Positions 1 through 64,000 of a stretch of DNA of 64,000 nt are shown piece after piece. Origin of the DNA: Propionivibrio sp. (GTDB taxonomy: Bacteria; Pseudomonadota; Gammaproteobacteria; Burkholderiales; Rhodocyclaceae); the NCBI RefSeq assembly GCF_029255185.1, contig NZ_JAPUVO010000117.1, forward strand, positions 1 to 64,000, given 5' to 3'. Made by a program: the position numbers and the translations under genes. Position 1 is the stretch's first letter; every line of letters starts with the position of its first letter. The notes under the pieces are model-generated. The model was not told the origin of the DNA and searched no databases. It saw only the letters and a program-made list of their open reading frames with translations.

Positions 1-154
1 AATCGGTTGTCATGCGGTAGCCAACCCGCGCATATCAGACTGATCAACCGTCGGCTTGCCGCCCGTTCTGCTACCCACACACTGGACGATGATCTAAAAC
101 TGGGTTCTTGGAAAACTTGACAGGTCAATACATATCAGTCGATTGACGCTTGCT
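1..154. other. Left edge, no gene recognised
   Basis: No open reading frame with recognisable coding character lies in these first bases. It is the region downstream of crcB, and any neighbouring gene lies outside the window. Confidence 0.5.
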
Positions 155-541
155 TCACGGTGAGTTTTTGAGCAGGTACACGGTACCGATTCCAGCGAAG
201 GTCATCAGCACCGATCCGACGACATGCGCCGCAACAGCACCAAGCGCCCAGGAAATTCGCCCCTGCTGCAACAGCATGGTGATCTCGGCGGAAAACGTTG
301 AAAACGTGGTCAGGCCACCGCAAAAACCGGTGATCACCAGTAGGCGCCATTCCGGCGAAATCGCCGAAAAGGTCGCGAAGAAAGCAAGGCTAATCCCGAC
401 GACATAGGCGCCGACCAAGTTGGCCGCAAGCGTCCCGGGAGGGATTGTTGGAAAGATGCTGTTGAGCTTGCTGCCAAGCTGCCAGCGCAACAGGGTGCCA
501 AGCACCGCGCCGAGACTGATCGCCAGGATCGATTTCCACAT
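155..541 (-). CDS. crcB: Fluoride exporter CrcB/Fluc
   Basis: A 128-residue integral membrane protein of the CrcB (Fluc) family, which forms a dual-topology dimeric fluoride channel in the inner membrane and lowers cytoplasmic fluoride. The sequence shows four hydrophobic segments, the family stretch [14 protein letters not shown] near residue 35-50 and the [13 protein letters not shown] signature near residues 72-84, whose Thr and Ser residues line the pore region. Length is normal for the family. The start [15 protein letters not shown] is the usual N-terminal helix. It is transcribed away from leuS, and a fluoride riboswitch-like sequence lies in its leader, which supports the function. 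Confidence 0.95.
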
Positions 542-589
542 CGCACTATCCTGATCACATGTTTAATCTGCGGACGAGCCACAGGAACA

Positions 590-642
590 GCGCCCGCCTT
601 GTGTCATGCCAACGGCCTAGGGAGGAATGCCATCTCCTGGCG
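590..642 (-). promoter_or_regulatory. Candidate fluoride riboswitch (crcB motif)
   Basis: On the minus strand the crcB leader contains GGAGATGGCATTCCTCC (about 622-638), the hallmark P1 and loop of the fluoride-sensing crcB motif known from Pseudomonas and many other bacteria. The downstream half is less canonical: I see no clean CUGAUG segment, only a GGCATGACAC stretch. The position, about 80 bases upstream of the exporter, fits a cis-regulator that turns on crcB when fluoride binds. Confidence 0.65.
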
Positions 643-705
643 GGGAATATACCACCGGCCCATGGGATTTGGAAACTCGCTTTGTCCTTTGACAAGGCTC
701 CTTCC

Positions 706-736
706 TTCCGGCCCGCTGTGGCAAACCGCGTATAAT
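706..736 (+). promoter_or_regulatory. Probable leuS promoter
   Basis: A perfect -10 hexamer TATAAT lies at 731-736, 34 bases before the leuS start. The -35 region is poor (TTCCGG near 706-711), so only the -10 element is firm. Confidence 0.5.
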
Positions 737-758
737 TCGCCGGTTAGTCTATTTCTGA

Positions 759-3419
<2,661 letters not shown>

Positions 3420-3438
3420 ATTGCCGAGGACTGCAAAG

Positions 3439-3948
3439 ATGCGCTCAACGCTGCGTTTAACTTTATTTGCTCTGGCCACAACGCTTGTCGCAGGCTGCGG
3501 CTTTCAATTGCGCGGCTCCTATGCTCTGCCCTACGAGAGTATTTTTATTGCCGGCCCCGACTATTCGCTGATCGTTGCCGGTTTGAAACGCGCCATCCGC
3601 TCCTCGGGTTCAACCCGTCTTGCCGAAACTGCCGGAGACGCGCAGGCGACCTTCCTGCCTACGGTGGACGCCAAGGAGCCGATCATTCTCTCGCTCTCCA
3701 GTGCCGGCCGCGTGCGTGAAAAACGGCTGCGTTATCGTTATGGCTACCGCATTGTTGATGATAAGGGGCGTGATCTGGTGCTGCCTGGAACGGTCGAGTT
3801 GAGTCGTGATCTGACCTATGCCGACTCCGACGTGCTGGCCAAGACCCAGGAAGAAGATCTGCTTTGGCGGGATATGGAAAACGATCTGGTGCAGCAGTTG
3901 ATGCGCCGACTGGCAGCCGTCAAACCAATGCCTCCGATGGTGGAGTAA
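3439..3948 (+). CDS. lptE: LPS-assembly lipoprotein LptE
   Basis: A 169-residue outer-membrane lipoprotein, the plug partner of LptD in inserting lipopolysaccharide into the outer leaflet. The N terminus is a lipoprotein signal peptide with lipobox LVAGC, giving lipidated Cys20, followed by GFQLRG, the hallmark start of mature LptE. The C terminus has the EEDLLWRDMENDLVQQLMRRL helix region usual in the family. It lies between leuS and holA in a tight operon-like run (19 and 6 bases), the expected context for lptE (formerly rlpB). Confidence 0.93.
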   Translation: MRSTLRLTLFALATTLVAGCGFQLRGSYALPYESIFIAGPDYSLIVAGLKRAIRSSGSTRLAETAGDAQATFLPTVDAKEPIILSLSSAGRVREKRLRYRYGYRIVDDKGRDLVLPGTVELSRDLTYADSDVLAKTQEEDLLWRDMENDLVQQLMRRLAAVKPMPPMVE

Positions 3949-3954
3949 AGCGGC

Positions 3955-4956
3955 ATGCAACTTAAGGGTGAGCAACTGGCAGCCCATCTTGAGCGTGATC
4001 TGAAGCCGGTCTATGTTGTCTATGGCGACGACCCATTGCTGGTCATTGAGGCGGCCGACACCATTCGCGCGGCGGCTCGCCATCGCGGTTTCGACGAGCG
4101 TGAAGTGCTCACCGCCATAGCCGGATTTAACTGGATTGAACTGCACCATGCGGCGGGTAATATGTCGCTGTTTGGCGGTCGGACACTGATCGATCTACGC
4201 ATTCCAACGGGCAAACCGGGGCGTGAGGGCGGCGCGGCAATTCAGGACTACTGCGCCAATCCCTCACCCGATGCTCTCTTGCTGGTGACCTTACCCGGGC
4301 TTGACTGGAGCGAAGAAAAAGCTGCCTGGCTGAAGGCGCTGGCCGAGGCCGGCGTTGCCGTCAAGCTGATTCCTCCCAATCTGGCTGAATTACCGGCGTG
4401 GATTTCCGGTCGCCTGCGCCGCCAGCGGCAGGGCGCGGATAACGAAGGGCTGCGCTTCATTGCCGAACGTGTCGAAGGTAACCTGTTAGCCGCACATCAG
4501 GAAATCCTCAAGCTTGGTCTGCTTTACCCGGTTGGCGAACTCACGCTGCAACAGGTGCAAGAGGCGGTGCTTAACGTTGCCCGCTACGACCTTGACGGTC
4601 TGCGCGAAGCGCTGCTGGCCGGCGATGTGGCGCGCCTGACCCGGACGCTGGACGGCTTGCAGCAGGAAGGCGAAGCGCCGCCCCTGGTGCTTTGGGCGAT
4701 GACTGAAGAAGTGCGGGCGTTAGCCCAGGTCAAAGCCGGTCTGCAACAGCGCCAGTCGGTCGATGTCATGCTCAAGGAGGTTCGCGTCTGGGGTGTGCGA
4801 CAACCGTTGTTCAAACGTGCCTTGCAACGCATCGATGCCCCCCGGGCCAATGCTGCTCTGGCGCATGCGGCGCTGATCGATCGGATGATCAAGGGAGCTG
4901 CCGGGGCCGGGGATGTGTGGGATGAGTTTTTGCGTCTCGGTCTGCGAATCTGCTGA
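3955..4956 (+). CDS. holA: DNA polymerase III delta subunit
   Basis: A 333-residue clamp-loader delta subunit that opens the sliding clamp during loading. The N terminus MQLKGEQLAAHLERDLKPVYVVYGDDPLLV is characteristic (residues 1-30), with the clamp-binding N-terminal domain, then the AAA-like middle and the helical collar domain ending in DEFLRLGLRIC. No Walker A motif is present, as expected for delta. It starts 6 bases after lptE. Length is normal. Confidence 0.95.
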   Translation: MQLKGEQLAAHLERDLKPVYVVYGDDPLLVIEAADTIRAAARHRGFDEREVLTAIAGFNWIELHHAAGNMSLFGGRTLIDLRIPTGKPGREGGAAIQDYCANPSPDALLLVTLPGLDWSEEKAAWLKALAEAGVAVKLIPPNLAELPAWISGRLRRQRQGADNEGLRFIAERVEGNLLAAHQEILKLGLLYPVGELTLQQVQEAVLNVARYDLDGLREALLAGDVARLTRTLDGLQQEGEAPPLVLWAMTEEVRALAQVKAGLQQRQSVDVMLKEVRVWGVRQPLFKRALQRIDAPRANAALAHAALIDRMIKGAAGAGDVWDEFLRLGLRIC

Positions 4957-4981
4957 CTGCCCCGGTCTGGCTCAATAACGG

Positions 4982-5215
4982 TTATTCCTTGCTGGCCGGC
5001 TCGTCAGGCGCCAGATGTTCCCACAGGCAGTCATCGCGCCATTTGGCTTCCTGGCTTAGGCCCTGGCAGCATTTGCCTTGTACCAGGCATTCGCCTTCGC
5101 AGCTTTCAGAGACGACGACCACTCGCAGTTCAGGATCGATCTCGCGCTCACCGTCCCAGTAGCTACAGGTTGCGCAAACTTTCACTTCAGCGGGGACAAT
5201 CAGTTTTGTAGTCAT
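4982..5215 (-). CDS. Small cysteine-rich conserved protein
   Basis: A 77-residue acidic soluble protein, MTTKLIVPAEVKVCATCSYW at the start. Cysteines come as CATC near the N terminus and as ESCEGEC and GKCC further on, suggesting a metal-binding fold such as a zinc ribbon. I do not recognise a named family. It is convergent with holA and divergent from proA. I chose ATG 5,215 rather than an upstream in-frame start, because the family-like core begins there and the extension overlaps the proA promoter region. Confidence 0.6.
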   Translation of the reverse strand: MTTKLIVPAEVKVCATCSYWDGEREIDPELRVVVVSESCEGECLVQGKCCQGLSQEAKWRDDCLWEHLAPDEPASKE

Positions 5216-5297
5216 GGTCCATACGTGCAAGATTTGATAGCGGTCAGAGTGCATCTCTTGCCAATGGTTCCGCTGAGGGTTTTGTTCGATCGCTGGC

Positions 5298-5303
5298 TAT
5301 AAT
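5298..5303 (+). promoter_or_regulatory. -10 element before proA
   Basis: A perfect TATAAT at 5,298-5,303, 31 bases upstream of the GTG start of proA. I find no good -35 at standard spacing. The start-proximal AGAAGGT (5,321-5,327) is the ribosome binding site. Confidence 0.4.
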
Positions 5304-5333
5304 CATGTTTTGGGCCCAGAAAGAAGGTCAGTC

Positions 5334-6590
5334 GTGGAACTCCAGCAGTATATGCAGCGTGTCGGGCGCCAGGCGCGCGAAGCTTCGCGTGTCATCGCCC
5401 GTGCCGACAGCCAGGTCAAGAACGAAGCACTGCGTGCCATCGCCACCGCCATCCGGCGCGAATCGGCTGCGCTGCTTGCCGCCAACCGGGAAGACCTGGT
5501 CGCCGCCCGCGCCGCTGGTCTCGAACCAGTCATGCTTGAGCGTCTGACGCTGTCCGAGAAAAGCGTTGCCGCCATGGCTGAAGGCGTCGAACAAGTGGCC
5601 TCGCTGCCCGACCCGGTGGGCGAAATCAGCGAACTGAAATTTCGCCCGAGCGGAATTCAGGTCGGCAAAATGCGCGTCCCGCTGGGCGTCATCGGCATCA
5701 TTTACGAAGCCCGTCCGAACGTGACGGCCGATGCCGCAGCACTGTGCCTGAAATCGGGTAACGCCGCCATTTTGCGCGGCGGTTCCGAAGCGATCCGCAG
5801 CAATCGCCTAATCGCCGCGCTGGTCCAGGAGGGGCTAGCCGCCGCAGGCCTGCCGGCCAACGTCGTGCAGGTGATCGACACCACCGACCGCGCCGCTGTC
5901 GGCCATCTGATCACCATGCGCGACTACGTCGATGTGATCGTTCCACGTGGCGGCAAAGGGCTGATTTCGCGCCTGCTGGCCGAGTCGCGGGTGCCGATGA
6001 TCCAGCATCTGGACGGCAACTGTCACGTTTATATCGACGACGATGCCGATGCCGACAAGGCGCTCTCCATCGTCGAGAACTCGAAGACGCAGCGCTACGG
6101 CACCTGTAACACCGCTGAATCCCTGCTGGTTGCACGTTCCGTCGCCGTTCGCCTGCTGCCGCCGATTGCGGCCATGCTGATGGGTAAAGGCGTCGAAATC
6201 CGTGGTTGCGCCGAAACGCAGGCGCTGGTCAGCGCAGCCAAGGCGGCGACCGAGGAGGACTACGCCAGCGAGTTCCTGGCGCCGATCATTTCGGTCAAGG
6301 TGGTGACTGGCCTTGGCGAGGCGATTGAGCACATCAATCGTTACGGATCGCATCACACCGAAACGATTGTCAGTGAGAACTACGCCAACGCAATGCGTTT
6401 CCTGCGCGAGGTCGATTCAGCATCGGTCATGGTCAACGCCTCGACGCGCTTTGCCGACGGTTTTGAATACGGCCTCGGTGCGGAAATCGGCATCTCGACC
6501 GACAAGATACACGCCCGTGGCCCGGTCGGGCTTGAGGGGCTGACCAGTCAGAAATGGATCGTGCTCGGCAATGGACAGGTACGTAGCTAA
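5334..6590 (+). CDS. proA: Gamma-glutamyl phosphate reductase
   Basis: A 418-residue NADPH-dependent reductase that converts gamma-glutamyl phosphate to glutamate-5-semialdehyde, the second step of proline synthesis. Family motifs include [24 protein letters not shown], the catalytic cysteine segment [13 protein letters not shown], and the C-terminal [22 protein letters not shown] chose GTG 5,334 ([11 protein letters not shown]) because a ribosome binding site precedes it and the family N terminus fits; the in-frame ATG at 5,310 falls next to the -10 box. No proB is nearby in the window. Confidence 0.95.
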
Positions 6591-6621
6591 AGCACTTGCA
6601 ACAACACCCGCAGGGGGCAGC

Positions 6622-7113
6622 ATGAAAAATTTGATGCGCGCGCCGGTCAGTGAGACCTATCAGGCGATCGTCGCCGCCCCAAGTTTCTGCCTCGGGCTGC
6701 GCGGTGACGACTGCGAACTTCATTCCCTTGTCTATCTCGAACCCGGCCCCGAAGTGCCGCCAAGGAACCCTTTAGCGGCGGAAGCCGCGCGCCAGTTGCG
6801 CGCTTATCTGATTGATCCCGGTTTTATCTTCGAACTGCCGCTGCGGCCCTCGGGAACCGCCTTTCAGCGGCGTGTCTGGGAACAGATTATCGCGATTCCC
6901 AGTCGTCAGACGAAGAGCTACGGTGAACTGGCCAGGATCCTGCACAACGCGCCACGGGCGGTCGGCCAGGCCTGCGGCGCCAACCCTTTTCCACTCATCG
7001 TGCCCTGCCATCGGGTGATCGCCACCGGCGGCGGACTGGGTGGTTTTGCCCGGCAGCGCGGCGGCTTTCTGCTTGACGTCAAGCGTTGGCTGCTGGCTCA
7101 TGAAGGACACTGA
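6622..7113 (+). CDS. ogt: Methylated-DNA--protein-cysteine S-methyltransferase
   Basis: A 163-residue suicide DNA repair protein of the Ogt/MGMT family, which moves alkyl groups from O6-alkylguanine to its own cysteine. The active-site motif PCHRV lies near residue 135, preceded by RAVGQACGANP and followed by GGLGGFA, all diagnostic. ATG 6,622 is preceded by GGGGGCAG; an earlier in-frame start at 6,571 would overlap proA and is less likely. The 3' end overlaps xerD by 14 bases, so the two are probably cotranscribed. Confidence 0.9.
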   Translation: MKNLMRAPVSETYQAIVAAPSFCLGLRGDDCELHSLVYLEPGPEVPPRNPLAAEAARQLRAYLIDPGFIFELPLRPSGTAFQRRVWEQIIAIPSRQTKSYGELARILHNAPRAVGQACGANPFPLIVPCHRVIATGGGLGGFARQRGGFLLDVKRWLLAHEGH

Positions 7114-8014
7114 AACGGGTGTGGACGCACAGACGGAGATTGATGCCTTCTGCGACACCCTATGGCTGGAGGATGGGTTGGCCAAGGCGTCGCTGTCCAG
7201 TTATCGCAGCGACCTGATCCATTTGTCGACCTGGCTGCGTGAGCAGGAACTGGCTTCGCTTTGCCAGGCCGATGAGCCGGCGCTTACGCACTTTGTCGCC
7301 ACGCTCTCGCACACTCTGCGCGCCACATCGCAGGCGCGCTACATTTCTACCCTGCGCCGCTTCTATCGTTACCTGCTGGCGCATGGGCGCATCAGTGCCG
7401 ATCCGACGCTGAAGATCGCTATGCCGGTCAAACCCTCACGTCTGCCGAAGGTGCTTTCCGAAGTGCAGGTTGAGGCTCTGCTCGCTGCGCCACGAGTTGA
7501 CACCAGCCTTGGTTTGCGCGACCGGGCCATGCTCGAAACACTTTATGCCACCGGCTTGCGTGTTTCGGAACTGGTCGGGCTGAAGCTGCACGAAGTGAAT
7601 TTTGACATGGGCGTCGTCCGGGTGTTCGGCAAGGGCAGCAAAGAGCGCCTGGTGCCTCTTGGCGAGGACGCCATCGCCTGGCTGCGGCGCTATCTTGCGC
7701 AAGGCCGCCCAGCACTGCTCGAGCGGCAGCAAAGCGATGATCTCTTCGTTACCACACGCGGATCGGCAATGACGCGCCAGGCCTTCTGGTACCTGATCAA
7801 GCGCTATGCTCGGCTGATCGGAATGGATGACGCACGACTGTCGCCGCATGTCATGCGGCACGCTTTCGCCACGCATCTGCTCACCCATGGCGCCGACCTG
7901 CGGGTGGTTCAGTTGCTTCTCGGGCACTCCGATATTTCGACGACGCAGATTTACACGCACATTGCCCGCGAACGGCTCAAGTCCTTGCATGCCCAGCACC
8001 ACCCGCGCGGCTGA
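7100..8014 (+). CDS. xerD: Tyrosine recombinase XerD
   Basis: A 304-residue chromosomal tyrosine recombinase that resolves chromosome dimers at dif with XerC and FtsK. An N-terminal SAM-like core-binding domain is followed by the catalytic domain. The catalytic residues are in GLRVSELVGL (Arg), GKGSKERLVPLG (Lys), SPHVMRHAFATHLL (His and Arg), LGHSDISTTQIYTH (His and the nucleophilic Tyr). Length and C terminus ARERLKSLHAQHHPR match XerD. It belongs to the core genome rather than to the accessory elements to the right. Confidence 0.93.
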   Translation: MKDTETGVDAQTEIDAFCDTLWLEDGLAKASLSSYRSDLIHLSTWLREQELASLCQADEPALTHFVATLSHTLRATSQARYISTLRRFYRYLLAHGRISADPTLKIAMPVKPSRLPKVLSEVQVEALLAAPRVDTSLGLRDRAMLETLYATGLRVSELVGLKLHEVNFDMGVVRVFGKGSKERLVPLGEDAIAWLRRYLAQGRPALLERQQSDDLFVTTRGSAMTRQAFWYLIKRYARLIGMDDARLSPHVMRHAFATHLLTHGADLRVVQLLLGHSDISTTQIYTHIARERLKSLHAQHHPRG

Positions 8015-8070
8015 AGCGTCAGCGCATCTGTTATCCTTTGCCAGGAATATCGTGTTTCAGGAGTATTAGC

Positions 8071-8559
8071 ATGCGATCCGAAAACGCCCCGGAAACTCCG
8101 GCGACAAAATTTTTGCAGCAACATGGCATCGCCCACTCCAATCATCTCTACGACTACGAAGAGCATGGCGGGACAAAAATATCGTCGCGCGAACTCAATG
8201 TCGACGAGCATGCGGTGGTCAAGACGCTGGTGATGGAAGACGAATCCGGGACGCCCCTGATCGTGTTGATGCATGGCGATTGCAAAGTGTCGACCAAGGA
8301 ACTGGCGCGCCAAATCGGCTGCAAGAAGATCGAACCGTGCAAGCCGGAAGTCGCCAACCGGCATACCGGTTTTCTGGTCGGTGGTACCAGCCCGTTCGGA
8401 ACCAAAAATAAAATGCCGATATGCATCGAGAAAAGCATCCTCGATTTGCCTCTGATCTACATCAACGGCGGCCGCCGTGGCTATCTGGTCGGCGTGCATC
8501 CGCACGATCTGCTGCGCGCGCTGTTGCCGAAAATTGTGCAGGTCGCGTTAAAGGGCTGA
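8071..8559 (+). CDS. ybaK: Cys-tRNA(Pro)/Cys-tRNA(Cys) deacylase YbaK/EbsC
   Basis: A 162-residue trans-editing protein of the YbaK/ProX superfamily, which hydrolyses Cys-tRNA(Pro) and so guards proline codons. Motifs include the conserved Lys in HAVVKTLV, then KKIEPCKPEV and GGTSPFGTK, which build the editing pocket. The start ATG 8,071 follows TTTCAGGAGTATTAGC, with GGAG as ribosome binding site. It ends 14 bases from folB, which comes from the other strand. Confidence 0.9.
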   Translation: MRSENAPETPATKFLQQHGIAHSNHLYDYEEHGGTKISSRELNVDEHAVVKTLVMEDESGTPLIVLMHGDCKVSTKELARQIGCKKIEPCKPEVANRHTGFLVGGTSPFGTKNKMPICIEKSILDLPLIYINGGRRGYLVGVHPHDLLRALLPKIVQVALKG

Positions 8560-8572
8560 GAAGATCAGCCAA

Positions 8573-8929
8573 TCAGCTCGTTACGCCGCGTTCGATCACG
8601 ACGCCGATACGTCGAACGCCGCGCATCACGCCCAATTTGGCGATTGAGACACGTACCCAGGTGGCGCCGAACTCTTCGAGCAGAAGTGTGGCTACGTACT
8701 CGGCCAGCTTTTCGAGCAGGTTGAAGTGTCGCGTCTCCAATTCATTGCGCAGGCGATCAACGACAACGGCATAGTTGATGGTGTCGCCAACATCGTCGCT
8801 GGCCCCGGCGCCGGCAGTGGAGATACCGATCTGCAAGGAGATCTCGACCGTCTGGGGAACCGCCTTTTCGCGCGGGTAAATCCCGATCAGGGTCGATAGG
8901 TGAAGGTCGTCGATAAAGATGATGTCCAT
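8573..8929 (-). CDS. folB: Dihydroneopterin aldolase
   Basis: A 118-residue enzyme of the folate pathway that cleaves 7,8-dihydroneopterin to 6-hydroxymethyl-dihydropterin and glycolaldehyde. The N terminus MDIIFIDDLHLSTLIGIYPREK matches FolB, with the conserved Tyr and Glu of the GIYPxE segment. Further motifs are DTINYAVV (TIDY-like) and ETRHFNLLEKLAEYVATLLL. It is convergent with ybaK and divergent from plsY, a pairing (folB with plsY) common in proteobacteria. Confidence 0.93.
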   Translation of the reverse strand: MDIIFIDDLHLSTLIGIYPREKAVPQTVEISLQIGISTAGAGASDDVGDTINYAVVVDRLRNELETRHFNLLEKLAEYVATLLLEEFGATWVRVSIAKLGVMRGVRRIGVVIERGVTS

Positions 8930-9043
8930 GTGGGAGAGGGTCTGGGCGGTGTAGAATTGCCGGTCGGGCGGAAAGACCTAACCCGATAGTGTGCGCATTC
9001 TAACCCAGGCTGTCAGCCATCCTTCCAGTTTACGGAATTCCCC

Positions 9044-9670
9044 ATGTCCAATGCCCTGATCGCTCTATTAGCCGTGCTTATGGCCTATCTCTTGGGATCC
9101 GTCCCGTTTGCCGTGGTCTGCAGTCGGTTTTTTGGATTGGCTGACCCGCGCAGCTATGGTTCAAAGAATCCAGGCGCGACCAACGTCCTGCGCAGCGGCA
9201 ACAAGGCTGCTGCCGCAACAACCCTGTTCGGGGATATGGCCAAGGGCTGGTTGGCGGTTTTTCTGGCCCAGACCTATGGCCCTGATTACGGTTTCGAAGA
9301 GAGTTTCGTCGGCTTCGTCGCGCTGGCCGTCTTTTTTGGGCATCTGTACCCGATATTCCTGAAATTCAAGGGTGGAAAAGGCGTAGCCACCGCTGCTGGC
9401 GTGTTGCTGGCCATCGATCCACGGCTTGGTCTGGCAATCTTCGCCAGCTGGCTGTTGATTGCCACCCTGCTGCGCTACTCTTCGTTGGCGGCACTGGTTT
9501 CAGCGGCGGCGGCACCGCTTTTCGCTTTTTTTCTCTGGGGCAGCGATGTCAGGTTGCTGGCCGTCGGGATCATTGCCATGGCCTTGATCGGCAAGCACTG
9601 GCAGAACCTGCAACGGCTGATGGCGGGAACCGAGCCGAAGATCGGCGCCGGTAAAAGATCAGCCCGTTAA
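9044..9670 (+). CDS. plsY: Acyl-phosphate:glycerol-3-phosphate acyltransferase PlsY
   Basis: A 208-residue inner-membrane enzyme that makes lysophosphatidate from acyl phosphate and glycerol-3-phosphate, the first step of phospholipid synthesis. Motif 1 is YLLGSVPFA near the N terminus, then [13 protein letters not shown] (phosphate-binding) and [19 protein letters not shown], all catalytic signatures. Several hydrophobic segments are visible. Its 3' end overlaps the 3' end of tsaD by 12 bases in convergent orientation. Confidence 0.95.
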
Positions 9671-10684
9671 TTCGGCCAACGGCCAGCGTGGCCGCACGGC
9701 GAAGGCGCCAGCCGGCTTGATCGAGCATCCAGCCTGAAAGCGCAAGGCGCCAGCCAGGGCGATCATGGCGCCGTTATCGGTACAGAACTCAAGCTCGGGG
9801 TAGAAAACGGAAATTCCCAGGCGTGCCGCTTGCGCATTGAGCTGACGGCGCAGTTCGCGGTTGGCGCCAACGCCACCGGCGACGACCAGCCGCTTCAGAC
9901 CGCTTTGCCGCACGGCGTGCATCGACTTGCTGACCAGCACGTCGATGATGGCATCCTGAAAGCCGCGTGCGATATTGGCGCGCTGCTGCTCGTCGAGATT
10001 CCCCATCTCGCGCACCTTGGTTAGCACAGCCGTTTTAAGGCCGCTAAAGCTGAAGTCGAGGTCGCCGGAATGCAGCATCGGGCGCGGCAGTTTTACCGTG
10101 TCCGGCTGCCCGTGCTCGGCCAGTTCGGCCAGCGCCGGGCCACCGGGGTAGGGCAGGCCAAGCAATTTGGCGGTCTTGTCAAAGGCTTCGCCGGCTGCGT
10201 CGTCAAGCGTCTCACCGAGCAACTGGTACTCGCCAACACCGGTAACACGCATCAACTGACTGTGTCCGCCCGAGACCAGGAGCGCGATGAACGGGAAACA
10301 CGGCGGTGTGCGCGACAGTAGTGGCGATAATAAATGACCTTCGAGGTGGTGTACCGGCACCGTCGGGATGCCCAGTGAGGCCGCCAGCCCTTCGGCAAAC
10401 GCAGCGCCAACCAGCAAGGCACCTGCCAGTCCGGGGCCCTGCGTGTAGGCGACGGCCGCAAGCTCGGTGAGCGAGTGGCCGCTATCGCGCATTACCTTAC
10501 GCAGCAAAGGCACGGCGCGCCGGATGTGGTCGCGCGAGGCCAGCTCCGGGACGACGCCACCGTATTCTCGGTGCATAAGAATCTGAGAGTGCAGGGCGTG
10601 TGCAAGGAGAAGGCCGCCAGCGTCGGGGCTGTAGAGCGCAATCCCCGTTTCGTCGCAAGAGGATTCAATTCCAAGAATCAGCAT
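9659..10684 (-). CDS. tsaD: tRNA N6-adenosine threonylcarbamoyltransferase TsaD
   Basis: A 341-residue Kae1/Qri7-type protein that transfers the threonylcarbamoyl group to A37 of ANN-decoding tRNAs together with TsaB and TsaE. The N terminus [16 protein letters not shown] (start 10,684), the metal-binding HHLEGH, the nucleotide-binding LVSGGHSQL and the C-terminal [17 protein letters not shown] are all diagnostic. I preferred the ATG at 10,684 to an upstream start that would add a non-conserved extension. It is the last core gene before the accessory region. Confidence 0.96.
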
Positions 10685-10871
10685 GGGCGGCATTCTAACC
10701 TGACGTGCGCCAGCGCCAAGCAAAAGAAACAACAAAGTCTGGCCCTCCGCTGGTCAGGGCAATCGATTACGCAAATGTCATAAGCCAACGCATAAAAACT
10801 TTTACGATCAGAAACTTATTGATCAAGCAAATATGACCTGAACAATATGTGCCTTACGCCATGATGAAGCC

Positions 10872-11066
10872 ATGGGTAACCTGGCGATGATCGAGGCAAA
10901 ATTTCAAGCGCTGTCTGGACGGCTGGATGAAGCGGCGTTGCGCATGTGGGCAGCCACTGAAGCACGTAGCCTTGGACGTGGAGGCGTTAGCGCCGTGGCC
11001 AAGGACGCGAATCTGTTACGCGATCTTGATGCACTGGCCGAGCCCACCTCGCGCGGCGATCCGATG
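10872..11066 (+). pseudogene. ISAzo13-family transposase, N-terminal remnant
   Basis: The reading frame matches the N terminus of ISAzo13-like transposases: a KFQALSGRLDEAALRMWAATEA helix, LGRGGVSAVAK, then a jump to LLRDLDALAEPTSRGDPM. In intact members a helix-turn-helix lies between these two blocks, so an internal deletion is likely, and everything after GDPM is missing. At that point the sequence runs into an oppositely oriented hsdM fragment. A dead insertion sequence end. Confidence 0.7.
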
Positions 11067-11189
11067 GGGCCGGAGTATTCCTGCGCCTTGAGGCCGGAAT
11101 TGGCGCGGAGCTGGTCGGCGGCGTCCCACAGGCGCTTTTCAAGCAAGGTGGAAGCGGCGTCTTTTACTGAAGGGGCGATCCATTGCATG
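11063..11189 (-). pseudogene. Type I restriction HsdM, N-terminal fragment
   Basis: Reading the minus strand from ATG 11,189 gives MQWIAPSVKDAASTLLEKRL then WDAADQLRANSGLKAQEYSGPI, the N-terminal helical region of one HsdM subfamily. It is broken at 11,063, exactly where the transposase remnant of the other strand ends. Only about 42 codons survive. It differs from both intact HsdM proteins at 57-60 kb, so it is the scar of another restriction system. Confidence 0.7.
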
Positions 11190-11306
11190 CGGCTGATTCT
11201 TTCGGTTGCCGGTGACGGCCAAAACATTCGCTGGAGTTATTGGAGATCGGTCATTGTATGAGACCACCTCGTTGAGTCAATCCTTTGTCATGTAGTGTAG
11301 GCAAGA

Positions 11307-11341
11307 AAAAAGCCCCAACCGGTTAGTGTTGGGGCTTGATC
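11307..11341. terminator. Bidirectional rho-independent terminator
   Basis: GCCCCAACC and GGTTGGGGC-type arms (with a TTAGTGTT side) flanked by an A-run on one side and T-run on the other. The same layout, CCACCAGATC followed by a GCCCCAAC stem, recurs after the intron-containing tRNA at 60.1 kb. Confidence 0.6.
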
Positions 11342-11390
11342 TGGTGGCGTGCAGTTTGCTACCGAACGACTCGCTGTTGGGGCCAATGAG
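11342..11390 (-). repeat. 49-bp direct repeat, copy A
   Basis: This 49-bp stretch matches 13,634-13,682 at 44 of 49 positions, in the same orientation. On the minus strand it reads into CCACCA followed by a terminator. It overlaps the 3' end of the DUF1524 remnant. Confidence 0.75.
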
Positions 11391-11756
11391 TAACGCTGCG
11401 GGCATCTGCGGTTCCCCACTGATCCCGCTGCTCTTCCGTGAAATTCTTGATCCACTGGCTGGTTTTGGCCGGCGTCTGCGGCAGGATGTGCTCGACGTTG
11501 ATCTCATCGGGCAAGTTCAGCGAGGCTGCGTGGCTGGCCAGCAGGCATTCCAGCCGTAGCAATACGTATTTGTGGCAAAGCGTCGACCGTAGATCGCCCC
11601 GTCCAGCAGGGTTGCCAGTTGCCTGCCGTCAAAATCGAACACCTTGCTGGCCAGCACGTCATCGGGAACCTTGGCCGCATCAATGGCTTTCAGCACATCG
11701 TTCATATTGTTAATGCGCTGGTTGCACGATCTAACCTTGTTCGTTGGGCCACTCAT
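11359..11756 (-). pseudogene. DUF262/DUF1524 (GmrSD-like) C-terminal remnant
   Basis: Two minus-strand frames together encode the C-terminal part of a GmrS/GmrD-type protein, a family that restricts glucosylated DNA. The upstream frame reads VLKAIDAAKVPDDVLASKVF and GRQLATLLDGAIYGRRF. The downstream frame continues LLRLECLLASHAASL and the HNH-type core INVEHILPQTPAKTSQW. A frameshift near 11,560 separates them, and another disturbance follows TADARS. The N-terminal DUF262 domain is absent. Confidence 0.7.
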
Positions 11757-12874
11757 CGCCCGGGTAGCCCTTTACGTTCCATGTACGGTAAAAGCGCTTT
11801 GGTAATGTCCGGTGTATTGCGAATTTCACGCTGACCGCTCTGAAGCGACGATGCCTCGCTCAAACACTGGGCAGGCGTGGGCACGATGGCGTTGTCTAAA
11901 TTGGCACCGCCAAATCGGCGTAGCACGCTCTCGCTCGTAACCTTTCCCGTCTGGACTATTACCATCCGAAGATAGGATTGCTTTTCTGCTTCTCCGCCGT
12001 CCGAGATGTGGCGATTGCCTATTTCATCGAATGCCTGCCCTGCTGCCTTTAGGTACCCATCGTTTCGCGACCGCCATGCAGTAACCTCCTTCACCACTGC
12101 CTGGGCTACATCGCCACCCACACGTGCGCATAGAGTCTTTGCCGAGTCTATTGCCATGCCTCGCGCCATCACAGTCGCAGCATCCTTCTCTAGCAAAGGG
12201 GGCAATTCTTCAGTGAAACGATTGAATTCGGATGGAACACTTGGCATAACGTTTAGCTTGCTGATTATTGGAGTTCCGTACTTCACCCAATTTTCGTTCC
12301 ACGTTTCCACGGGGCTTTCGAAGGTAAAGATGTTGATGTTGTCGGTCACATCATTCGCAACAATGAATTTATGGACGATGATCGGTTTAAGCCCCGGAGG
12401 TGCATCCCGATAACGGAAGAAAGTGCGCTCGAAGTCTCCTTGGGTACTTTTCTGAAGCATTAGCACCTCCTCCTTTTTGTGTGCATCAAGGAACGGTTTC
12501 AGGTAGACAAGTGCTAGCTTTTTCGCTGAGATTCCACGAATGCGTTGAGAGCCACTGATGTGTTGAATAGTTACCCCCATCTCGAACTGCTTTGCGCGAG
12601 AAAACACCTCGGGGCTTGCCGCATAAGTGGTAGCGGGGATTCCCGCGATGTTCTCCGTCATCTCCTGTTCAGTCCAGCCAATAGGCTTAAGGAAAACGAC
12701 GTTTTTGTACAGTTGCCAACCGAATCCTTCAGGTGGCAGTGGTAGCTGGGACTTCATTGCCTCTCGTACTTGATTCCTAGTTGGCGAGGACGTCGAAGTA
12801 TTCTGTGCCGATGCAAAAGGCAGCCAAGACAACAGCGCCACAAGCAATGCAACACGTTTCAGAAAATGGTTCAT
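11753..12874 (-). CDS. Exported protein of unknown function
   Basis: A 373-residue protein with a clear Sec signal peptide (MNHFLKRVALLVALLSWLPF, cleavage likely after FASA). The mature part is hydrophilic without membrane helices. I recognise no family. It contains one QPGQ-poor, charge-rich region and ends in ITKALLPYMERKGLPGR. It lies alone between the DUF1524 remnant, which it touches, and the brnA gene, and it is inside the interval bounded by the two 49-bp repeats. It may be cargo of a decayed element. Confidence 0.7.
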   Translation of the reverse strand: MNHFLKRVALLVALLSWLPFASAQNTSTSSPTRNQVREAMKSQLPLPPEGFGWQLYKNVVFLKPIGWTEQEMTENIAGIPATTYAASPEVFSRAKQFEMGVTIQHISGSQRIRGISAKKLALVYLKPFLDAHKKEEVLMLQKSTQGDFERTFFRYRDAPPGLKPIIVHKFIVANDVTDNINIFTFESPVETWNENWVKYGTPIISKLNVMPSVPSEFNRFTEELPPLLEKDAATVMARGMAIDSAKTLCARVGGDVAQAVVKEVTAWRSRNDGYLKAAGQAFDEIGNRHISDGGEAEKQSYLRMVIVQTGKVTSESVLRRFGGANLDNAIVPTPAQCLSEASSLQSGQREIRNTPDITKALLPYMERKGLPGR

Positions 12875-12916
12875 GCTCCAGGCGTTCCGTGTGAAATGAG
12901 AGGCACAACGTTGAGT

Positions 12917-13186
12917 TCAGCGGTGCGCGGCACCTGCGCGCGTCCGTTGGCACGGCAAGTTAGAAGCGGTCGCCTCAAGACGCTCGGCTAGCCAGACCTT
13001 AATAACAGACTGCCTTGTAACCCCCAGCTTGCTAGCTTCGCGATCAAGCGAGTCAATCATCCAAGTTGGAAAGTCCACATTCACCCGCTTCTGCTCTTGC
13101 AGCACGCGCTTAGCTTTGGACAAGTCCAAAGTAGCCGTAATGTCGACACCCTCGTCAAACTGTTGCTCGAACTTTTTAGCTTTCAT
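12917..13186 (-). CDS. brnA: BrnA-like antitoxin
   Basis: An 89-residue ribbon-helix-helix antitoxin, expected to bind BrnT and repress the operon. Features are a charged N terminus (MKAKKFEQQFDEGVDITATL), the central VNVDFPTWMIDSLDREASKLGV and SVIKVWLAERLE, the usual BrnA DNA-binding fold. It overlaps brnT by 11 bases and is downstream of it, the standard toxin-first order for this system. The last ~15 residues look like a non-conserved tail. Confidence 0.85.
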   Translation of the reverse strand: MKAKKFEQQFDEGVDITATLDLSKAKRVLQEQKRVNVDFPTWMIDSLDREASKLGVTRQSVIKVWLAERLEATASNLPCQRTRAGAAHR

Positions 13187-13439
13187 AAAGTACCACCTCT
13201 TCTGTGCGTGCGCGACGAACGGATATCAATCGGATATTTGCCCCGCGGTAGGTAATGACTGCTGACCAATGCTTGCCATCGATAAGCCCAATCACGAGGC
13301 AGCGCGGCTCATCATCCGTTTTTGCAGGGATCTCCAACAGCATCGGGTCGCTCCAGAGACTCTGCGCTTCAACAAAATCTATGCCGTGTTTCGTGCGATT
13401 GGACTCACTCTTTGCTGTGTCAAATTCGAAGAAATTCAT
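13176..13439 (-). CDS. brnT: BrnT-like toxin
   Basis: An 87-residue RelE-fold ribonuclease toxin of the BrnT (DUF497) family. Signature elements are FEFDTAKSESNRTKHGIDF at residues 4-22, the central RCLVIGLIDGKHWSAVITYR, and the C-terminal IRLISVRRARTEE with the conserved RRA. It would cleave RNA to arrest translation unless bound by BrnA. Length is normal and no damage is visible. Confidence 0.9.
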   Translation of the reverse strand: MNFFEFDTAKSESNRTKHGIDFVEAQSLWSDPMLLEIPAKTDDEPRCLVIGLIDGKHWSAVITYRGANIRLISVRRARTEEVVLYES

Positions 13440-13483
13440 AGTATAGAAACTATACCTTAATTGGCATCAAGTCGCTAGTCAAC

Positions 13484-13594
13484 TTGATCCTTCCCGCACT
13501 CGGTCACCCTCATGCAGTTGCGCTTCGCTTCGTTTGCTATGATCAACTTACGGGAGGACTTTCACCTCCAAGATCGCGCCCATGCTGGGCGCAC
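13484..13594 (-). mobile_element. Group II intron 5' end, truncated
   Basis: On the minus strand the sequence begins GTGCGCCCAGCATGGGCGCG, the canonical 5' end of a bacterial group II intron, followed by domain I text such as TTGGAGGTGAAAGTCCTCC and GCGAAGCGCAACTGC. It starts directly after a rho-independent terminator, the target preferred by group IIC introns. Only about 110 bases remain: no reverse transcriptase and no domain V are present, because brnT follows. Confidence 0.7.
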
Positions 13595-13597
13595 AAT

Positions 13598-13625
13598 GAA
13601 AAAGGCCTCCATTTCTGGAGGCTTT
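13598..13625 (-). terminator. Rho-independent terminator
   Basis: AGCCTCCAGAAATGGAGGC followed by CTTTTTC on the minus strand. It ends transcription coming from the defence operon and served as the insertion site of the group II intron remnant. Confidence 0.7.
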
Positions 13626-13633
13626 GGTGCTAC

Positions 13634-13682
13634 TGGTGGCGTGCAGTTTACAACCGAATTACTCGCTATTGGGGCCAATGAG
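13634..13682 (-). repeat. 49-bp direct repeat, copy B
   Basis: Partner of 11,342-11,390, with 44 of 49 identical bases. On the minus strand it also ends in CCACCA followed by a terminator. The pair brackets the exported protein and brnTA. Confidence 0.75.
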
Positions 13683-13714
13683 CACTGGTGCGGGTTGCTG
13701 CGGCAATGTGCTCA

Positions 13715-13939
13715 CTAGCCCTCGATCACCCGCGCCACGTCGCCGTGACACTCGGCACACTTGCCCACTAGCAGCAGGTCGCCACCCTTGATGGTCCCGG
13801 TGAAATTGGTGATCGTCACTTCGTGGCGGCATTGCCCGCACCAGACATTGGCCAGCAGGCGCTGGCGGATATCTGCGGGGATGGACTCCCAACGCTGGCG
13901 GGCGGGGCGGGTGAAATCGGGAAGATTCTCAACGGCCAT
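13715..13939 (-). CDS. Small zinc-ribbon-like protein
   Basis: A 74-residue protein with two cysteine pairs, WCGQCRHE and GKCAECHGD, spaced as in a zinc ribbon. I recognise no specific family. It is the last gene of the defence operon and starts 18 bases after the AlbA-like gene, so it may act with it or be a bystander. Confidence 0.65.
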   Translation of the reverse strand: MAVENLPDFTRPARQRWESIPADIRQRLLANVWCGQCRHEVTITNFTGTIKGGDLLLVGKCAECHGDVARVIEG

Positions 13940-13957
13940 GGCTCATTCCTCCGGATT

Positions 13958-15544
13958 TCAACTTGCGCCACCACCAGGATGCGTATCCAGCCAGCGTTGC
14001 CCAAGGGGGGTCAGGCGGTAACGCTGACTGCGGCTGTTGGGCTTGTCGGGCAGGGTCATTTCGATGACGCCCAGCTCCAGCGCCGGTGCCAAATAGGTCT
14101 TGCGAAAATGCTCCCGGTCGGCCAGCCCTAGAGCATCCTGAATTGCCTGCCGGGTCATTTCCCCCTCTATCTGTGCCAGCAGCATTCCCACTTGCGGGGT
14201 GACTTGCGGGGTGACTTGCGGGGTGACTTGCGGGGTGACTTGCGGGGTGACTTGCGGGGTGACTTGCGGGGAGTCTGCTGGAGGAACAAGCGCCAGCGGA
14301 TGTCGCGGCAAACGGATCACAAACGAGAGGCGGTCGTCGTCCGTCTCAAACAGCGGTGCGGGCGAGCCGTTTGCCGCCATTTCCTTCAGAATTTTCGGGA
14401 TGCCGGTGGATCGCCCTTCGGTCATCTCCAGTTCCTTGAGGAATTCCCCAATCCGCCGGTTGCGGTAGCGGCGGCTGACAAGACGCCCCGCCTGAAAGTC
14501 CTCCAGCCGGATCGACCGATCCGGGCCGGGGAAGCTCAAGATCACCAGTTCGTCGTTGCCGATGCGCACCTCAATGGGCTCACGCTCCTCGTAGGACCGG
14601 TGATAGACCGCGTTGACCAAGGCTTCCTCGATGGCGGCGTAGGGGAAGTTCCAGACCCGCGTGGCCTCGGCGCGATCCGGATGCTTGATGACCGTCTCGC
14701 GCAGGTAGTTGCGCTGAATGTAGCTCAAGGCCTCGCGCGTCATCCGCGCCAGTGGGCCCTTGAAGATCTTTTCCTCGAAGCGATCACCGCCCGCGCCCTC
14801 GGGAAACCAGACCACATCGATCTGCACGCTGGGGAAAAATCGCTCCGGCGTCTCATTGAAAAACAGCAAACCCACGTTCTTGGGCCACGGTGACTCGGTA
14901 GGCCCGCCCGCTACGTTCATCTGTCGCGCCAATGCCTCGACCGACAACCCGGGCGCGTCCGCCGCCAATGCGCTATCCACCTCTTGCAAAAATGCCTGCA
15001 TCAGGGGTTTGGACAGATCCTCGATCCGTGCCGACTGGTTGTAGCGGTCGTCGAATGGCACCTTGGCGGCCAGGCTCAATAATTCCTGCTCGGTCTCGCC
15101 CTTGGCTTCCACAGTGCTGCTGTACCGGCGGATGTAATAGCGCCACACCTTGTGCTTGGCCGTCACCGACTCCGGTGCCTTGTAGGGACGGTTCTGGCCG
15201 CCCGGCGCCCACAGCACGATAAGCTTGCGCCCCTCAACTTCCTCAACACTCAATACCGGGAAGTACGGCGGCTGGATCAACTGGCAGTAGGCCAACAGTT
15301 CCCGCTGAATTTTGTCCAACTGCTTGTCTGGCACCCCCCCCGGCGGAAACACCGGCTGGCCATTGGCGTCGCAATCCTGCCCGATCACCACATAACCGCC
15401 GCCGAGGTTTTCGAAGTCGTTGGCAAATGCGCACACGGTGCGGATGATCGGGTCCGGGTTCCATCCAGCCTTGTACTCGATACGGTCGCCCTCGACCGTG
15501 CGCTGGCGCAGCAGGTCATTGAGGTTGATGGGAAGTTTCGTCAT
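13958..15544 (-). CDS. AlbA/Schlafen-like ATP-binding regulator with TPQV repeats
   Basis: A 528-residue protein of the COG2865 type. The N-terminal AlbA_2 (Schlafen-like) domain shows EGDRIEYKAGW and LGGGYVVIGQD in the first 60 residues. The middle carries a GHKL/RecG-C-like ATPase segment, PYAAIEEALVNAVYHRSYEE, and RRIGEFLKELEMTEGRSTGI. Seven TPQV repeats (residues about 425-452) form a hinge, and a winged helix ends the protein. Such proteins occur as regulators or effectors in defence islands. The start codon overlaps the McrC stop (ATGA), so it is translationally coupled to mcrC. Confidence 0.8.
   Translation of the reverse strand: MTKLPINLNDLLRQRTVEGDRIEYKAGWNPDPIIRTVCAFANDFENLGGGYVVIGQDCDANGQPVFPPGGVPDKQLDKIQRELLAYCQLIQPPYFPVLSVEEVEGRKLIVLWAPGGQNRPYKAPESVTAKHKVWRYYIRRYSSTVEAKGETEQELLSLAAKVPFDDRYNQSARIEDLSKPLMQAFLQEVDSALAADAPGLSVEALARQMNVAGGPTESPWPKNVGLLFFNETPERFFPSVQIDVVWFPEGAGGDRFEEKIFKGPLARMTREALSYIQRNYLRETVIKHPDRAEATRVWNFPYAAIEEALVNAVYHRSYEEREPIEVRIGNDELVILSFPGPDRSIRLEDFQAGRLVSRRYRNRRIGEFLKELEMTEGRSTGIPKILKEMAANGSPAPLFETDDDRLSFVIRLPRHPLALVPPADSPQVTPQVTPQVTPQVTPQVTPQVTPQVGMLLAQIEGEMTRQAIQDALGLADREHFRKTYLAPALELGVIEMTLPDKPNSRSQRYRLTPLGQRWLDTHPGGGAS
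14190..14271 (-). repeat. 12-bp in-frame tandem repeat
   Basis: About 6.8 copies of ACTTGCGGGGTG (plus strand), almost perfect, encoding Thr-Pro-Gln-Val repeats in the hinge of the AlbA-like protein. Because the unit is a multiple of three, copy-number changes keep the reading frame. Confidence 0.9.
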
Positions 15545-16914
15545 ATGAAGGCCGCCTCTCTGGGTTGGCTGGCAGGTTCGGGGATCGCACGTTGTATTGG
15601 TACCCGGGACATAAGGCTCGCATCAAGGCTGCCGCAAGGTGGCAGCAGCAAGCGCTTTTCCCGCAAGCAAAACGGCAGAACCCACAAGCGCAGCCCCTCA
15701 GACTTTGGAAATTCAAATACCGGCAGCGGTTGGTCAAACGACGACGTCATGGGATAAACCAACGCCAGCACTCCGACACCGTCAAGGTAGCTTTGGCCGT
15801 AGGCTTGCAGCTGATAGAAGTCGGACTGGGAAAGCCCGTACTTGTCAGAACCGTTTTCCTTCACGGCATCGAGCAACTTCCACTTTGTGTCCAACACCAG
15901 TCGATTGGCTGTGTCATCGTGAATGAGCAAATCTGGCTTCATCCGGAACCAGTCTTGCTCTTGATGGCGCACCAGGTAGTGGCTGCGGGCCTGGGTCTTG
16001 AGCACAAGGCCAGTGGTGACCTGCTTTTGCAGATGCTTGGCAACGAAGGCCTCAAACAGAGCCTCCATCGGGAACAGAAGGGATGGCGCGGAATGATTGC
16101 CCGAACCGGTCATCGGGGATTCATTGCCCAGGATCAAGCGTGCCCATGCCAACGCTGTTTCGTAATGCGCCATGCTACGGTCGATGTGCACTCGCTGAAA
16201 ATCGGCACCTGGCTGCTCAGACACAGGGACATCCGCAAAAACGAATGCCAACTCACGGGCCAGCTTCTGGTTTTCCTGGGTAGAGGTCAGTCGAAGGGCT
16301 TGCCGGAGAGCAGCATGAAGCAGGCGGTTTTCCGGGCGGTCAGTGGTGAACTCATCGAACTGCGTGAAAAACCGATCGGCCCGAAACTGGTTCTGGCGCA
16401 AGTGCTGCCCTACCATCAACTTGCCGCGCAGCGCGAAAAGATTATCTTGTCTGACAGCGTAATCGCTGTGAAGCCCACGTTTGACTACCTGGTCAGTCGC
16501 ACGCAGAAATTCGGAGATGAAGACCTCCAGCAACGGCATACGGCGGGCCAACAGTCTGGCTTTGTCTGTTTGCACATGCCGGAAGCGTTGCAGGCAGCAG
16601 AGCATATCAATCAGGAATTGCCGAGCTTCCGTCGCGCCACCGCCGATGGCTTTACCCACCTTGGGCAGCACCTCAATCTGAAAACCGTTCGGTGCGCGCA
16701 GTACACCTACAAAACTGGTTACTTGGACTGCGCGCATACCTTTGCGCTGAGACAACCTAACCCAGGAACCTTCGCCCCTGTCCGCAATGCGCAAAGCCTC
16801 GGACTCCAGCCATTCGAACACCACGGCGGGAACACCATGAATCCCATCGGCACTCGCGCCCCCGATGTTCCCTGATACCAGGGCGTCGAATTCATAGATG
16901 GAGAGGCTGTTCAT
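15541..16914 (-). CDS. mcrC: McrC nuclease subunit of a McrBC-type system
   Basis: A 457-residue McrC-like protein that supplies the PD-(D/E)xK nuclease to a GTP-dependent, modification-directed restriction complex. The N-terminal domain has YEFDALVSG and VLPKVGKA; the nuclease core is FRMKPDLLIHDD followed by RLVLDTKWKLLD (Asp and DxK) near residue 340. I chose ATG 16,914, 14 bases after the McrB stop. The open frame extends upstream into mcrB but without conserved residues. Confidence 0.85.
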   Translation of the reverse strand: MNSLSIYEFDALVSGNIGGASADGIHGVPAVVFEWLESEALRIADRGEGSWVRLSQRKGMRAVQVTSFVGVLRAPNGFQIEVLPKVGKAIGGGATEARQFLIDMLCCLQRFRHVQTDKARLLARRMPLLEVFISEFLRATDQVVKRGLHSDYAVRQDNLFALRGKLMVGQHLRQNQFRADRFFTQFDEFTTDRPENRLLHAALRQALRLTSTQENQKLARELAFVFADVPVSEQPGADFQRVHIDRSMAHYETALAWARLILGNESPMTGSGNHSAPSLLFPMEALFEAFVAKHLQKQVTTGLVLKTQARSHYLVRHQEQDWFRMKPDLLIHDDTANRLVLDTKWKLLDAVKENGSDKYGLSQSDFYQLQAYGQSYLDGVGVLALVYPMTSSFDQPLPVFEFPKSEGLRLWVLPFCLREKRLLLPPCGSLDASLMSRVPIQRAIPEPASQPREAAFI

Positions 16915-16927
16915 CGCTCTGAGCCAA

Positions 16928-19582
16928 TCAGTCAGCCAGTGGCTCGTAGATGCCAATGTACGCACTGGGACTGGCCAGAGCATCATCATTCTTGCGGAAC
17001 CGTCTCTTGGTGGAGAAGGTATCCAGACCGTGGTCACGGCCAAAAAGCCCGATCAAATCGTCCTCGTGGTCAGGGCTTTCGGTGATGAACTGAGCGGCCA
17101 CGGGCTTTTGGTTGTCGGCCAATACCAAGCGGATCTTCTGCCAGTCCTCAAAGAAGTATTCTTCCAGCAACGGAATGATCCGGTTACGGAAAACATCCTG
17201 CAAGGCATCCAATCTGGCCTGGCCGTCAGCGATTTCCTTCAGGCCTGTGAAATAGGCATGACCGATGCAGTGATCGCGGTCGTAGAGGGCTTCGATGCGC
17301 TGGTTGATTACGGCCAGCATTTTCGGAATATTGATGACTTCGCTATCCATTGAAACGCGCAGACCTGCCAGCGGGGCATCTGCATCGTCACGGGCATCCG
17401 GAAGGATAGGGAGAAAATCGAATCTGCGGCGCAGCGCCGTGTCCAGCAGCGCCAGTGAACGGTCTGCTGTGTTCATCGTACCGATGATGTCTACGTTGGC
17501 CGGGACGCTGAATGTCTCTCCCGAGTAGGGGAGCGTCACCGTCACCGCATTAGCACCGCCCTCGCGCTTGTCAGCCTCGATCAGGGTAATCAGTTCACCG
17601 AAAATCTTGCTGATGTTGCCCCGGTTGATTTCGTCGATGACCATCGCAAAACGCTGATCCGGTGCCAGTCGGGCACGGCGGCAGAGGTCTTTGAACACCC
17701 CGGATCGGATCTCATACTGCACATCGGATTCTTCTGCGCCGCCGGTCAGCACAGGGCGCAGGCCCTCGACAAATTCCTCGTAGCCATAGGATTGATGGAA
17801 GGTGACGAAGGCGTATCGCTGCACTGCCCCAACAGGCTCGGGCCCCTTCTTCATCTCATCGACCAACTCCGTGAGGTGCGCACAGTCGTCTTCCCAATCA
17901 CCGGCGAACTGCCAGAACGAGCTCTCGGTCTTGTCGAAAATCGCCGGTGAAATTCGCACCTTCATATTGACCGTAGCGGACTCATCAACGGTGTGGTTTT
18001 GCAGCGTGCGCCACAGAGTGTTCTGGATGACGCTGAGCTTTGCTCCCTTCTTCGCGGCCACGGCCTGGGTAAAGGGATGCTTGGCAATATCGCTGACCTT
18101 CGCGGTTGCTGACTTGCCACCCATCTCGTATAGCGCGGCAGCGGCAACCTCCCACCATTTCAAATGCGAGAAGTTGTCCGCGATGAACTGCTGGCGCCAC
18201 TCATCACTGGATACATCGGAGGTGGCACGTTCGTAGTCACGCTTGAGCAGTTGCATCAATGCATACGTCTTGCCCGTGCCAGGAGGTCCATAGTAGATGA
18301 CGTTTTTGCTCATGCCGCCTCCTTGAGCTGCCAGTTTCTGAGTTACCGTTGCCTGTTGTGTTGGCGATTCATCAGCATCTGAGCCGAACTTCCAGGCTGC
18401 AAGCGACAGACTCGGAAAATCGTGGACGGGGAAACGGTTGCTGGCAAACTCCCCCTCAAGTTGTTCAACCAGTTCAAGGTAACGCTCTGCACTGCAGGGT
18501 GCGCCTTGGCCAGGCTTCAGAATCTGGATGCCCAACTTGCTTTCGAGGTAATCGCGCGACTGCCCATCCAGCGTCAGGTAGTGCCAGGGCAATACCCAAT
18601 AGAACCCTTGGCTCAGGTTCCAGGACGTGCCGCGAATTTGAATGGCAGCGTTGTATGCCTCGATGAATTCGTTGCGGGTTGTGCCGTTCTCGTCGTCGGC
18701 CAGGTTGATCGCGGCCTCAAAGACGCGCCAGAGCTTTTCGATGTCATCGGGCTTGCGCCGGTACGCGTATGAGAAAAACCAGGAGTTCTGCGGATTGAGG
18801 ATGGGAATGCCGTCAAACGACGTCGGCGGACCGTTGTCGATGCCGATCATCTTGGCCAACTGCCCGGCAATCGTCGTCCGGTTTTTGTTGGTGACCTTGC
18901 CACGATTGAATCCGCCCATCAGGGTGAATGGGCAAATATCATCCAGCGCGATTCTGTTTTTCGCCGGGTTTTCGTCGTTGGTGAGGTAGGTCAACAGAGG
19001 CTGTGTCTCTGCCAGCGTTCGCAGGCCGTCAATCAGAGGAGCACGGTTGTGCCGGTACTCGAGCAGCTTGCGGGCAAAGGCTTCGTAGAACTCGGTCCAT
19101 GCGAACTGGTTCGACGTCGACTGATCGCCGTAGCGGTCTTTCCAATACGGGGCATTGCGAAACCGGTCGATGTCCTGGGGCTGCCCCTTGAAGGTGAAGT
19201 CAATCAGCCCTTCGGTGCACCAGTCCGTAGATTCCACGCGCCAGACGGTCAGTCGGTTGGTGTAGAAACACCAGATGCGTGGAGGATCGACTTTTTCCCA
19301 GTCGACTTTGACGCGCTTACCATCTTGCATGTTCTCGGTGATGGTGCCGATGGCCTTGATCGCCATGACCGAAACAGGCTGCCCCTTGGCATCAAAGGGC
19401 AGGTTGTGCTTTTGGGTATAGGTAGACTTGATGGCGATGCGCTGACCGGGGCGCATGGATTTGACCTGATCCAGATAGCGGTCGTCGTATCCGTTTTCCC
19501 AAATGCCATCAGCAAGGAATCGTGGTGTTTGATCATTGGTGCGGTCGTAGCTTGCACCGACGAACCAGTATGTCTCGGCCAT
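16928..19582 (-). CDS. mcrB: McrB-like AAA+ GTPase with N-terminal EVE-like domain
   Basis: An 884-residue motor of a McrBC-type restriction system. An EVE/PUA-like reader (AETYWFVGASYD..., first ~110 residues) probably recognises modified bases. The AAA+ part has Walker A YYGPPGTGKTYAL near residue 435, the Walker B-like MVIDEINRGN, and the McrB signature GTMNTADRSLALLDTALRRRF, which binds GTP in the family. It starts at ATG 19,582, overlapping the Res stop by one base, so translation is coupled to the upstream Mod-Res pair. Confidence 0.88.
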   Translation of the reverse strand: MAETYWFVGASYDRTNDQTPRFLADGIWENGYDDRYLDQVKSMRPGQRIAIKSTYTQKHNLPFDAKGQPVSVMAIKAIGTITENMQDGKRVKVDWEKVDPPRIWCFYTNRLTVWRVESTDWCTEGLIDFTFKGQPQDIDRFRNAPYWKDRYGDQSTSNQFAWTEFYEAFARKLLEYRHNRAPLIDGLRTLAETQPLLTYLTNDENPAKNRIALDDICPFTLMGGFNRGKVTNKNRTTIAGQLAKMIGIDNGPPTSFDGIPILNPQNSWFFSYAYRRKPDDIEKLWRVFEAAINLADDENGTTRNEFIEAYNAAIQIRGTSWNLSQGFYWVLPWHYLTLDGQSRDYLESKLGIQILKPGQGAPCSAERYLELVEQLEGEFASNRFPVHDFPSLSLAAWKFGSDADESPTQQATVTQKLAAQGGGMSKNVIYYGPPGTGKTYALMQLLKRDYERATSDVSSDEWRQQFIADNFSHLKWWEVAAAALYEMGGKSATAKVSDIAKHPFTQAVAAKKGAKLSVIQNTLWRTLQNHTVDESATVNMKVRISPAIFDKTESSFWQFAGDWEDDCAHLTELVDEMKKGPEPVGAVQRYAFVTFHQSYGYEEFVEGLRPVLTGGAEESDVQYEIRSGVFKDLCRRARLAPDQRFAMVIDEINRGNISKIFGELITLIEADKREGGANAVTVTLPYSGETFSVPANVDIIGTMNTADRSLALLDTALRRRFDFLPILPDARDDADAPLAGLRVSMDSEVINIPKMLAVINQRIEALYDRDHCIGHAYFTGLKEIADGQARLDALQDVFRNRIIPLLEEYFFEDWQKIRLVLADNQKPVAAQFITESPDHEDDLIGLFGRDHGLDTFSTKRRFRKNDDALASPSAYIGIYEPLAD

Positions 19583-22281
19583 CAAAGCTTCTCCTCGATC
19601 CATTCCCACCGCTTATCCTTGACCATCACGAACCGGCAACGGCCCTCCGACAGGTTGGCCCACAGGCCCCCGATCAAACGATCATCCTCAGCCCCGTTCC
19701 AGCGATCAGCCCCCTTGTACTCCACCGCCAGAATCACTCCGGGCTTGTCTGCACTGCCGGGCAACTGGCAAAGAAAATCGGGATAGAACCGGCCATCGGC
19801 TTTCTGCAGGAAGAACGAACTGCCTTCGCGCCGAACCAGGTTGCGTACCCAGAACTGGATGCGCCCCTGCTGCGCCCACATATCCAATTTGCAGGCGCAC
19901 TCGAATTCCTCCTTGCTGTCGAAGTCGCCCATCCGCCCATAGAAGTGCTTGCGGAAATCAAAATGGCCAAAGCGCCCATCGTAGTCGCGGCTGGGGGCGT
20001 AGGCCTGGGCGTGAAACTCGAAGGCATATTGATCGGTCACCGCCACCCGCGTGGCCGCATCGTCACCGAACAACGCCTGCTGAAATGCCTTGCCGACCGC
20101 CTGCTTGCGCAGTTCACGGATACGCGCCTCGACCAGATTACGGATCAGGAACTTCTGCAGGTTGGCGCGTGCCAGCGTGAAGCTATCCCGGCGAAGTAGA
20201 TCGGTGAGCCACGCCGCGACAAAGGCCTGCTTGCTGGCATGGGTCAGCGACTGCTCGGGCAGGTTGCGGCACAGCCAGGTGGCGATGCGAACCTCATCCC
20301 AATGTTCAGGTTGATAGACGAGACCCAGATCGCGCTGCAATTCGGGCAGGAAGCGCGACACCATATGACCGCCCTCATCGATGTCGATCTCACCACCTTC
20401 CGACACCTTCAGTGCCGCACCCAATGCCGTCAGATCATCGGCTGTCGGCGCGGCATCGTAGGGAGACAAGTCCCACGGATACTCCAGCACCTCCGGATCA
20501 TCAAATAGTGCCAGCTCGCCCTGCACGCGCAAGGCCAACTGCGGCACGCGGAAACGCTCACCCAACTCGGCGGGCGTCTGGAAGAACTCAATGGCCGTGG
20601 TGCGGCTGACTTCGGCGGCTTCAACAATCGCCGCCGCAGCGGTTTCGGAAGTAACCGAGGCCTTGAGCACTTCGGCCTCATCCTCCGTGAGCGGCGTACT
20701 GATGGTCAGTGTGTTGAGCTTGCCGTCCCAACTGACCTTGTCACGCACCGGCTTCGGCACGCTCTTCAGATCAGGTTTTTCGGACAAGGTAATCGCTACG
20801 GGCCGAACGACCACGCGCCCGGCGTGGCCCTCCAGGTCGAGCCGCGCCTGTTCGGCCTTGGCAGCAGTGACGAATTCCGTGACCTCGCGCCGCTCGAACC
20901 CGGCACCGGCTACCAGGCGGTCGCGCAGTGCGCCAGCCGTCTCGGCAAAGTTGCGCGACACCACGAAGGCATAGGATTGGTTCAATGCCCTGGCCTGCCG
21001 GTGGGCCGCATCAGGCTGACGCAACACACGCCCGAGCAACTGCTCCACCGCCGTGGCCGACGACAGCGATGCCATGCTCACCAGAATGTAAGCAAACGGG
21101 CAGTCCCAGCCCTCGGCCAGTGCCTTCTGGGTAATGACGAACTTCACCGGGCAGGCCGGGTCGGCGATACCCAGCTTGTAATCGGCATCGATCTGCTCCA
21201 GCCCCTTTTCCTCACCGGTGGCCACCACGATTTCGCTGGCGGGAATGCCGTGGTTAGTGATCAGCTCGTTCTTCACCTTCTCGAAATCCAACGTCTCGAT
21301 GCCGGCGCGGCGCGGTTCAGACTGAATCAGCACCAGTGGGCGCAGGTAGGGAGCACCTGCCCGGCGTTCTTCATCCGCCAGCTTGTGCAGGGCATCGCGT
21401 CGGCCAATCGCATCGGCCAGACACTGCTGCCAGTTGGGTTCGGTTTCCAGCACTACCGGCAGCTTGATCATTTCTTCCGCCTTCAACTCGGCGGCGGATA
21501 CGCTATGCAGTACGTTGCTGGGCGTGCGCTCCAGATCGGGCGTGGCGGTCAGCTCCATAACGCCGCTGGGGCGGAAGCGCGCCAGCATGTCGAAGGCCAG
21601 TTCGGTGCGGCTGTTGTGTGCCTCGTCCACCACCACGAATGGCCGGCGCAGGCGCAGCACGTTGGCCAGCGAATACGGCGTGGTGCGCTCGCTGCCCTCG
21701 CCATCGGTCAGTAACTCATCGCGCTGCGTCGGCGACAGGTTGTCGAAGTGGTGCATCAGTGCGCCGCTGGACTGGTACACCTTGCGGCACTCTTCCTCTT
21801 CTACCTGGAACGCCTGGCGCGTGGCGACGATCACCGTGGTCGAAGTATCCAGCGTGGCGCGGGTGACGCTCTTGGCCTCTTCGAGATCGAGCACCGTAAT
21901 CGGCCCCGCCTCGCGCAGTGCGGCGTGATACGGGTGGCTACGATCCTTCAATGCTTTGATCGTCTGCTCGCGAATCGGCTTGCTGGGCACCAGCCACAGA
22001 ATCACGCTGTGCTCGCAGCGCAGCAGATGCGTGTTGACGAGTTGGACGCTTTTCGCCGCCAGCCAGGTCTTGCCGCCGCCGGTAGGCACGCGCAGACAGA
22101 AGTACGGCATATCGGCCGGGAAGCCCGACAACGGGTGGTACGCATTGCCGCGCCCCCACAGGCGTTCGGTGGTGGCGGTGAAAGCAATCGAGGGTGACGG
22201 CAGTTCGTGGCATGCCTTGAAATAGGCCTCCACGCTGTCGAGCACTTGCTGTTGATAGATTTTCGGTGCGAATCCGGACAT
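19582..22281 (-). CDS. Type III restriction-like helicase-nuclease (Res)
   Basis: An 899-residue superfamily 2 helicase of the type III Res class. Walker A is VPTGGGKTWLAAK near residue 68-80, motif II is VVDEAHN, motif III is ELTATPD, and the helicase C domain has LLGRVLRQPDA. A C-terminal nuclease motif VILAVEYKGADRW fits PD-(D/E)xK. It starts 3 bases after the methyltransferase gene and would cut DNA lacking the Mod methylation after ATP-driven translocation or diffusion. Confidence 0.88.
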   Translation of the reverse strand: MSGFAPKIYQQQVLDSVEAYFKACHELPSPSIAFTATTERLWGRGNAYHPLSGFPADMPYFCLRVPTGGGKTWLAAKSVQLVNTHLLRCEHSVILWLVPSKPIREQTIKALKDRSHPYHAALREAGPITVLDLEEAKSVTRATLDTSTTVIVATRQAFQVEEEECRKVYQSSGALMHHFDNLSPTQRDELLTDGEGSERTTPYSLANVLRLRRPFVVVDEAHNSRTELAFDMLARFRPSGVMELTATPDLERTPSNVLHSVSAAELKAEEMIKLPVVLETEPNWQQCLADAIGRRDALHKLADEERRAGAPYLRPLVLIQSEPRRAGIETLDFEKVKNELITNHGIPASEIVVATGEEKGLEQIDADYKLGIADPACPVKFVITQKALAEGWDCPFAYILVSMASLSSATAVEQLLGRVLRQPDAAHRQARALNQSYAFVVSRNFAETAGALRDRLVAGAGFERREVTEFVTAAKAEQARLDLEGHAGRVVVRPVAITLSEKPDLKSVPKPVRDKVSWDGKLNTLTISTPLTEDEAEVLKASVTSETAAAAIVEAAEVSRTTAIEFFQTPAELGERFRVPQLALRVQGELALFDDPEVLEYPWDLSPYDAAPTADDLTALGAALKVSEGGEIDIDEGGHMVSRFLPELQRDLGLVYQPEHWDEVRIATWLCRNLPEQSLTHASKQAFVAAWLTDLLRRDSFTLARANLQKFLIRNLVEARIRELRKQAVGKAFQQALFGDDAATRVAVTDQYAFEFHAQAYAPSRDYDGRFGHFDFRKHFYGRMGDFDSKEEFECACKLDMWAQQGRIQFWVRNLVRREGSSFFLQKADGRFYPDFLCQLPGSADKPGVILAVEYKGADRWNGAEDDRLIGGLWANLSEGRCRFVMVKDKRWEWIEEKL

Positions 22282-22284
22282 GGC

Positions 22285-23919
22285 TTACTCCTCCAACGCG
22301 TAAGGGGTTTGCTTGAAGGTGATGCCCTCGCGTGCGGCGCGGGCACCCATGCGGTTGGCGGCGGCGTAAATCACTTTCGGGCCGGCGAACTTCGGCAGCA
22401 CATCGAACACCGGGCCGGTGAGCACATTCCCGCCGCCCACGGATTTGTCCTTGAGGATGCCGTTGTAGAGCAGATAGATGGCGCGACCGTCGTGGATGCC
22501 CAACAGCGGCGAATCGGCGGTACCGGTGAAGCCCGTGCCGGTTTCGGCAAACCAGACGAACTCGGCCAGTTGCGCGAATTTCACATCACTGCGGATCTGG
22601 CCGTCGGCGTCGAACAGGGGCTCGGCGGACAGGCGGCAGAATTGGAAGCCGCCGCCGAGGCCCTCTACTGTTTGCCCTTTGGCGTTGGTGTAGCCGTTGG
22701 CGATGCGTTTGACGCGTTCGGCAGTGAGGCTACTAGCAATGCCTTCATCCATTTCCACCAGAATTGATTTACGGTGACCACCATCCTCCGCGTTCTGCTT
22801 GAGCACAGCGTGACCGGTCGTGCCGGAACCGGCGAAGCTATCGAGCACGAGCGAATCCGCATCTGTTGCGATTTGCAGAATTCGCTGAATCAAAGCCGTC
22901 GGCTTTGGAGTAACGAAAAGGTCGCTGGATGCTCCCAAATTGAGAATCTGGCTGATTTCCTGCTTTGAATGCCGCGTGCTACCGACCTCCTGCCAAGGCC
23001 ACAGCGTTCGGGGAACAACGCCATCTTTCACGTCGGTGAGGAAACGTTTAATTCCAGGACGATTGCTGCCTGTCTTACCCCACCAGATTCGATTGTCCCT
23101 ATCCAGTTCCCAGAATTTTTCTTCACTCACTCGCCAGTAACTTCCTGATGGCGGACCATCGATCACCTTTCCTGAAGGAGTCGTGATCGCGTATCGACCT
23201 TGCGCATAGAAGTTGCGCGCAGCCAAGTCGCTGAGCAACCAAGGGCCACGTGGGTCGTTATCGGGATTCTTGTATCGCGCAATCATCGCTTCGCTGCGCG
23301 GCAAAGGGTTCGGTCGCCACTTGTCCTTGTTCGCGGCGTACAAAACAACGTACTCGTGATCTTCACTGAGATGCCGAGCGCTATTTTTGGGACTGTCCAT
23401 CATGTTCCAGATGGCAGATGCGACGAAATTCTTAGCCCCAAATATCTCGTCCATCAGCAACCGTAACGTCGCCACCTCGTTGTCATCGATAGAAACGAAG
23501 ATCGCGCCATCCTCGCGCAGAAACTGTCGCAGCAAGACCAGGCGCGGGTACATCATCGACAGCCAGCGGTCGTGCCGGTCCAGCGTCTCGCCTTCCTTGC
23601 CGACCACCTCGCCCAGCCACTTGCGAATCTCCGGACTGTTGACGTTGTCGTTGTACACCCAGCCCTCGTTGCCGGTGTTGTACGGCGGGTCAATGTAGAT
23701 GCATTTCACCTGTCCGGCGTAGCGGGGCAGCAGGGCTTTGAGGGCGTGCAGGTTGTCGCCCTGTACGATCAGATTGCCGCTGGCCGCCGCGCAGTTTGCT
23801 GTACTGCCAGCGCCGACTTTCTCGCAGGACAGTTCCGGCACCGGTTCCAGCAGGCGGAACGGCACTTCCTTGTGGTGTTTGACGACGGCTTCTTTGCCGA
23901 TCCAGTTGAGTGTGGGCAT
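22285..23919 (-). CDS. Type III-like adenine DNA methyltransferase (Mod)
   Basis: A 544-residue beta-class N6-adenine methyltransferase. The catalytic motif IV is YIDPPYNTGNEGW near residue 75 and the S-adenosylmethionine motif I is LVLDSFAGSGTTGHAVL near residue 340; DPPY before FAGSGT is the beta-class order. The region between them would hold target recognition. It is paired with the Res helicase 3 bases downstream, so it both protects host DNA and specifies the target. Confidence 0.9.
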   Translation of the reverse strand: MPTLNWIGKEAVVKHHKEVPFRLLEPVPELSCEKVGAGSTANCAAASGNLIVQGDNLHALKALLPRYAGQVKCIYIDPPYNTGNEGWVYNDNVNSPEIRKWLGEVVGKEGETLDRHDRWLSMMYPRLVLLRQFLREDGAIFVSIDDNEVATLRLLMDEIFGAKNFVASAIWNMMDSPKNSARHLSEDHEYVVLYAANKDKWRPNPLPRSEAMIARYKNPDNDPRGPWLLSDLAARNFYAQGRYAITTPSGKVIDGPPSGSYWRVSEEKFWELDRDNRIWWGKTGSNRPGIKRFLTDVKDGVVPRTLWPWQEVGSTRHSKQEISQILNLGASSDLFVTPKPTALIQRILQIATDADSLVLDSFAGSGTTGHAVLKQNAEDGGHRKSILVEMDEGIASSLTAERVKRIANGYTNAKGQTVEGLGGGFQFCRLSAEPLFDADGQIRSDVKFAQLAEFVWFAETGTGFTGTADSPLLGIHDGRAIYLLYNGILKDKSVGGGNVLTGPVFDVLPKFAGPKVIYAAANRMGARAAREGITFKQTPYALEE

Positions 23920-23932
23920 TCAGGCCATCCCT

Positions 23933-24151
23933 CTATTTTTTTCGCGGCGATGCCGGAGCAGCATCGCCGTGTTTTTCTTCATCCGCGCCACCGCCGCGTA
24001 CCCACTCATCCACCTCGGAAACCTTGAATTTCCACAGGCGACCAACCCGGTGTGCCGGCAGCCCCTTGCGGTCAATCCACCGGTAAATCGAATCGCGTGT
24101 AACGCCCAGATGCTCGACGAGCTGTTCGACGGATACCCAAGGCTCAGCCAT
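23933..24151 (-). CDS. Excisionase-type helix-turn-helix protein
   Basis: A 72-residue MerR/AlpA-like DNA-binding protein: VSVEQLVEHLGVTRDSIYRW, then a wing and VGRLWKFKVSEVDEWVRGG. Such proteins act as excisionases or as operon regulators. It is first in the defence operon, 13 bases before mod, and may control it. I chose ATG 24,151 because the helix-turn-helix begins straight after; an upstream start would add 21 unrelated residues. Confidence 0.8.
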   Translation of the reverse strand: MAEPWVSVEQLVEHLGVTRDSIYRWIDRKGLPAHRVGRLWKFKVSEVDEWVRGGGADEEKHGDAAPASPRKK

Positions 24152-24247
24152 CGCTGCGCTCCTGCAACAGTTGATCGGATAGCATAAAGTCGGCTTTAGT
24201 AGCAAAGGTTGCAATCTATCAGGTCTGGCCTTTCCGGGGTAGTGTTT

Positions 24248-24262
24248 GATGCGAACCGCATC
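24248..24262. promoter_or_regulatory. Short palindrome in divergent intergenic region
   Basis: GATGCG-AAC-CGCATC, a perfect 6-bp inverted repeat between the excisionase-like gene and the plus-strand module. It could be an operator for the divergent promoters; no further support. Confidence 0.3.
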
Positions 24263-24333
24263 AGAAATAGCTTGGCTTCCCTGTAGAACAGCGCGTTCAT
24301 GCTGGTGTCGTCAATCACATCACGGAGCCCAAG

Positions 24334-24534
24334 ATGAACGCCAAGCCAACTGCACTCGACGCCTACCTCGCCCGCACCGCCGCCATCCACGCCAAGCTGG
24401 AACGGCTGCAGCAACTCGCCGACGACCATTTCGGTCATGACCCCGACGCCATCAACTGGGGCCACGTCGGCGACCTCGGGCGGGTAGAAGCTGGGTTGGA
24501 CGATTTGCTGGCGATCTTCGGCGGCGACGAGTGA
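24334..24534 (+). CDS. Small conserved accessory protein
   Basis: A 66-residue acidic protein, MNAKPTALDAYLARTAAIHA at the start and largely helical in character. No family recognised. A ribosome binding site CGGAG sits six bases before the ATG. It opens the plus-strand module and is followed 28 bases later by the DUF3489 gene, whose first residues (MNAKLTTTQ) and leader resemble its own. Confidence 0.6.
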   Translation: MNAKPTALDAYLARTAAIHAKLERLQQLADDHFGHDPDAINWGHVGDLGRVEAGLDDLLAIFGGDE

Positions 24535-24562
24535 CGACGCCCACCAACCACCGGAGATGATC

Positions 24563-25048
24563 ATGAACGCCAAACTGACTACCACCCAAGCCGCCATCCT
24601 CAAAGCCGCTGCCGACCGTCCGGATGGCAACATCGAACCATTGCCGACCAATCTGCGCGGCGGCGCTCGAACCGCCGTCATCGATGGCCTGCTCGCCCGA
24701 GGGCTCATCGCGGAATCTGAAGGCAGCCACCTGCTGACCGATGCCGGCTACGCCGCCGTCGGCAAACGAAGCCGGATTCCCAAGGATGTCCGGAAACTGG
24801 ACGCCCCCGATGCCCTCACGAGAAGTGAGCCCATCCCACACACCCTTCGCCCCGGTACCAAGTTGGCCGCGATCATTGACGCGATGCGCAATCCCGGCGG
24901 CGCGACCATTGCCCAGATGATGGCCGGCACCGGCTGGCAAGCCCATAGCGTTCGGGGCGCGATATCCGGCATGGTCAGGAAGCGCCTCGGCTACGAGGTG
25001 ATCACAGAGAAGGGGGCGGACGGGCAGCGGGCCTATCGCATCGCCTGA
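24563..25048 (+). CDS. DUF3489 domain protein
   Basis: A 161-residue protein. The N-terminal half is a winged-helix-like segment (TTTQAAILKAAADRPDGNIE), and the C-terminal half matches DUF3489: RPGTKLAAIIDAMRNPGGA, IAQMMAGTGWQAHSVRGAIS, GYEVITEK. DUF3489 proteins are common on proteobacterial mobile elements and probably bind DNA; the function is not known. I chose ATG 24,563 over 24,557 because the GGAG is at proper distance only for the former. Confidence 0.8.
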   Translation: MNAKLTTTQAAILKAAADRPDGNIEPLPTNLRGGARTAVIDGLLARGLIAESEGSHLLTDAGYAAVGKRSRIPKDVRKLDAPDALTRSEPIPHTLRPGTKLAAIIDAMRNPGGATIAQMMAGTGWQAHSVRGAISGMVRKRLGYEVITEKGADGQRAYRIA

Positions 25049-25063
25049 CCGCAAACCGCCCAA

Positions 25064-25094
25064 GGGTATCGCTTCAATCGATACCCTTTTCTTC
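25064..25094 (+). terminator. Rho-independent terminator after DUF3489 gene
   Basis: AAGGGTATCG, loop CTTCAAT, CGATACCCTTTTCTT: a ten-base stem followed by a T-rich tract, 16 bases after the stop codon. Confidence 0.8.
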
Positions 25095-25284
25095 GGCCAA
25101 TTTACTCGGTGGCCGTTTTGCCATTTTTCGACCCTGAAATCGCAGGGAACCTGCTCCAGCGCTGGCTGGAATAGGGGTGACCGTTTTTCGGTTTCAAGGG
25201 TGTGAACTCAACGCACACCCTTGGCCGGAGTGCAAACCGCAAACCCTGCAAACCTCGGTTTGCACCCTGACGCTATCGAAGCGC

Positions 25285-25325
25285 CGCGCTCGCGCCCCCC
25301 GCATGGGTTTATCGCCAGGAAGGAC
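25285..25325 (+). repeat. GC-rich dispersed repeat, plus copy
   Basis: GCTCGCGCCCCCCGCATGG followed by a variable 8-base stretch and GGAAGGACC. The reverse complement occurs at 30,541-30,583, with roughly four fifths of positions identical. Confidence 0.6.
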
Positions 25326-25336
25326 CCCTCTTACCT

Positions 25337-25482
25337 GGGCATCCCCTTTCCCGCCGACCATAACAATACGAGTGACCATCACCATCATCACAACCATCAC
25401 CGGGTCTTTGTCAGCGTGACAGTGGTGATGGTTGTGACGATGGCTGCCTATTGTTTACGTCGCCGGAAACGGGGATATGTCC
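25337..25482. repeat. Palindromic repeat element, copy 1
   Basis: A 146-bp imperfect palindrome. The outer arms are GGGCATCCCCTTTCC...AACAATA and TATTGTT...GGAAACGGGGATATGTCC; the inner arms are GACCATCACCATCATCACAA and GGTGATGGTTGTGACGATGG. The transcript would fold into one long hairpin. Two further copies lie at 25,503 and 27,001. Confidence 0.85.
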
Positions 25483-25502
25483 ACGACCGTGATCATCACA
25501 CC

Positions 25503-25642
25503 GGGTAGCCATACCGCCTTCCACCGACCATAACAATAGTGACTGACCGTCACCATCATCACAATCATCACCGGCAGTGTGATGGTCGTGACAGTCGTGA
25601 TGATGCCCGCCTATTGTTTGCATCGGCATGGAAGGGATGTCC
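25503..25642. repeat. Palindromic repeat element, copy 2
   Basis: The same architecture as copy 1: an outer arm with GACCATAACAATAGTGAC, inner arms CGTCACCATCATCACAATCA and GTGATGGTCGTGACAGTCGT, then CTATTGTTTGCATCGGCATG and GGGATGTCC. It ends 38 bases before the next gene. Confidence 0.85.
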
Positions 25643-25680
25643 CATCTCCGGTAATATTTCCGTACTGGAACTTACCACCG

Positions 25681-26601
25681 ATGAACTGGCCGAACAACAC
25701 CTGCGATCCGATCTGGGAACATGCCGACTGGCTGCCGCCAGAGTACATTCTCGACCGCTGGTGCCAGCAAGACGCCCGGTGCCGTTACGCCAAGCAACAA
25801 GCGCTGCTCTCGGCCTGCGAGCGAGGCGAGGTTTACTACCGGCGCAGCGACGGTAAGACCTTCGACGACCCGATTCACGAACTGTCTGCACGCGGCATCC
25901 TGCTGATAGACCGGGACAGCTTCGTTGCCTGGGCTACTGCGGTGGATGGCCAAAGCCCGCTGCCAGCGCGTCCGCGCAAGCAGCCACCCTACCCGGGATG
26001 GGCCTCGCCGGGCGACTGCCTGTTTGATGAAGAACAGTGGGATTGGGTGCCGGTCACACCACCGATCAGGGCAACCCCACCGGCCCAGCCCACCAATACA
26101 CCACCGCTTCCCTTTGACCCACCAGAATGGGTAAAGGAAATGGAAATGCGCGCCACCGAGGCGAAAGCCGCCGCCGCATCTGCTTTGTCCGCCGAGTCCG
26201 CAGATGAAGAGAATGAGGATGACGATTGGGATGAGGAACTTGTATCACCAGCCGACACCAAGCCGGATTACGATTCCTATCCGTCCGAAGACGAATTGCG
26301 CAAGCTCGGCGTGCCTACCGACGAAATCATCAGTGCTTTTCAGGTTGAAGATACTCGCCACCAGAACGAGAAGTGGTGGAAAGAGCGCATGGGCAATGTC
26401 TCGCGCGCCAACAAAGCCCTCGGCGAAGCGCTTGTCCAGAAGGGTCTGAAAAATCGCGGGGCCAAGAGCTACCCCTCGTGGTGGCGGCCTGATCTGGTCG
26501 CCCACTGGCTAATCGATGCCAGGCATTTGGGGAGCCACAAGGTAGCCCCAGTCCTGCGCAAAGAATTCCCGAAGTGGGCCAAACTGTTCGACGAACAGTA
26601 G
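25681..26601 (+). CDS. Unknown accessory protein, acidic middle
   Basis: A 306-residue protein of unknown function. The first part is Trp-rich (PIWEHADWLPPEYILDRWC), the middle has a proline-rich linker (VTPPIRATPPAQPTNTPP) followed by a strongly acidic run (ADEENEDDDWDEE), and the C terminus is basic and compact (YPSWWRPDLVAHWLI). The start ATG 25,681 has no clear ribosome binding site. The frame stays open upstream through repeat copy 2, so the repeat may have replaced the original start region. Confidence 0.65.
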   Translation: MNWPNNTCDPIWEHADWLPPEYILDRWCQQDARCRYAKQQALLSACERGEVYYRRSDGKTFDDPIHELSARGILLIDRDSFVAWATAVDGQSPLPARPRKQPPYPGWASPGDCLFDEEQWDWVPVTPPIRATPPAQPTNTPPLPFDPPEWVKEMEMRATEAKAAAASALSAESADEENEDDDWDEELVSPADTKPDYDSYPSEDELRKLGVPTDEIISAFQVEDTRHQNEKWWKERMGNVSRANKALGEALVQKGLKNRGAKSYPSWWRPDLVAHWLIDARHLGSHKVAPVLRKEFPKWAKLFDEQ

Positions 26602-26614
26602 TCCCCGCCGTAGC

Positions 26615-26720
26615 CCCACCGTATTTCCGGTAGGGGCGGATTCAAATTTCCCCACCGTAAAACTCGCCTGAAACCCGCGCCGTTACTGGATCGCCTGCCG
26701 TAGGGCCTTCCTACGGCAGG
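26615..26720. promoter_or_regulatory. Two hairpins upstream of alpA
   Basis: CCTGCCGTAGG-gcctt-CCTACGGCAGG at 26,694-26,720 is a perfect 11-bp stem, and CCCCACCG...CGGTAGGGG lies at about 26,615-26,637. Neither is followed by a T-tract, so these look like regulatory or processing structures rather than terminators. Confidence 0.5.
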
Positions 26721-26773
26721 ACTCGGCCTGCCAACCTCCATCGCATTCCAACGCGAAACAGGAGGTTCATCCG

Positions 26774-26989
26774 ATGTCCAAAACGATCCAGCCCCGGCTG
26801 ATAGTGCTGCGCCGCCGTCAGGTCGAGGCACGCACCGGGCTTGGCCGCAGTTCGATCTACGCCCTGATCGCCGACGGGCAGTTTCCGGCACCGATCCGCT
26901 TGTCCGCCAATACGGTCGGTTGGCTCGAACACGAGATCGATGCGTGGATTGCCGAGCGCACCAAGGTATCCAGGACGGTGATGTCGTGA
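26774..26989 (+). CDS. AlpA-family transcriptional regulator
   Basis: A 71-residue MerR-fold regulator of the phage CP4-57 AlpA type. RRRQVEARTGLGRSSIYALI is the helix-turn-helix and GQFPAPIRLSANTVGWLEHE, IDAWIAER the wing and recognition part. AlpA proteins commonly activate excision of integrated elements. Its stop overlaps the ATPase start by one base, so the two are coupled. CAGGAGG lies 9 bases before the ATG. Confidence 0.9.
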   Translation: MSKTIQPRLIVLRRRQVEARTGLGRSSIYALIADGQFPAPIRLSANTVGWLEHEIDAWIAERTKVSRTVMS

Positions 26990-28821
26990 TGGCCGACACC
27001 TCCCTTTCCCCGGCCCGGTCAGTAGACAACGACCATCACGATCATCACCACCGTCACATCGGTGATGTTGGTGATGGTGGTGACGATGCCTCTCTATTGT
27101 TGCAGTCGGCAGCAGAGGGGATGCCCGACGATCCCGTTACCATCATCGAAGCCGCCATCGAGCGCCTGCGCGATGACGTCGGGGCTATCGTCGAACCCAC
27201 TGTGGTCACCGCCTTCTCCATCCTGCGCGCCACCGACCTGCCCAATTACCTGCGCCTACGGCATAAGGCTAAGGAAGCCAACAAGGGCTGCCTGGTCACT
27301 GAACTCGATAAGGCCGTGCAGCAATCGCTGCCGGGCGGTGGTGACGAACCTTCGGCCCTCGACGAACTGGTCGCGCTGGCCCGCAACCAATGCCAGCTCA
27401 AGCACGACCCCGACCGCAACGCCATTGCCGTCATCCCGATGCCGGGCCGGCAGGAAGTCTGGCGCGTCTATTCCACCGGCTACGAGGAATGGCTGCGTAC
27501 TGCTTACTGGCGAGCCAAGGAAGCTGGTGTGCCAGAAACCACGATGAAGTCGGCCCTGGCGACCATTGCCGCCGCCGGTATCAATGATGGTGAGCAGATC
27601 AACCTTCACGTCCGCGCCGCTAAGGACGACGCGGGCTACCTGATCGATCTTTGCGATGAGCAATGGCGCGCAGTGTTGGTTACACCGACCGGCTGGCAGG
27701 TGCTCGACCACTCCCGGGCGTATTTCACCCGCACCCAGTCGATGCGCCCATTGCCCGAACCGCAGCGCGGCGGCGACATCGGCCTGCTCTGGCAGCACAC
27801 CAACATCCCCGGCAACCGTCGCGTGATGGTGCTGACGTGGTTGCTCGACAGCTTCCGGCCTGATACCCCATTCCCAGTGCTGGAACTCGTTGGCGAGCAA
27901 GGCTCGGCCAAGTCCACCACACAGTCCGTGCTGCGCAGTCTCGTCGATCCCAACAAGGTGATGCTGCGTGGTCGGCCGAAGACCGTCGAAGACATCTTCG
28001 TCGCCGCTGCCAACAACTGGTTGGTCTCCTACGAGAACCTCTCGGGCCTCACCGCCGAACAACAGGATGCCTTCTGCACCTTGAGTACGGGCGGTGGCTT
28101 CGCCTCGCGTCAGCTCTACACGAATGGCGAAGAACACATCATGGAAACCAAGCGGCCCGTAGTGCTGAACGGCATCGCCGTGGTCGCTACGCGCCCCGAT
28201 CTGATCGACCGGGTAATTCACGTCGATATGCCGACGATCCCGCCCGAGGCAAGGAAGGACGATGCCGACACCTCGGCGACCTGGGAACGTGACCGGCCAT
28301 TGGTGTTCGGCGCGCTACTTGATCTCTTCGCCGACGCCCTGCGCATCCTGTCGTCGGTGAAGCTCGCCCACAAGCAGCGCATGGCTGACTTCGAGCGCTT
28401 CGGCGAGGCGGTGGCCCGCGCACTCGGTTTCGAGCCCGGCGAATTCCAGCGCCAATACGCCGAACTGGTGCGTGCCGGCATCGACCGTGCCCTGGAGAGC
28501 AACGCCGTCGCGCAGGTGCTCGACAAGTATTTCGAGGAGCGCATCACGCCGTGGAACTGGCAGGGCACGGCTGGCCAACTCTACGACCTGCTCAACAACC
28601 AGATCATCCCGGATCGCAGCACCTGGCCGAAGTCGCCGAAGGGCTTGGCCGACCAGTTGCGCCGCATCGCGCCGGCCTACCGCGCCAAGGGCATTGAGAT
28701 CAGCCATCTCGGCCACAGCCGGGAAGGCGCGCTGTGGCGCATCGCCCTGATCCGCACTCATTCAACCGCCACGCCGCCCGGCGTCGAGGGTGGCATTCGT
28801 TATGGAGCTCATCGTGAATAG
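26989..28821 (+). CDS. Primase-helicase-like AAA ATPase of the element
   Basis: A 610-residue ATPase. Walker A is LVGEQGSAKSTTQS near residue 300, a Walker B-like NNWLVSYENLSGL follows about 45 residues later, and KRPVVLNGIAVVATRPDLID has sensor-like spacing, as in virus D5/SF3-related ATPases of mobile elements. A role in replication or DNA handling is inference. Start ATG 26,989 is coupled to alpA. Residues about 12-45 (DNDHHDHHHRHIGDVGDGGD) are encoded by palindromic repeat copy 3, a likely in-frame insertion into the N terminus. Confidence 0.75.
   Translation: MADTSLSPARSVDNDHHDHHHRHIGDVGDGGDDASLLLQSAAEGMPDDPVTIIEAAIERLRDDVGAIVEPTVVTAFSILRATDLPNYLRLRHKAKEANKGCLVTELDKAVQQSLPGGGDEPSALDELVALARNQCQLKHDPDRNAIAVIPMPGRQEVWRVYSTGYEEWLRTAYWRAKEAGVPETTMKSALATIAAAGINDGEQINLHVRAAKDDAGYLIDLCDEQWRAVLVTPTGWQVLDHSRAYFTRTQSMRPLPEPQRGGDIGLLWQHTNIPGNRRVMVLTWLLDSFRPDTPFPVLELVGEQGSAKSTTQSVLRSLVDPNKVMLRGRPKTVEDIFVAAANNWLVSYENLSGLTAEQQDAFCTLSTGGGFASRQLYTNGEEHIMETKRPVVLNGIAVVATRPDLIDRVIHVDMPTIPPEARKDDADTSATWERDRPLVFGALLDLFADALRILSSVKLAHKQRMADFERFGEAVARALGFEPGEFQRQYAELVRAGIDRALESNAVAQVLDKYFEERITPWNWQGTAGQLYDLLNNQIIPDRSTWPKSPKGLADQLRRIAPAYRAKGIEISHLGHSREGALWRIALIRTHSTATPPGVEGGIRYGAHRE
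27001..27126. repeat. Palindromic repeat element, copy 3 (inside a gene)
   Basis: The inner arms are GACCATCACGATCATCACCA and TGGTGATGGTGGTGACGATG, then CTCTATTGTTGCAGTCGGCA and GGGGATGCCC, matching the 3' arms of copies 1 and 2. The 5' outer arm is more decayed. It lies entirely within the ATPase gene and keeps its frame. Confidence 0.8.
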
Positions 28822-29125
28822 AGAACCCCCTTCCAACCTGCATCCGATCTGGTATCGCCACTTCGGCTTCCAGCCGCAGGCCACTCGCACCTCTCGCCCG
28901 TCTGCCGTGCAGCCATCAAGACAGGCGTCTCGTCCTGCCACGGCCTTGCCTCGCGCAGCTCGACAGAGCGGTGAGTGGGAACCGACCTGCGACTACCGCC
29001 CGCCCTACGGCACACCGGTTGGCATCCGTCGCCGGCTTGGGCCGCACACCTGGGAAAGCACCGTGGTGCTGCCCGGTGATTCCCGCTACCCGTGGCCTGA
29101 CCACACCCCCGATTCCACCCACTGA
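28802..29125 (+). CDS. Unknown basic accessory protein
   Basis: A 107-residue protein rich in Arg, Pro and Ser, with a disordered first half (PQATRTSRPSAVQPSRQASR) and a C terminus VGIRRRLGPHTWESTVVLPG. No family recognised. It overlaps the ATPase gene by 20 bases, which suggests a shared transcript. Confidence 0.6.
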   Translation: MELIVNREPPSNLHPIWYRHFGFQPQATRTSRPSAVQPSRQASRPATALPRAARQSGEWEPTCDYRPPYGTPVGIRRRLGPHTWESTVVLPGDSRYPWPDHTPDSTH

Positions 29126-29141
29126 CACAAGGAGAGCAACG

Positions 29142-29981
29142 ATGAAACTGAATCCATTCCGCCGCAAAACCAACGGCTATTTCGACAAGATCAAGGCCGA
29201 TTACGCCGAACGCACCCGCGAACTCGAGGCCCTGCGCCGCGAGGTCGCCGAGGCAAAAACTGCGTTCGAAGATGCCCGGCAAGCGCTCTTCGAAGTTGAG
29301 CAGAAATCCAACTCGACGGTGTGGACGCGGCGCGAGCAGGATCTTCTGCGCCAGAAAAACGCCGCCGAGCATCACTACGACGAATTACGAACCCGCCTGG
29401 GGCGTCTGGAACTTGAGCACCGCAGTCTGCGCTGGAAGGCCGAGGCCCCGGATGGTCTGGCAAAGCGGGTTGCTGAACTGAAGGCGCTGGCGACGCGACG
29501 GAAACAGATCGCAGCCGAACGCGAGAAACAGCGGGCCGCCATCGCCAAGCTCGAGTCGCGCATTACGGCCTTGCGGGGTGAGATCAACCAGGAAACCGAG
29601 TCGGCCACGCAGGCATTGATCGAGTCGGGTGGCGATGCGCCGAGCGCGTCGGATGCCTTGGTCAAGCGCCGCCAGGACTTGAAGCTGCTCGCCGAAGCGG
29701 TTGCGAAGGTTCGTCAGCAGGATGCGGCTCTCGAATCCGAACTGGGGAACATTCCAGCTCAGGAGAGGGAACTGCGGCGGTGCATCGAATCGGACCAGGC
29801 ATCGGTTGCCGAGATCGATCTCCACGAGCAGATGCCGGAGTTCATCCAGGTGATCGCCCGGGCCGCCGTCAGCAAGGCACGCGCCTACGGTGGCAACCGC
29901 CATACCTACGAAATCCAGATTCCTGACGCTGCTTTGGAAGCGGCCACGGCATCGCTCGACGCCGAGATTCCATCGGATTGA
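29142..29981 (+). CDS. Coiled-coil protein
   Basis: A 279-residue protein that is almost wholly predicted coiled coil from residue 10 to about 230 (heptads rich in Glu, Lys, Arg, Leu and Ala, such as ELEALRREVAEAKTAFEDAR). It ends in a short globular part, RAYGGNRHTYEIQIPDAALE. No enzymatic motif is visible. ACAAGGAGAGCAACG provides a good ribosome binding site. Structural or partner-binding role likely. Confidence 0.7.
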   Translation: MKLNPFRRKTNGYFDKIKADYAERTRELEALRREVAEAKTAFEDARQALFEVEQKSNSTVWTRREQDLLRQKNAAEHHYDELRTRLGRLELEHRSLRWKAEAPDGLAKRVAELKALATRRKQIAAEREKQRAAIAKLESRITALRGEINQETESATQALIESGGDAPSASDALVKRRQDLKLLAEAVAKVRQQDAALESELGNIPAQERELRRCIESDQASVAEIDLHEQMPEFIQVIARAAVSKARAYGGNRHTYEIQIPDAALEAATASLDAEIPSD

Positions 29982-30145
29982 TTTGTGGCGGGTGGCGACG
30001 AGGCCCGGCATAGCCGCCATCCGTTCTGACGCAGCGATTTCGGGATGCGTCAGTTCTTGCTCGCCATGCCAGGTAATGCGCCGCCGGCGCTGACTGCGAA
30101 AGGCATCGCAGAAAGCCGGCATCCCTCAACAACCAGGAGAGATCA

Positions 30146-30586
30146 ATGGAAATCAAATCCACCCAATTCGATATGACCAATCCGTTCGCGCCGCTACAGG
30201 AGCGGGTGAATCAGGTCGAGACCGTCCTGCGGCAGATGCCATCCGCGCAACGTGAGCAACTACTGGCCGAGATGCTGCCACCGATGCCAATGCACCACCC
30301 TGCGCCAGCCATCGAGCCTGCCGTGACGATGGTGACCGTCAAGGTCGAGGAATGGGATGGCGGGCCGGTGGTTCAGCAACGCTACCCCACTACCGCACTC
30401 CGGCCACGGCGAATCGTTGGCTATATACCCTGGCAGTGGCGCTGGATCGTCGCCGGCATTCGCTTGACCCGAATGATGCGCAAGTCAGCAAAGCAGCAGA
30501 TGAAGCAGTTCAACAAGCTGCAGCGCCAGATGATTCGACGGGTCCTTCCTCGCCGCAATGCCATGCGGGGGGCGCGAGCCCGCTGA
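30146..30586 (+). CDS. Unknown small protein with basic C terminus
   Basis: A 146-residue protein. The first 60 residues are helical (QERVNQVETVLRQMPSAQRE), a hydrophobic stretch IVGYIPWQWRWIVAGIRL near 90-107 could lie on or in a membrane, and the end is very basic (RQMIRRVLPRRNAMRGARAR). Its 3' end coincides with the inverted GC-rich repeat at 30,541-30,583, so the basic tail may be repeat-encoded. Confidence 0.6.
   Translation: MEIKSTQFDMTNPFAPLQERVNQVETVLRQMPSAQREQLLAEMLPPMPMHHPAPAIEPAVTMVTVKVEEWDGGPVVQQRYPTTALRPRRIVGYIPWQWRWIVAGIRLTRMMRKSAKQQMKQFNKLQRQMIRRVLPRRNAMRGARAR
30541..30583 (-). repeat. GC-rich dispersed repeat, minus copy
   Basis: Reverse-complement partner of 25,285-25,325. 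It overlaps the last codons of the upstream gene. Confidence 0.6.
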
Positions 30587-30680
30587 CCCGCTACCGATAG
30601 ACCACGAAACGAGGTTACCAGTTACCACCCTGGTTACCACCCCGGCGATGTGCCGGGTTACCACCATTCAAGGAGATGAA

Positions 30681-31112
30681 ATGAACAGCACTACGACCAC
30701 CACCACCGGCCATCTGCCCATCGAGCGGCTGGGCCACTTCGATCCGGAAGTCCACCAGCGCGTCCAGCAATGGCTTGCCAGCGGGCAGTTGCTGGCCTGG
30801 ATTCCCATCCTCAGTCAGGAGAACTTCCCGGACGTGCCACCGCAAATCTTGCAGTTTGCCGATCGTTATCAGGAGGCGATGCGCTGGCCGATCCACCGGC
30901 CGGAGGACTTGCTGACATTGCCCGATGGCATCACCGGCTGGTTGCTACCGGCTGACGCCGACGATACCGACGTGGCCTGCGGGGTGTGGAATGGCGAGGT
31001 CTACATCCTGGGCGTACAGGACAAGCGTACCGGCAGGAAGCAGACCTTGCTGGGCGAGCGCTTCGATGTTGCGACTGGGCAGGCCGATGAGCCCGAACAG
31101 AGCGCGGTTTGA
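30681..31112 (+). CDS. Unknown accessory protein
   Basis: A 143-residue soluble protein (MNSTTTTTTGHLPIERLGHF at the start). It contains VQQWLASGQLLAWIPILSQE and GVWNGEVYILGVQDKRTG. I recognise no family. AAGGAGATGAA precedes the ATG. It lies in the run of small genes between the ATPase and the serine recombinase. Confidence 0.6.
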   Translation: MNSTTTTTTGHLPIERLGHFDPEVHQRVQQWLASGQLLAWIPILSQENFPDVPPQILQFADRYQEAMRWPIHRPEDLLTLPDGITGWLLPADADDTDVACGVWNGEVYILGVQDKRTGRKQTLLGERFDVATGQADEPEQSAV

Positions 31113-31179
31113 CTTGGCTTCTGCCCGGGAAGAAGCGTTCATGGAGGTCCGCAAAACCCTCTCAATGAAGGAGATTGAA

Positions 31180-31425
31180 ATGAAGATGACAACCGTTACC
31201 GCCCTGGTGACCGACACCAACAGATACTTTCGTGGAGCAATGCCTGTGCAGGTCGAGTTTGACGCCCACGGCCCGGTACGTATTCAGCACGCCGGGCAGA
31301 CCTACCATTACACGGGCAAGGAGGGACGGAGCCTAGACAGGGGACTCGCTACACGCGAGATGGCCACCGTCGATGACGCCCGTCTGTGGACCACGCTGGA
31401 CGTCATACAGATCTGGGAGGACTGA
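31180..31425 (+). CDS. Unknown small protein
   Basis: An 81-residue protein, MKMTTVTALVTDTNRYFRGA at the start, with a compact beta-rich look (VQVEFDAHGPVRIQHAGQTY). No family recognised. GAAGGAG lies before the ATG at 31,180; an upstream in-frame ATG at 31,141 is possible. The stop is 2 bases from the next start. Confidence 0.6.
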   Translation: MKMTTVTALVTDTNRYFRGAMPVQVEFDAHGPVRIQHAGQTYHYTGKEGRSLDRGLATREMATVDDARLWTTLDVIQIWED

Positions 31426-31427
31426 GG

Positions 31428-31874
31428 ATGACAGCCAGTCCGAAATCCTCTGTGGCCGCGCAGTTGGCGGCGTTGCCCCAACTCCCGCAGGATCGCCTGT
31501 GGGCGTTGTGGGATGAGCATTTCCCGCGTCGGCCCAAGCGTGTGCATCGTCGATACCTTGAAGCGCGCTTGGCCTACCGCTTGCAAGAGATCGCCCTTGG
31601 CGGTTTGCCGCCGGCGGTCAAGGCCCATCTGGCCGACTGCGGCGAGCAGTATTCCAAGATCAAGGTCGGTCGTGGCCCCGAGGTACGGATGATGCCGGGC
31701 ACCACGCTGATCCGCGAATGGGATCGCTGCGAGTACCGTGTTACCGTCCTGCCCGATGGGTTCTACGAACTGAATGGCCAGCGCTACAAGAGCCTATCGG
31801 CGGCGGCACGCGCCATCACCGGCACGCACTGGTCAGGGCCAGCCTTCTTCGGCGTGAAGGGAGGACGGAAATGA
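31428..31874 (+). CDS. DUF2924 domain protein
   Basis: A 148-residue member of DUF2924. The N-terminal half is helical (SVAAQLAALPQLPQDRLWAL, LEARLAYRLQEIALGG) and the C-terminal half is the conserved LIREWDRCEYRVTVLPDGF, YKSLSAAARAITGTHWSGP, FFGVKG. DUF2924 genes typically sit directly before a large serine recombinase, as here (4-base overlap), and probably assist it, but the mechanism is unknown. Confidence 0.85.
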   Translation: MTASPKSSVAAQLAALPQLPQDRLWALWDEHFPRRPKRVHRRYLEARLAYRLQEIALGGLPPAVKAHLADCGEQYSKIKVGRGPEVRMMPGTTLIREWDRCEYRVTVLPDGFYELNGQRYKSLSAAARAITGTHWSGPAFFGVKGGRK

Positions 31875-33214
31875 ACCTTGTTGCTCCGAAGCGCTGCGCC
31901 GTCTATTGCCGGGTATCGAGTGACGAGCGTCTCGACCAGACTTTCAACTCCCTCGATGCGCAGAAGGATGCCGGGCTGGCCTACGTCGCCAGCCAGCGTA
32001 CCGAGGGCTGGATTCCTGTGCCCGACGACTACATTGATCCCGGCTTCTCCGGTGGCAATATGGAACGTCCCGGTTTGAAACGCCTGATGGCCGATATCGA
32101 GGCCGGCAAAGTCGACATCGTGGTGGTGTACAAAATCGACCGCCTGACCCGGAGCCTCGGCGATTTCTCCCGGCTGATCGAAGTCTTCGAGCGGCACAAG
32201 GTTTCGTTCGTGTCGGTCACCCAGCAATTCAATACCACCACGTCGATGGGCCGGCTGATGCTCAACGTCCTGCTGTCCTTCGCGCAGTTCGAGCGGGAGG
32301 TCACCGGCGAACGCATCCGCGACAAGATCGCGGCGTCAAAAGCCAAGGGAATGTGGATGGGCGGTCATCCGCCGCTCGGCTACCGAGTCGAGGATCGGCG
32401 GTTGGTGGTGGTCGAGACGGAAGCCGACTTGGTCAGGCGCATCTTCACGGATTTCGTGGCTTGCCGGTCGACCACGGATCTGGTGCGGCAACTGGCTGCC
32501 GACGGCAAGACCAACAAGCAGGGCAAACCCTTCAGCAAGCAGATGCTCTACAAACTGCTGCACAACCGCGTCTATCGGGGCGAGATTCCCCACAAGGGGC
32601 AGTTCTATCCTGGAGCGCACGAGGTGATCATCGAACAGGGATTGTGGGATGCCGCGCACGCCATCCTCGCGCAGAATAATCGCCAGCGCACTTCGGAGAC
32701 TTGGCAGCGGCGTCAGCCGGAGGCATTGCTGCTCGGCCTGTTCTACACCGCCGATGGCGAGAAGTATCAGCCGGCCTTCACGAAGAAGTCCAACGGCAAG
32801 CGCTATCGCTACTACGTGCCCAACCGCAAGGTGCGGTTCGGTGCCGACGCCAGCCCGGCAGGCCGGGTGCCGGCGGAACCCATCGAGGAACTGGTGCTGG
32901 CGCAAATCCACGCCACGCTGATGTCACCTGAGATGGTGCAGTCGGTATGGGATGTGGCCCGGGAGAAATACCCGGCATTGACCGAACCGGAGGTGGTGTT
33001 GCCGCTGCGGCAGATGGGCCAGGTCTGGACGCAGTTGTTCCCCGCCGAGCGCCAGCGCATCGTCCAGTTGCTGATCGAGCGCGTGACGCTCCGGGAGGAA
33101 GGCATCGAGATTACATGGCGAGAGTCCGGATGGCACGCCCTGGCCGGCGAGATGCGGCCAGGCACGATTGGGGCGGAATTACTGGAGATGGAACAGCAGG
33201 AGGTGATGGCATGA
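31871..33214 (+). CDS. Large serine recombinase
   Basis: A 447-residue site-specific recombinase. The resolvase domain shows the catalytic serine in CAVYCRVSSDERLDQ (near residue 14-17), then the arginine segment DIVVVYKIDRLTRS and the QFEREVTGERIRDK helix. The recombinase domain follows (PPLGYRVEDRR, LLHNRVYRGEIPHKGQFYPG), and the C-terminal region is shorter than in many phage integrases and lacks a full zinc ribbon. It probably integrates or excises the 24-33.6 kb module; its attachment sites are not identified. Confidence 0.9.
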   Translation: MNLVAPKRCAVYCRVSSDERLDQTFNSLDAQKDAGLAYVASQRTEGWIPVPDDYIDPGFSGGNMERPGLKRLMADIEAGKVDIVVVYKIDRLTRSLGDFSRLIEVFERHKVSFVSVTQQFNTTTSMGRLMLNVLLSFAQFEREVTGERIRDKIAASKAKGMWMGGHPPLGYRVEDRRLVVVETEADLVRRIFTDFVACRSTTDLVRQLAADGKTNKQGKPFSKQMLYKLLHNRVYRGEIPHKGQFYPGAHEVIIEQGLWDAAHAILAQNNRQRTSETWQRRQPEALLLGLFYTADGEKYQPAFTKKSNGKRYRYYVPNRKVRFGADASPAGRVPAEPIEELVLAQIHATLMSPEMVQSVWDVAREKYPALTEPEVVLPLRQMGQVWTQLFPAERQRIVQLLIERVTLREEGIEITWRESGWHALAGEMRPGTIGAELLEMEQQEVMA

Positions 33215-33639
33215 CAAGGATCATTCAGACGGGCACGGCCACGCATCAAGGTGGTCGGCCGGGCGCGAAACTGACGACCTTCATCCCTGTGCGCATCAAG
33301 CGGCACGGTGGTCGCAAGGTGGTGATTCCGGCAGCGACCGGCGACAAGATACCGGAGCACGATGCGCCGATCCTGACGGCGCTGTCCAGGGCGTTTCACT
33401 GGCAGCGACTCATCGACGAAGGCATCGTCAGCAGCGGTTCAGACATTGCCCGGCGCGAGGGCTTGCACCAGACGACCGTGAATGAGCTGCTGCGACTGAC
33501 GCTGCTCTCGCCGACGCTGATCCGCAGCATCCTTGATGGGCAGCAGCCGAAGACCTTGAGCTTGCTCTGGTTGAAGAACCATTTGCCGCCGTCGGATTGG
33601 GATGAGCAGCACGCATTGTTCGATGGATTCGATGCGTAA
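33211..33639 (+). CDS. Recombinase-associated helix-turn-helix protein
   Basis: A 142-residue protein overlapping the recombinase stop by 4 bases. The N-terminal part is basic (RIKRHGGRKVVIPAA). The C-terminal half has a KorB/Spo0J-like helix-turn-helix, SGSDIARREGLHQTTVNELL, then LSPTLIRSILDGQQPKTLSL. It probably binds DNA at the recombination site or promoter. Confidence 0.7.
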   Translation: MTRIIQTGTATHQGGRPGAKLTTFIPVRIKRHGGRKVVIPAATGDKIPEHDAPILTALSRAFHWQRLIDEGIVSSGSDIARREGLHQTTVNELLRLTLLSPTLIRSILDGQQPKTLSLLWLKNHLPPSDWDEQHALFDGFDA

Positions 33640-33850
33640 AACGGGTTTGCAAGGTTTCTGGTCAGTGCGGTTGACGCCCAACTATCGGCCCGAAACCCGC
33701 ATGAAATCGAGGGGGTGAGCCTTGTTCAGCCACAGGTCAAATGGAGAAAAGAGAGGCGTCCGGGCCACTTCTGGTAGGAGAATGCCCCGCCGGGGCGATG
33801 ACGAAACACCAGACCCCGCCGAAAGCCCCGCCAGTACTGGCGCGGCGGGC

Positions 33851-33881
33851 AGAAAAAAACCCAACCGGTAAGGGTTGGGTT
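33851..33881. terminator. Rho-independent terminator downstream of tRNA 3' half
   Basis: AAACCCAACC and GGTTGGGTTT arms with A- and T-runs outside. On the minus strand it follows the tRNA-Ile 3' half and was probably the original terminator of the rpoD-tRNA transcript, now 26.7 kb away. Confidence 0.75.
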
Positions 33882-33888
33882 TTAGAAT

Positions 33889-33933
33889 TGGTGGGCCCGC
33901 ACGGACTTGAACCGTGGACCAAAGGATTATGAG
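33889..33933 (-). pseudogene. 3' part of split tRNA-Ile(CAU); attachment site at left end
   Basis: On the minus strand this reads CTCATAATCCTTTGGTCC, then a T-arm CACGG-TTCAAGT-CCGTG, the acceptor strand CGGGCCC and ACCA. Together with 60,622-60,664 it rebuilds a perfect 77-nt cloverleaf with anticodon CAT. Upstream of CTCATAATCCT the sequence changes to a non-tRNA flank (GAGGGG), so the 5' half is missing here. The 11-bp core at 33,923-33,933 is the crossover site. Confidence 0.9.
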
Positions 33934-34089
33934 CCCCTCGGAAACGCGCCCTCTCAACTTGTGCGTTGCTTTTAAGTTGTTGAGTGCAAAGGCTAGTTCA
34001 TGTTTCTCGACACGAACCCAAACCACAAATTCGGAACCAGAAGTGTACCAGACGGGGTCTGATGTACCGGAACCGGACCGGAAACCGGG

Positions 34090-35247
34090 TCAAATCGAAC
34101 TCGATCTGCGCAACGCATCGCCCCTAACTTTGATGGCGTCAAAAAACGTGGATGCAGCGCTTTTTGCTGCGGCTTTTGACGCCGCATCGATCAGCTCTAA
34201 CTCGACGCCACCACGCCCTCCAACATAGGCCGGGCCACCGATATCATCGTCATAGTCTGATCCGTCCTCATTTATGGCGCGGTATTCGTCCTTGGCGAGA
34301 TCGGTTCCAAGCATCTCGGCAAGGTAAAACCATTGCCAGCATCGCTGCGGGGTCGACTGGTCGTATCCTTCAATGAGTTTTCGCATGGCTTCGGTGTCAC
34401 CACGTTCAGCGGCGATGGTGAGCCACTGCCATGCGTCGTCAGGGCGGCCTAATCTTTCGGCCAGATCGGCCGCAAGCGACGGATCGATGTCCGCGGACGG
34501 GTGTGGGGGGCGCTCGAAGAAAGACGGATCGTCGAAGCGCTCGGCCATTTCGAGCAAGGCGCCTTCATGTCCGAGGGCGCCAGCGGTCCGAAGGTGGTGC
34601 TCGTACTTTTCGGCATTGCTAAGCGAGGCCGCGTATGCGTCAGCCCATTCTTTCTCAACGCCCGCAAGAACGCGGCCGTTTTTCTCTTCGGTGTACCAAA
34701 ACTCACTGCCGACGGGTTCATCGTAGGGGTCGTCGTCGGTCGGAGCGTGAAGAAGCGCCAACGCGTAATGGGCGCGTGCATCGCCCCTATCCCCTGCTGC
34801 GACTAGGCCTTCGAGGAGGATGGGGCAAGTAATCGATTCGACATCGAGCCACGATTCGAGCCGTTCGTTGTCGTCACCCTCAGAGTCGCCGCCGCCATAC
34901 GACGAATCTCCCGTTTCCCCCAGCAGGTTTGCAAGCAGATCGGAGATGCGGACGACGCCGATGCCTTTCTGCGTCATGTAGATCGGGAGTGCCTGGGAAA
35001 CCCGAAGGGCCGCTTCAGGCGGGTAGTCCAAGTCTAGGCATCGGCGGCCGACTCGTTCGGCAAAACTGGCCGGGTGCCGACTGGTGAGGCCGTTTTGGGT
35101 GAAGACGTGACCCGCGGTCAGGGACGCGTAGGAACTGAATCCGAGCGCGGCGGCGAGTAGCTCGTAGATGTGGGCGCGCTTGAAGTTCGCGCCCGTATTG
35201 GCGTGGAGGTGCTGCTGTGCGTCAAACGCAAGTTGCTTGATCGTCAT
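34090..35247 (-). CDS. Sel1-repeat-like protein of unknown function
   Basis: A 385-residue acidic protein. Repeated helical blocks such as GDRGDARAHYALALL, ALGHEGALLEMAERF and AAERGDTEAMRKLIEGY look like Sel1/TPR repeats, which mediate protein contacts. The N terminus (LAFDAQQHLHANTGANFKRA, HIYELLAAALGFSSYASLTA) resembles segments found in proteins near mobile-element polymerases, but I cannot name it. Start ATG 35,247 follows AGGAAAGG at good distance. It is the first element gene beside the left attachment site. Confidence 0.7.
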   Translation of the reverse strand: MTIKQLAFDAQQHLHANTGANFKRAHIYELLAAALGFSSYASLTAGHVFTQNGLTSRHPASFAERVGRRCLDLDYPPEAALRVSQALPIYMTQKGIGVVRISDLLANLLGETGDSSYGGGDSEGDDNERLESWLDVESITCPILLEGLVAAGDRGDARAHYALALLHAPTDDDPYDEPVGSEFWYTEEKNGRVLAGVEKEWADAYAASLSNAEKYEHHLRTAGALGHEGALLEMAERFDDPSFFERPPHPSADIDPSLAADLAERLGRPDDAWQWLTIAAERGDTEAMRKLIEGYDQSTPQRCWQWFYLAEMLGTDLAKDEYRAINEDGSDYDDDIGGPAYVGGRGGVELELIDAASKAAAKSAASTFFDAIKVRGDALRRSSSI

Positions 35248-35521
35248 GATCAACCTTTCCTGAAAACCTCGCCGGATCGGGTCAGGTGCACGCGTTTAAG
35301 TCCCCGACGACGAGGCTCAAAGAGAGGTCTATCAAGATATGACGGTCGTTGCCGTGTTGCCTTTTTTTACTCGCGTGCAAGTAGGGTGGGCACCGGCGTT
35401 GATTCTAGCTACTGAGGCCGATGTAGTCTAGATGCATTATTGAAGCACGTGTCTTGGGTAGGCAAACGAATGCCCTTGCTCCACGGCCAGGGGTCGCGTT
35501 CTGAAGCCATAGACTGCGCTG

Positions 35522-36523
35522 TTACCAAGTAGTCGGCTGCAAAAGGCGGACAATCAGTGCATCGACCTGCTTGGTTTGAAGCCACTCTGGACGCGACCGC
35601 CCCTGATGGGTGTCGCAATGCAATACCGCGTTCCGCATCGTCTCGGGGATGCCCTTTTCACCGTGCAAGGCGCCGATCAGCCCGCCAACGATGCAGGCGT
35701 TGGTATCAGTATCACCGCCGCCCGACAGGGTGGCGAAGATTGCCGATTCGTACGATGTCTGAATGGACAAATGATGAAAGGCCCAAGTGAAGGCGATCCG
35801 AATGTACCCCGCCTGCGGGTGACTGGCAGGGAGCTCACCACGAAGGGCATCGCCCAACCAAGACCGGACTTCTTTGGCGTCGCCTTCAACCTCGTCCAGA
35901 ATGTCAGCAGTGAGCTTTAAAGCGCCCGCCGCATCTCCAGGGTTGAGCAACAAGTGACGGATGGCAACCACGTACGCGACACCGGCCCATTGGCAGGTAG
36001 GGTTGGGATGGGTCAGTCGGGCGTCAAACAAAGCCGCATACACCGTCGATCCAATCGATCTGCCGGCGCCCCAGACCCCGATTGCCGATGCGCGCATCAG
36101 GCTGCCATTAGCCTTCGAGTCACGGTTTTTTTGCGCAGCGCGCAGCCACATCTGTGCTCCAAAGTCTGGACTGGCGGGATCACCCTCGCTCAGTGCATTG
36201 TGGGTTGCATGTCCAACATCGAAAGGTGACGAGAGAAACCAATGGCGATAAGCGCGGGCAACCCGGTTGCGGTCATAGGCCGATTGCCCGGCCAGTCCGA
36301 GGGCCAGTGCCAGTGTCAGCTCGCCATCGTCGGTCACTTGCCCCGGCGCCGTTTTCCAGATCCCACCACCAACCATACGCATGGCGTTCTCTACCTCTGC
36401 CGCAAATGGTTTTCGGCCAAGAAATTCCAGCGTCGCACCGGCGGCATCACCAGCCAAGGCGCCAATCATTGCGCCCCGGGCATGGGTGAGCAATTCGGCA
36501 TCGAACTTGGTTTCTTGATTCAT
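35522..36523 (-). CDS. ADP-ribosylglycohydrolase family protein
   Basis: A 333-residue DraG/ARH-like enzyme that would remove ADP-ribose from a target. The metal-binding motifs are visible: ARGAMIGALAGDAAG near residue 15-29, the VTDDGELTLAL motif (DDGE in place of the usual DDTQ) near 63-73, and SGGGDTDTNACIVGGLIGAL near 268-287, which supplies the Asp ligands. Length is normal. In a mobile element it could reverse host ADP-ribosylation or serve in a toxin-immunity pair; that is inference. The gene upstream overlaps no other and starts 33 bases away. Confidence 0.88.
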   Translation of the reverse strand: MNQETKFDAELLTHARGAMIGALAGDAAGATLEFLGRKPFAAEVENAMRMVGGGIWKTAPGQVTDDGELTLALALGLAGQSAYDRNRVARAYRHWFLSSPFDVGHATHNALSEGDPASPDFGAQMWLRAAQKNRDSKANGSLMRASAIGVWGAGRSIGSTVYAALFDARLTHPNPTCQWAGVAYVVAIRHLLLNPGDAAGALKLTADILDEVEGDAKEVRSWLGDALRGELPASHPQAGYIRIAFTWAFHHLSIQTSYESAIFATLSGGGDTDTNACIVGGLIGALHGEKGIPETMRNAVLHCDTHQGRSRPEWLQTKQVDALIVRLLQPTTW

Positions 36524-36555
36524 AAAGACGGCAGGGTGATTGTTGTGCAGACAAC

Positions 36556-36837
36556 TCAGAAATCGCCCAAGAACTCATCGTCGCCGAGAGCTAGCGTCAA
36601 GGCGGAAATACGGATTGAGTCTCCGACCGCGCGGGCCAGTTTGCGCCCTTCGAGCTTCTTCATGCCCTCGCCCATCGAGCGGACGAACTCATCATGGCGA
36701 TCTTGAACCCATTGCATCGCATTCGCCGTCTTTCTGAACAGGTAGTCGGCGATGAACTTGTCGAGCGTCAGTGTCGAAAACTCGCCATGCTTGTTGATGT
36801 ATTGCAACTGAACCTTTTCGCCAGTCTTCGTAGCCAT
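36556..36837 (-). CDS. Unknown small protein before ADP-ribosylglycohydrolase
   Basis: A 93-residue hydrophilic protein (MATKTGEKVQLQYINKHGEF at the start, then LDKFIADYLFRKTANAMQWV). No family recognised. AAAGGAG lies 7 bases before the ATG. It sits 33 bases upstream of the hydrolase gene and is probably cotranscribed; it could be the hydrolase's partner. Confidence 0.65.
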   Translation of the reverse strand: MATKTGEKVQLQYINKHGEFSTLTLDKFIADYLFRKTANAMQWVQDRHDEFVRSMGEGMKKLEGRKLARAVGDSIRISALTLALGDDEFLGDF

Positions 36838-36849
36838 GATCTTTCTCCT

Positions 36850-37011
36850 TTAGGTCGCGTCTGATTGATGAGCGGGTGCCGGGGCAACATTCAGGCCAAG
36901 ATCACTTGGCGATCGCGGCGGCGTAGAGGTTTGAATTCGATGGTCGTGCAAAACGGCATCACCACAGGCAAGTCCGAGCAGTGCGCCGCGACAACATGCT
37001 TGAAGTTGCAT
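36850..37011 (-). CDS. Short peptide with ARH-like N terminus, possible remnant
   Basis: A 53-residue frame, MQLQACCRGALLGLACGDAV and then a tail without similarity. RGALLGLACGDAV is the canonical opening of ADP-ribosylglycohydrolases (compare ARGAMIGALAGDAAG in the intact gene at 36.5 kb). It is therefore probably the stub of a second hydrolase gene, or a chance small protein. A GGAG before GATCATG could serve for initiation. Confidence 0.4.
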   Translation of the reverse strand: MQLQACCRGALLGLACGDAVLHDHRIQTSTPPRSPSDLGLNVAPAPAHQSDAT

Positions 37012-37049
37012 GATCCGGTCTCCTATATGGCTTTGGGTGTCAGCGTCGG

Positions 37050-37322
37050 TCAGTGCAGCACACGCCGAAAAAGCTTTCCGGTCGTGATGGTGTCCTCGAA
37101 CGAACTCGTGACCACCTTGTAGGCCCGAAGCCATTCGGCGAGGCGACTGACAGGTTTTCGGCCCATATCCCGTTCCATCGCCCGAACACTCTTCTTGTTG
37201 AAGAAACGCAGGACGCCACCGTGGCCGTCGTGCCGCTCACAGCCATAGAGGTCGAGCAACTCGTCAATGAACGGGGGGATACCTCGCTGCTGGGCGCGTT
37301 TTTGGGCGTGAAGAGTTTTCAT
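37050..37322 (-). CDS. Unknown small basic protein
   Basis: A 90-residue protein beginning MKTLHAQKRAQQRGIPPFID. The opening, with R-AQQRGI, resembles small accessory proteins with an RNase/toxin-like look (DUF4258-like), but I am not certain. The rest, GGVLRFFNKKSVRAMERDMG, suggests a compact alpha-beta fold. It starts 9 bases after the stop of the 37,332-38,114 gene. Confidence 0.6.
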   Translation of the reverse strand: MKTLHAQKRAQQRGIPPFIDELLDLYGCERHDGHGGVLRFFNKKSVRAMERDMGRKPVSRLAEWLRAYKVVTSSFEDTITTGKLFRRVLH

Positions 37323-37331
37323 GATCGGACC

Positions 37332-38114
37332 TCAATCCCCAAATAACTCGTCGAGTTGTTTCTGAGTCCGCCTCTCCGCTTCGTGACCTGGAATCTTCCA
37401 ATCAGGGACATAACAGTTCAGGCCGTAGAGATCGAGGCCCTTGAACTGCTTGTCGTGGAAGAGCGAGGAGTAGATGCCCGGCGGAAGCATGAAATTTCCG
37501 TCGCCGATTCCTTCGCAGACCTTAACGATCGATCCTGAATCCGGATCGGTGAAGTCGACGAGTTCAACCCATTCGGATTCCTCGATACCAACCCGAATCG
37601 CCCAGAACGGGTCGATAGACGGTTCCAATGGGTAAATCGCACTGAGTTTGCCGCGATCCCCCCAAACAATCGAGTTGCGGGTCTCAGCCGGACTTCCGGT
37701 TTCTTGCCGATCCAAGATGAAAGTGTGCAAGTCCATGCCGAGCCATTTGAAAAACAGGCTGTTGATCAGCTTCGGGCTCGCGGCAAGAAGGAGAAGCACT
37801 CGATTCAGGAACGCATCGCGGACGATCAGTTTCCGTCCGCAAATTTCGTTCAGACGTTCAGCAACGTCGGGATCGAGAGAGAACGTAACGAGTTTCCGCT
37901 CGCCGAGCGATTCGAGACGGCCTGCAACGAACCGATTGGCGTCTGGCGAGTTACGCAAGCAAATTTCGCGGTCGAGTATCGGTAACTCTACGTCGAGGAC
38001 CCGGCTCAAGTAGCTATCGCGACGCAAACAAGCAGCGTCCAGCTTGTTTTCGAGCTTCTCGATCGTTTGGCGCCAGATTTTGGCGGTGATCTTGGTGACG
38101 TTCTTGGTGCCCAT
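37332..38114 (-). CDS. Unknown protein, possible ribbon-helix-helix N-terminal part
   Basis: A 260-residue protein. Two similar blocks, KIWRQTIEKLENKLDAACLR RDSYLSRVLDVEL and FSLDPDVAERLNEICGRKLI followed by RDAFLNRVLLLL, look like two ribbon-helix-helix-type units, so DNA binding is possible. The C-terminal half (FHDKQFKGLDLYGLNCYVPD) is unassigned. A perfect 28-bp palindrome and a promoter lie 57-84 bases before the start, consistent with regulated or self-regulated expression. Confidence 0.6.
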   Translation of the reverse strand: MGTKNVTKITAKIWRQTIEKLENKLDAACLRRDSYLSRVLDVELPILDREICLRNSPDANRFVAGRLESLGERKLVTFSLDPDVAERLNEICGRKLIVRDAFLNRVLLLLAASPKLINSLFFKWLGMDLHTFILDRQETGSPAETRNSIVWGDRGKLSAIYPLEPSIDPFWAIRVGIEESEWVELVDFTDPDSGSIVKVCEGIGDGNFMLPPGIYSSLFHDKQFKGLDLYGLNCYVPDWKIPGHEAERRTQKQLDELFGD

Positions 38115-38142
38115 GGCTGCGCTCCTGAATCAACATGGGCAC

Positions 38143-38171
38143 AGTGTGGCAGCGACTACGGCAGTTGTCAA
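38143..38171 (-). promoter_or_regulatory. Promoter of the 38,114 gene
   Basis: A consensus -35 TTGACA (38,166-38,171) and, 17 bases on, CACACT (38,143-38,148) as a weak -10. The -35 box abuts the 28-bp palindrome, so a protein bound there would contact or block polymerase. Confidence 0.5.
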
Positions 38172-38198
38172 CAGCGAACGCCGTACGGCGTTCGCTGT
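38171..38198. promoter_or_regulatory. Perfect 28-bp palindrome, candidate operator
   Basis: ACAGCGAACGCCGT-ACGGCGTTCGCTGT, two 14-bp half sites with no spacer. It overlaps the end of the -35 box by one base. The symmetry suits a dimeric repressor of TetR or similar type; none is identified nearby. Confidence 0.65.
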
Positions 38199-38285
38199 AT
38201 TTAATAGATCGGCCGAAGTGTTTGGTCAGTCGCCCATTTGACGATGCTTAAGCATGACCCGCAGCGACTTTCGACGGCGTAGGAA

Positions 38286-41198
38286 TCAGGAACTCTCCGT
38301 CAGGAAGCGCTCAACTTCCAGGCTCGGGAAACGAGCACGCATCTTTTCAAGAAACGTGACAACCTCGGCAGTCGCCGGCACCACGTGTTCCACAGGGTGT
38401 TCTCGGGTCCCGTTTTTCACGGCCGATACCGAGGTTTTATATCCTTCCGAAGTCAGCCATTCCGCCAGTTTGCGCTGGCTGAGATCAGCGCCGTCGAGAC
38501 CCCACTGCCTCTTCTGGTAGGCAGCCAGAAAAAGCTGTTTGGCGACAGCAAGGTAACCCCCACGCGTCAAATTCTTCCGGCCGGTCCGCTGCCCGTTCCC
38601 GTTGTGCGTCGGAGAAGCTGGTTTTGCTCCTTTGAGCGTTGCCATCTTGAACGCACGGTAATACTCCCAGGACTGGAAGTCCTCAACGGTCTTGAGGCAG
38701 TGGTTGTCGCGCCAAGCATCGAAGATCAGGCGGGTCATCAGCGCTTCATCGACCGTGCCCCAGGGCTCGGTATCGAATGCCAAATGGCTTTGATCGGTGC
38801 CTGCCATCTCAACCATACGCACACTGGCCGGGATAGGCCGGCGTTTAAAATCGTACTCAAGGTTGATCCGCGTTTCCCGCGTTTCTGTTTGCAGATCGAG
38901 TTCCAGCGGTAGTTGGTCACGCATTGAAATGAAGGATTCGTACGTGATTTTCTGGCCAGGTTGGCGATTGATCGTCAGGTCCAGCATGAAGGCGTTTTCG
39001 TCTTCGACTTCGGGCCCCGGCTTGATGCCGCCTTTGGCCGTGACCGTTTTATGATCGCCATCCGCTTCGACCGTGAATTGCAGGCGGGTCCGGCCGGCGA
39101 ACAGTTGCATTACTTGGTGCTTGTTTTCCAGCATGTGCGACTCTGGGGAGACGCGATCGACGAGATCCTGGAAGCGCCGGCACATGACGCCCGTCAGGTC
39201 CAGTTGCTCGATCGGGCAATCGACCAGGAAACCATCGGTCGTCGCACTGACCACCGTCGTTCCGGCCGGCAGCCGCCAGAGGATTTCGGCGATCACGGCG
39301 CGGATGAATCCGCAGACCAGCGCAGCGATGGCTGCTTCGGATATCCGTGAGGTGCCGACGATGACGCTCCCCATTTCGCGAACGCCCCATGCACGCTTTC
39401 GTTTGAAGCCTTGGCCGGTCTTGCCATAAAGGCTACAGCCGAGCAGTTTCACGAACTCGAAGGGCAAGGTTTTCCGGGCAAATGGATCGCGCGTAACGCG
39501 GATGAAAACCGCATAGCTCTCAAACAGCCGATAGCCCTCATCATCAGAAATTATGCGCGGATGCTGCTGCTCTGTTTGGCCAACCTGCGTGTCGTCGCAT
39601 TCTTCTGCAGGCGACGTGGCTTTCTTCTTGGGGCGATGCTTGCCTGGGGTCTCCGAGCTGCGCGCGAAAACGTCCTCGCGCTTCATCCAGGGGATGACAA
39701 TGCCGTGCTTGATGACCACCTTGGCGCCCATGGCCACCGCCAGCTCTATTTCCGGCGCCGTGCATAGCGACTCGCCGCGACGCGGAAACAAGAGCCCGCG
39801 ATCTTCGGTGGAAACGGGAAGGCAGGGATACTTCACCTCGTCGGGAAACGAGAACTCGACCAGGGCGAACCCCGCCACATGGCCGATGAAATCGGCGACA
39901 TCCTTGCTCCAGAATACTTCGTCATAGTCGAGGGTGTAGAGGTAGGCCAGTGCAGAAAGATAGGCGCCAGACAAATCGGGATCGTAGAAACGTCGGCGCT
40001 CGGTCGGTCCATAAGTGAAGCACTGGTTATGACCACCGATGAAGACGTCGGCCAGAAAGGGCTCCAGCCACTTGCGAATCCGCTTCGGGACGCGTTTCTT
40101 CTGCGTGTAACCCACGCCGGTGGTGTTGTCCCAACGCGTCAGTTGCTTGACCTCATAGTTCAGGGCGACGTCGAGTGCCACGCCATCGCGACGGATACAG
40201 GCTTCGCCGATACGTACAGCCAGGCCACTGGCGGTGGCCGACAGGTGACGCATATCCATGCCCAGGTGACGGCTGGCGAACCACGTTACCCAGAGCACGA
40301 ACATCACCGCGATTTCAGCGTCGCGTAAGCCATACGCTTCGTATTCCTCCGGCCGCTCACGCTGGAAGCGCGCCATGTCAGCCTTGTCATAGCCCGCTGG
40401 TAGGTCGTGCTTCGGAATTCCAAGCCAATTCCCAAGGTGGACAAGCGATTTGCCCGGAGGGGCGAGCCGGCTCGCGTCGATCAGGTGCACATTCAAGAGA
40501 TGGGGTTCAAACTCGTCGCCGACGACGGCTTGGTAGCGGTGTTTGAGCGCCGCTCGGCGATCCGGCGATATTGGCAACTCAATTTTAGCGGGCCGGCTCA
40601 CGGTGACCAAGGTGCCGCCGACCCCTTCCAATTGCGGGCGGAGATGCTTGAAGTCGGAAAAGATCGTGATGTCGGCCCTCGTAAAAAATCCGCAGAGGAC
40701 AACCTCTACAGGGCGTTCCGTGATGACCCCCGCATCCATGGCAGATTCCAGCAGATCATTGATGACCTCAGCGAGTCGCGGGCGCTGGCTGACGATCTCG
40801 CCGTTCACCACCGGAATGACCATGGTGAAGACTTCACCCGTCGGCCCGACCAGGTAAAACTGAACGCTGAGGATGCGATTCCGACCCTTCCGTGCGCGTG
40901 TCCATTCAGCATCGAAACCGATGAACACCCGAGGACCGAGGCCGCGCTCCGGAAACAGCTTGCGCTCCATCTTCCGTCGTATTGCCCTGCCGACATTCTG
41001 TTTGCCAGCTTGATGCGCTTTCAGGTAGCGCTCGCGTTCCGAAAGCGGTGCGACGGGCTTTTGCGCCAATCCGTGTTTCAGTCGGGCTTCGTCGGTGAGG
41101 CTGTCTTCCATCATGGAAGCGAAGTAGCCATCGCAGAAATGGAGTATTCCTTCATCGCTGGCGCGTTTTGGCTCGCCAGCGGTGGTTTCATTTTTCAC
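38286..41198 (-). CDS. Family B DNA polymerase (pipolin-like)
   Basis: A 970-residue B-family DNA polymerase with proofreading motifs. ExoI is GFDAEW (Asp96, Glu98), an ExoII-like CGFFTRADITIFSDF follows, and ExoIII is YGLRDAEIAV. Polymerase motif A is DPDLSGAYLSAL near 404-415, motif B is KLLGCSLYGKTGQG near 585-598, and motif C is ATTDGFLVD near 652, TTD replacing the usual DTD. The C terminus carries a helix-turn-helix (LSQRKLAEWLTSEGYKTSVS). These features fit protein-primed or primer-independent PolB of mobile elements. Start is GTG 41,198, after CGGGGGATACATAGC. Replication of the element is the inferred role. Confidence 0.85.
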   Translation of the reverse strand: MKNETTAGEPKRASDEGILHFCDGYFASMMEDSLTDEARLKHGLAQKPVAPLSERERYLKAHQAGKQNVGRAIRRKMERKLFPERGLGPRVFIGFDAEWTRARKGRNRILSVQFYLVGPTGEVFTMVIPVVNGEIVSQRPRLAEVINDLLESAMDAGVITERPVEVVLCGFFTRADITIFSDFKHLRPQLEGVGGTLVTVSRPAKIELPISPDRRAALKHRYQAVVGDEFEPHLLNVHLIDASRLAPPGKSLVHLGNWLGIPKHDLPAGYDKADMARFQRERPEEYEAYGLRDAEIAVMFVLWVTWFASRHLGMDMRHLSATASGLAVRIGEACIRRDGVALDVALNYEVKQLTRWDNTTGVGYTQKKRVPKRIRKWLEPFLADVFIGGHNQCFTYGPTERRRFYDPDLSGAYLSALAYLYTLDYDEVFWSKDVADFIGHVAGFALVEFSFPDEVKYPCLPVSTEDRGLLFPRRGESLCTAPEIELAVAMGAKVVIKHGIVIPWMKREDVFARSSETPGKHRPKKKATSPAEECDDTQVGQTEQQHPRIISDDEGYRLFESYAVFIRVTRDPFARKTLPFEFVKLLGCSLYGKTGQGFKRKRAWGVREMGSVIVGTSRISEAAIAALVCGFIRAVIAEILWRLPAGTTVVSATTDGFLVDCPIEQLDLTGVMCRRFQDLVDRVSPESHMLENKHQVMQLFAGRTRLQFTVEADGDHKTVTAKGGIKPGPEVEDENAFMLDLTINRQPGQKITYESFISMRDQLPLELDLQTETRETRINLEYDFKRRPIPASVRMVEMAGTDQSHLAFDTEPWGTVDEALMTRLIFDAWRDNHCLKTVEDFQSWEYYRAFKMATLKGAKPASPTHNGNGQRTGRKNLTRGGYLAVAKQLFLAAYQKRQWGLDGADLSQRKLAEWLTSEGYKTSVSAVKNGTREHPVEHVVPATAEVVTFLEKMRARFPSLEVERFLTESS

Positions 41199-41229
41199 GC
41201 TATGTATCCCCCGTATGGAAATTGAAACC
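41184..41229 (-). repeat. 46-bp near-palindromic element at polB start, copy 1
   Basis: Minus strand: GGTTTCAATTTC, a centre with CGGGGGATA and TAGC, then AAAAATGAAACC. The ends are inverted repeats and the GTG start codon of polB is inside. An equally long copy lies at 45,383-45,428. Confidence 0.75.
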
Positions 41230-41242
41230 GGTTTGGAAAAAG

Positions 41243-41268
41243 AAAAAGCCGCGCAACGGCGGCTTTTT
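41243..41268. terminator. Bidirectional terminator between polB and next gene
   Basis: AAAAAGCCGC, loop GCAACG, GCGGCTTTTT-type arms with runs on both sides. It separates the 41,290-41,634 gene from polB. Confidence 0.75.
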
Positions 41269-41289
41269 CAGGTGGGCGATGATCAGCGA

Positions 41290-41634
41290 TCAGACGCTTT
41301 GGGCTTCACTGGCAAGGTCCAACTTCTTCTTCGAGCGAGTAGGCATCACGGCCGATTCGAGAGGAGCAGAGACCACCCCCTCATCGAGATACGACCAGTC
41401 CGGTTGCACGGCATGCTTCGGGTCGTTGACGATGTCGTTCAAGATCATCGCGGTGCGCTTGAAGTGCTCCGCGCGGAGGGTTTCATCCTCGGTCAGGATA
41501 TCGATCCAGCCAATGGTTTTGCCACTGGCGTTCTGGATGCCGATTCCATCCTCGTACACGGCGATGCGAGCCATCAGCATAACCAACACTGATGAGTAGT
41601 TGCGCAGCATGAGACTGCGGATGTGTTTAGCCAT
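41290..41634 (-). CDS. Unknown small protein upstream of polB
   Basis: A 114-residue protein (MAKHIRSLMLRNYSSVLVML at the start). A partly hydrophobic helix is followed by TIGWIDILTEDETLRAEHFK and a basic tail (PTRSKKKLDLASEAQSV). No family recognised. TAGGAGATAAAAC precedes the start. A terminator separates it from polB. Confidence 0.65.
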   Translation of the reverse strand: MAKHIRSLMLRNYSSVLVMLMARIAVYEDGIGIQNASGKTIGWIDILTEDETLRAEHFKRTAMILNDIVNDPKHAVQPDWSYLDEGVVSAPLESAVMPTRSKKKLDLASEAQSV

Positions 41635-41778
41635 GTTTTATCTCCTATAAGATATGGCTTGCTGTAACGTGGCGGCGGCACCGTTCTCGCCGGCTAGCTT
41701 GCCGGTGCTGCCTGCCACACCAAACTGCTTGAGCAATCAAAGAGTCGTTTTAAGGGTTGTCGGCCTCCAGTTCGTTGA

Positions 41779-42051
41779 TTAAAGGTCTTCAAGCGCGACA
41801 ATCGTCGGAGGACGCTGCCGGATTCCGAGGTCGTATTCGGTTTGTAACTGGCGAGCACGCCGCGCTTCATCAGTCTCGATAACGCGAACTTTCCGCTTTG
41901 GCATTTCGAGACTTTTGGGACGACCATCGTCAAGACGTCGATTTACGGCCGACGACCTCGGGTTGGGAGCTTTCACCGGCTCTTCTTCGTCGCACGGGTA
42001 GCTGTACCCATCCTCGTAATCGCGTTCATCGAAATAGGGTTCTTGCTGCAT
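41779..42051 (-). CDS. Unknown small charged protein
   Basis: A 90-residue protein with an acidic N terminus (MQQEPYFDERDYEDGYSYPC) and a basic middle (RPKSLEMPKRKVRVIETDEA). Probably disordered. No family recognised. It is 52 bases downstream of the tyrosine recombinase and has AAGGAGG before its ATG, so it is expressed with it; an excisionase-like accessory role is possible but unsupported. Confidence 0.6.
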   Translation of the reverse strand: MQQEPYFDERDYEDGYSYPCDEEEPVKAPNPRSSAVNRRLDDGRPKSLEMPKRKVRVIETDEARRARQLQTEYDLGIRQRPPTIVALEDL

Positions 42052-42103
42052 CTCTAGCCTCCTTATGGCTGGGTTAAAAAAATGAATCCAAAGTCATCGG
42101 GTA

Positions 42104-43606
42104 TTACGCCGCAACAAACCGCACCTCGTCGCTCATGGCAAGGCTGCGTATCGAAGGTTTGAGGAAAGGGCGGCCCAACGGGTCAAGTCCAAGGCGCCTG
42201 GCGAGCGATCGTCCAGCTTCACCGGCCGCGTACTGCAGGCGGCTGTTGGGCGCCACCAAGTAGAACTTCTCGGTGACGCGGACGCTGGAGTGGGTCAACA
42301 GCTTGCTGGCGTCGTGCGCGGTCACGCCCGGAACTTGTATGCATGCTGTTGCAAACCCCCGCCTGAATGCATGGAGCGTTAGGCCAGAAACACCCGCCCG
42401 CTTGCTGAACTTCTGGAACGCATGACCGGGGTCGCCGAGCGGGCCTCCGCTTGGGGACCCGAAGAGATAGCGACTCGTTGCCAAGGCTTTGCGCCGGGTA
42501 AGCACCGTCAATGCAACATCGCAGAGTTGAAGTGTCTCAACCCGGCCGCTCTTCGTTTCACGGACCGTGAGTACCCTGCGTTCAATGTCGAGGTCACTGA
42601 CCAGCGCGTGGCGCAGTTCGCCTTGTCGGCCGCCGGTGACGATCGCCGTCAAAATGAAGTCGGAAAACACGGTGGCAGGTTCCGCCAGCAACGCTTGCCC
42701 GAGCTTGGCCAGTTGATCGTCGGATGGAATTACCAAGACCGGGTTCTCGACCTGGATCATCTTGATATCAGCCGCCGGGTTGCGCGCGATCAGTTTCAAG
42801 ATCGCCAAGTCGCGGAATATCGACTTGGCGAATGCGACATGTTTCTCCGCATTGGCCGGGGATTCGACGCGTCGGATTTCTTCGATGCCCTGCCGGATGA
42901 CCGGCTCACGTAGCTCACTCAGCCGCTTATCCCCCCACATGCGCTTGATGTGCTTGGGGTACCGGGACCGATCGCTGCGGAGCGATTTTTTTCCGTTCCG
43001 TTCGGAGTTTGGGAAGACCTGCTCGGTGACTGCTTGGTCCAGTGTCATGCGGTCACCTATGCCTGGCAATACACCTTGCGCAAGATCGTCGCGCAACTTG
43101 AAGTGAGCGGCGGCAGCTCGTGCGAGCGACATCTCCGGGAAGGCCCCCAGGATGGAGCAGGTTTTTTTTCCGGTTAGAGGATTCATGTATCGGTCAAGCC
43201 AGCGAAGGGCTCCGGTGTAATACGCTTGGAGAAAAAGCCCCGTAACTCCAGGCACGGTGATCTGCTTTTGGGGTTGTGGTTTCGTACCGACGCCCGATTC
43301 GTATTTTTGCCATGCCACCTGGTTGGCCATGACGTCGTCGATCATTTGTGCAGGAAGTTGAGTACCAATCCCAGCTAATGCGATTGCAATGCGCGTACTA
43401 GCGGGCAGTTTCTCGCGCCGGCGGTCAGCGATGGACGTTCCTGCTGCGAGCGAATGATCTGGTTTGAGACCCTCAACGAACGATTTCAGCAAGCTTTCCT
43501 GTGCTTGCCGGTGGCGCCTCCAAAGATCCATGCTGACCACAGGGCAAGCTCCGACCGACGGCTGGCTAGCGTCTTTTGCGTCGATAAGTGTTTTCGGTTT
43601 TGTCAT
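42104..43606 (-). CDS. Tyrosine recombinase/integrase 1
   Basis: A 500-residue tyrosine recombinase. The long N-terminal arm (first ~240 residues) holds an AraC-like integrase DUF-type segment; the catalytic domain has VTGGRQGELRHAL (Arg), RRVLTVRETKSGR (Lys), LTLHAFRRGFATA (His, Arg), LTHSSVRVTEKFYLVA (His and nucleophilic Tyr). All catalytic residues are present. It is one of two candidates for integration of the element in tRNA-Ile. It is divergent from the 43,881 gene. Confidence 0.85.
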   Translation of the reverse strand: MTKPKTLIDAKDASQPSVGACPVVSMDLWRRHRQAQESLLKSFVEGLKPDHSLAAGTSIADRRREKLPASTRIAIALAGIGTQLPAQMIDDVMANQVAWQKYESGVGTKPQPQKQITVPGVTGLFLQAYYTGALRWLDRYMNPLTGKKTCSILGAFPEMSLARAAAAHFKLRDDLAQGVLPGIGDRMTLDQAVTEQVFPNSERNGKKSLRSDRSRYPKHIKRMWGDKRLSELREPVIRQGIEEIRRVESPANAEKHVAFAKSIFRDLAILKLIARNPAADIKMIQVENPVLVIPSDDQLAKLGQALLAEPATVFSDFILTAIVTGGRQGELRHALVSDLDIERRVLTVRETKSGRVETLQLCDVALTVLTRRKALATSRYLFGSPSGGPLGDPGHAFQKFSKRAGVSGLTLHAFRRGFATACIQVPGVTAHDASKLLTHSSVRVTEKFYLVAPNSRLQYAAGEAGRSLARRLGLDPLGRPFLKPSIRSLAMSDEVRFVAA

Positions 43607-43880
43607 TGCTGTGGATGCGGCAGTTTTTTGCCGTGGAAAGTGAATCGATGGCGCTCATGGTGCCACGATGGTTTTCGCGTAAAAACATGCAGGCCATTGA
43701 TTACACAATGGTAATTAGCGATGTTTTTGGAGGCGCCAGGATTAATGCGCGTTGTCAATCCATCTTCGACTACCCATGGCGCCGCCAGAGAGCTGGGAGT
43801 CCTTAGTTCACTATGGTGAAAACAGTGAGCACACCATAAAATTCTGCGTATGCTTGATCCACAATGGACATGAGCCGTAA

Positions 43881-44870
43881 ATGCCGATCGACGAGTCAGA
43901 AAAGCGTGAATATTTTTCGTTCGAGTTACTAACGAAGAAGCGCGCCGGAAAGGCGACCAGAACACTGCCAAGGCTGATCCAGGAGTTTCTGGCGCTGACG
44001 CTTTTGTCCAATCGTGATGTCGCCAAGGTGTTGGAGACATACGGACAACTGCTGGGCTGGGCTGAGCAACTGCCCATGCCGATCTACGATCAATGGCTCG
44101 GTCGGCAATCGCGAACGAAATGCGCTTGGCCGGACATCGCCGAAACGGCGGAGCGCAAGGTGTTGCGCAAGCAGATTACTCGTCTGCGCGGGAATGCCTA
44201 TCGCGAGATCGAGCAAAAATTCGGCTTGATCCCGAGGAATGTCGAACACATTTCGCTTCGATTTTTCCCCGTGCAGGTTGTGAAACCGCAATCTCGCGGT
44301 GGCGGGAAAGCCAAAGTCCTGATGGCCGCCTACCACCTGGAACGGTGCTGGATCCATTTCAAACTGGAGGATGCGTGTTCGGGCTACGCTGAGGGCCAAG
44401 CCATCACGGCCTCGACCCTAACTCGGAGGCAGTGGGGCGCATTTGTTGAGGCGTTACGCGATCGACAGGCAGCCGAAAGCGGGCTGGCAGAAACGCCGTT
44501 GGTATTGCATGCGCCGGCCGGAAGCGGCCTCAAAGCCGTGCTTGCCGACCACAGAAAGATTGGCGTCGCCGAAGATATGCCGTGTCATCTCGATGACGGC
44601 GTTGTCCTCCGAATTCTTCACAAGACGAAACACTCGATCGCCCGGCCATTGCCACAGGTCAGTCTCGCCGAGCTATTCCGCGAGCCAAGCATCGATGAGC
44701 GGCTGAGCGACGTCGAAATGCGTACCTTGCCCGCGTTGCAAAATCTGAGTCATCGGCAGAAAGACAAGCTGATCACCACGCTGTGGGCGACCGTGACAGC
44801 TTTGCGACAGCGCGGGCCATCGGCCTCGGTTAAGGGATCTCTGGAAAGCAGCGCGGACGAGGTGTTGTGA
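43881..44870 (+). CDS. Unknown element protein
   Basis: A 329-residue soluble protein. Segments include RDVAKVLETYGQLLGWAEQL near residue 45-64, a central basic PVQVVKPQSRGGGKAKVLMA, and a C-terminal helical tail. No family recognised and no catalytic motif visible. It is the first of two plus-strand genes that lie between the two integrases, each facing away from integrase 1. Confidence 0.65.
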   Translation: MPIDESEKREYFSFELLTKKRAGKATRTLPRLIQEFLALTLLSNRDVAKVLETYGQLLGWAEQLPMPIYDQWLGRQSRTKCAWPDIAETAERKVLRKQITRLRGNAYREIEQKFGLIPRNVEHISLRFFPVQVVKPQSRGGGKAKVLMAAYHLERCWIHFKLEDACSGYAEGQAITASTLTRRQWGAFVEALRDRQAAESGLAETPLVLHAPAGSGLKAVLADHRKIGVAEDMPCHLDDGVVLRILHKTKHSIARPLPQVSLAELFREPSIDERLSDVEMRTLPALQNLSHRQKDKLITTLWATVTALRQRGPSASVKGSLESSADEVL

Positions 44871-44901
44871 ATAGTCCGGTGGCACCCCGCTACCAGAGGC
44901 G

Positions 44902-45324
44902 GTGACAACAAGTCACCGGCAGGAGTACTGGCTCGAACAAGACAATATCCAATCCAGATGCGAGCAGCCTATGTCAGCCAGTCAGTCGCACCATTTGCCG
45001 CGCATTCGGTTCAACCCGAGCGAGCCACGCCCTGTTCGGATGGACTGGTTACAGAAGGCAGCAGCCTCAATGCCCGCGGGAAAGGGGATGCACTTTTGTG
45101 TCGCACTCTGGATGCTCGTCACCATTCGTCGCTCACCGACTGTGCAGATCTCTAGATCGATGGCAGCGCGCGTCAATCTCTCACGTTGGGCAGCGGCGGA
45201 TTCCGCGCATCGCCTTGAGGCAGCCGGCTTGGTCAAGCTCGCCAAGCTGCCCGGCCGATCATTCCGGATTACCCTGGTCGAGGCCGGAACATCGACTCCG
45301 TTGCGCTTGGAGAGCCGGGGGTAG
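44902..45324 (+). CDS. Winged-helix-like protein
   Basis: A 140-residue protein (117 if translation begins at ATG 44,971, MSASQSHHLPRIRFN). The core, GMHFCVALWMLVTIRRSPTV, LSRWAAADSAHRLEAAGLVK and LAKLPGRSFRITLVEA, has the helix pattern and wing of a small winged-helix regulator. The GTG at 44,902 has AGAGGC very close, and neither start has an ideal ribosome binding site. It may regulate the element. Confidence 0.55.
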   Translation: MTTSHRQEYWLEQDNIQSRCEQPMSASQSHHLPRIRFNPSEPRPVRMDWLQKAAASMPAGKGMHFCVALWMLVTIRRSPTVQISRSMAARVNLSRWAAADSAHRLEAAGLVKLAKLPGRSFRITLVEAGTSTPLRLESRG

Positions 45325-45382
45325 TGGCATCACGCTACTCCTGTTTTCTGCGCTGGTATCAGCACCTGGGTGCCCGCGCACT

Positions 45383-45428
45383 GGTTTCATTTCTACAGCT
45401 ACATATCCCCCGGGCAGAAAATGAAACC
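45383..45428 (-). repeat. 46-bp near-palindromic element, copy 2
   Basis: Minus strand: GGTTTCATTTTC, centre CGGGGGATA..TAGC, then GAAATGAAACC. Same length and conserved blocks as 41,184-41,229. It lies between the convergent winged-helix gene and integrase 2 rather than at a gene start. Confidence 0.75.
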
Positions 45429-45490
45429 ACCGCCAGGAAAATGACGCGACCAACGTCGAGGAGGTCGGTCTCAATGAAAAAAGAACCGAA

Positions 45491-45528
45491 GAAGATGGGG
45501 TAACGGCGAAAGCCGTTGCCCCATCTTC
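45491..45528. terminator. Strong stem-loop terminator after integrase 2
   Basis: GAAGATGGGGTAACGGC, loop GAAA, GCCGTTGCCCCATCTTC: a 17-bp stem with one T-G pair, 12 bases beyond the integrase stop codon. A short A-run follows on the plus side. Confidence 0.65.
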
Positions 45529-45539
45529 TATGAAGGCGA

Positions 45540-46769
45540 CTAGCCTGAATGAGCGGGTGACGGCGTAGTGCCATCGCTGACCCCGGCCAACGCCGAACCC
45601 AGTCTTGAACTGGCATCGATCAGGTTCTGGTCCGCGAGGAAGGCATACCGCGTCGAGGTCAGGATACTGCTCGCGTGGCCGAGAAGGTTTTGCGCCAAGA
45701 CGAGCCCGCCCGTACCGCCACCCCCTGTGTTGAGGATCAGAGACGCCGCGCTTCGTCGCAAATCGTGGATGTGCAGGTCCTCGATCCCGGCGCGTGCCTT
45801 GATCTGCTCGAAGACCTTCATCGGATTGACGAGGTAGCCACCACGCTTGCCCGGAAACACGTAGTCGCCGGTCGTGGCTTCCCTTCGGGCTTTCAAGATG
45901 TTGAGGGCAAAATCGTTCAACGGGATCAAGCGCGACCGCGCACTTTTCGCGCGCTCAGCCGGAATGCGCCAGAGTCGGTCGTCGATAGAAAACTCGCTCC
46001 ACTGAGCCTGTAAGCATTCTTCACGGCGCGCTGCGGTAGCGAGGGCGAACATCAGGAAGTCCGCAGTCACCCGTGATTTTTCTTGTTGGCATTCGTGGAT
46101 GAACCGGCGTAGTTCGTCGCCAGCCAGGACGCGCCGACGAATGTTCATCTCGGGATGCAGGCGCACACCGCGACAGGGATTCTTGTCGCAGCGTTCAAGC
46201 ATGATCGCGACGTTGCAGACACGCTTCAACAAAGCGAGGATGCGATTCGCCGTCGCTGCACAACGTCGTTCGCGATTGCGGTTGTGAAACCGCATCACGT
46301 CGGACGGGCGAAGCTGACTGAAGCGTAGGTTCCCGAATTCCGGTGCGATGTGTAATCGCCAGCGTGTCTCCAAGCAGGCAGCGCTTTTGAGGTGCCGACC
46401 CTGCTGCGGCCAATATTCTTCGTCAAAGAACTCATTCAGCGTTGGCTCAGCGATGAACTCCTGACGCACCGCTAGCGGATCGATCCCCCGACCGATGTTG
46501 GCGCGGTGTTCCATCGCGATTCGGCAGGCTTCTGCCGGATCGATCGACGGATAGTCACCGAGCTTGATCGCCCGCTTGAGGCCGGGGCCACGGCCGGTCG
46601 GCATCGTGTAGCGCTGGAGCCAGGATTTCGCGCCGCGCTTGTTGACGACCAATCGCAATCCCGGCGGGGCCTCCAGTGAGGTGTATTCAATCTCGCGTCC
46701 GCCGTGATCGGGCGGACAAGGAGGAAGGCCATCGATGACCTTCCGGGTAAAACGAATGCGACGTTGCAT
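45540..46769 (-). CDS. Tyrosine recombinase/integrase 2 (P4-like)
   Basis: A 409-residue integrase with the P4/DUF4102-type N terminus (RFTRKVIDGLPPCP, LRLVVNKRGAKSWLQRYTMP) and a SAM-like domain. The catalytic residues are in LATAARREECLQAQW (Arg), RAKSARSRLIPL (Lys), IHDLRRSAASLILNT (His, Arg), LLGHASSILTSTRYAFL (His, Tyr). P4-type integrases usually insert into tRNA genes, which makes this the better candidate for the tRNA-Ile event. Start ATG 46,769. Confidence 0.88.
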   Translation of the reverse strand: MQRRIRFTRKVIDGLPPCPPDHGGREIEYTSLEAPPGLRLVVNKRGAKSWLQRYTMPTGRGPGLKRAIKLGDYPSIDPAEACRIAMEHRANIGRGIDPLAVRQEFIAEPTLNEFFDEEYWPQQGRHLKSAACLETRWRLHIAPEFGNLRFSQLRPSDVMRFHNRNRERRCAATANRILALLKRVCNVAIMLERCDKNPCRGVRLHPEMNIRRRVLAGDELRRFIHECQQEKSRVTADFLMFALATAARREECLQAQWSEFSIDDRLWRIPAERAKSARSRLIPLNDFALNILKARREATTGDYVFPGKRGGYLVNPMKVFEQIKARAGIEDLHIHDLRRSAASLILNTGGGGTGGLVLAQNLLGHASSILTSTRYAFLADQNLIDASSRLGSALAGVSDGTTPSPAHSG

Positions 46770-47003
46770 CGTCGATCCTCCATCGAAAGCAGTTGAAAAA
46801 AATCGAGATGAACCGGCGGTCCGATTCGAGGTGCTGCGCGGGTGCTTGGAGAACGAAACCAACGACCACACGCGACATTCCGGTGAGCGCCAGTCATCAA
46901 GCCTTGTGCTTTCTGGGCACGTCGGCGGCCACGCCGCAGCGGAGGTCGCAGCAAGTACGACCTCCGGTCCATCTCTGGTTTATGAGGAAGCGGAAGGCAG
47001 CGA

Positions 47004-47378
47004 TCAACCGACCGTGCCGAGCATCGCGACGCCACCGTATTGCTGGTGGACAACATCGGCGGGGTTCAACACGGCGACTTCATCGGCGCCGATGTCGGCA
47101 AAGAAGTGTCGCGCGGCCACCGGGTCACAGGTCAGCACCCACTCAGTGCTTCCGTCGAGTTCGATCTGAATCGCCAGCAGGCCGGTCAGCCACCAAGATT
47201 GCTGCCGAAGCAGGTCGATCAACGCCAGGGCTTCGGCATGACCGCGTGACGTGCCGGGACAACTGAACTCGATAATTCCGGCGCGCTCATTCCAGCGTTC
47301 GAGCGCTTCAGCATCGAGCCGGGCGACCACATCGGCGACCAGTGGGTCGGTAGGCGGGACGTATTTCGGCGCATCCAC
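47004..47378 (-). CDS. Unknown accessory protein
   Basis: A 124-residue acidic soluble protein (MDAPKYVPPTDPLVADVVAR at the start). It contains EALALIDLLRQQSWWLTGLL and VAARHFFADIGADEVAVLNP. No family recognised. The frame ends 3 bases after the 47,382 gene's stop region, and both belong to one minus-strand cassette that reaches back to the AlpA-like gene at 49.9 kb. Confidence 0.65.
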   Translation of the reverse strand: MDAPKYVPPTDPLVADVVARLDAEALERWNERAGIIEFSCPGTSRGHAEALALIDLLRQQSWWLTGLLAIQIELDGSTEWVLTCDPVAARHFFADIGADEVAVLNPADVVHQQYGGVAMLGTVG

Positions 47379-47381
47379 GGC

Positions 47382-47687
47382 TCAATACTCCGATGGCATG
47401 AGCACGGTCGTCACCGACCGGTCCCACTCGGAAATGATCCAGACCCGCTTATCGCCGACCGGATAGGCCGATAGGACGCGATGCCCTCCGGTAATGGCCT
47501 GATCGTTCGCGGCGGCGTCCTCGGGCGGCACATCACCCCAGTCGCCACGCACATGGCGGGCAAGAAACTGTGAGGCGGTCAGTCCATAGCGCTCCAGCAG
47601 CGCCAGTGCGCCCGGCGTCGCGACCACCTGACCAAGCGGGAAGCGCGGTAGGTTGCGCGTGCTGGCGGATGTGACGGTTTGATTCAT
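47382..47687 (-). CDS. Small plasmid/element-type protein
   Basis: A 101-residue protein. GQVVATPGALALLERYGLTA followed by QFLARHVRGDWGDVPPEDAA and a C-terminal VIWIISEWDRSVTT-like segment (here RVWIISEWDRSVTTVLMPSE) is a widespread accessory-element protein that is sometimes mislabelled as a restriction subunit. No function is known to me. CTGGAGGACACC precedes the ATG at 47,687. Confidence 0.75.
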   Translation of the reverse strand: MNQTVTSASTRNLPRFPLGQVVATPGALALLERYGLTASQFLARHVRGDWGDVPPEDAAANDQAITGGHRVLSAYPVGDKRVWIISEWDRSVTTVLMPSEY

Positions 47688-47710
47688 GGTGTCCTCCAGA
47701 AAAAGTAAAC

Positions 47711-47741
47711 ACCGCCCAGACCCGATTCGATCGGGTGGGCG
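47711..47741. terminator. Stem-loop between cassette genes
   Basis: CCGCCCAGACCCGA, loop TTCGA, TCGGGTGGGCGG, with one bulge. It lies in the leader of the 47,687 gene, preceded by AAAAAGT on the plus side, so on the minus strand a T-run follows it and it could attenuate. Confidence 0.5.
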
Positions 47742-47784
47742 GCGCAGCGGATGTGAAACGACAGGGAAGAGAAGCGGGCGGGGA

Positions 47785-48165
47785 TCAGTCCGCCGGTACA
47801 TCGTCAGTGGCAAGCCGGGCGCAGAGGTCGAGCAGGGCGGATGAGATGCCCGGCGTTTTGGGGACGATCAGCGACAGGCCGCTCCCGTCGTCGGACAGGA
47901 TCAGTGCGGCCTCGAAGCAGCAGCCGAAATCGGTCACCCACTCGAAGGGCGGGCAGCCGTCCGGATCGTCGATCGCGGCGAGCAGGCTGCTTGCCGTGGT
48001 CAGTTGCTCGCCCGTGTCGCCGGCCTCGACCAGATAGACCGGCGTCTCTGTGTCGGGGTCGTACAGCACCTCAGCGTCGATCCAGCGCTGCAGGCAAGTC
48101 GTGATGACTGACTGCAAGGCCGGATCGAGCCCGCCAAGATCGGAATGCCGGTTAAGCGGACGCAT
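47785..48165 (-). CDS. Unknown accessory protein
   Basis: A 126-residue acidic protein (MRPLNRHSDLGGLDPALQSV at the start), with EVLYDPDTETPVYLVEAGDT and a C-terminal helix LLDLCARLATDDVPAD. No family recognised. It overlaps the upstream gene by 14 bases, suggesting coupling. Confidence 0.6.
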   Translation of the reverse strand: MRPLNRHSDLGGLDPALQSVITTCLQRWIDAEVLYDPDTETPVYLVEAGDTGEQLTTASSLLAAIDDPDGCPPFEWVTDFGCCFEAALILSDDGSGLSLIVPKTPGISSALLDLCARLATDDVPAD

Positions 48166-48709
48166 CGCCGGTGGCCGCAGCACGTTTCGACACGCGCTTG
48201 GTGCGCTTTGTCACAGCCGCGCTTTGCTCGCTCGGCGCGGGGTCGGGATCGACGGCCGCTTGCGTGACCGGGGCCGATGCCTCGCCGATGAAGACCGGGA
48301 CATAGGGCTCGCCGGGAAGAGCAAGCAGGGCGGCTGACCACGCTTCGACATCGCCGGTTCGGACATGCTGGTGCGGCTTGTCCGATGCGGCTGCCGTCAG
48401 GCCTTCATGACGAGTGATTGCCATCAGGAAGCCGGGCTGATTTGCCGTGCGCGAGACGCAGGCCTTGGCGAGCGTCTTGCCTGAAAACGCTGTGCCGTCG
48501 GTCGGCAGGCAGGCAAGGATGTTGGACATCGGCGTGATCTCCTTCGAGAAGTAGCCGCCGCCGTCGTTGCCGGTGACCATGACAAAAAGATTCTGGCGAT
48601 CGGCGTCGCACAGGATCGAGTAGTGGATTCCCCCTGAGGCGCGCAGGCCAAGCTTGGGGGCGGTATCGGACTTCAGGCGCAGGTATTGCGTTGTGTTCGG
48701 TGCAGTCAT
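48152..48709 (-). CDS. Unknown element protein
   Basis: A 185-residue protein. The N-terminal 120 residues look globular (GIHYSILCDADRQNLFVMVT, GNDGGGYFSKEITPM), and the last 50 are Ala/Lys-rich and disordered (VTKRTKRVSKRAAATGDASA). A basic tail of this kind suggests nucleic acid binding. GAGGAGCATTTC precedes the ATG. Confidence 0.65.
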   Translation of the reverse strand: MTAPNTTQYLRLKSDTAPKLGLRASGGIHYSILCDADRQNLFVMVTGNDGGGYFSKEITPMSNILACLPTDGTAFSGKTLAKACVSRTANQPGFLMAITRHEGLTAAASDKPHQHVRTGDVEAWSAALLALPGEPYVPVFIGEASAPVTQAAVDPDPAPSEQSAAVTKRTKRVSKRAAATGDASA

Positions 48710-48742
48710 GAAATGCTCCTCGAATCGGAACCGGAAAAAGAT

Positions 48743-48776
48743 GAAGCCCGATGACCGGTGGTGGTCATCGGGCTTC
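48743..48776. terminator. Perfect 14-bp stem-loop
   Basis: GAAGCCCGATGACC, loop GGTGGT, GGTCATCGGGCTTC. It lies between the 40-residue membrane peptide gene and the 48,709 gene, with AAAAAGAT on the plus-strand left side, which is a T-run for minus-strand transcripts: a likely terminator or attenuator. Confidence 0.65.
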
Positions 48777-48837
48777 CGAGGGGTACGACGCTTTCAGATT
48801 TTTGAGCCCATAGCGTCGCCGAAGGCTCTTGTTGTGG

Positions 48838-48960
48838 TCAGGACTTGTCTTTGAACTTGACCGTCACGTCGATGCGCTCGGGGGCGAGTGCGGCGACGAT
48901 GACGCCAACGACGGTACCGACAGCGATTTCGGTGAGGGGGATGGCGGCAAGGGGCAGCAT
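48838..48960 (-). CDS. Tiny membrane peptide
   Basis: A 40-residue frame, MLPLAAIPLTEIAVGTVVGV followed by IVAALAPERI and a charged tail ending KFKDKS. The first 27 residues form one hydrophobic segment. CAGGAGATCACCCC is upstream of the ATG and stem-loops lie on both sides. It could be a small membrane protein or holin-like toxin; too short for confident assignment. Confidence 0.5.
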   Translation of the reverse strand: MLPLAAIPLTEIAVGTVVGVIVAALAPERIDVTVKFKDKS

Positions 48961-48990
48961 GGGGTGATCTCCTGGAGTCAGAAAAGAAAA

Positions 48991-49018
48991 GCCCCGGGCG
49001 CCATGACGGCGACCGGGG
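48991..49018. terminator. GC-rich stem-loop
   Basis: CCCCGGGCGCC, loop ATGAC, GGCGACCGGGG with one bulge; an A-run on the plus-strand left side gives a T-run to minus-strand transcripts. It is in the leader of the 40-residue peptide and 80 bases after the 49,102 gene stop. Confidence 0.5.
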
Positions 49019-49101
49019 TCAAGGAGATGATATGGACCTGGCAGGTTACGGTCCGACGCCGCGTCATAGATCGTCAGCGGCGAGCGGTCGCGCCTGCGGA
49101 T

Positions 49102-49692
49102 CTAGTCGGTGATATCCATGCCGCGTTCGTGGTCGAGTTGCGTGTCTTCCGGGTCGAATTGCTTGCGCATCCAGTAGAAGTAATCCGGGCGCGGCGTGTG
49201 AACGACGAATTCGCGCGCGCCAAGGATATGGATCATGACGTCGCGCCACGATCCCAGATAGCGACCACCAAACCCGTTATCGACGAGGTCGGCGAAGACA
49301 TGCGGTGACCAGCCATCGGGCTCGGGCAGGTTTTTCTCGACGGGCACGAGGTGGCAGGAGTCATCGTGCAACACGCCTTTGATCTCGACCCATTGTTTGC
49401 GGGCGAGCTGGACTGCGCCATCGAGGAACGGTTGCGTATCGGGTTCCGCGCCGTTGGCATAGCTGAATACCGGCATCAGGAATTGCGTTCCGTCGGCTTG
49501 GATGCCTTCATAAAGGTTGACCCAGGCGCCAGGGCAGAGTTGGCCCCGTCGAACCCCTTCGGGGTGAGCCAGCCACCATTGCCCATTGTGGTGCGTGCAC
49601 AGCAACGGGCCGACCGTGCGCGTGGCATCCGGATGAATCCGGAACGGACCCTTCGGGAGGGTGATCGCGATCTCGATGTCAGGAAGCCACAT
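49102..49692 (-). CDS. Unknown element protein
   Basis: A 196-residue acidic protein (MWLPDIEIAITLPKGPFRIH at the start), with Trp-rich middle (HHNGQWWLAHPEGVRRGQLC) and HVFADLVDNGFGGRYLGSWR. No family recognised. It overlaps the AlpA-like gene by 14 bases, so it is probably regulated by it. Confidence 0.65.
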   Translation of the reverse strand: MWLPDIEIAITLPKGPFRIHPDATRTVGPLLCTHHNGQWWLAHPEGVRRGQLCPGAWVNLYEGIQADGTQFLMPVFSYANGAEPDTQPFLDGAVQLARKQWVEIKGVLHDDSCHLVPVEKNLPEPDGWSPHVFADLVDNGFGGRYLGSWRDVMIHILGAREFVVHTPRPDYFYWMRKQFDPEDTQLDHERGMDITD

Positions 49693-49915
49693 GGTCAGCT
49701 CCTTGAGTCGCAGGCGCGGGTTGTGTAGGCGTGGCGGATTGGCGTTCGGCCAACCAGCGCTCTACGGTCGCTTCGTCGTAGCGGATCGAGCGGCCGATCT
49801 TGATGGCTGGCGGGATGTGCTGGGAGCCGGACGCGCGCAGACGCTCGACGGTCGTCAGGGACAAGCCGAGCCGCTGGGCGAGCCAGCGGGACGACCGGAG
49901 GATGGATGGTTGCAT
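49679..49915 (-). CDS. AlpA/excisionase-like regulator
   Basis: A 78-residue MerR-fold protein: SRWLAQRLGLSLTTVERLRA is the helix-turn-helix, IPPAIKIGRSIRYDEATVER and WLAERQS the wing and anchor helix. This is the layout of AlpA and Xis proteins. It heads the minus-strand cassette down to 47,004 and may also act on excision of the element. Confidence 0.85.
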   Translation of the reverse strand: MQPSILRSSRWLAQRLGLSLTTVERLRASGSQHIPPAIKIGRSIRYDEATVERWLAERQSATPTQPAPATQGADHVAS

Positions 49916-50335
49916 GTGCGATGTCTCCAGGTGACAGGGGGGATTCCCTATCGCTTTGTTTCGAGGTTTGGAGGCAAAAAGTGGTGCCTAACGGAGCCTG
50001 GTGGCGGGTGATCTTTCGGTGGGCTTGCCGTTAGTCATTCGCGTGCTGAGGAAACGGAGAGCTACCGCCGGAGGTTGGGCGCTCGACCGTCGGCGAAGGA
50101 GGTTATGACCTGTTGATGCCGTGGCGAAATGAGACTATCGTTTCAGCACGTTCGGGCGACACCGGGTGACCGGTGTCGAGCGTGCTTTGGTGAGTCATGG
50201 TCTTCCTTGGTTAGGGGTTGTATCGCAGCAAGGGTAGTTTCTTCCAAAAGTCATGAGGCGGGTACTGGATACCCTCGAACGCATCCAGCCGGCGCTCCTT
50301 TTTCTATTTGTCATTTCGTTAGAAAGGAGTTCGCC
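49916..50335. other. Gene-free regulatory stretch with 22-bp palindrome
   Basis: No credible gene in these 420 bases between divergent transcription units. It contains CGACACCGG-GTGA-CCGGTGTCG at 50,157-50,178, a perfect 9-bp inverted repeat that could be an operator or hairpin. A longer upstream reading of the 50,336 gene is possible but lacks coding character. Confidence 0.55.
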
Positions 50336-50557
50336 ATGTCGAACCAGCAAGTACGTGCAGAGAAAGCCCTTGAGCAACGCGCCCGCCGTAAGGCAAAACG
50401 CGTTGGGCTGGTGGCTCAGAAGTCCCGCCGCGGAATCGGCAGAATCGATAACTGCGGCGGCTTCAGGCTCGTCGATCCGAGACTGAACACTATCGAGGCA
50501 GGTTATCGTTTCGATCTGTCAGCCGAGGAAGTGATCGAGTACTGCGCGGCTGTTTAG
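50336..50557 (+). CDS. Small conserved basic protein
   Basis: A 73-residue protein. The first half is strongly basic and helical (EKALEQRARRKAKRVGLVAQ, KSRRGIGRID), the second half GGFRLVDPRLNTIEAGYRFD is compact. Short proteins of this form are common near mobile genes; no function known to me. Ribosome binding site AGAAAGGAG lies 7 bases before the ATG. A terminator follows. Confidence 0.7.
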   Translation: MSNQQVRAEKALEQRARRKAKRVGLVAQKSRRGIGRIDNCGGFRLVDPRLNTIEAGYRFDLSAEEVIEYCAAV

Positions 50558-50570
50558 ACAGCGCTACGGG

Positions 50571-50604
50571 AAGGCCGGGAGGGGGGACCCTCTCGGCTTT
50601 CTTT
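50571..50604 (+). terminator. Rho-independent terminator
   Basis: AAGGCCGGGAGGG, loop GGGAC, CCTCTCGGCTTTCTTT: stem plus T-rich tail, 13 bases after the stop codon of the small basic protein gene. Confidence 0.75.
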
Positions 50605-50813
50605 ACCATTGAAATTTGCGTGACCGTAACTCGGCCAAGTCTCACCGTGATCAAGCTGAAAGATCGAGAAGTCCAGTCTGATCGCTTCGTTTGCTGAAAG
50701 CAGCTAGCATCCAAAACCAAGTTGTCAGTGGAGTGCGCAAGTTAGAACTTTACGACCTCCAATCCGTAGAGTTGTATCTACAAGGATCTGGGGCAGTTGC
50801 CGGTCCATTCGGA

Positions 50814-52811
50814 CTAAACTTCATTGACGACCTCTTCATCAGTCGCTGTTAGTTCTTGTTCGTCATCGAATACACCTTCCAGATACTGTGCATGGCGTTC
50901 TTGCAGGTGTTTCAAGGATTCACCTTTATCGGCCTTGTACTCCAGGCGCTCTTGGAAAAACTGCAGCCGAGACCGATTTTCATCAAGAACTTGTGCCCAG
51001 GTCTTGATGAAAATCGAGACGTTGCCAGCTTTGTGGATCAAACCCGTGGGCTCGCCTGCAATGCGGAATTTCGCGTGCGGCCCCAGTTCGTCGCTGATGA
51101 CCCAAAACACCCAGTTCACTCCAACATTGCGGAATCGAACGTCATCCATGATCGACGCGGCATATCCTTCAATCTGTGAAATTTCATCGGTGTTGATGGG
51201 CACCTTGGGCGCTTTAAGCTCGACAACCAAGTGAGTGAGGGCGTTGGCCCGATGCTGGCGTATTGCCTTTGAAAGAACCAAATCCACAATACCTCGTGTC
51301 TGCGAGATATGCTTGACCGGCGCGTCGATGACAACATCCTCGCCCAGAAGTTTTTTGTGCGATCGAAGTACCTCCGTCAGTGATTGATCGTCGACAGAAA
51401 GCGCATACTCTTCACCGAACAACCAGCAGTTTTCGGCGATGATTCTGTGAAGCTGTGAGCGTTCTTTGAGCCGTTTCTTTGGCTCCGGATCGAAGAGCAC
51501 TGCGTCGAGGCCGGCAATAAATTTAAGCCTATCGGACACGACTTTCGCTGCGCTGATGATTGAAGACAGAGATACGTCACGCAGTAATTCGGAAAGTTCA
51601 TCCCGCTTTCGTTTGGGAAGGTTAAGTACTTCGGTCAGGATCAACTGCAGATCATCAGGGCTTTTTTCGATTGCCTGGCGCAGCATTCGCAACTGGAATG
51701 CTCTATTTTTCGACGGTGAATCGGCAAAGTCTGGGAGATGTCGGGCGACGTTGAGTGCCACGATGTCGAAAACTTGGCGCTCGACTTGTTCGACATGGGT
51801 AACGGCCTCCCCCTGGTAGGGGTAGATTGCCTCAGCTTTCCATTCCTGCACGAAGCTACGTGCTTCTTCAGCAGCGCGGTTCCGGAAGTAGTCTTTGATA
51901 CTCTTGATCGCTTCCTCAATTGCGATCACGATCGGTTGCTGCATCTCCGCCAATTCGATGGTTCCTTCCTGCTGCGCGACGCTGAGATAGGAAGATTGCA
52001 GGTAGGCCGAGAATTGGAAGTTGCCGATATGAAAGCGTCGATCGACTTGGGTTAGCGGAAAACGCTTGTCGTTGCAAAGAAAAAGGGTACGGTTTAACAC
52101 CCCATTCCATTCGACGATCTCCAACCTTACAGGATGGACCTTACCGGACACTTCGATGTCGGCAAGATTGAATGCCTTGCGGCTGGCGATGACCGTGGTC
52201 GGGTCGATTCGTTGCCCGCCAACGAGAATGGTTACATCACCGTAGTCTGCGAGATACAACGCAAAAATCTGGGTCAGTTCGGTCAGCGCAGATTCGCTAT
52301 CAAGCGATCGAAAATCTTTAACAGGTTCCGTAATTGTGAGGGTGATGCCCGTTTCAGTATCCGGCTCGGCTTCAACCTCATCCGAGATGGAAACATGGCG
52401 GATGTCACCCCCAGACATCGTTATCGTGTACGACCAGCACTTGCCATCTCGATGGTACGTAACGGCCCATTCCGCAAAACCCCCGATGGCAAACGCCTTG
52501 AAGCGCCCTCTACCTTCCTGACCGTGTAAAAATCGTCCGTTAGCGGTCGTGGCACCCGGACGCTTCCAGGAGCCACCGAGGCGACGAAATCGTTCTGGTG
52601 CATCGCCGTAGGAAAGACCGCTTCCATTGTCACGGACGGTAATGCGATCGAGAGCACCGAGATCATTTTCCTCGAAGCTGACGCTGACACGGGTCGCATC
52701 AGCGTCTAGACCATTCCAGACCAATTCCGATAGAGCTTGTATGGGCTTGGCCCGCGTGATTTTTTCCAGGTGATCAGGTTGAACCTCTACCGGATATTGG
52801 TGAATAGCCAT
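50814..52811 (-). CDS. GHKL ATPase fused to Shedu-like nuclease domain
   Basis: A 665-residue two-part protein. The N terminus is a GHKL (Hsp90/MutL/MORC-type) ATPase: ALSELVWNGLDADATRV (N box), VRDNGSGLSYG (G1), HGQEGRGRFKAFAIG (G2). The C-terminal part has a PD-(D/E)xK-like core, RGIVDLVLSKAIRQ followed by LVVELKAPKVPIN near residue 510-535 and QIEGYAASIMDD, similar in layout to the Shedu (DUF4263) nuclease. An ATP-gated nuclease for defence is likely but inferred. It lies 63 bases downstream of hsdR on the same strand. Confidence 0.75.
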   Translation of the reverse strand: MAIHQYPVEVQPDHLEKITRAKPIQALSELVWNGLDADATRVSVSFEENDLGALDRITVRDNGSGLSYGDAPERFRRLGGSWKRPGATTANGRFLHGQEGRGRFKAFAIGGFAEWAVTYHRDGKCWSYTITMSGGDIRHVSISDEVEAEPDTETGITLTITEPVKDFRSLDSESALTELTQIFALYLADYGDVTILVGGQRIDPTTVIASRKAFNLADIEVSGKVHPVRLEIVEWNGVLNRTLFLCNDKRFPLTQVDRRFHIGNFQFSAYLQSSYLSVAQQEGTIELAEMQQPIVIAIEEAIKSIKDYFRNRAAEEARSFVQEWKAEAIYPYQGEAVTHVEQVERQVFDIVALNVARHLPDFADSPSKNRAFQLRMLRQAIEKSPDDLQLILTEVLNLPKRKRDELSELLRDVSLSSIISAAKVVSDRLKFIAGLDAVLFDPEPKKRLKERSQLHRIIAENCWLFGEEYALSVDDQSLTEVLRSHKKLLGEDVVIDAPVKHISQTRGIVDLVLSKAIRQHRANALTHLVVELKAPKVPINTDEISQIEGYAASIMDDVRFRNVGVNWVFWVISDELGPHAKFRIAGEPTGLIHKAGNVSIFIKTWAQVLDENRSRLQFFQERLEYKADKGESLKHLQERHAQYLEGVFDDEQELTATDEEVVNEV

Positions 52812-52874
52812 CTGAAAATCCTTTGGTCAGATATCTCAAGCTGATTCAGCTGAGCTGCATCGGGGCCGCGATAC

Positions 52875-55856
52875 TCAGTAGTACTGCCGAATGTAGCTGT
52901 ACGCCTTTTCGAACAACTCCTCATCGGCATGTAGCTTGTACTTGAACAGCGCCTTCCGCAGCGCCTTCTTTATCTCCCGTTCACCGGCCAGAGTGTCCTG
53001 CCAGCCGGGGAAGCGCACTAGGCGCACGATCTCGTCGATGTCCGCCACCACGCGCTCGACCATGATCGGCGTCTCGGCGGTTTTGACTTCATTGAATAGA
53101 TCGGTCAGCGCCGCCTTGCCGCGATCCTCATCTTCCTCCGGCGGCACGTCCTTCTCGGCCTGAAGCACTTCCCTGGCCAGTTGCAGCAGTTGCTTCAGGA
53201 ACTCGACGCTGTTCAGCACGCCGGACTCGAAGCGATCCCGCAGGGCATCGAGCCGTTCTGAAAGCGCCTTGAATTTCGGGTTGCCGAGGTGCTTGCGCAG
53301 TCGTCGCGCCACCTTGATATCGATTTCCTTGGTCTTCGTCGGATCAGGATTCGACAGCACCGCTTCCAGCAAATCGGCATCCAGCACCAGCGTATCGAGG
53401 TCATCGCGGACGGCATCGACATGCACGTTCTGATGGATCAGTTCGATGGTCTTGGCCCCAAGGGAATGCCAGATCAGCTTGCCGTGGCCGCTGGAGGGCT
53501 GCACCGACTGATACACCTGCGACAGCCACTTGTAGTCCTTCTCGTACTGGCCAAGGATGGTGTCGGGCGAAATGGCCTCCCACAACTTATTGAGCAGGCT
53601 AAACGCTCCGGCGAAGTTGTCGCGCACCTCGTTATTGGGTAGGCATTGCTGGGCGGCGATCAGTCCTTCGTAACCCTCGACGGTGCGATCGACGCCGGCA
53701 AAGAAGGCCAGACATTTCTGCATTGCCTCGGGTAACCGGTCCTTCAATTCCTGAATGTTCGACACCACCGCCGTTACGCTCTTGTCGTCGAATTCCAGCG
53801 CCTTGGCCACATCGTCGAAGATGCCGAGGTAGTCCACGATCAGGCCGTGGGTCTTCTGTTCGGAGTACGTCCGGTTCACCCGGCAGATGGCCTGCAACAG
53901 CGTGTGGTCGCGCAGCGGCTTGTCGAGGTACATCGCCTGGAGAATCGGCGCATCAAAGCCAGTCAGCAGTTTGGACGTGACGATGATCAGCTTCAGCGGA
54001 TCGTTTGGGTCGCGGAAGCGATCCAGCAGACGTTCCTCTTCATCCCGGCTACGACTGAACGCCTTGTATTGGGGCTCGTTGGCGTTGACGGTCATGACGA
54101 CCTCGCTCGCCTCCGGCGGCAGCAGCTTGTCCAGTTCGGTCTTGTAGAGCAGGCAGGATTCGCGGTCGAAGGTGACGATCTGGCCCTTGAAGCCGTTCGG
54201 TTCCACCTTGTTCTGGAAATGCTGAACGATGTCCTCGCAAACGCGCCGGATGCGCTCCGGCGTCTTGACCAGCACCGCCATCTTGGCGGCGGTTTTACCG
54301 AGGTTGTCCTTGTCGATATCGGAGAGCCCGCCGGTCATCTCCTTGAATGCGGCGTCGATGGCGGCCTTGTCGATATGCAATTCCAGCAGACGCGGCTCGA
54401 AGTGCAGCTTCAGCGTCGCTCCGTCGCGAATCGACTCCTCGAAGCCGTAACGGCTCATGTAACCCTTGGCATCCTCATCGGCACCGAAGGCGTAAAAGGT
54501 GTTCTTGTCGAAACGATTGATCGGCGTACCGGTCAGGCCGAACAGAAAGGCGTTCGGCAGAGCATCGCGCATCTTGCGGCCCAAGTCGCCCTCCTGGGTG
54601 CGGTGTGCCTCATCGACCAGGGCGATGATGTTGCTGCGCTCGTTGAGTGCACCATCCGCCTCGCCGAACTTGAAGATCGTGGTGATGATGATCTTGCGCA
54701 CATCCTGCGCCAGCAGTTGCTGCAGCTTGTCGCGCGTCTCGGCCTTCTCCAGATTCGGGATGTCGGCCCCGGTGAAGGTGCCGGTGATCTGGGTATCGAG
54801 GTCGATCCGGTCGACCACGATCAATACGGTCGGATTTTTCAGTCGGGGATGCAGGCGCAGTTTCTGCGCCGCGAACACCATCAACAGCGATTTGCCCGAA
54901 CCCTGGAAGTGCCAGATCAAGCCCTTCTTGGGGTAACCGGCCAGCACCCGCTCGACGATCTTGTTCGCTGCCTCGTATTGCTGGTATCGGCAGATGATCT
55001 TGATGCGGCGCTTTTTCTTGTCTGTGGCGAACAGGGTGAAACTGGAGAGGATATCCAGCACCACATGCGGCCGCAGCATACTCTCGGCGGCGAGCTTCAA
55101 ACCATGCAAGGGATGCCGTTGCGGGTCACCGCCATCGGCATCCAGATTCCACGGCCCCCAATCCTTGACCGGAAGGCCGAGCGAGCCATAGTGGTATTCC
55201 TTGCCCTCAGTGGCCACCGAGAACACATTGCAGACAAATAACTCGGGCACGAACTTCTCGTAGTCGTCATGCACCTGCAAGGCGCCATCGACCCAGCTCA
55301 CTGCCGCCCGCGTCGGCGTCTTGGCCTCGATCAGTACCAGCGGCAGGCCATTGACCACCAGCATCAGGTCGGCGCGACGTTCGGCGCTGCCAGCGCGGAA
55401 GGTGAATTGCTGGGTGACGACGTATTGGTTCTGCTCCAGGTTGTCGAAATCGATCACCCGCACCGGCACATGTTCATTGTTCTGGCCGAAGGGCATCGAG
55501 CGTTCGCCCCTGATCCACGCCATCATTTCCTCGTTGGCGCGAATCAGGCCGTCGGAGCGCACCGACAGCACGATGGCGCGCAGCCGATACAGCACTTCGT
55601 CGGCGCGGTCGGGCTGGGCAGCGATTTCCGGGTTGAGGCGGATCAGCGCCTCGCGCACCCAGGACTCGACCAGCACTTCCTGCGGCTGGCGCGGAAAGTC
55701 GGCGCTGGCGAGACGGCGCCAGCCGAGGCCCTTGTGGTTGCGGCCGTAATGGCTTTCTGGCTCCTGAACAGCGTTGACCGCAACAGGCTTGCTGGAGCCG
55801 GAGAGCAGGTCGTAGAGGTAGGCTTCGACGGTGTTGGCTTCGTTAAAAATCGCCAT
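52875..55856 (-). CDS. hsdR: Type I restriction enzyme R subunit
   Basis: A 993-residue restriction and translocation subunit. The N-terminal nuclease has LPLVLIEAKTPTRAA (ExK) near residue 175; helicase motifs are WHFQGSGKSLLMVF (Walker A) near 315, LVDEAHRTQEGD, LFGLTGTPINRF and later ICRVNRTYSEQKTHG. Length fits HsdR. It cleaves DNA far from unmodified sites after ATP-driven translocation in complex with HsdM and HsdS. It starts 4 bases after hsdS and is the last restriction gene of the operon. Confidence 0.95.
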   Translation of the reverse strand: MAIFNEANTVEAYLYDLLSGSSKPVAVNAVQEPESHYGRNHKGLGWRRLASADFPRQPQEVLVESWVREALIRLNPEIAAQPDRADEVLYRLRAIVLSVRSDGLIRANEEMMAWIRGERSMPFGQNNEHVPVRVIDFDNLEQNQYVVTQQFTFRAGSAERRADLMLVVNGLPLVLIEAKTPTRAAVSWVDGALQVHDDYEKFVPELFVCNVFSVATEGKEYHYGSLGLPVKDWGPWNLDADGGDPQRHPLHGLKLAAESMLRPHVVLDILSSFTLFATDKKKRRIKIICRYQQYEAANKIVERVLAGYPKKGLIWHFQGSGKSLLMVFAAQKLRLHPRLKNPTVLIVVDRIDLDTQITGTFTGADIPNLEKAETRDKLQQLLAQDVRKIIITTIFKFGEADGALNERSNIIALVDEAHRTQEGDLGRKMRDALPNAFLFGLTGTPINRFDKNTFYAFGADEDAKGYMSRYGFEESIRDGATLKLHFEPRLLELHIDKAAIDAAFKEMTGGLSDIDKDNLGKTAAKMAVLVKTPERIRRVCEDIVQHFQNKVEPNGFKGQIVTFDRESCLLYKTELDKLLPPEASEVVMTVNANEPQYKAFSRSRDEEERLLDRFRDPNDPLKLIIVTSKLLTGFDAPILQAMYLDKPLRDHTLLQAICRVNRTYSEQKTHGLIVDYLGIFDDVAKALEFDDKSVTAVVSNIQELKDRLPEAMQKCLAFFAGVDRTVEGYEGLIAAQQCLPNNEVRDNFAGAFSLLNKLWEAISPDTILGQYEKDYKWLSQVYQSVQPSSGHGKLIWHSLGAKTIELIHQNVHVDAVRDDLDTLVLDADLLEAVLSNPDPTKTKEIDIKVARRLRKHLGNPKFKALSERLDALRDRFESGVLNSVEFLKQLLQLAREVLQAEKDVPPEEDEDRGKAALTDLFNEVKTAETPIMVERVVADIDEIVRLVRFPGWQDTLAGEREIKKALRKALFKYKLHADEELFEKAYSYIRQYY

Positions 55857-55860
55857 CTGG

Positions 55861-57012
55861 TTACTCCACGGACAATGCCACTTGATGGGCGACCTGCCTC
55901 ATATCGGCTGCTTTCTTAAGTCTGGCTACCAATTGCTGTTCACTGACCTCTATGTCCCTAATGGATTCAACGATTTCACGTTGCCTATCCAGACCTGGAA
56001 CCGGTATCGGAAAGTCCTTCAATAACCCGCAGCTCAGTGCGTGCTGGTTCGTGCCCTGTGACCAGTGACGCAAGGCTTCGTAGTTGCTTTCCAGAAAATA
56101 GAACAGATACCAAGGATCAAGAGTGTTGCCTGGGATAACCGCACCAAAATTCTGATTAATGCATGCTTCAATTGCCAGCATTGCTGCTCGCCCTCTCGTC
56201 TGCCCTTCGCCGATCATCGCAACGAGCGTCGAGCCCGCTGGAATCAGTGTCAGTGGACATTCTTCAAGTGCTTGCTCGGTAATAAACTCATCTGCGGCTT
56301 CAATGATTCGGTCATTAACTTTGCCGGTCGGCAACCATGGAATCGAGCCCTTCCAGTATTCATCTCGTGCCCTTCTGGGCGTTGTGCCGTTGCGTATGTC
56401 GGCAACTGCTCCCATTTTTAGACTCTGGCCATCTACTGACGAAAATGCATCCAGTGCCGCTGACTTTCGCAACTTGGTAGCTGCCGTTAGCGCGACTCGG
56501 ATTGCTCCAATCTGGTCTTCCAAAGCCATCAGCAAATTAACTGTTCGCTGCTGCTCCTCCATCGGAGGCAGCGAGAACTCCTGTATCGCCATCGTCTTCC
56601 AATTGATTGTCGGCGACAGCGAGCCCACCGAAATCTCAATCGCTCGATTCATGAACAGATCACTCTGCATGAAGAAGGGCAGGAACTCCGGCAAAACGAC
56701 CTCGGGCTTTGCGCGCAGCACCATGGCGTGGGCCGAGCAGATGCCATCGAACTCGGCAACGCACAGCTTGCGCTGGTAAGCGCGCCGCTTGGCAAAAATG
56801 ATGTCGCCAGTTTTGAAGAAAAGCTTTCCCGCCTCTACATCGCTCGGGCTACCCCAGCGGCGGATGCGTAACGAATCAGGGTCGAGATGCTCCAGCCCAA
56901 CGTAATGTTCCATGCCGGATTCGGATGGATTGTCGATGCGCACATTGACGTTGGCCGCCATCTGCTCAAAGCGCCAGGTCTTCCAGCCGGGTTTCAATGT
57001 CTTCTCAGCCAC
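55861..57012 (-). CDS. hsdS: Type I restriction enzyme specificity subunit
   Basis: A 383-residue HsdS. Two target-recognition halves are visible: the first ends in the conserved QEFSLPPMEEQQRTVNLLMALEDQIGAIR-like helix (PPMEEQQRTVNLL), the second in FPIPVPGLDRQREIVESIRD. The coiled helices after each set the spacer between half sites. I chose GTG 57,012 (VAEKTLKPGW), which overlaps hsdM1 by 8 bases; the longer frame upstream only reads hsdM1 in another phase. Confidence 0.92.
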   Translation of the reverse strand: MAEKTLKPGWKTWRFEQMAANVNVRIDNPSESGMEHYVGLEHLDPDSLRIRRWGSPSDVEAGKLFFKTGDIIFAKRRAYQRKLCVAEFDGICSAHAMVLRAKPEVVLPEFLPFFMQSDLFMNRAIEISVGSLSPTINWKTMAIQEFSLPPMEEQQRTVNLLMALEDQIGAIRVALTAATKLRKSAALDAFSSVDGQSLKMGAVADIRNGTTPRRARDEYWKGSIPWLPTGKVNDRIIEAADEFITEQALEECPLTLIPAGSTLVAMIGEGQTRGRAAMLAIEACINQNFGAVIPGNTLDPWYLFYFLESNYEALRHWSQGTNQHALSCGLLKDFPIPVPGLDRQREIVESIRDIEVSEQQLVARLKKAADMRQVAHQVALSVE

Positions 57013-58534
57013 GCTCGACCTCCTGGGCTTCCAGTCCATCGAGCGTTTCCACGATGGCGTCCATCTGCTGCCAAAACGCGCGGCCATCGGTTTGCCATTT
57101 TTCCCAGGCCGAACGCAGGCTGACGACTTCGTTGGTGCCGTTGCTGTTCGTTGCTGCGGTCGACCGTTTCACGTAGAGCGGAATCGATAGGTTCGCACCA
57201 TTTGCGGCAATTTGCTCACGTGTCGCGACAGCCGAGAATCCTTCCTCAGTGGCGTAGGCCCGGAAATTTTGCAAGATGCGTTGTTGGTGTTCCGGCTTGA
57301 GGAAGCTCTGCGCCCGCTCCCGCGTCACTTCGTTCAAGGCGTCGATGAACAGCACCTTGCCCTTGCGTGCGGCTGGCTTGCGCCGGTTGCAGACGACGAC
57401 GCAGGACTCCATCGGCGAGTTGTAGAACAGGTTCGGGCCCAGGCCGATTACCGCCTCGACCCAATCCAGCTCGACCATCTTGGCGCGCATGGACTGTTCT
57501 TCGTTGCGGAACAGTACGCCGTGTGGCCAGAGGATGGCGCAGCGGCCCTTGTCACTCAAGCTGGCCAGGATGTGCTGCTGGAACGCATAGTCGGCCCGGC
57601 CTTGCGGCGGGGTGCCGAGGAAGTTGCGGCCCCATTTATCCTGCCCCCAGGCGTCACGATCCCATTGCTTGATCGAATACGGTGGGTTGGCCAGGATTAC
57701 GTCAAACTGGCGCAACCGGTCACCCTCGATGTGCTGCGGGGCGGCCAGGGTATCGCCCCGGCTGATCTGGAAGTCCTCGACGCCATGCAGAAAGAGGTTC
57801 ATCCGGGCGATGCCGGAGGTGATCAGATTGCGTTCCTGCCCGTAGAGCTTGAGCGTGCGATATTCGCCGCCGCTACGCTTGACCTCGGCCAGCGCCGAAA
57901 TGAGCATGCCGCCGGTGCCGCAGGTGGGGTCGTAGATCGACTCGCCGGCCTGGGGCGCGAGCAGTTGCGTCATCAGGTGCACGACGGTGCGGTTGGTGTA
58001 GAACTCGGCGGCCGTGTGGCCGGAATCGTCGGCGAACTTCTTGATCAGGAATTCGTAGGCGTTGCCGAGCTCGTCTTCGGGAACGTTGGCCACCGAGAGC
58101 GTTTGCGTCGAGAAATGCTCAATCAGGTTTTTGAGGGTTTCGTCCGGCAGACGCTCGCGGTTGGTCCACGGCGCATCACCGAAGATACCGGCGAGTAGAT
58201 CGGGGTTGGCCGACTCCAATTGCCGGAGGGCCGACTGGATCGCCATGCCGACATTCTTCGGCACCTGGCGCACGTCGTTCCAGTGCGCGCCCTGGGGAAT
58301 CTGGAAGCGGTGGTTCTCGGCGAATTCGGCGTATGACAGGTCGCCATCCGAGTCGGCTAGCGCTGCCTGGTATTCCTCGTCCCAGACATCCGAGATACGC
58401 TTGAAGAATAGCAGCGGGAAGATGAACTGCTTGTAGTCGCCGGCATCGATGAGGCCGCGCAGCAGGACGGCGGCGCCCCACAGGTAGGATTCGAGTTCTT
58501 GTTGGGAGATTCGCGCTTTGGTTGCATGGGTCAT
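57005..58534 (-). CDS. hsdM: Type I DNA methyltransferase HsdM, paralogue 1
   Basis: A 509-residue N6-adenine methyltransferase. The N-terminal helical HsdM_N domain (QQELESYLWGAAVLLRGLID, FPLLFFKRISDVWDEEYQAA) is followed by the SAM motif YDPTCGTGGMLISALAE and the catalytic FDVILANPPYSIKQWD. NPPY is intact, so the enzyme should be active. It overlaps hsdM2 by 4 bases (ATGA) and hsdS by 8 bases. It resembles hsdM2 but is clearly a distinct sequence. Confidence 0.93.
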   Translation of the reverse strand: MTHATKARISQQELESYLWGAAVLLRGLIDAGDYKQFIFPLLFFKRISDVWDEEYQAALADSDGDLSYAEFAENHRFQIPQGAHWNDVRQVPKNVGMAIQSALRQLESANPDLLAGIFGDAPWTNRERLPDETLKNLIEHFSTQTLSVANVPEDELGNAYEFLIKKFADDSGHTAAEFYTNRTVVHLMTQLLAPQAGESIYDPTCGTGGMLISALAEVKRSGGEYRTLKLYGQERNLITSGIARMNLFLHGVEDFQISRGDTLAAPQHIEGDRLRQFDVILANPPYSIKQWDRDAWGQDKWGRNFLGTPPQGRADYAFQQHILASLSDKGRCAILWPHGVLFRNEEQSMRAKMVELDWVEAVIGLGPNLFYNSPMESCVVVCNRRKPAARKGKVLFIDALNEVTRERAQSFLKPEHQQRILQNFRAYATEEGFSAVATREQIAANGANLSIPLYVKRSTAATNSNGTNEVVSLRSAWEKWQTDGRAFWQQMDAIVETLDGLEAQEVERG

Positions 58535-60018
58535 TGCAGCCAGCCTCCCTCGACCATTACCCGTGCAAGCCGATCCTCGGCCTCCCGGCAACGGGTCAGT
58601 GCATCCTTGAAGGCGGCAATGGCCTCCGGCAGCGGGGGAATGTCCTCTTGCAGGGGCGGCAGCACGTAGCGGGAGATGTTGAGCGTCCAGTCCTCGGCCT
58701 TGATTTCGTCGATACTGACAATGCGCACGGCGTCCTGCACGTCTTCGTACTTCTCGAACCAGCCCTGGATTTCGAGGGCGTGCTCCGGCTCCAGATAGTT
58801 CTGCGCCCGACCGCGTCTGAACAGGCGCGAAGCGTCAGCGATCATCACCTTCTTGCGCCGCCGGGCAGGCTTCTTCTTGCGCAGCACAAGGATGCAGGCG
58901 GCGAGGCCCGTGCCGTAGAACAGGTTGGGCGCCAGGCCGATGACGGCCTCGACCAGATCCATCTCCAGCAGCTTCTGTCGAATGCTGCCTTCAGCGCCCT
59001 TGCGGAACAGAGCGCCCTGCGGCAGCACGACGGCCATGCGTCCGGCACCCTCGGCCATCGACTTGACCATGTGCTGCACCCAGGCGAAGTCGCCGCTGCT
59101 CGATGGCGGCAGGCCGGCGAAGTTGCGGCCGAAGGGATCGTTGATCCATAACTCCTCACCCCACTTTTCCAGGGAGAAGGGCGGATTGGCGATCACGCAG
59201 TCGAAGTTGGCCAGGCGATCGACCTCAAAGAAGGCCGGATTACGCAGGGTGTCGCCGCGCACGATCTGGAAGTCCTCGATGCCGTGCAGGAACAGGTTCA
59301 TGCGGGCGATGGACGAGGTGGTGAGGTTTTTCTCCTGGCCGTAGAGCTTGCCCCACAGACGTTTCACGTCGCCATGACGTTCCTTCACGTGCTGGACGGC
59401 GGCAAGCAGCATGCCGCCGGTGCCGCAGGCCGGATCGTAGATGGTCTCGCCTTCCTTGGGGTCGAGCATCTCGATCATCAGTCGCACCACGCTGCGCGGG
59501 GTATAGAACTCGCCGGCCTTCTTGTTGGTGGCGTCGGCGAATTTCTTGATCAGGTATTCGTAGGCATCGCCGAGTACGTCCGAGGCGATGTCTTTGTTGC
59601 CGAAGGAGATGCGCGAGAAATGCTCGATCAGATCCTTGAGCAGGGCATCGGAGAGGCGATCCTTGTTGGTCCACTGGGCATCGCCGAAAACGCCGTACAG
59701 AGTGTCCGGGTTGGCTTTTTCGATTTCGCGCATGGCGCGCTGCAGGGCATTGCCAACGTTGGTCGCCACGGCACGAACGTCATTCCAGTGGCAGTCATCC
59801 GGAATCTGAAAGCGATGCGACTCGGGGAAGAGGGCTAACTCGGCATCGCCGGTTTCATCGACGATCTCATCGTATTCCTCGTCCCACACGTCGCAAATCC
59901 GCTTGAAGAAGAGAAGCGGGAAGATGTAGGTCTTGAAGTCGGCCGCATCGACAGGGCCGCGCAGGATGTTGGCGGACTCCCAGAGGTGCGACTCCAATTG
60001 GCTTAAAGTTATCTGCAT
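58531..60018 (-). CDS. hsdM: Type I DNA methyltransferase HsdM, paralogue 2
   Basis: A 495-residue HsdM. LSQLESHLWESANILRGPVD and FPLLFFKRICDVWDEEYDEI form the HsdM_N domain, YDPACGTGGMLLAAVQ is the SAM motif, and FDCVIANPPFSLEKWG the catalytic motif in its NPPF form, common in HsdM. It is first in the operon hsdM2-hsdM1-hsdS-hsdR. With an intact second HsdM the complex may contain both subunits or alternate between them. Confidence 0.93.
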   Translation of the reverse strand: MQITLSQLESHLWESANILRGPVDAADFKTYIFPLLFFKRICDVWDEEYDEIVDETGDAELALFPESHRFQIPDDCHWNDVRAVATNVGNALQRAMREIEKANPDTLYGVFGDAQWTNKDRLSDALLKDLIEHFSRISFGNKDIASDVLGDAYEYLIKKFADATNKKAGEFYTPRSVVRLMIEMLDPKEGETIYDPACGTGGMLLAAVQHVKERHGDVKRLWGKLYGQEKNLTTSSIARMNLFLHGIEDFQIVRGDTLRNPAFFEVDRLANFDCVIANPPFSLEKWGEELWINDPFGRNFAGLPPSSSGDFAWVQHMVKSMAEGAGRMAVVLPQGALFRKGAEGSIRQKLLEMDLVEAVIGLAPNLFYGTGLAACILVLRKKKPARRRKKVMIADASRLFRRGRAQNYLEPEHALEIQGWFEKYEDVQDAVRIVSIDEIKAEDWTLNISRYVLPPLQEDIPPLPEAIAAFKDALTRCREAEDRLARVMVEGGWLQ

Positions 60019-60082
60019 GACGATAGTCTAACTAGATCAGCGGTTTCGGTCAGTACGAGTTGATGGCACACGGTCAAAGAAA

Positions 60083-60110
60083 AAGCCCCAACCGAAACGG
60101 TTGGGGCTCG
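60083..60110 (-). terminator. Terminator of the element-borne tRNA-Ile
   Basis: GAGCCCCAACC, loop GTTTC, GGTTGGGGCTTTTTC on the minus strand, directly after the tRNA CCA end. It also separates the tRNA from the hsd operon. Confidence 0.85.
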
Positions 60111-60113
60111 ATC

Positions 60114-60444
60114 TGGTGGGCCCGCAGGGACTTGAACCCTGGACCAAAGGATTATGCTTACCACTACGGTTTTCACCGCCCCTTTCGGGTTTGTGGTCTG
60201 GACTATACCTTCCCATTACAGGCTGGCCGTCTAGTCTCTACACCTTCCCCCGTCGAGACGGGGGCTTGGCTCGGTATTGGCATCTCCCGCAGGAATTAGC
60301 TTTCACCGACTTTGACCAGTTCTACCTGCCGCCAGAGCGAACTTGGCGACGGGCAACCCAGTAGAAACTTGCCGTGCACCCGTTACCCGGTGTTTAGGCT
60401 CATCTCGCTAAGTCCTCTGCTCTAACCAACTGAGCTACAGGCCC
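60114..60444 (-). tRNA. tRNA-Ile(CAU) interrupted by a group I intron
   Basis: Exons 60,411-60,444 (34 nt) and 60,114-60,156 (43 nt) join into a 77-nt cloverleaf: acceptor GGGCCTG/CGGGCCC, D arm GCTC..GAGC, anticodon arm GAGGA-CTCATAA-TCCTT, T arm CAGGG-TTCAAGT-CCCTG, encoded CCA. The features TTGGTC and GTTCAAGTCC and anticodon CAT mark the minor tRNA-Ile whose C34 is made lysidine by TilS to read AUA, rather than elongator Met. The most parsimonious splice point is between T33 and C34. It lies within the integrated element, close to its rpoD-side end. Confidence 0.9.
60157..60410 (-). ncRNA. Group I intron (254 nt) in tRNA-Ile
   Basis: No open reading frame is inside. The minus strand carries the conserved core of IC3-type tRNA introns: GGTCAAAGTCGGTGAAAGCT (P), CCGAGCCAAGC (Q side), GAAGGTGTAGAGACTAGACG (R/P7) and AAGGTATAGTCCA (S). 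These match the Azoarcus tRNA-Ile ribozyme almost word for word, while the 5' (P2) region is longer than the 205-nt Azoarcus intron. The intron ends in G as expected. It should self-splice with guanosine. The guide pairing (P1) was not modelled with confidence. Confidence 0.9.
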
Positions 60445-60621
60445 GAAACTGCAATTCTACCGGCATGCCCCAATCGGGGTGTGTCGGCAGTTTGTCGTCC
60501 GCTCCAAAGCTGGACCAGAAATGGACCAGACGACTGTTTTACTGCTCTTCCAGGTCAGCCGAAATCGGCCTGGAAGCCTTGCTGCACAAGGGCCACTGAA
60601 AATGCTCGGTTGAGATGTCAG
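60445..60621. other. Element end between tRNA-Ile and attachment core
   Basis: No gene. It joins the element-borne tRNA to the host tRNA 5' half. It contains CCCC-AATC-GGGG near 60,470 and GGCCGATTTCGGC-like symmetry near 60,560, and may hold the arm sites of the integrase. Confidence 0.5.
60454..60459 (-). promoter_or_regulatory. -10-like element before the intron-bearing tRNA
   Basis: TAGAAT on the minus strand, ten bases before the tRNA first base; the -35 side is weak. It would let the element express its tRNA without relying on read-through from rpoD. Confidence 0.4.
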
Positions 60622-60664
60622 AGGATTATGAGTCCTCTGCTCTAACCAACTGAGCTACAGGCCC
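60622..60664 (-). pseudogene. 5' part of split tRNA-Ile(CAU); attachment site at right end
   Basis: The minus strand begins GGGCCTGTAGCTCAGTTGG 8 bases after the rpoD stop codon and runs to CTCATAATCCT, then changes to CTGACATCTC instead of TTTGGTCC. The 43 bases equal the 5' part of tRNA-Ile(CAU), identical to the exon of the intron-bearing copy. The missing 3' part is at 33,889-33,933. The shared core 60,622-60,632 is the crossover site. Confidence 0.9.
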
Positions 60665-60672
60665 GAAAAGGC

Positions 60673-62619
<1,947 letters not shown>

Positions 62620-62681
62620 GACCAATTCCCGGTTAGCGTTGTATTGGAAAAACCTCGAATTGTATCACAACTTGCCTTGCT

Positions 62682-64000
62682 TTAGCCGACCCGCCCGCTG
62701 GCGCTCAGGGCCTGCAAGTAGTGCTGCTTCTCTTCGCCCGACAGCCCGGCAACGCCGAGCCTGTACACTTTCTCTTGCAAGTTGGCAAAAGCCCGCTTAC
62801 TTTCACCCTCAACCAGACGTTTGACTGCGCCATCAAACTCGGCATCGATATCCTCTTCGGCAAAGGGCTGCTGCATCAGTTCAGCCGCCGCTTCACGCAG
62901 GATGTTTTCGTCTTCACTGCCACGCAAACGTTCCAGCAAAACCGCATACGGTGGCGCCGGATCGCCCGCCGCCAGAATCGTTTTACACAAATGCTCCACC
63001 GCACGTGCTTCCGCCAAATTGGGTGCCAGTGCACCAAGCGGCAGACCCTTGGCCAGTTCCGGCTTTTGCAGCAACAGGCGCAACAAGGGCCGCAATAACG
63101 ACGGTGCTTGCCTGGGCACCCGCGCCGGCGCGGCCCGGGCAATCGGCCGTAAGTCGCACAGACGTTCAACCTCGGGCTGTGAGAACCCGCTGGCTTCAGC
63201 CAAACGCTTAACCAACTGTAGTCGCAATAATGGCGTTTGCAAGCGGCCGAGCAGAGGTTTGGCCTCGGCCACCAAATTGGCTCGTCCCTCAGCGCTGGTC
63301 ATGTCGGAATGGGACGCCAGTTCACGCAACAGAAATTCGGAAAGCGGCATGGCCTGCGTGATCATGCGCTCGAAAGACTCCGCGCCCTGGTCGCGTACAA
63401 AGCTGTCAGGATCGTCGGCCTCGGGCAAAAAAACAAAACCGATGCTTTTTTTCTCGGGCAGCACTTCCAGGCTATTTTCCAGCGCCCGCCAGGCGGCCTT
63501 GCGGCCGGCTGCGTCACCATCAAAACAGTAGACGATGCGATCGACCTGGCGAAAAAGCTTTTGCACGTGAGTTGCCGTGGTCGCCGTACCGAGCGTCGCC
63601 ACCGCATTGCCAATCCCGTGCTGGGCCAGCGCCACCACATCCATATAGCCCTCGACGACAATCGCCGTATCCTTGTCGCGCAATGCCGCGCGCGCCTGCG
63701 GCAGACCGAATACTTCGCGCCCTTTTTCAAAGAGCGGTGTTTCCGGCGAATTTAGGTACTTGGGCTCGCCTTCGCCCATGACGCGCCCGCCGAAGGCAAT
63801 CACTTCACCCTTCTGGTTCATGATCGGGAACATCACCCGGTCACGGAAGCGGTCATAAAGACGGCCTTGCTCGTTCTTGATGACCAGACCAGCCACCTGT
63901 AGCTCGGCAAGGGTGTAATCCTCGAATGTGGCGCCAAGATTCTGCCATCCCTCCGGCGCATAGCCGATGCCGAATTTCTGGGCGATTTCGCCGCTGACAC
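62682..64000 (-). CDS. dnaG: DNA primase, C-terminal part (runs off the window)
   Basis: The 3' 1,319 bases of the replication primase gene. At the window edge the frame reads VSGEIAQKFGIGYAPEGWQN, typical of the segment after the zinc domain. The RNA polymerase domain follows: DRVMFPIMNQKGEVIAFGGR, the Toprim motifs IVVEGYMDVVALAQHG and VYCFDGDAAGRKAAWRAL (DGDxAG). The C-terminal helicase-binding domain ends at ALSASGRVG. The zinc-binding N terminus lies beyond the window. Confidence 0.95.
   Translation of the reverse strand, partial: VSGEIAQKFGIGYAPEGWQNLGATFEDYTLAELQVAGLVIKNEQGRLYDRFRDRVMFPIMNQKGEVIAFGGRVMGEGEPKYLNSPETPLFEKGREVFGLPQARAALRDKDTAIVVEGYMDVVALAQHGIGNAVATLGTATTATHVQKLFRQVDRIVYCFDGDAAGRKAAWRALENSLEVLPEKKSIGFVFLPEADDPDSFVRDQGAESFERMITQAMPLSEFLLRELASHSDMTSAEGRANLVAEAKPLLGRLQTPLLRLQLVKRLAEASGFSQPEVERLCDLRPIARAAPARVPRQAPSLLRPLLRLLLQKPELAKGLPLGALAPNLAEARAVEHLCKTILAAGDPAPPYAVLLERLRGSEDENILREAAAELMQQPFAEEDIDAEFDGAVKRLVEGESKRAFANLQEKVYRLGVAGLSGEEKQHYLQALSASGRVG

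Follow-up and report, generated by a model that had tools for sequence, protein, structure and literature searches.

A mobile element that splits tRNA-Ile(CAU) brings a predicted replacement gene whose group I intron likely hides it from the element's own integrase

Introduction

The logic of breaking a host tRNA gene and rescuing it with an element-borne copy is known already: it is the tRNA-dependent lysogeny of actinobacteriophages (Guerrero-Bustamante and Hatfull, 2024; PMC10865867). According to the available text of that paper, this form of lysogeny has been proven genetically in mycobacteriophages, and in Gordonia phages tRNA-Ile2-CAT is among its targets, with cores of 9-10 bp. Neither rescue-tRNA introns nor an escape of the rescue from the integrase is mentioned in the parts of PMC10865867 that we could draw on; in the papers on tRNA-dependent lysogeny that we could draw on, introns are named only in a reference title, and an intron-bearing rescue tRNA is not described in the titles and abstracts that our searches of the open-licence literature listed.

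Several other systems share features with the locus reported here, as judged from the accessible parts of the sources. Canonical tRNA islands (Islander, PMC4383910) also combine a tyrosine integrase with a crossover in the anticodon loop, but they rebuild their target from an attP fragment, which our element does not. Pre-tRNA-Ile introns of the Azoarcus BH72 type are likewise group I introns in the anticodon loop of tRNA-Ile(CAU), whereas the intron described below is located at position 33|34 and on a mobile element's second copy of the very gene that this element splits; PMC3984707 names the Azoarcus type. Pipolins (PMC7385651) have piPolB, tyrosine recombinases, and a tRNA site with terminal direct repeats, all of which our element has or, for piPolB, likely has; however, the pipolins of E. 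coli are found at a Leu-tRNA gene and no rescue tRNA is described for them, whereas our element is at tRNA-Ile(CAU). For archaea, it has been proposed that disruption makes a tRNA gene a poor target for integration (PMC4390854) and that mobile elements transfer tRNA introns from gene to gene and from cell to cell (Sugahara et al., 2012, via PMC8371274). The archaeal tRNA introns treated there are not group I ribozymes, however, and none of them is on a full rescue copy of an element-split gene.

Here, we analyze an element in a Propionivibrio sp. genome; "the window" denotes the whole stretch of 64,000 nucleotides that was examined. As in tRNA-dependent lysogeny, we found a candidate tyrosine integrase, a short core (about 10 bp in the phages) without rebuilding of the host tRNA, and an element-borne tRNA of the same isotype, with no other copy found in the draft assembly. 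In contrast to the phage systems as far as PMC10865867 presents them, the carriers here appear to be integrative elements of another order (betaproteobacteria by our reading) and not actinobacterial phages; their rescue tRNA is located a few hundred bp inward of attL, and in it either a group I intron interrupts the core or the anticodon stem is altered. An earlier note on this DNA, made from the sequence alone, knew of no described system of this kind; this was too broad with respect to break-and-rescue, which PMC10865867 covers including tRNA-Ile2-CAT; of intron-bearing rescue tRNAs we found no description. What is new is the use of this logic by integrative elements of another order and a rescue tRNA that differs from the target. 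Our main reading, to which we assign a probability of about 70%, is that the element splits tRNA-Ile(CAU), that its own intron-bearing copy replaces the gene after predicted splicing, and that the intron likely hides this copy from the integrase.

Results

On the minus strand of the window, rpoD (62625-60673), the host gene adjoining the target, is followed by the first 43 bases of tRNA-Ile(CAU), which end in CTCATAATCCT, and then by foreign DNA. This 5' half (60622..60664, minus strand), in which the final 11 bp constitute the attL core, comes immediately after rpoD, and the tRNA has the same place in most of the relatives that we read. The missing 3' half, with CCA (33889..33933, minus strand), is found 26.7 kb beyond the 5' half and opens with the same 11 bp, the attR core. 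The 26.7-kb element therefore interrupts the rpoD-linked tRNA-Ile(CAU) gene with a cut inside the anticodon loop, and the 11-bp core forms both of its ends (33923-33933 and 60622-60632). The window contains just these two copies of the core (shuffle mean 0.00), in agreement with the earlier statement that it is absent from the DNA of the intron-bearing gene. Host DNA past the displaced 3' half resembles the tRNA 3' flank of two related genomes, G010 (74.6%, 358 bases) and G398 (75.3%, 231 bases), and joining the flanks in silico yields an intact intronless tRNA-Ile(CAU). As the rpoD-linked half is broken, the 3' half is displaced, and the joined flanks are normal, the segment is an integrated element whose target gene was not rebuilt.

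One could nevertheless read the locus as an ordinary tRNA island, in which the intron-bearing gene described below represents the restored host gene and the halves are fragments of unrelated origin. A canonical-looking arrangement does occur in genome G006, where an intact gene follows rpoD and a lone 3' half lies 28 kb away. In the window, however, it is the half adjoining rpoD that is broken, the flanks join to an intact intronless gene, and the displaced 3' half includes a T arm of its own and leads into the host 3' flank, and no attP fragment rebuilds the target; we therefore regard this alternative as extremely improbable.

Inside the element ends, a 21-bp direct repeat was found on the minus strand at 60512..60532 (attL end) and in the same orientation at 34034..34054 (attR end), with 18 of 21 bases matching between the copies and 2 of 500 shuffles being as good. 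Such candidate arm-type repeats are as expected of integrase arm sites. A comparison of the two ends by shared 8-mers gave a strong signal for the element of G432 (12 versus a null mean of 1.2) a marginal one for G705 and G148 (p 0.02), and no significant one for the window, G080, and G614.

The element carries a complete second tRNA-Ile(CAU) gene on the minus strand (60444-60114), and its distance of 178 bp from the rpoD-side element end is as the earlier note had given it. The 34-nt 5' exon (60411..60444) ends at T33, a 254-nt group I intron ending with G (60157..60410) follows between T33 and C34, and the 3' exon (60114..60156) encodes the CCA. The joined exons form a full cloverleaf with the anticodon CAT and with G-T wobbles as the sole non-Watson-Crick pairs. 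The assignment to group I stood: the intron scored 32.6 bits against Rfam RF00028 (E 2.3e-6 with 901 bases searched; under the curated gathering cut-off of 50), it has the U before the 5' splice site and the terminal G of group I introns, and 29 of 77 predicted pairs were maintained although both of their bases had changed in one or more of 20 aligned sequences, namely the window and 19 same-position relatives. This alignment comprised 20 of the 22 extracted 33|34 introns (G043 and G256 were left out), and L060 was not included. RNAalifold paired the 5' exon elsewhere than in a P1 helix with a guide sequence. The region upstream of the rescue gene showed no sigma-70-like promoter, and the intrinsic-terminator-like hairpin right after it (60083..60109, minus strand) was one where shuffled sequences had a mean of 0.9, and thus not above chance.

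ARAGORN, which labels all CAU tRNAs as Met, reported no tRNA in the window and missed the intron-bearing gene, and Rfam at gathering scores called only the two broken halves. One of these Rfam calls (60565-60664) spans the broken 5' half together with element DNA. With the hybrid call and the missed gene, standard annotation would give a wrong tRNA at this position.

A second intact tRNA-Ile(CAU) elsewhere in the genome had been named as a finding that would speak against the rescue. In a pattern search of the 3.26-Mb genome with up to three mismatches, tRNA-Ile(CAU) was represented by the intron-bearing copy and the split half alone, the remaining matches being two tRNA-Lys genes and one non-tRNA site beside hsdR. 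The genome has 41 tRNA matches, two of which are the broken halves; among the 39 others, the two CAU tRNAs reported by ARAGORN are, by our reading, elongator and initiator tRNA-Met and not tRNA-Ile. No other tRNA-Ile(CAU) was thus found in the draft genome of 141 contigs. As there was no tRNA-Ile(GAU) among the matches either, the rRNA operons are probably missing from the draft assembly. The view that the intron-bearing copy replaces the lost host tRNA is supported by its being the only complete tRNA-Ile(CAU) found and by the recurrence of the same layout in other genomes.

Among the element genes, all on the minus strand, two encode tyrosine recombinases. The first (45540..46871; Arm-DNA-bind_3, Phage_int_M, and Phage_integrase domains) is the candidate integrase, for which a homologue scan of genome contigs returned one distant locus in an Arsukibacterium MAG (23%), and the second (42104..43606) is more divergent. 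A 970-aa protein (38286..41198) had no match in Pfam, NCBIfam, PHROG, or PDB sequences, but tblastn aligned 81% of it with the DNA polymerase of the small Staphylococcus plasmid NC_005006.1 at 22.4% identity (E 2e-32), which makes it a relative of family-B DNA polymerases, likely of the pipolin type. The plasmid enzyme is one that we take to be piPolB. On the basis of this long, low similarity, the element is likely a pipolin, and the hallmarks of a tyrosine recombinase and terminal direct repeats at a tRNA are present as well. The cargo includes type I restriction-modification genes (52875..60018; hsdR, hsdS, and two hsdM) and an ADP-ribosylglycohydrolase. The two methylase genes overlap (57005-60018), beside one hsdR and one hsdS. 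No virion genes were detected among 17 of the element's ORFs that were scanned with Pfam.

No record in the phage and plasmid DNA searches covered 80% of the query, and the matches listed consisted of the intron core or of short tRNA and intron pieces. The tRNA-plus-intron query matched 1,266 plasmid records, the 15 listed of them in the intron core at about 70%. Plasmid pCTX-M3 (NC_004464.2, 61.3-62.6 kb; L424 558-750) contains a group I intron-like RNA in an unannotated stretch (RF00028, 36.8 bits, below the gathering score).

Broken 5' halves of tRNA-Ile(CAU) were found in 7 of 395 genomes of the family and 13 of 399 genomes of the order, corresponding to 18 distinct genomes. A complete tRNA-Ile(CAU) lay within about 400 bp of the broken half in six of the seven family cases and 11 of the 13 order cases, together 15 distinct genomes, as the two samples overlap by two of these rescue genomes. 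Against the main reading, no rescue was found alongside the broken halves of G301 and G665, and G684 reaches the contig end. An eighth match in the family sample, G398, was dropped, as its intron-bearing gene is unbroken. The class sample of 369 genomes contained no case besides the window's own genome, and at this sensitivity the break-and-rescue family looks confined to the order.

Seven elements were closed at both ends, with lengths of 2.85 kb (G080), 8.6 kb (G148 and G705), 19.7 kb (G614), about 21 kb (G784), 26.7 kb (window), and about 33 kb (G432). Their cargo varies, and what they have in common is the cut gene and the rescue gene. The core common to all relatives is CTCATAA, the 7-base anticodon loop, which is shorter than the 11 bp of the window. 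In the element of G080 (L095 1253-4160), which has both broken halves and the rescue tRNA, we noticed no recombinase gene among the ORFs; its two small genes presumably represent a RES/Xre toxin-antitoxin pair.

Eleven of the 15 rescue genes carry a group I intron in the anticodon loop, either at 36|37 (seven genomes: G385, G705, G033, G151, G784, G432, and G080) or at 33|34 (the window, G528, G658, and G443), and four are intronless (G148, G641, G582, and G614). The 36|37 introns resemble the Azoarcus BH72 type. One integrase family accompanies rescues of both intron positions (G033, G432, and G658).

Viral contigs were surveyed as well, with at least 120 stretches in each of two scans and 240 loci examined by script. 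An IMG/VR provirus (L149, about 860-1160) has a rescue tRNA with a 36|37 intron, the anticodon CAU, and an apparent long variable arm, which is an unusual shape for a tRNA. Two further IMG/VR viral contigs have tRNA genes with 36|37-type group I introns (L163 11306 and L202 2325), and by motif only such introns also occur in contigs L214, L217, L247, and L248. Phage introns known by 2014 lay in protein-coding genes, as the accessible part of a review states (PMC3984707). IMG/VR contig 2551306081 (L340/L294) was dropped, as its broken half and the intact copy at its far end probably reflect a gene-restoring island from a 5' half, and L188, L277, L287, and L334, which the script had classed as broken-like, were left out of the counts.

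The rescue role of the element-borne tRNA, as proposed in the earlier note, is thus supported by its sequence, its being the only complete copy found, and the recurring layout. The further suggestion of the note, that the intron protects the rescue gene from the element's own integrase, gained support from comparisons. Among the order-sample matches listed, 9 of 108 resident tRNA-Ile(CAU) genes had an intron. For rescues, the proportion was 8 of 11 within the order sample (Fisher 4e-6 versus the residents) and 11 of 15 with both samples combined (Fisher 1e-7). The resident count comprises 99 intronless and 9 intron-bearing genes from the 113 listed of 162 matching genomes, with three broken genes and two genomes with only tRNA-Met set aside. 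All nine resident intron genes were checked as interrupted tRNAs; seven of them match RF00028 with E 0.015 or better, and G043 and G045 match the window intron.

Both insertion points, 33|34 and 36|37, are inside the anticodon loop that the elements have in common as core, and in two element lineages the members differ in intron position. The ends of the G385 and G705 elements (36|37) and of the window element (33|34) share a homologous stretch of 46 bp, located at an equal offset (85% identity, E 8e-11), and the rescue exons of G385 and the window are identical at 76 of 77 positions. The elements of G080 (36|37) and G528 (33|34) have homologous ends of 109 bp (84%), and their rescue tRNAs and introns differ.

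The intronless rescues provide a second comparison. The anticodon stem of the rescue equals that of the broken host gene in 8 of 12 intron-bearing and 0 of 7 intronless cases (two-sided p 0.013), these 19 cases including, beyond the 15, the decayed sites G010 and G023 and the IMG/VR contigs L348 and L149, with both decayed sites and one of the IMG/VR contigs among the seven. If homologous elements are counted once, the ratio is 0 of 5 versus 4 of 6 (p 0.06), in a test that was conceived post hoc and with an arguable drawing of lineages, as several ends have arm-like words in common. Such words occur at the same offset in the ends of G033, G151, G432, G784, G641, and G582, and within this set the first four combine an intron with an unchanged stem, whereas G641 and G582 combine the lack of an intron with a changed stem. 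The intronless rescue of G023 differs from the decayed host half only at the outer stem pair and at one probably decayed base.

A sober alternative accepts break-and-rescue but gives the intron no function, the element having captured a tRNA-Ile(CAU) gene from a host that had a group I intron at this place. In genus g43, resident genes commonly combine the same exons with a related 33|34 intron, and all 17 matching genomes among those listed have element-free resident group I introns, which counts against a shield. The existence of such residents means that the element could simply have acquired an intron-bearing gene. By plain identity, the window intron is marginally nearer to the resident intron of G338 (82%) than to the rescue intron of G528. 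Kinship between rescue introns of unrelated hosts, on the other hand, speaks for more than a passenger: those of G658 and G443, which come from different host families, are each other's nearest relatives (100/100), and that of the window groups weakly with that of G528 (80/85). A roleless intron would not readily account for an intron frequency in rescues that is far above that of the residents listed, for two intron positions within homologous elements, and for altered stems in intronless rescues, and we consider this alternative unlikely. It also has to be noted that archaeal intron-containing tRNA genes occur among integration sites (Krupovic et al., 2019, via the accessible text of PMC8371274), which speaks against introns as a general shield. 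The comparisons support, short of proof, a role of introns or stem changes in hiding the rescue gene from the integrase.

The intron could also serve mainly to guard what is now the cell's only tRNA-Ile(CAU) from other elements that use the same loop, and not from the element's own integrase. Several different element ends do use tRNA-Ile(CAU), G443 has a rescue-type tRNA half broken by a second element, a case that also counts against the main reading, and for archaea it has been proposed that disrupted tRNA genes protect against integration (Randau and Soll, as reported in the accessible text of PMC4390854). Taken alone, however, exclusion of competitors gives no account of the intronless rescues that differ from the stem of the broken host gene, and as the main role we find it doubtful, albeit compatible with a shield against the own integrase.

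Some loci point to the fate of such elements. At the G010 locus (L037 8668-9250), an intronless rescue of another tRNA type lies between a decayed broken half and the host 3' flank, which adjoins the rescue directly; this order of parts indicates that the element body is gone and that the foreign tRNA is now resident. G023 (L035 1250-1550, read on the minus strand) looks similar, with a decayed broken half and an intronless rescue of another tRNA type. Three tRNA-Ile 5' ends lie in a row in G443 (L137 19734-19008), the first two broken by different element ends and the third with a 33|34 intron; from this arrangement, the locus is read as a tandem accretion at one tRNA. The Azoarcus-like intron of G077 (L425 1543; genus g51) resides in a tRNA-Ile type unlike that of the two congeners that we read (G136 and G179), and this intron-bearing gene is perhaps a former rescue gene. 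The four cases would fit repeated tRNA replacement.

Discussion

The layout of the locus and the rescue reading are strongly supported, and a shield function of the intron is the best reading of the sequence comparisons. The following course of events would explain the observations. A tyrosine recombinase of the element would join attP to the anticodon-loop core of the host gene, the end product of which is seen in the window; of the two recombinases, presumably the candidate integrase acts. The host tRNA is not rebuilt because the ends have a core of just 11 bp in common. The tRNA gene of the element, as the only complete copy found, would then take over. If the anticodon loop of this rescue gene were intact, it would offer the integrase another target within a few hundred bp of attP, and the comparisons suggest that an intron in the loop or changed pairs in the anticodon stem remove the target from the DNA while the sequence is kept in the RNA. 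Finally, the element body would be lost in some genomes and the foreign tRNA would stay as the resident gene, as seen in the scar of G010 and likely in G023.

A wider reading, for and against which we see the odds as even, is that the introns are self-immunity shields and that repeated rounds of breakage, rescue, and loss of the element body replace tRNA-Ile(CAU) and spread introns in betaproteobacteria, perhaps including the textbook Azoarcus intron.

The findings add integrative elements of another bacterial group to the actinophages as users of tRNA-dependent integration. If the shield function is true, a self-splicing intron would have a selectable function, namely to separate target recognition at the DNA level from function at the RNA level. 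It would also provide a reason for the patchy occurrence of group I introns in the anticodon loops of bacterial tRNAs and a route by which foreign genes may replace essential tRNA genes.
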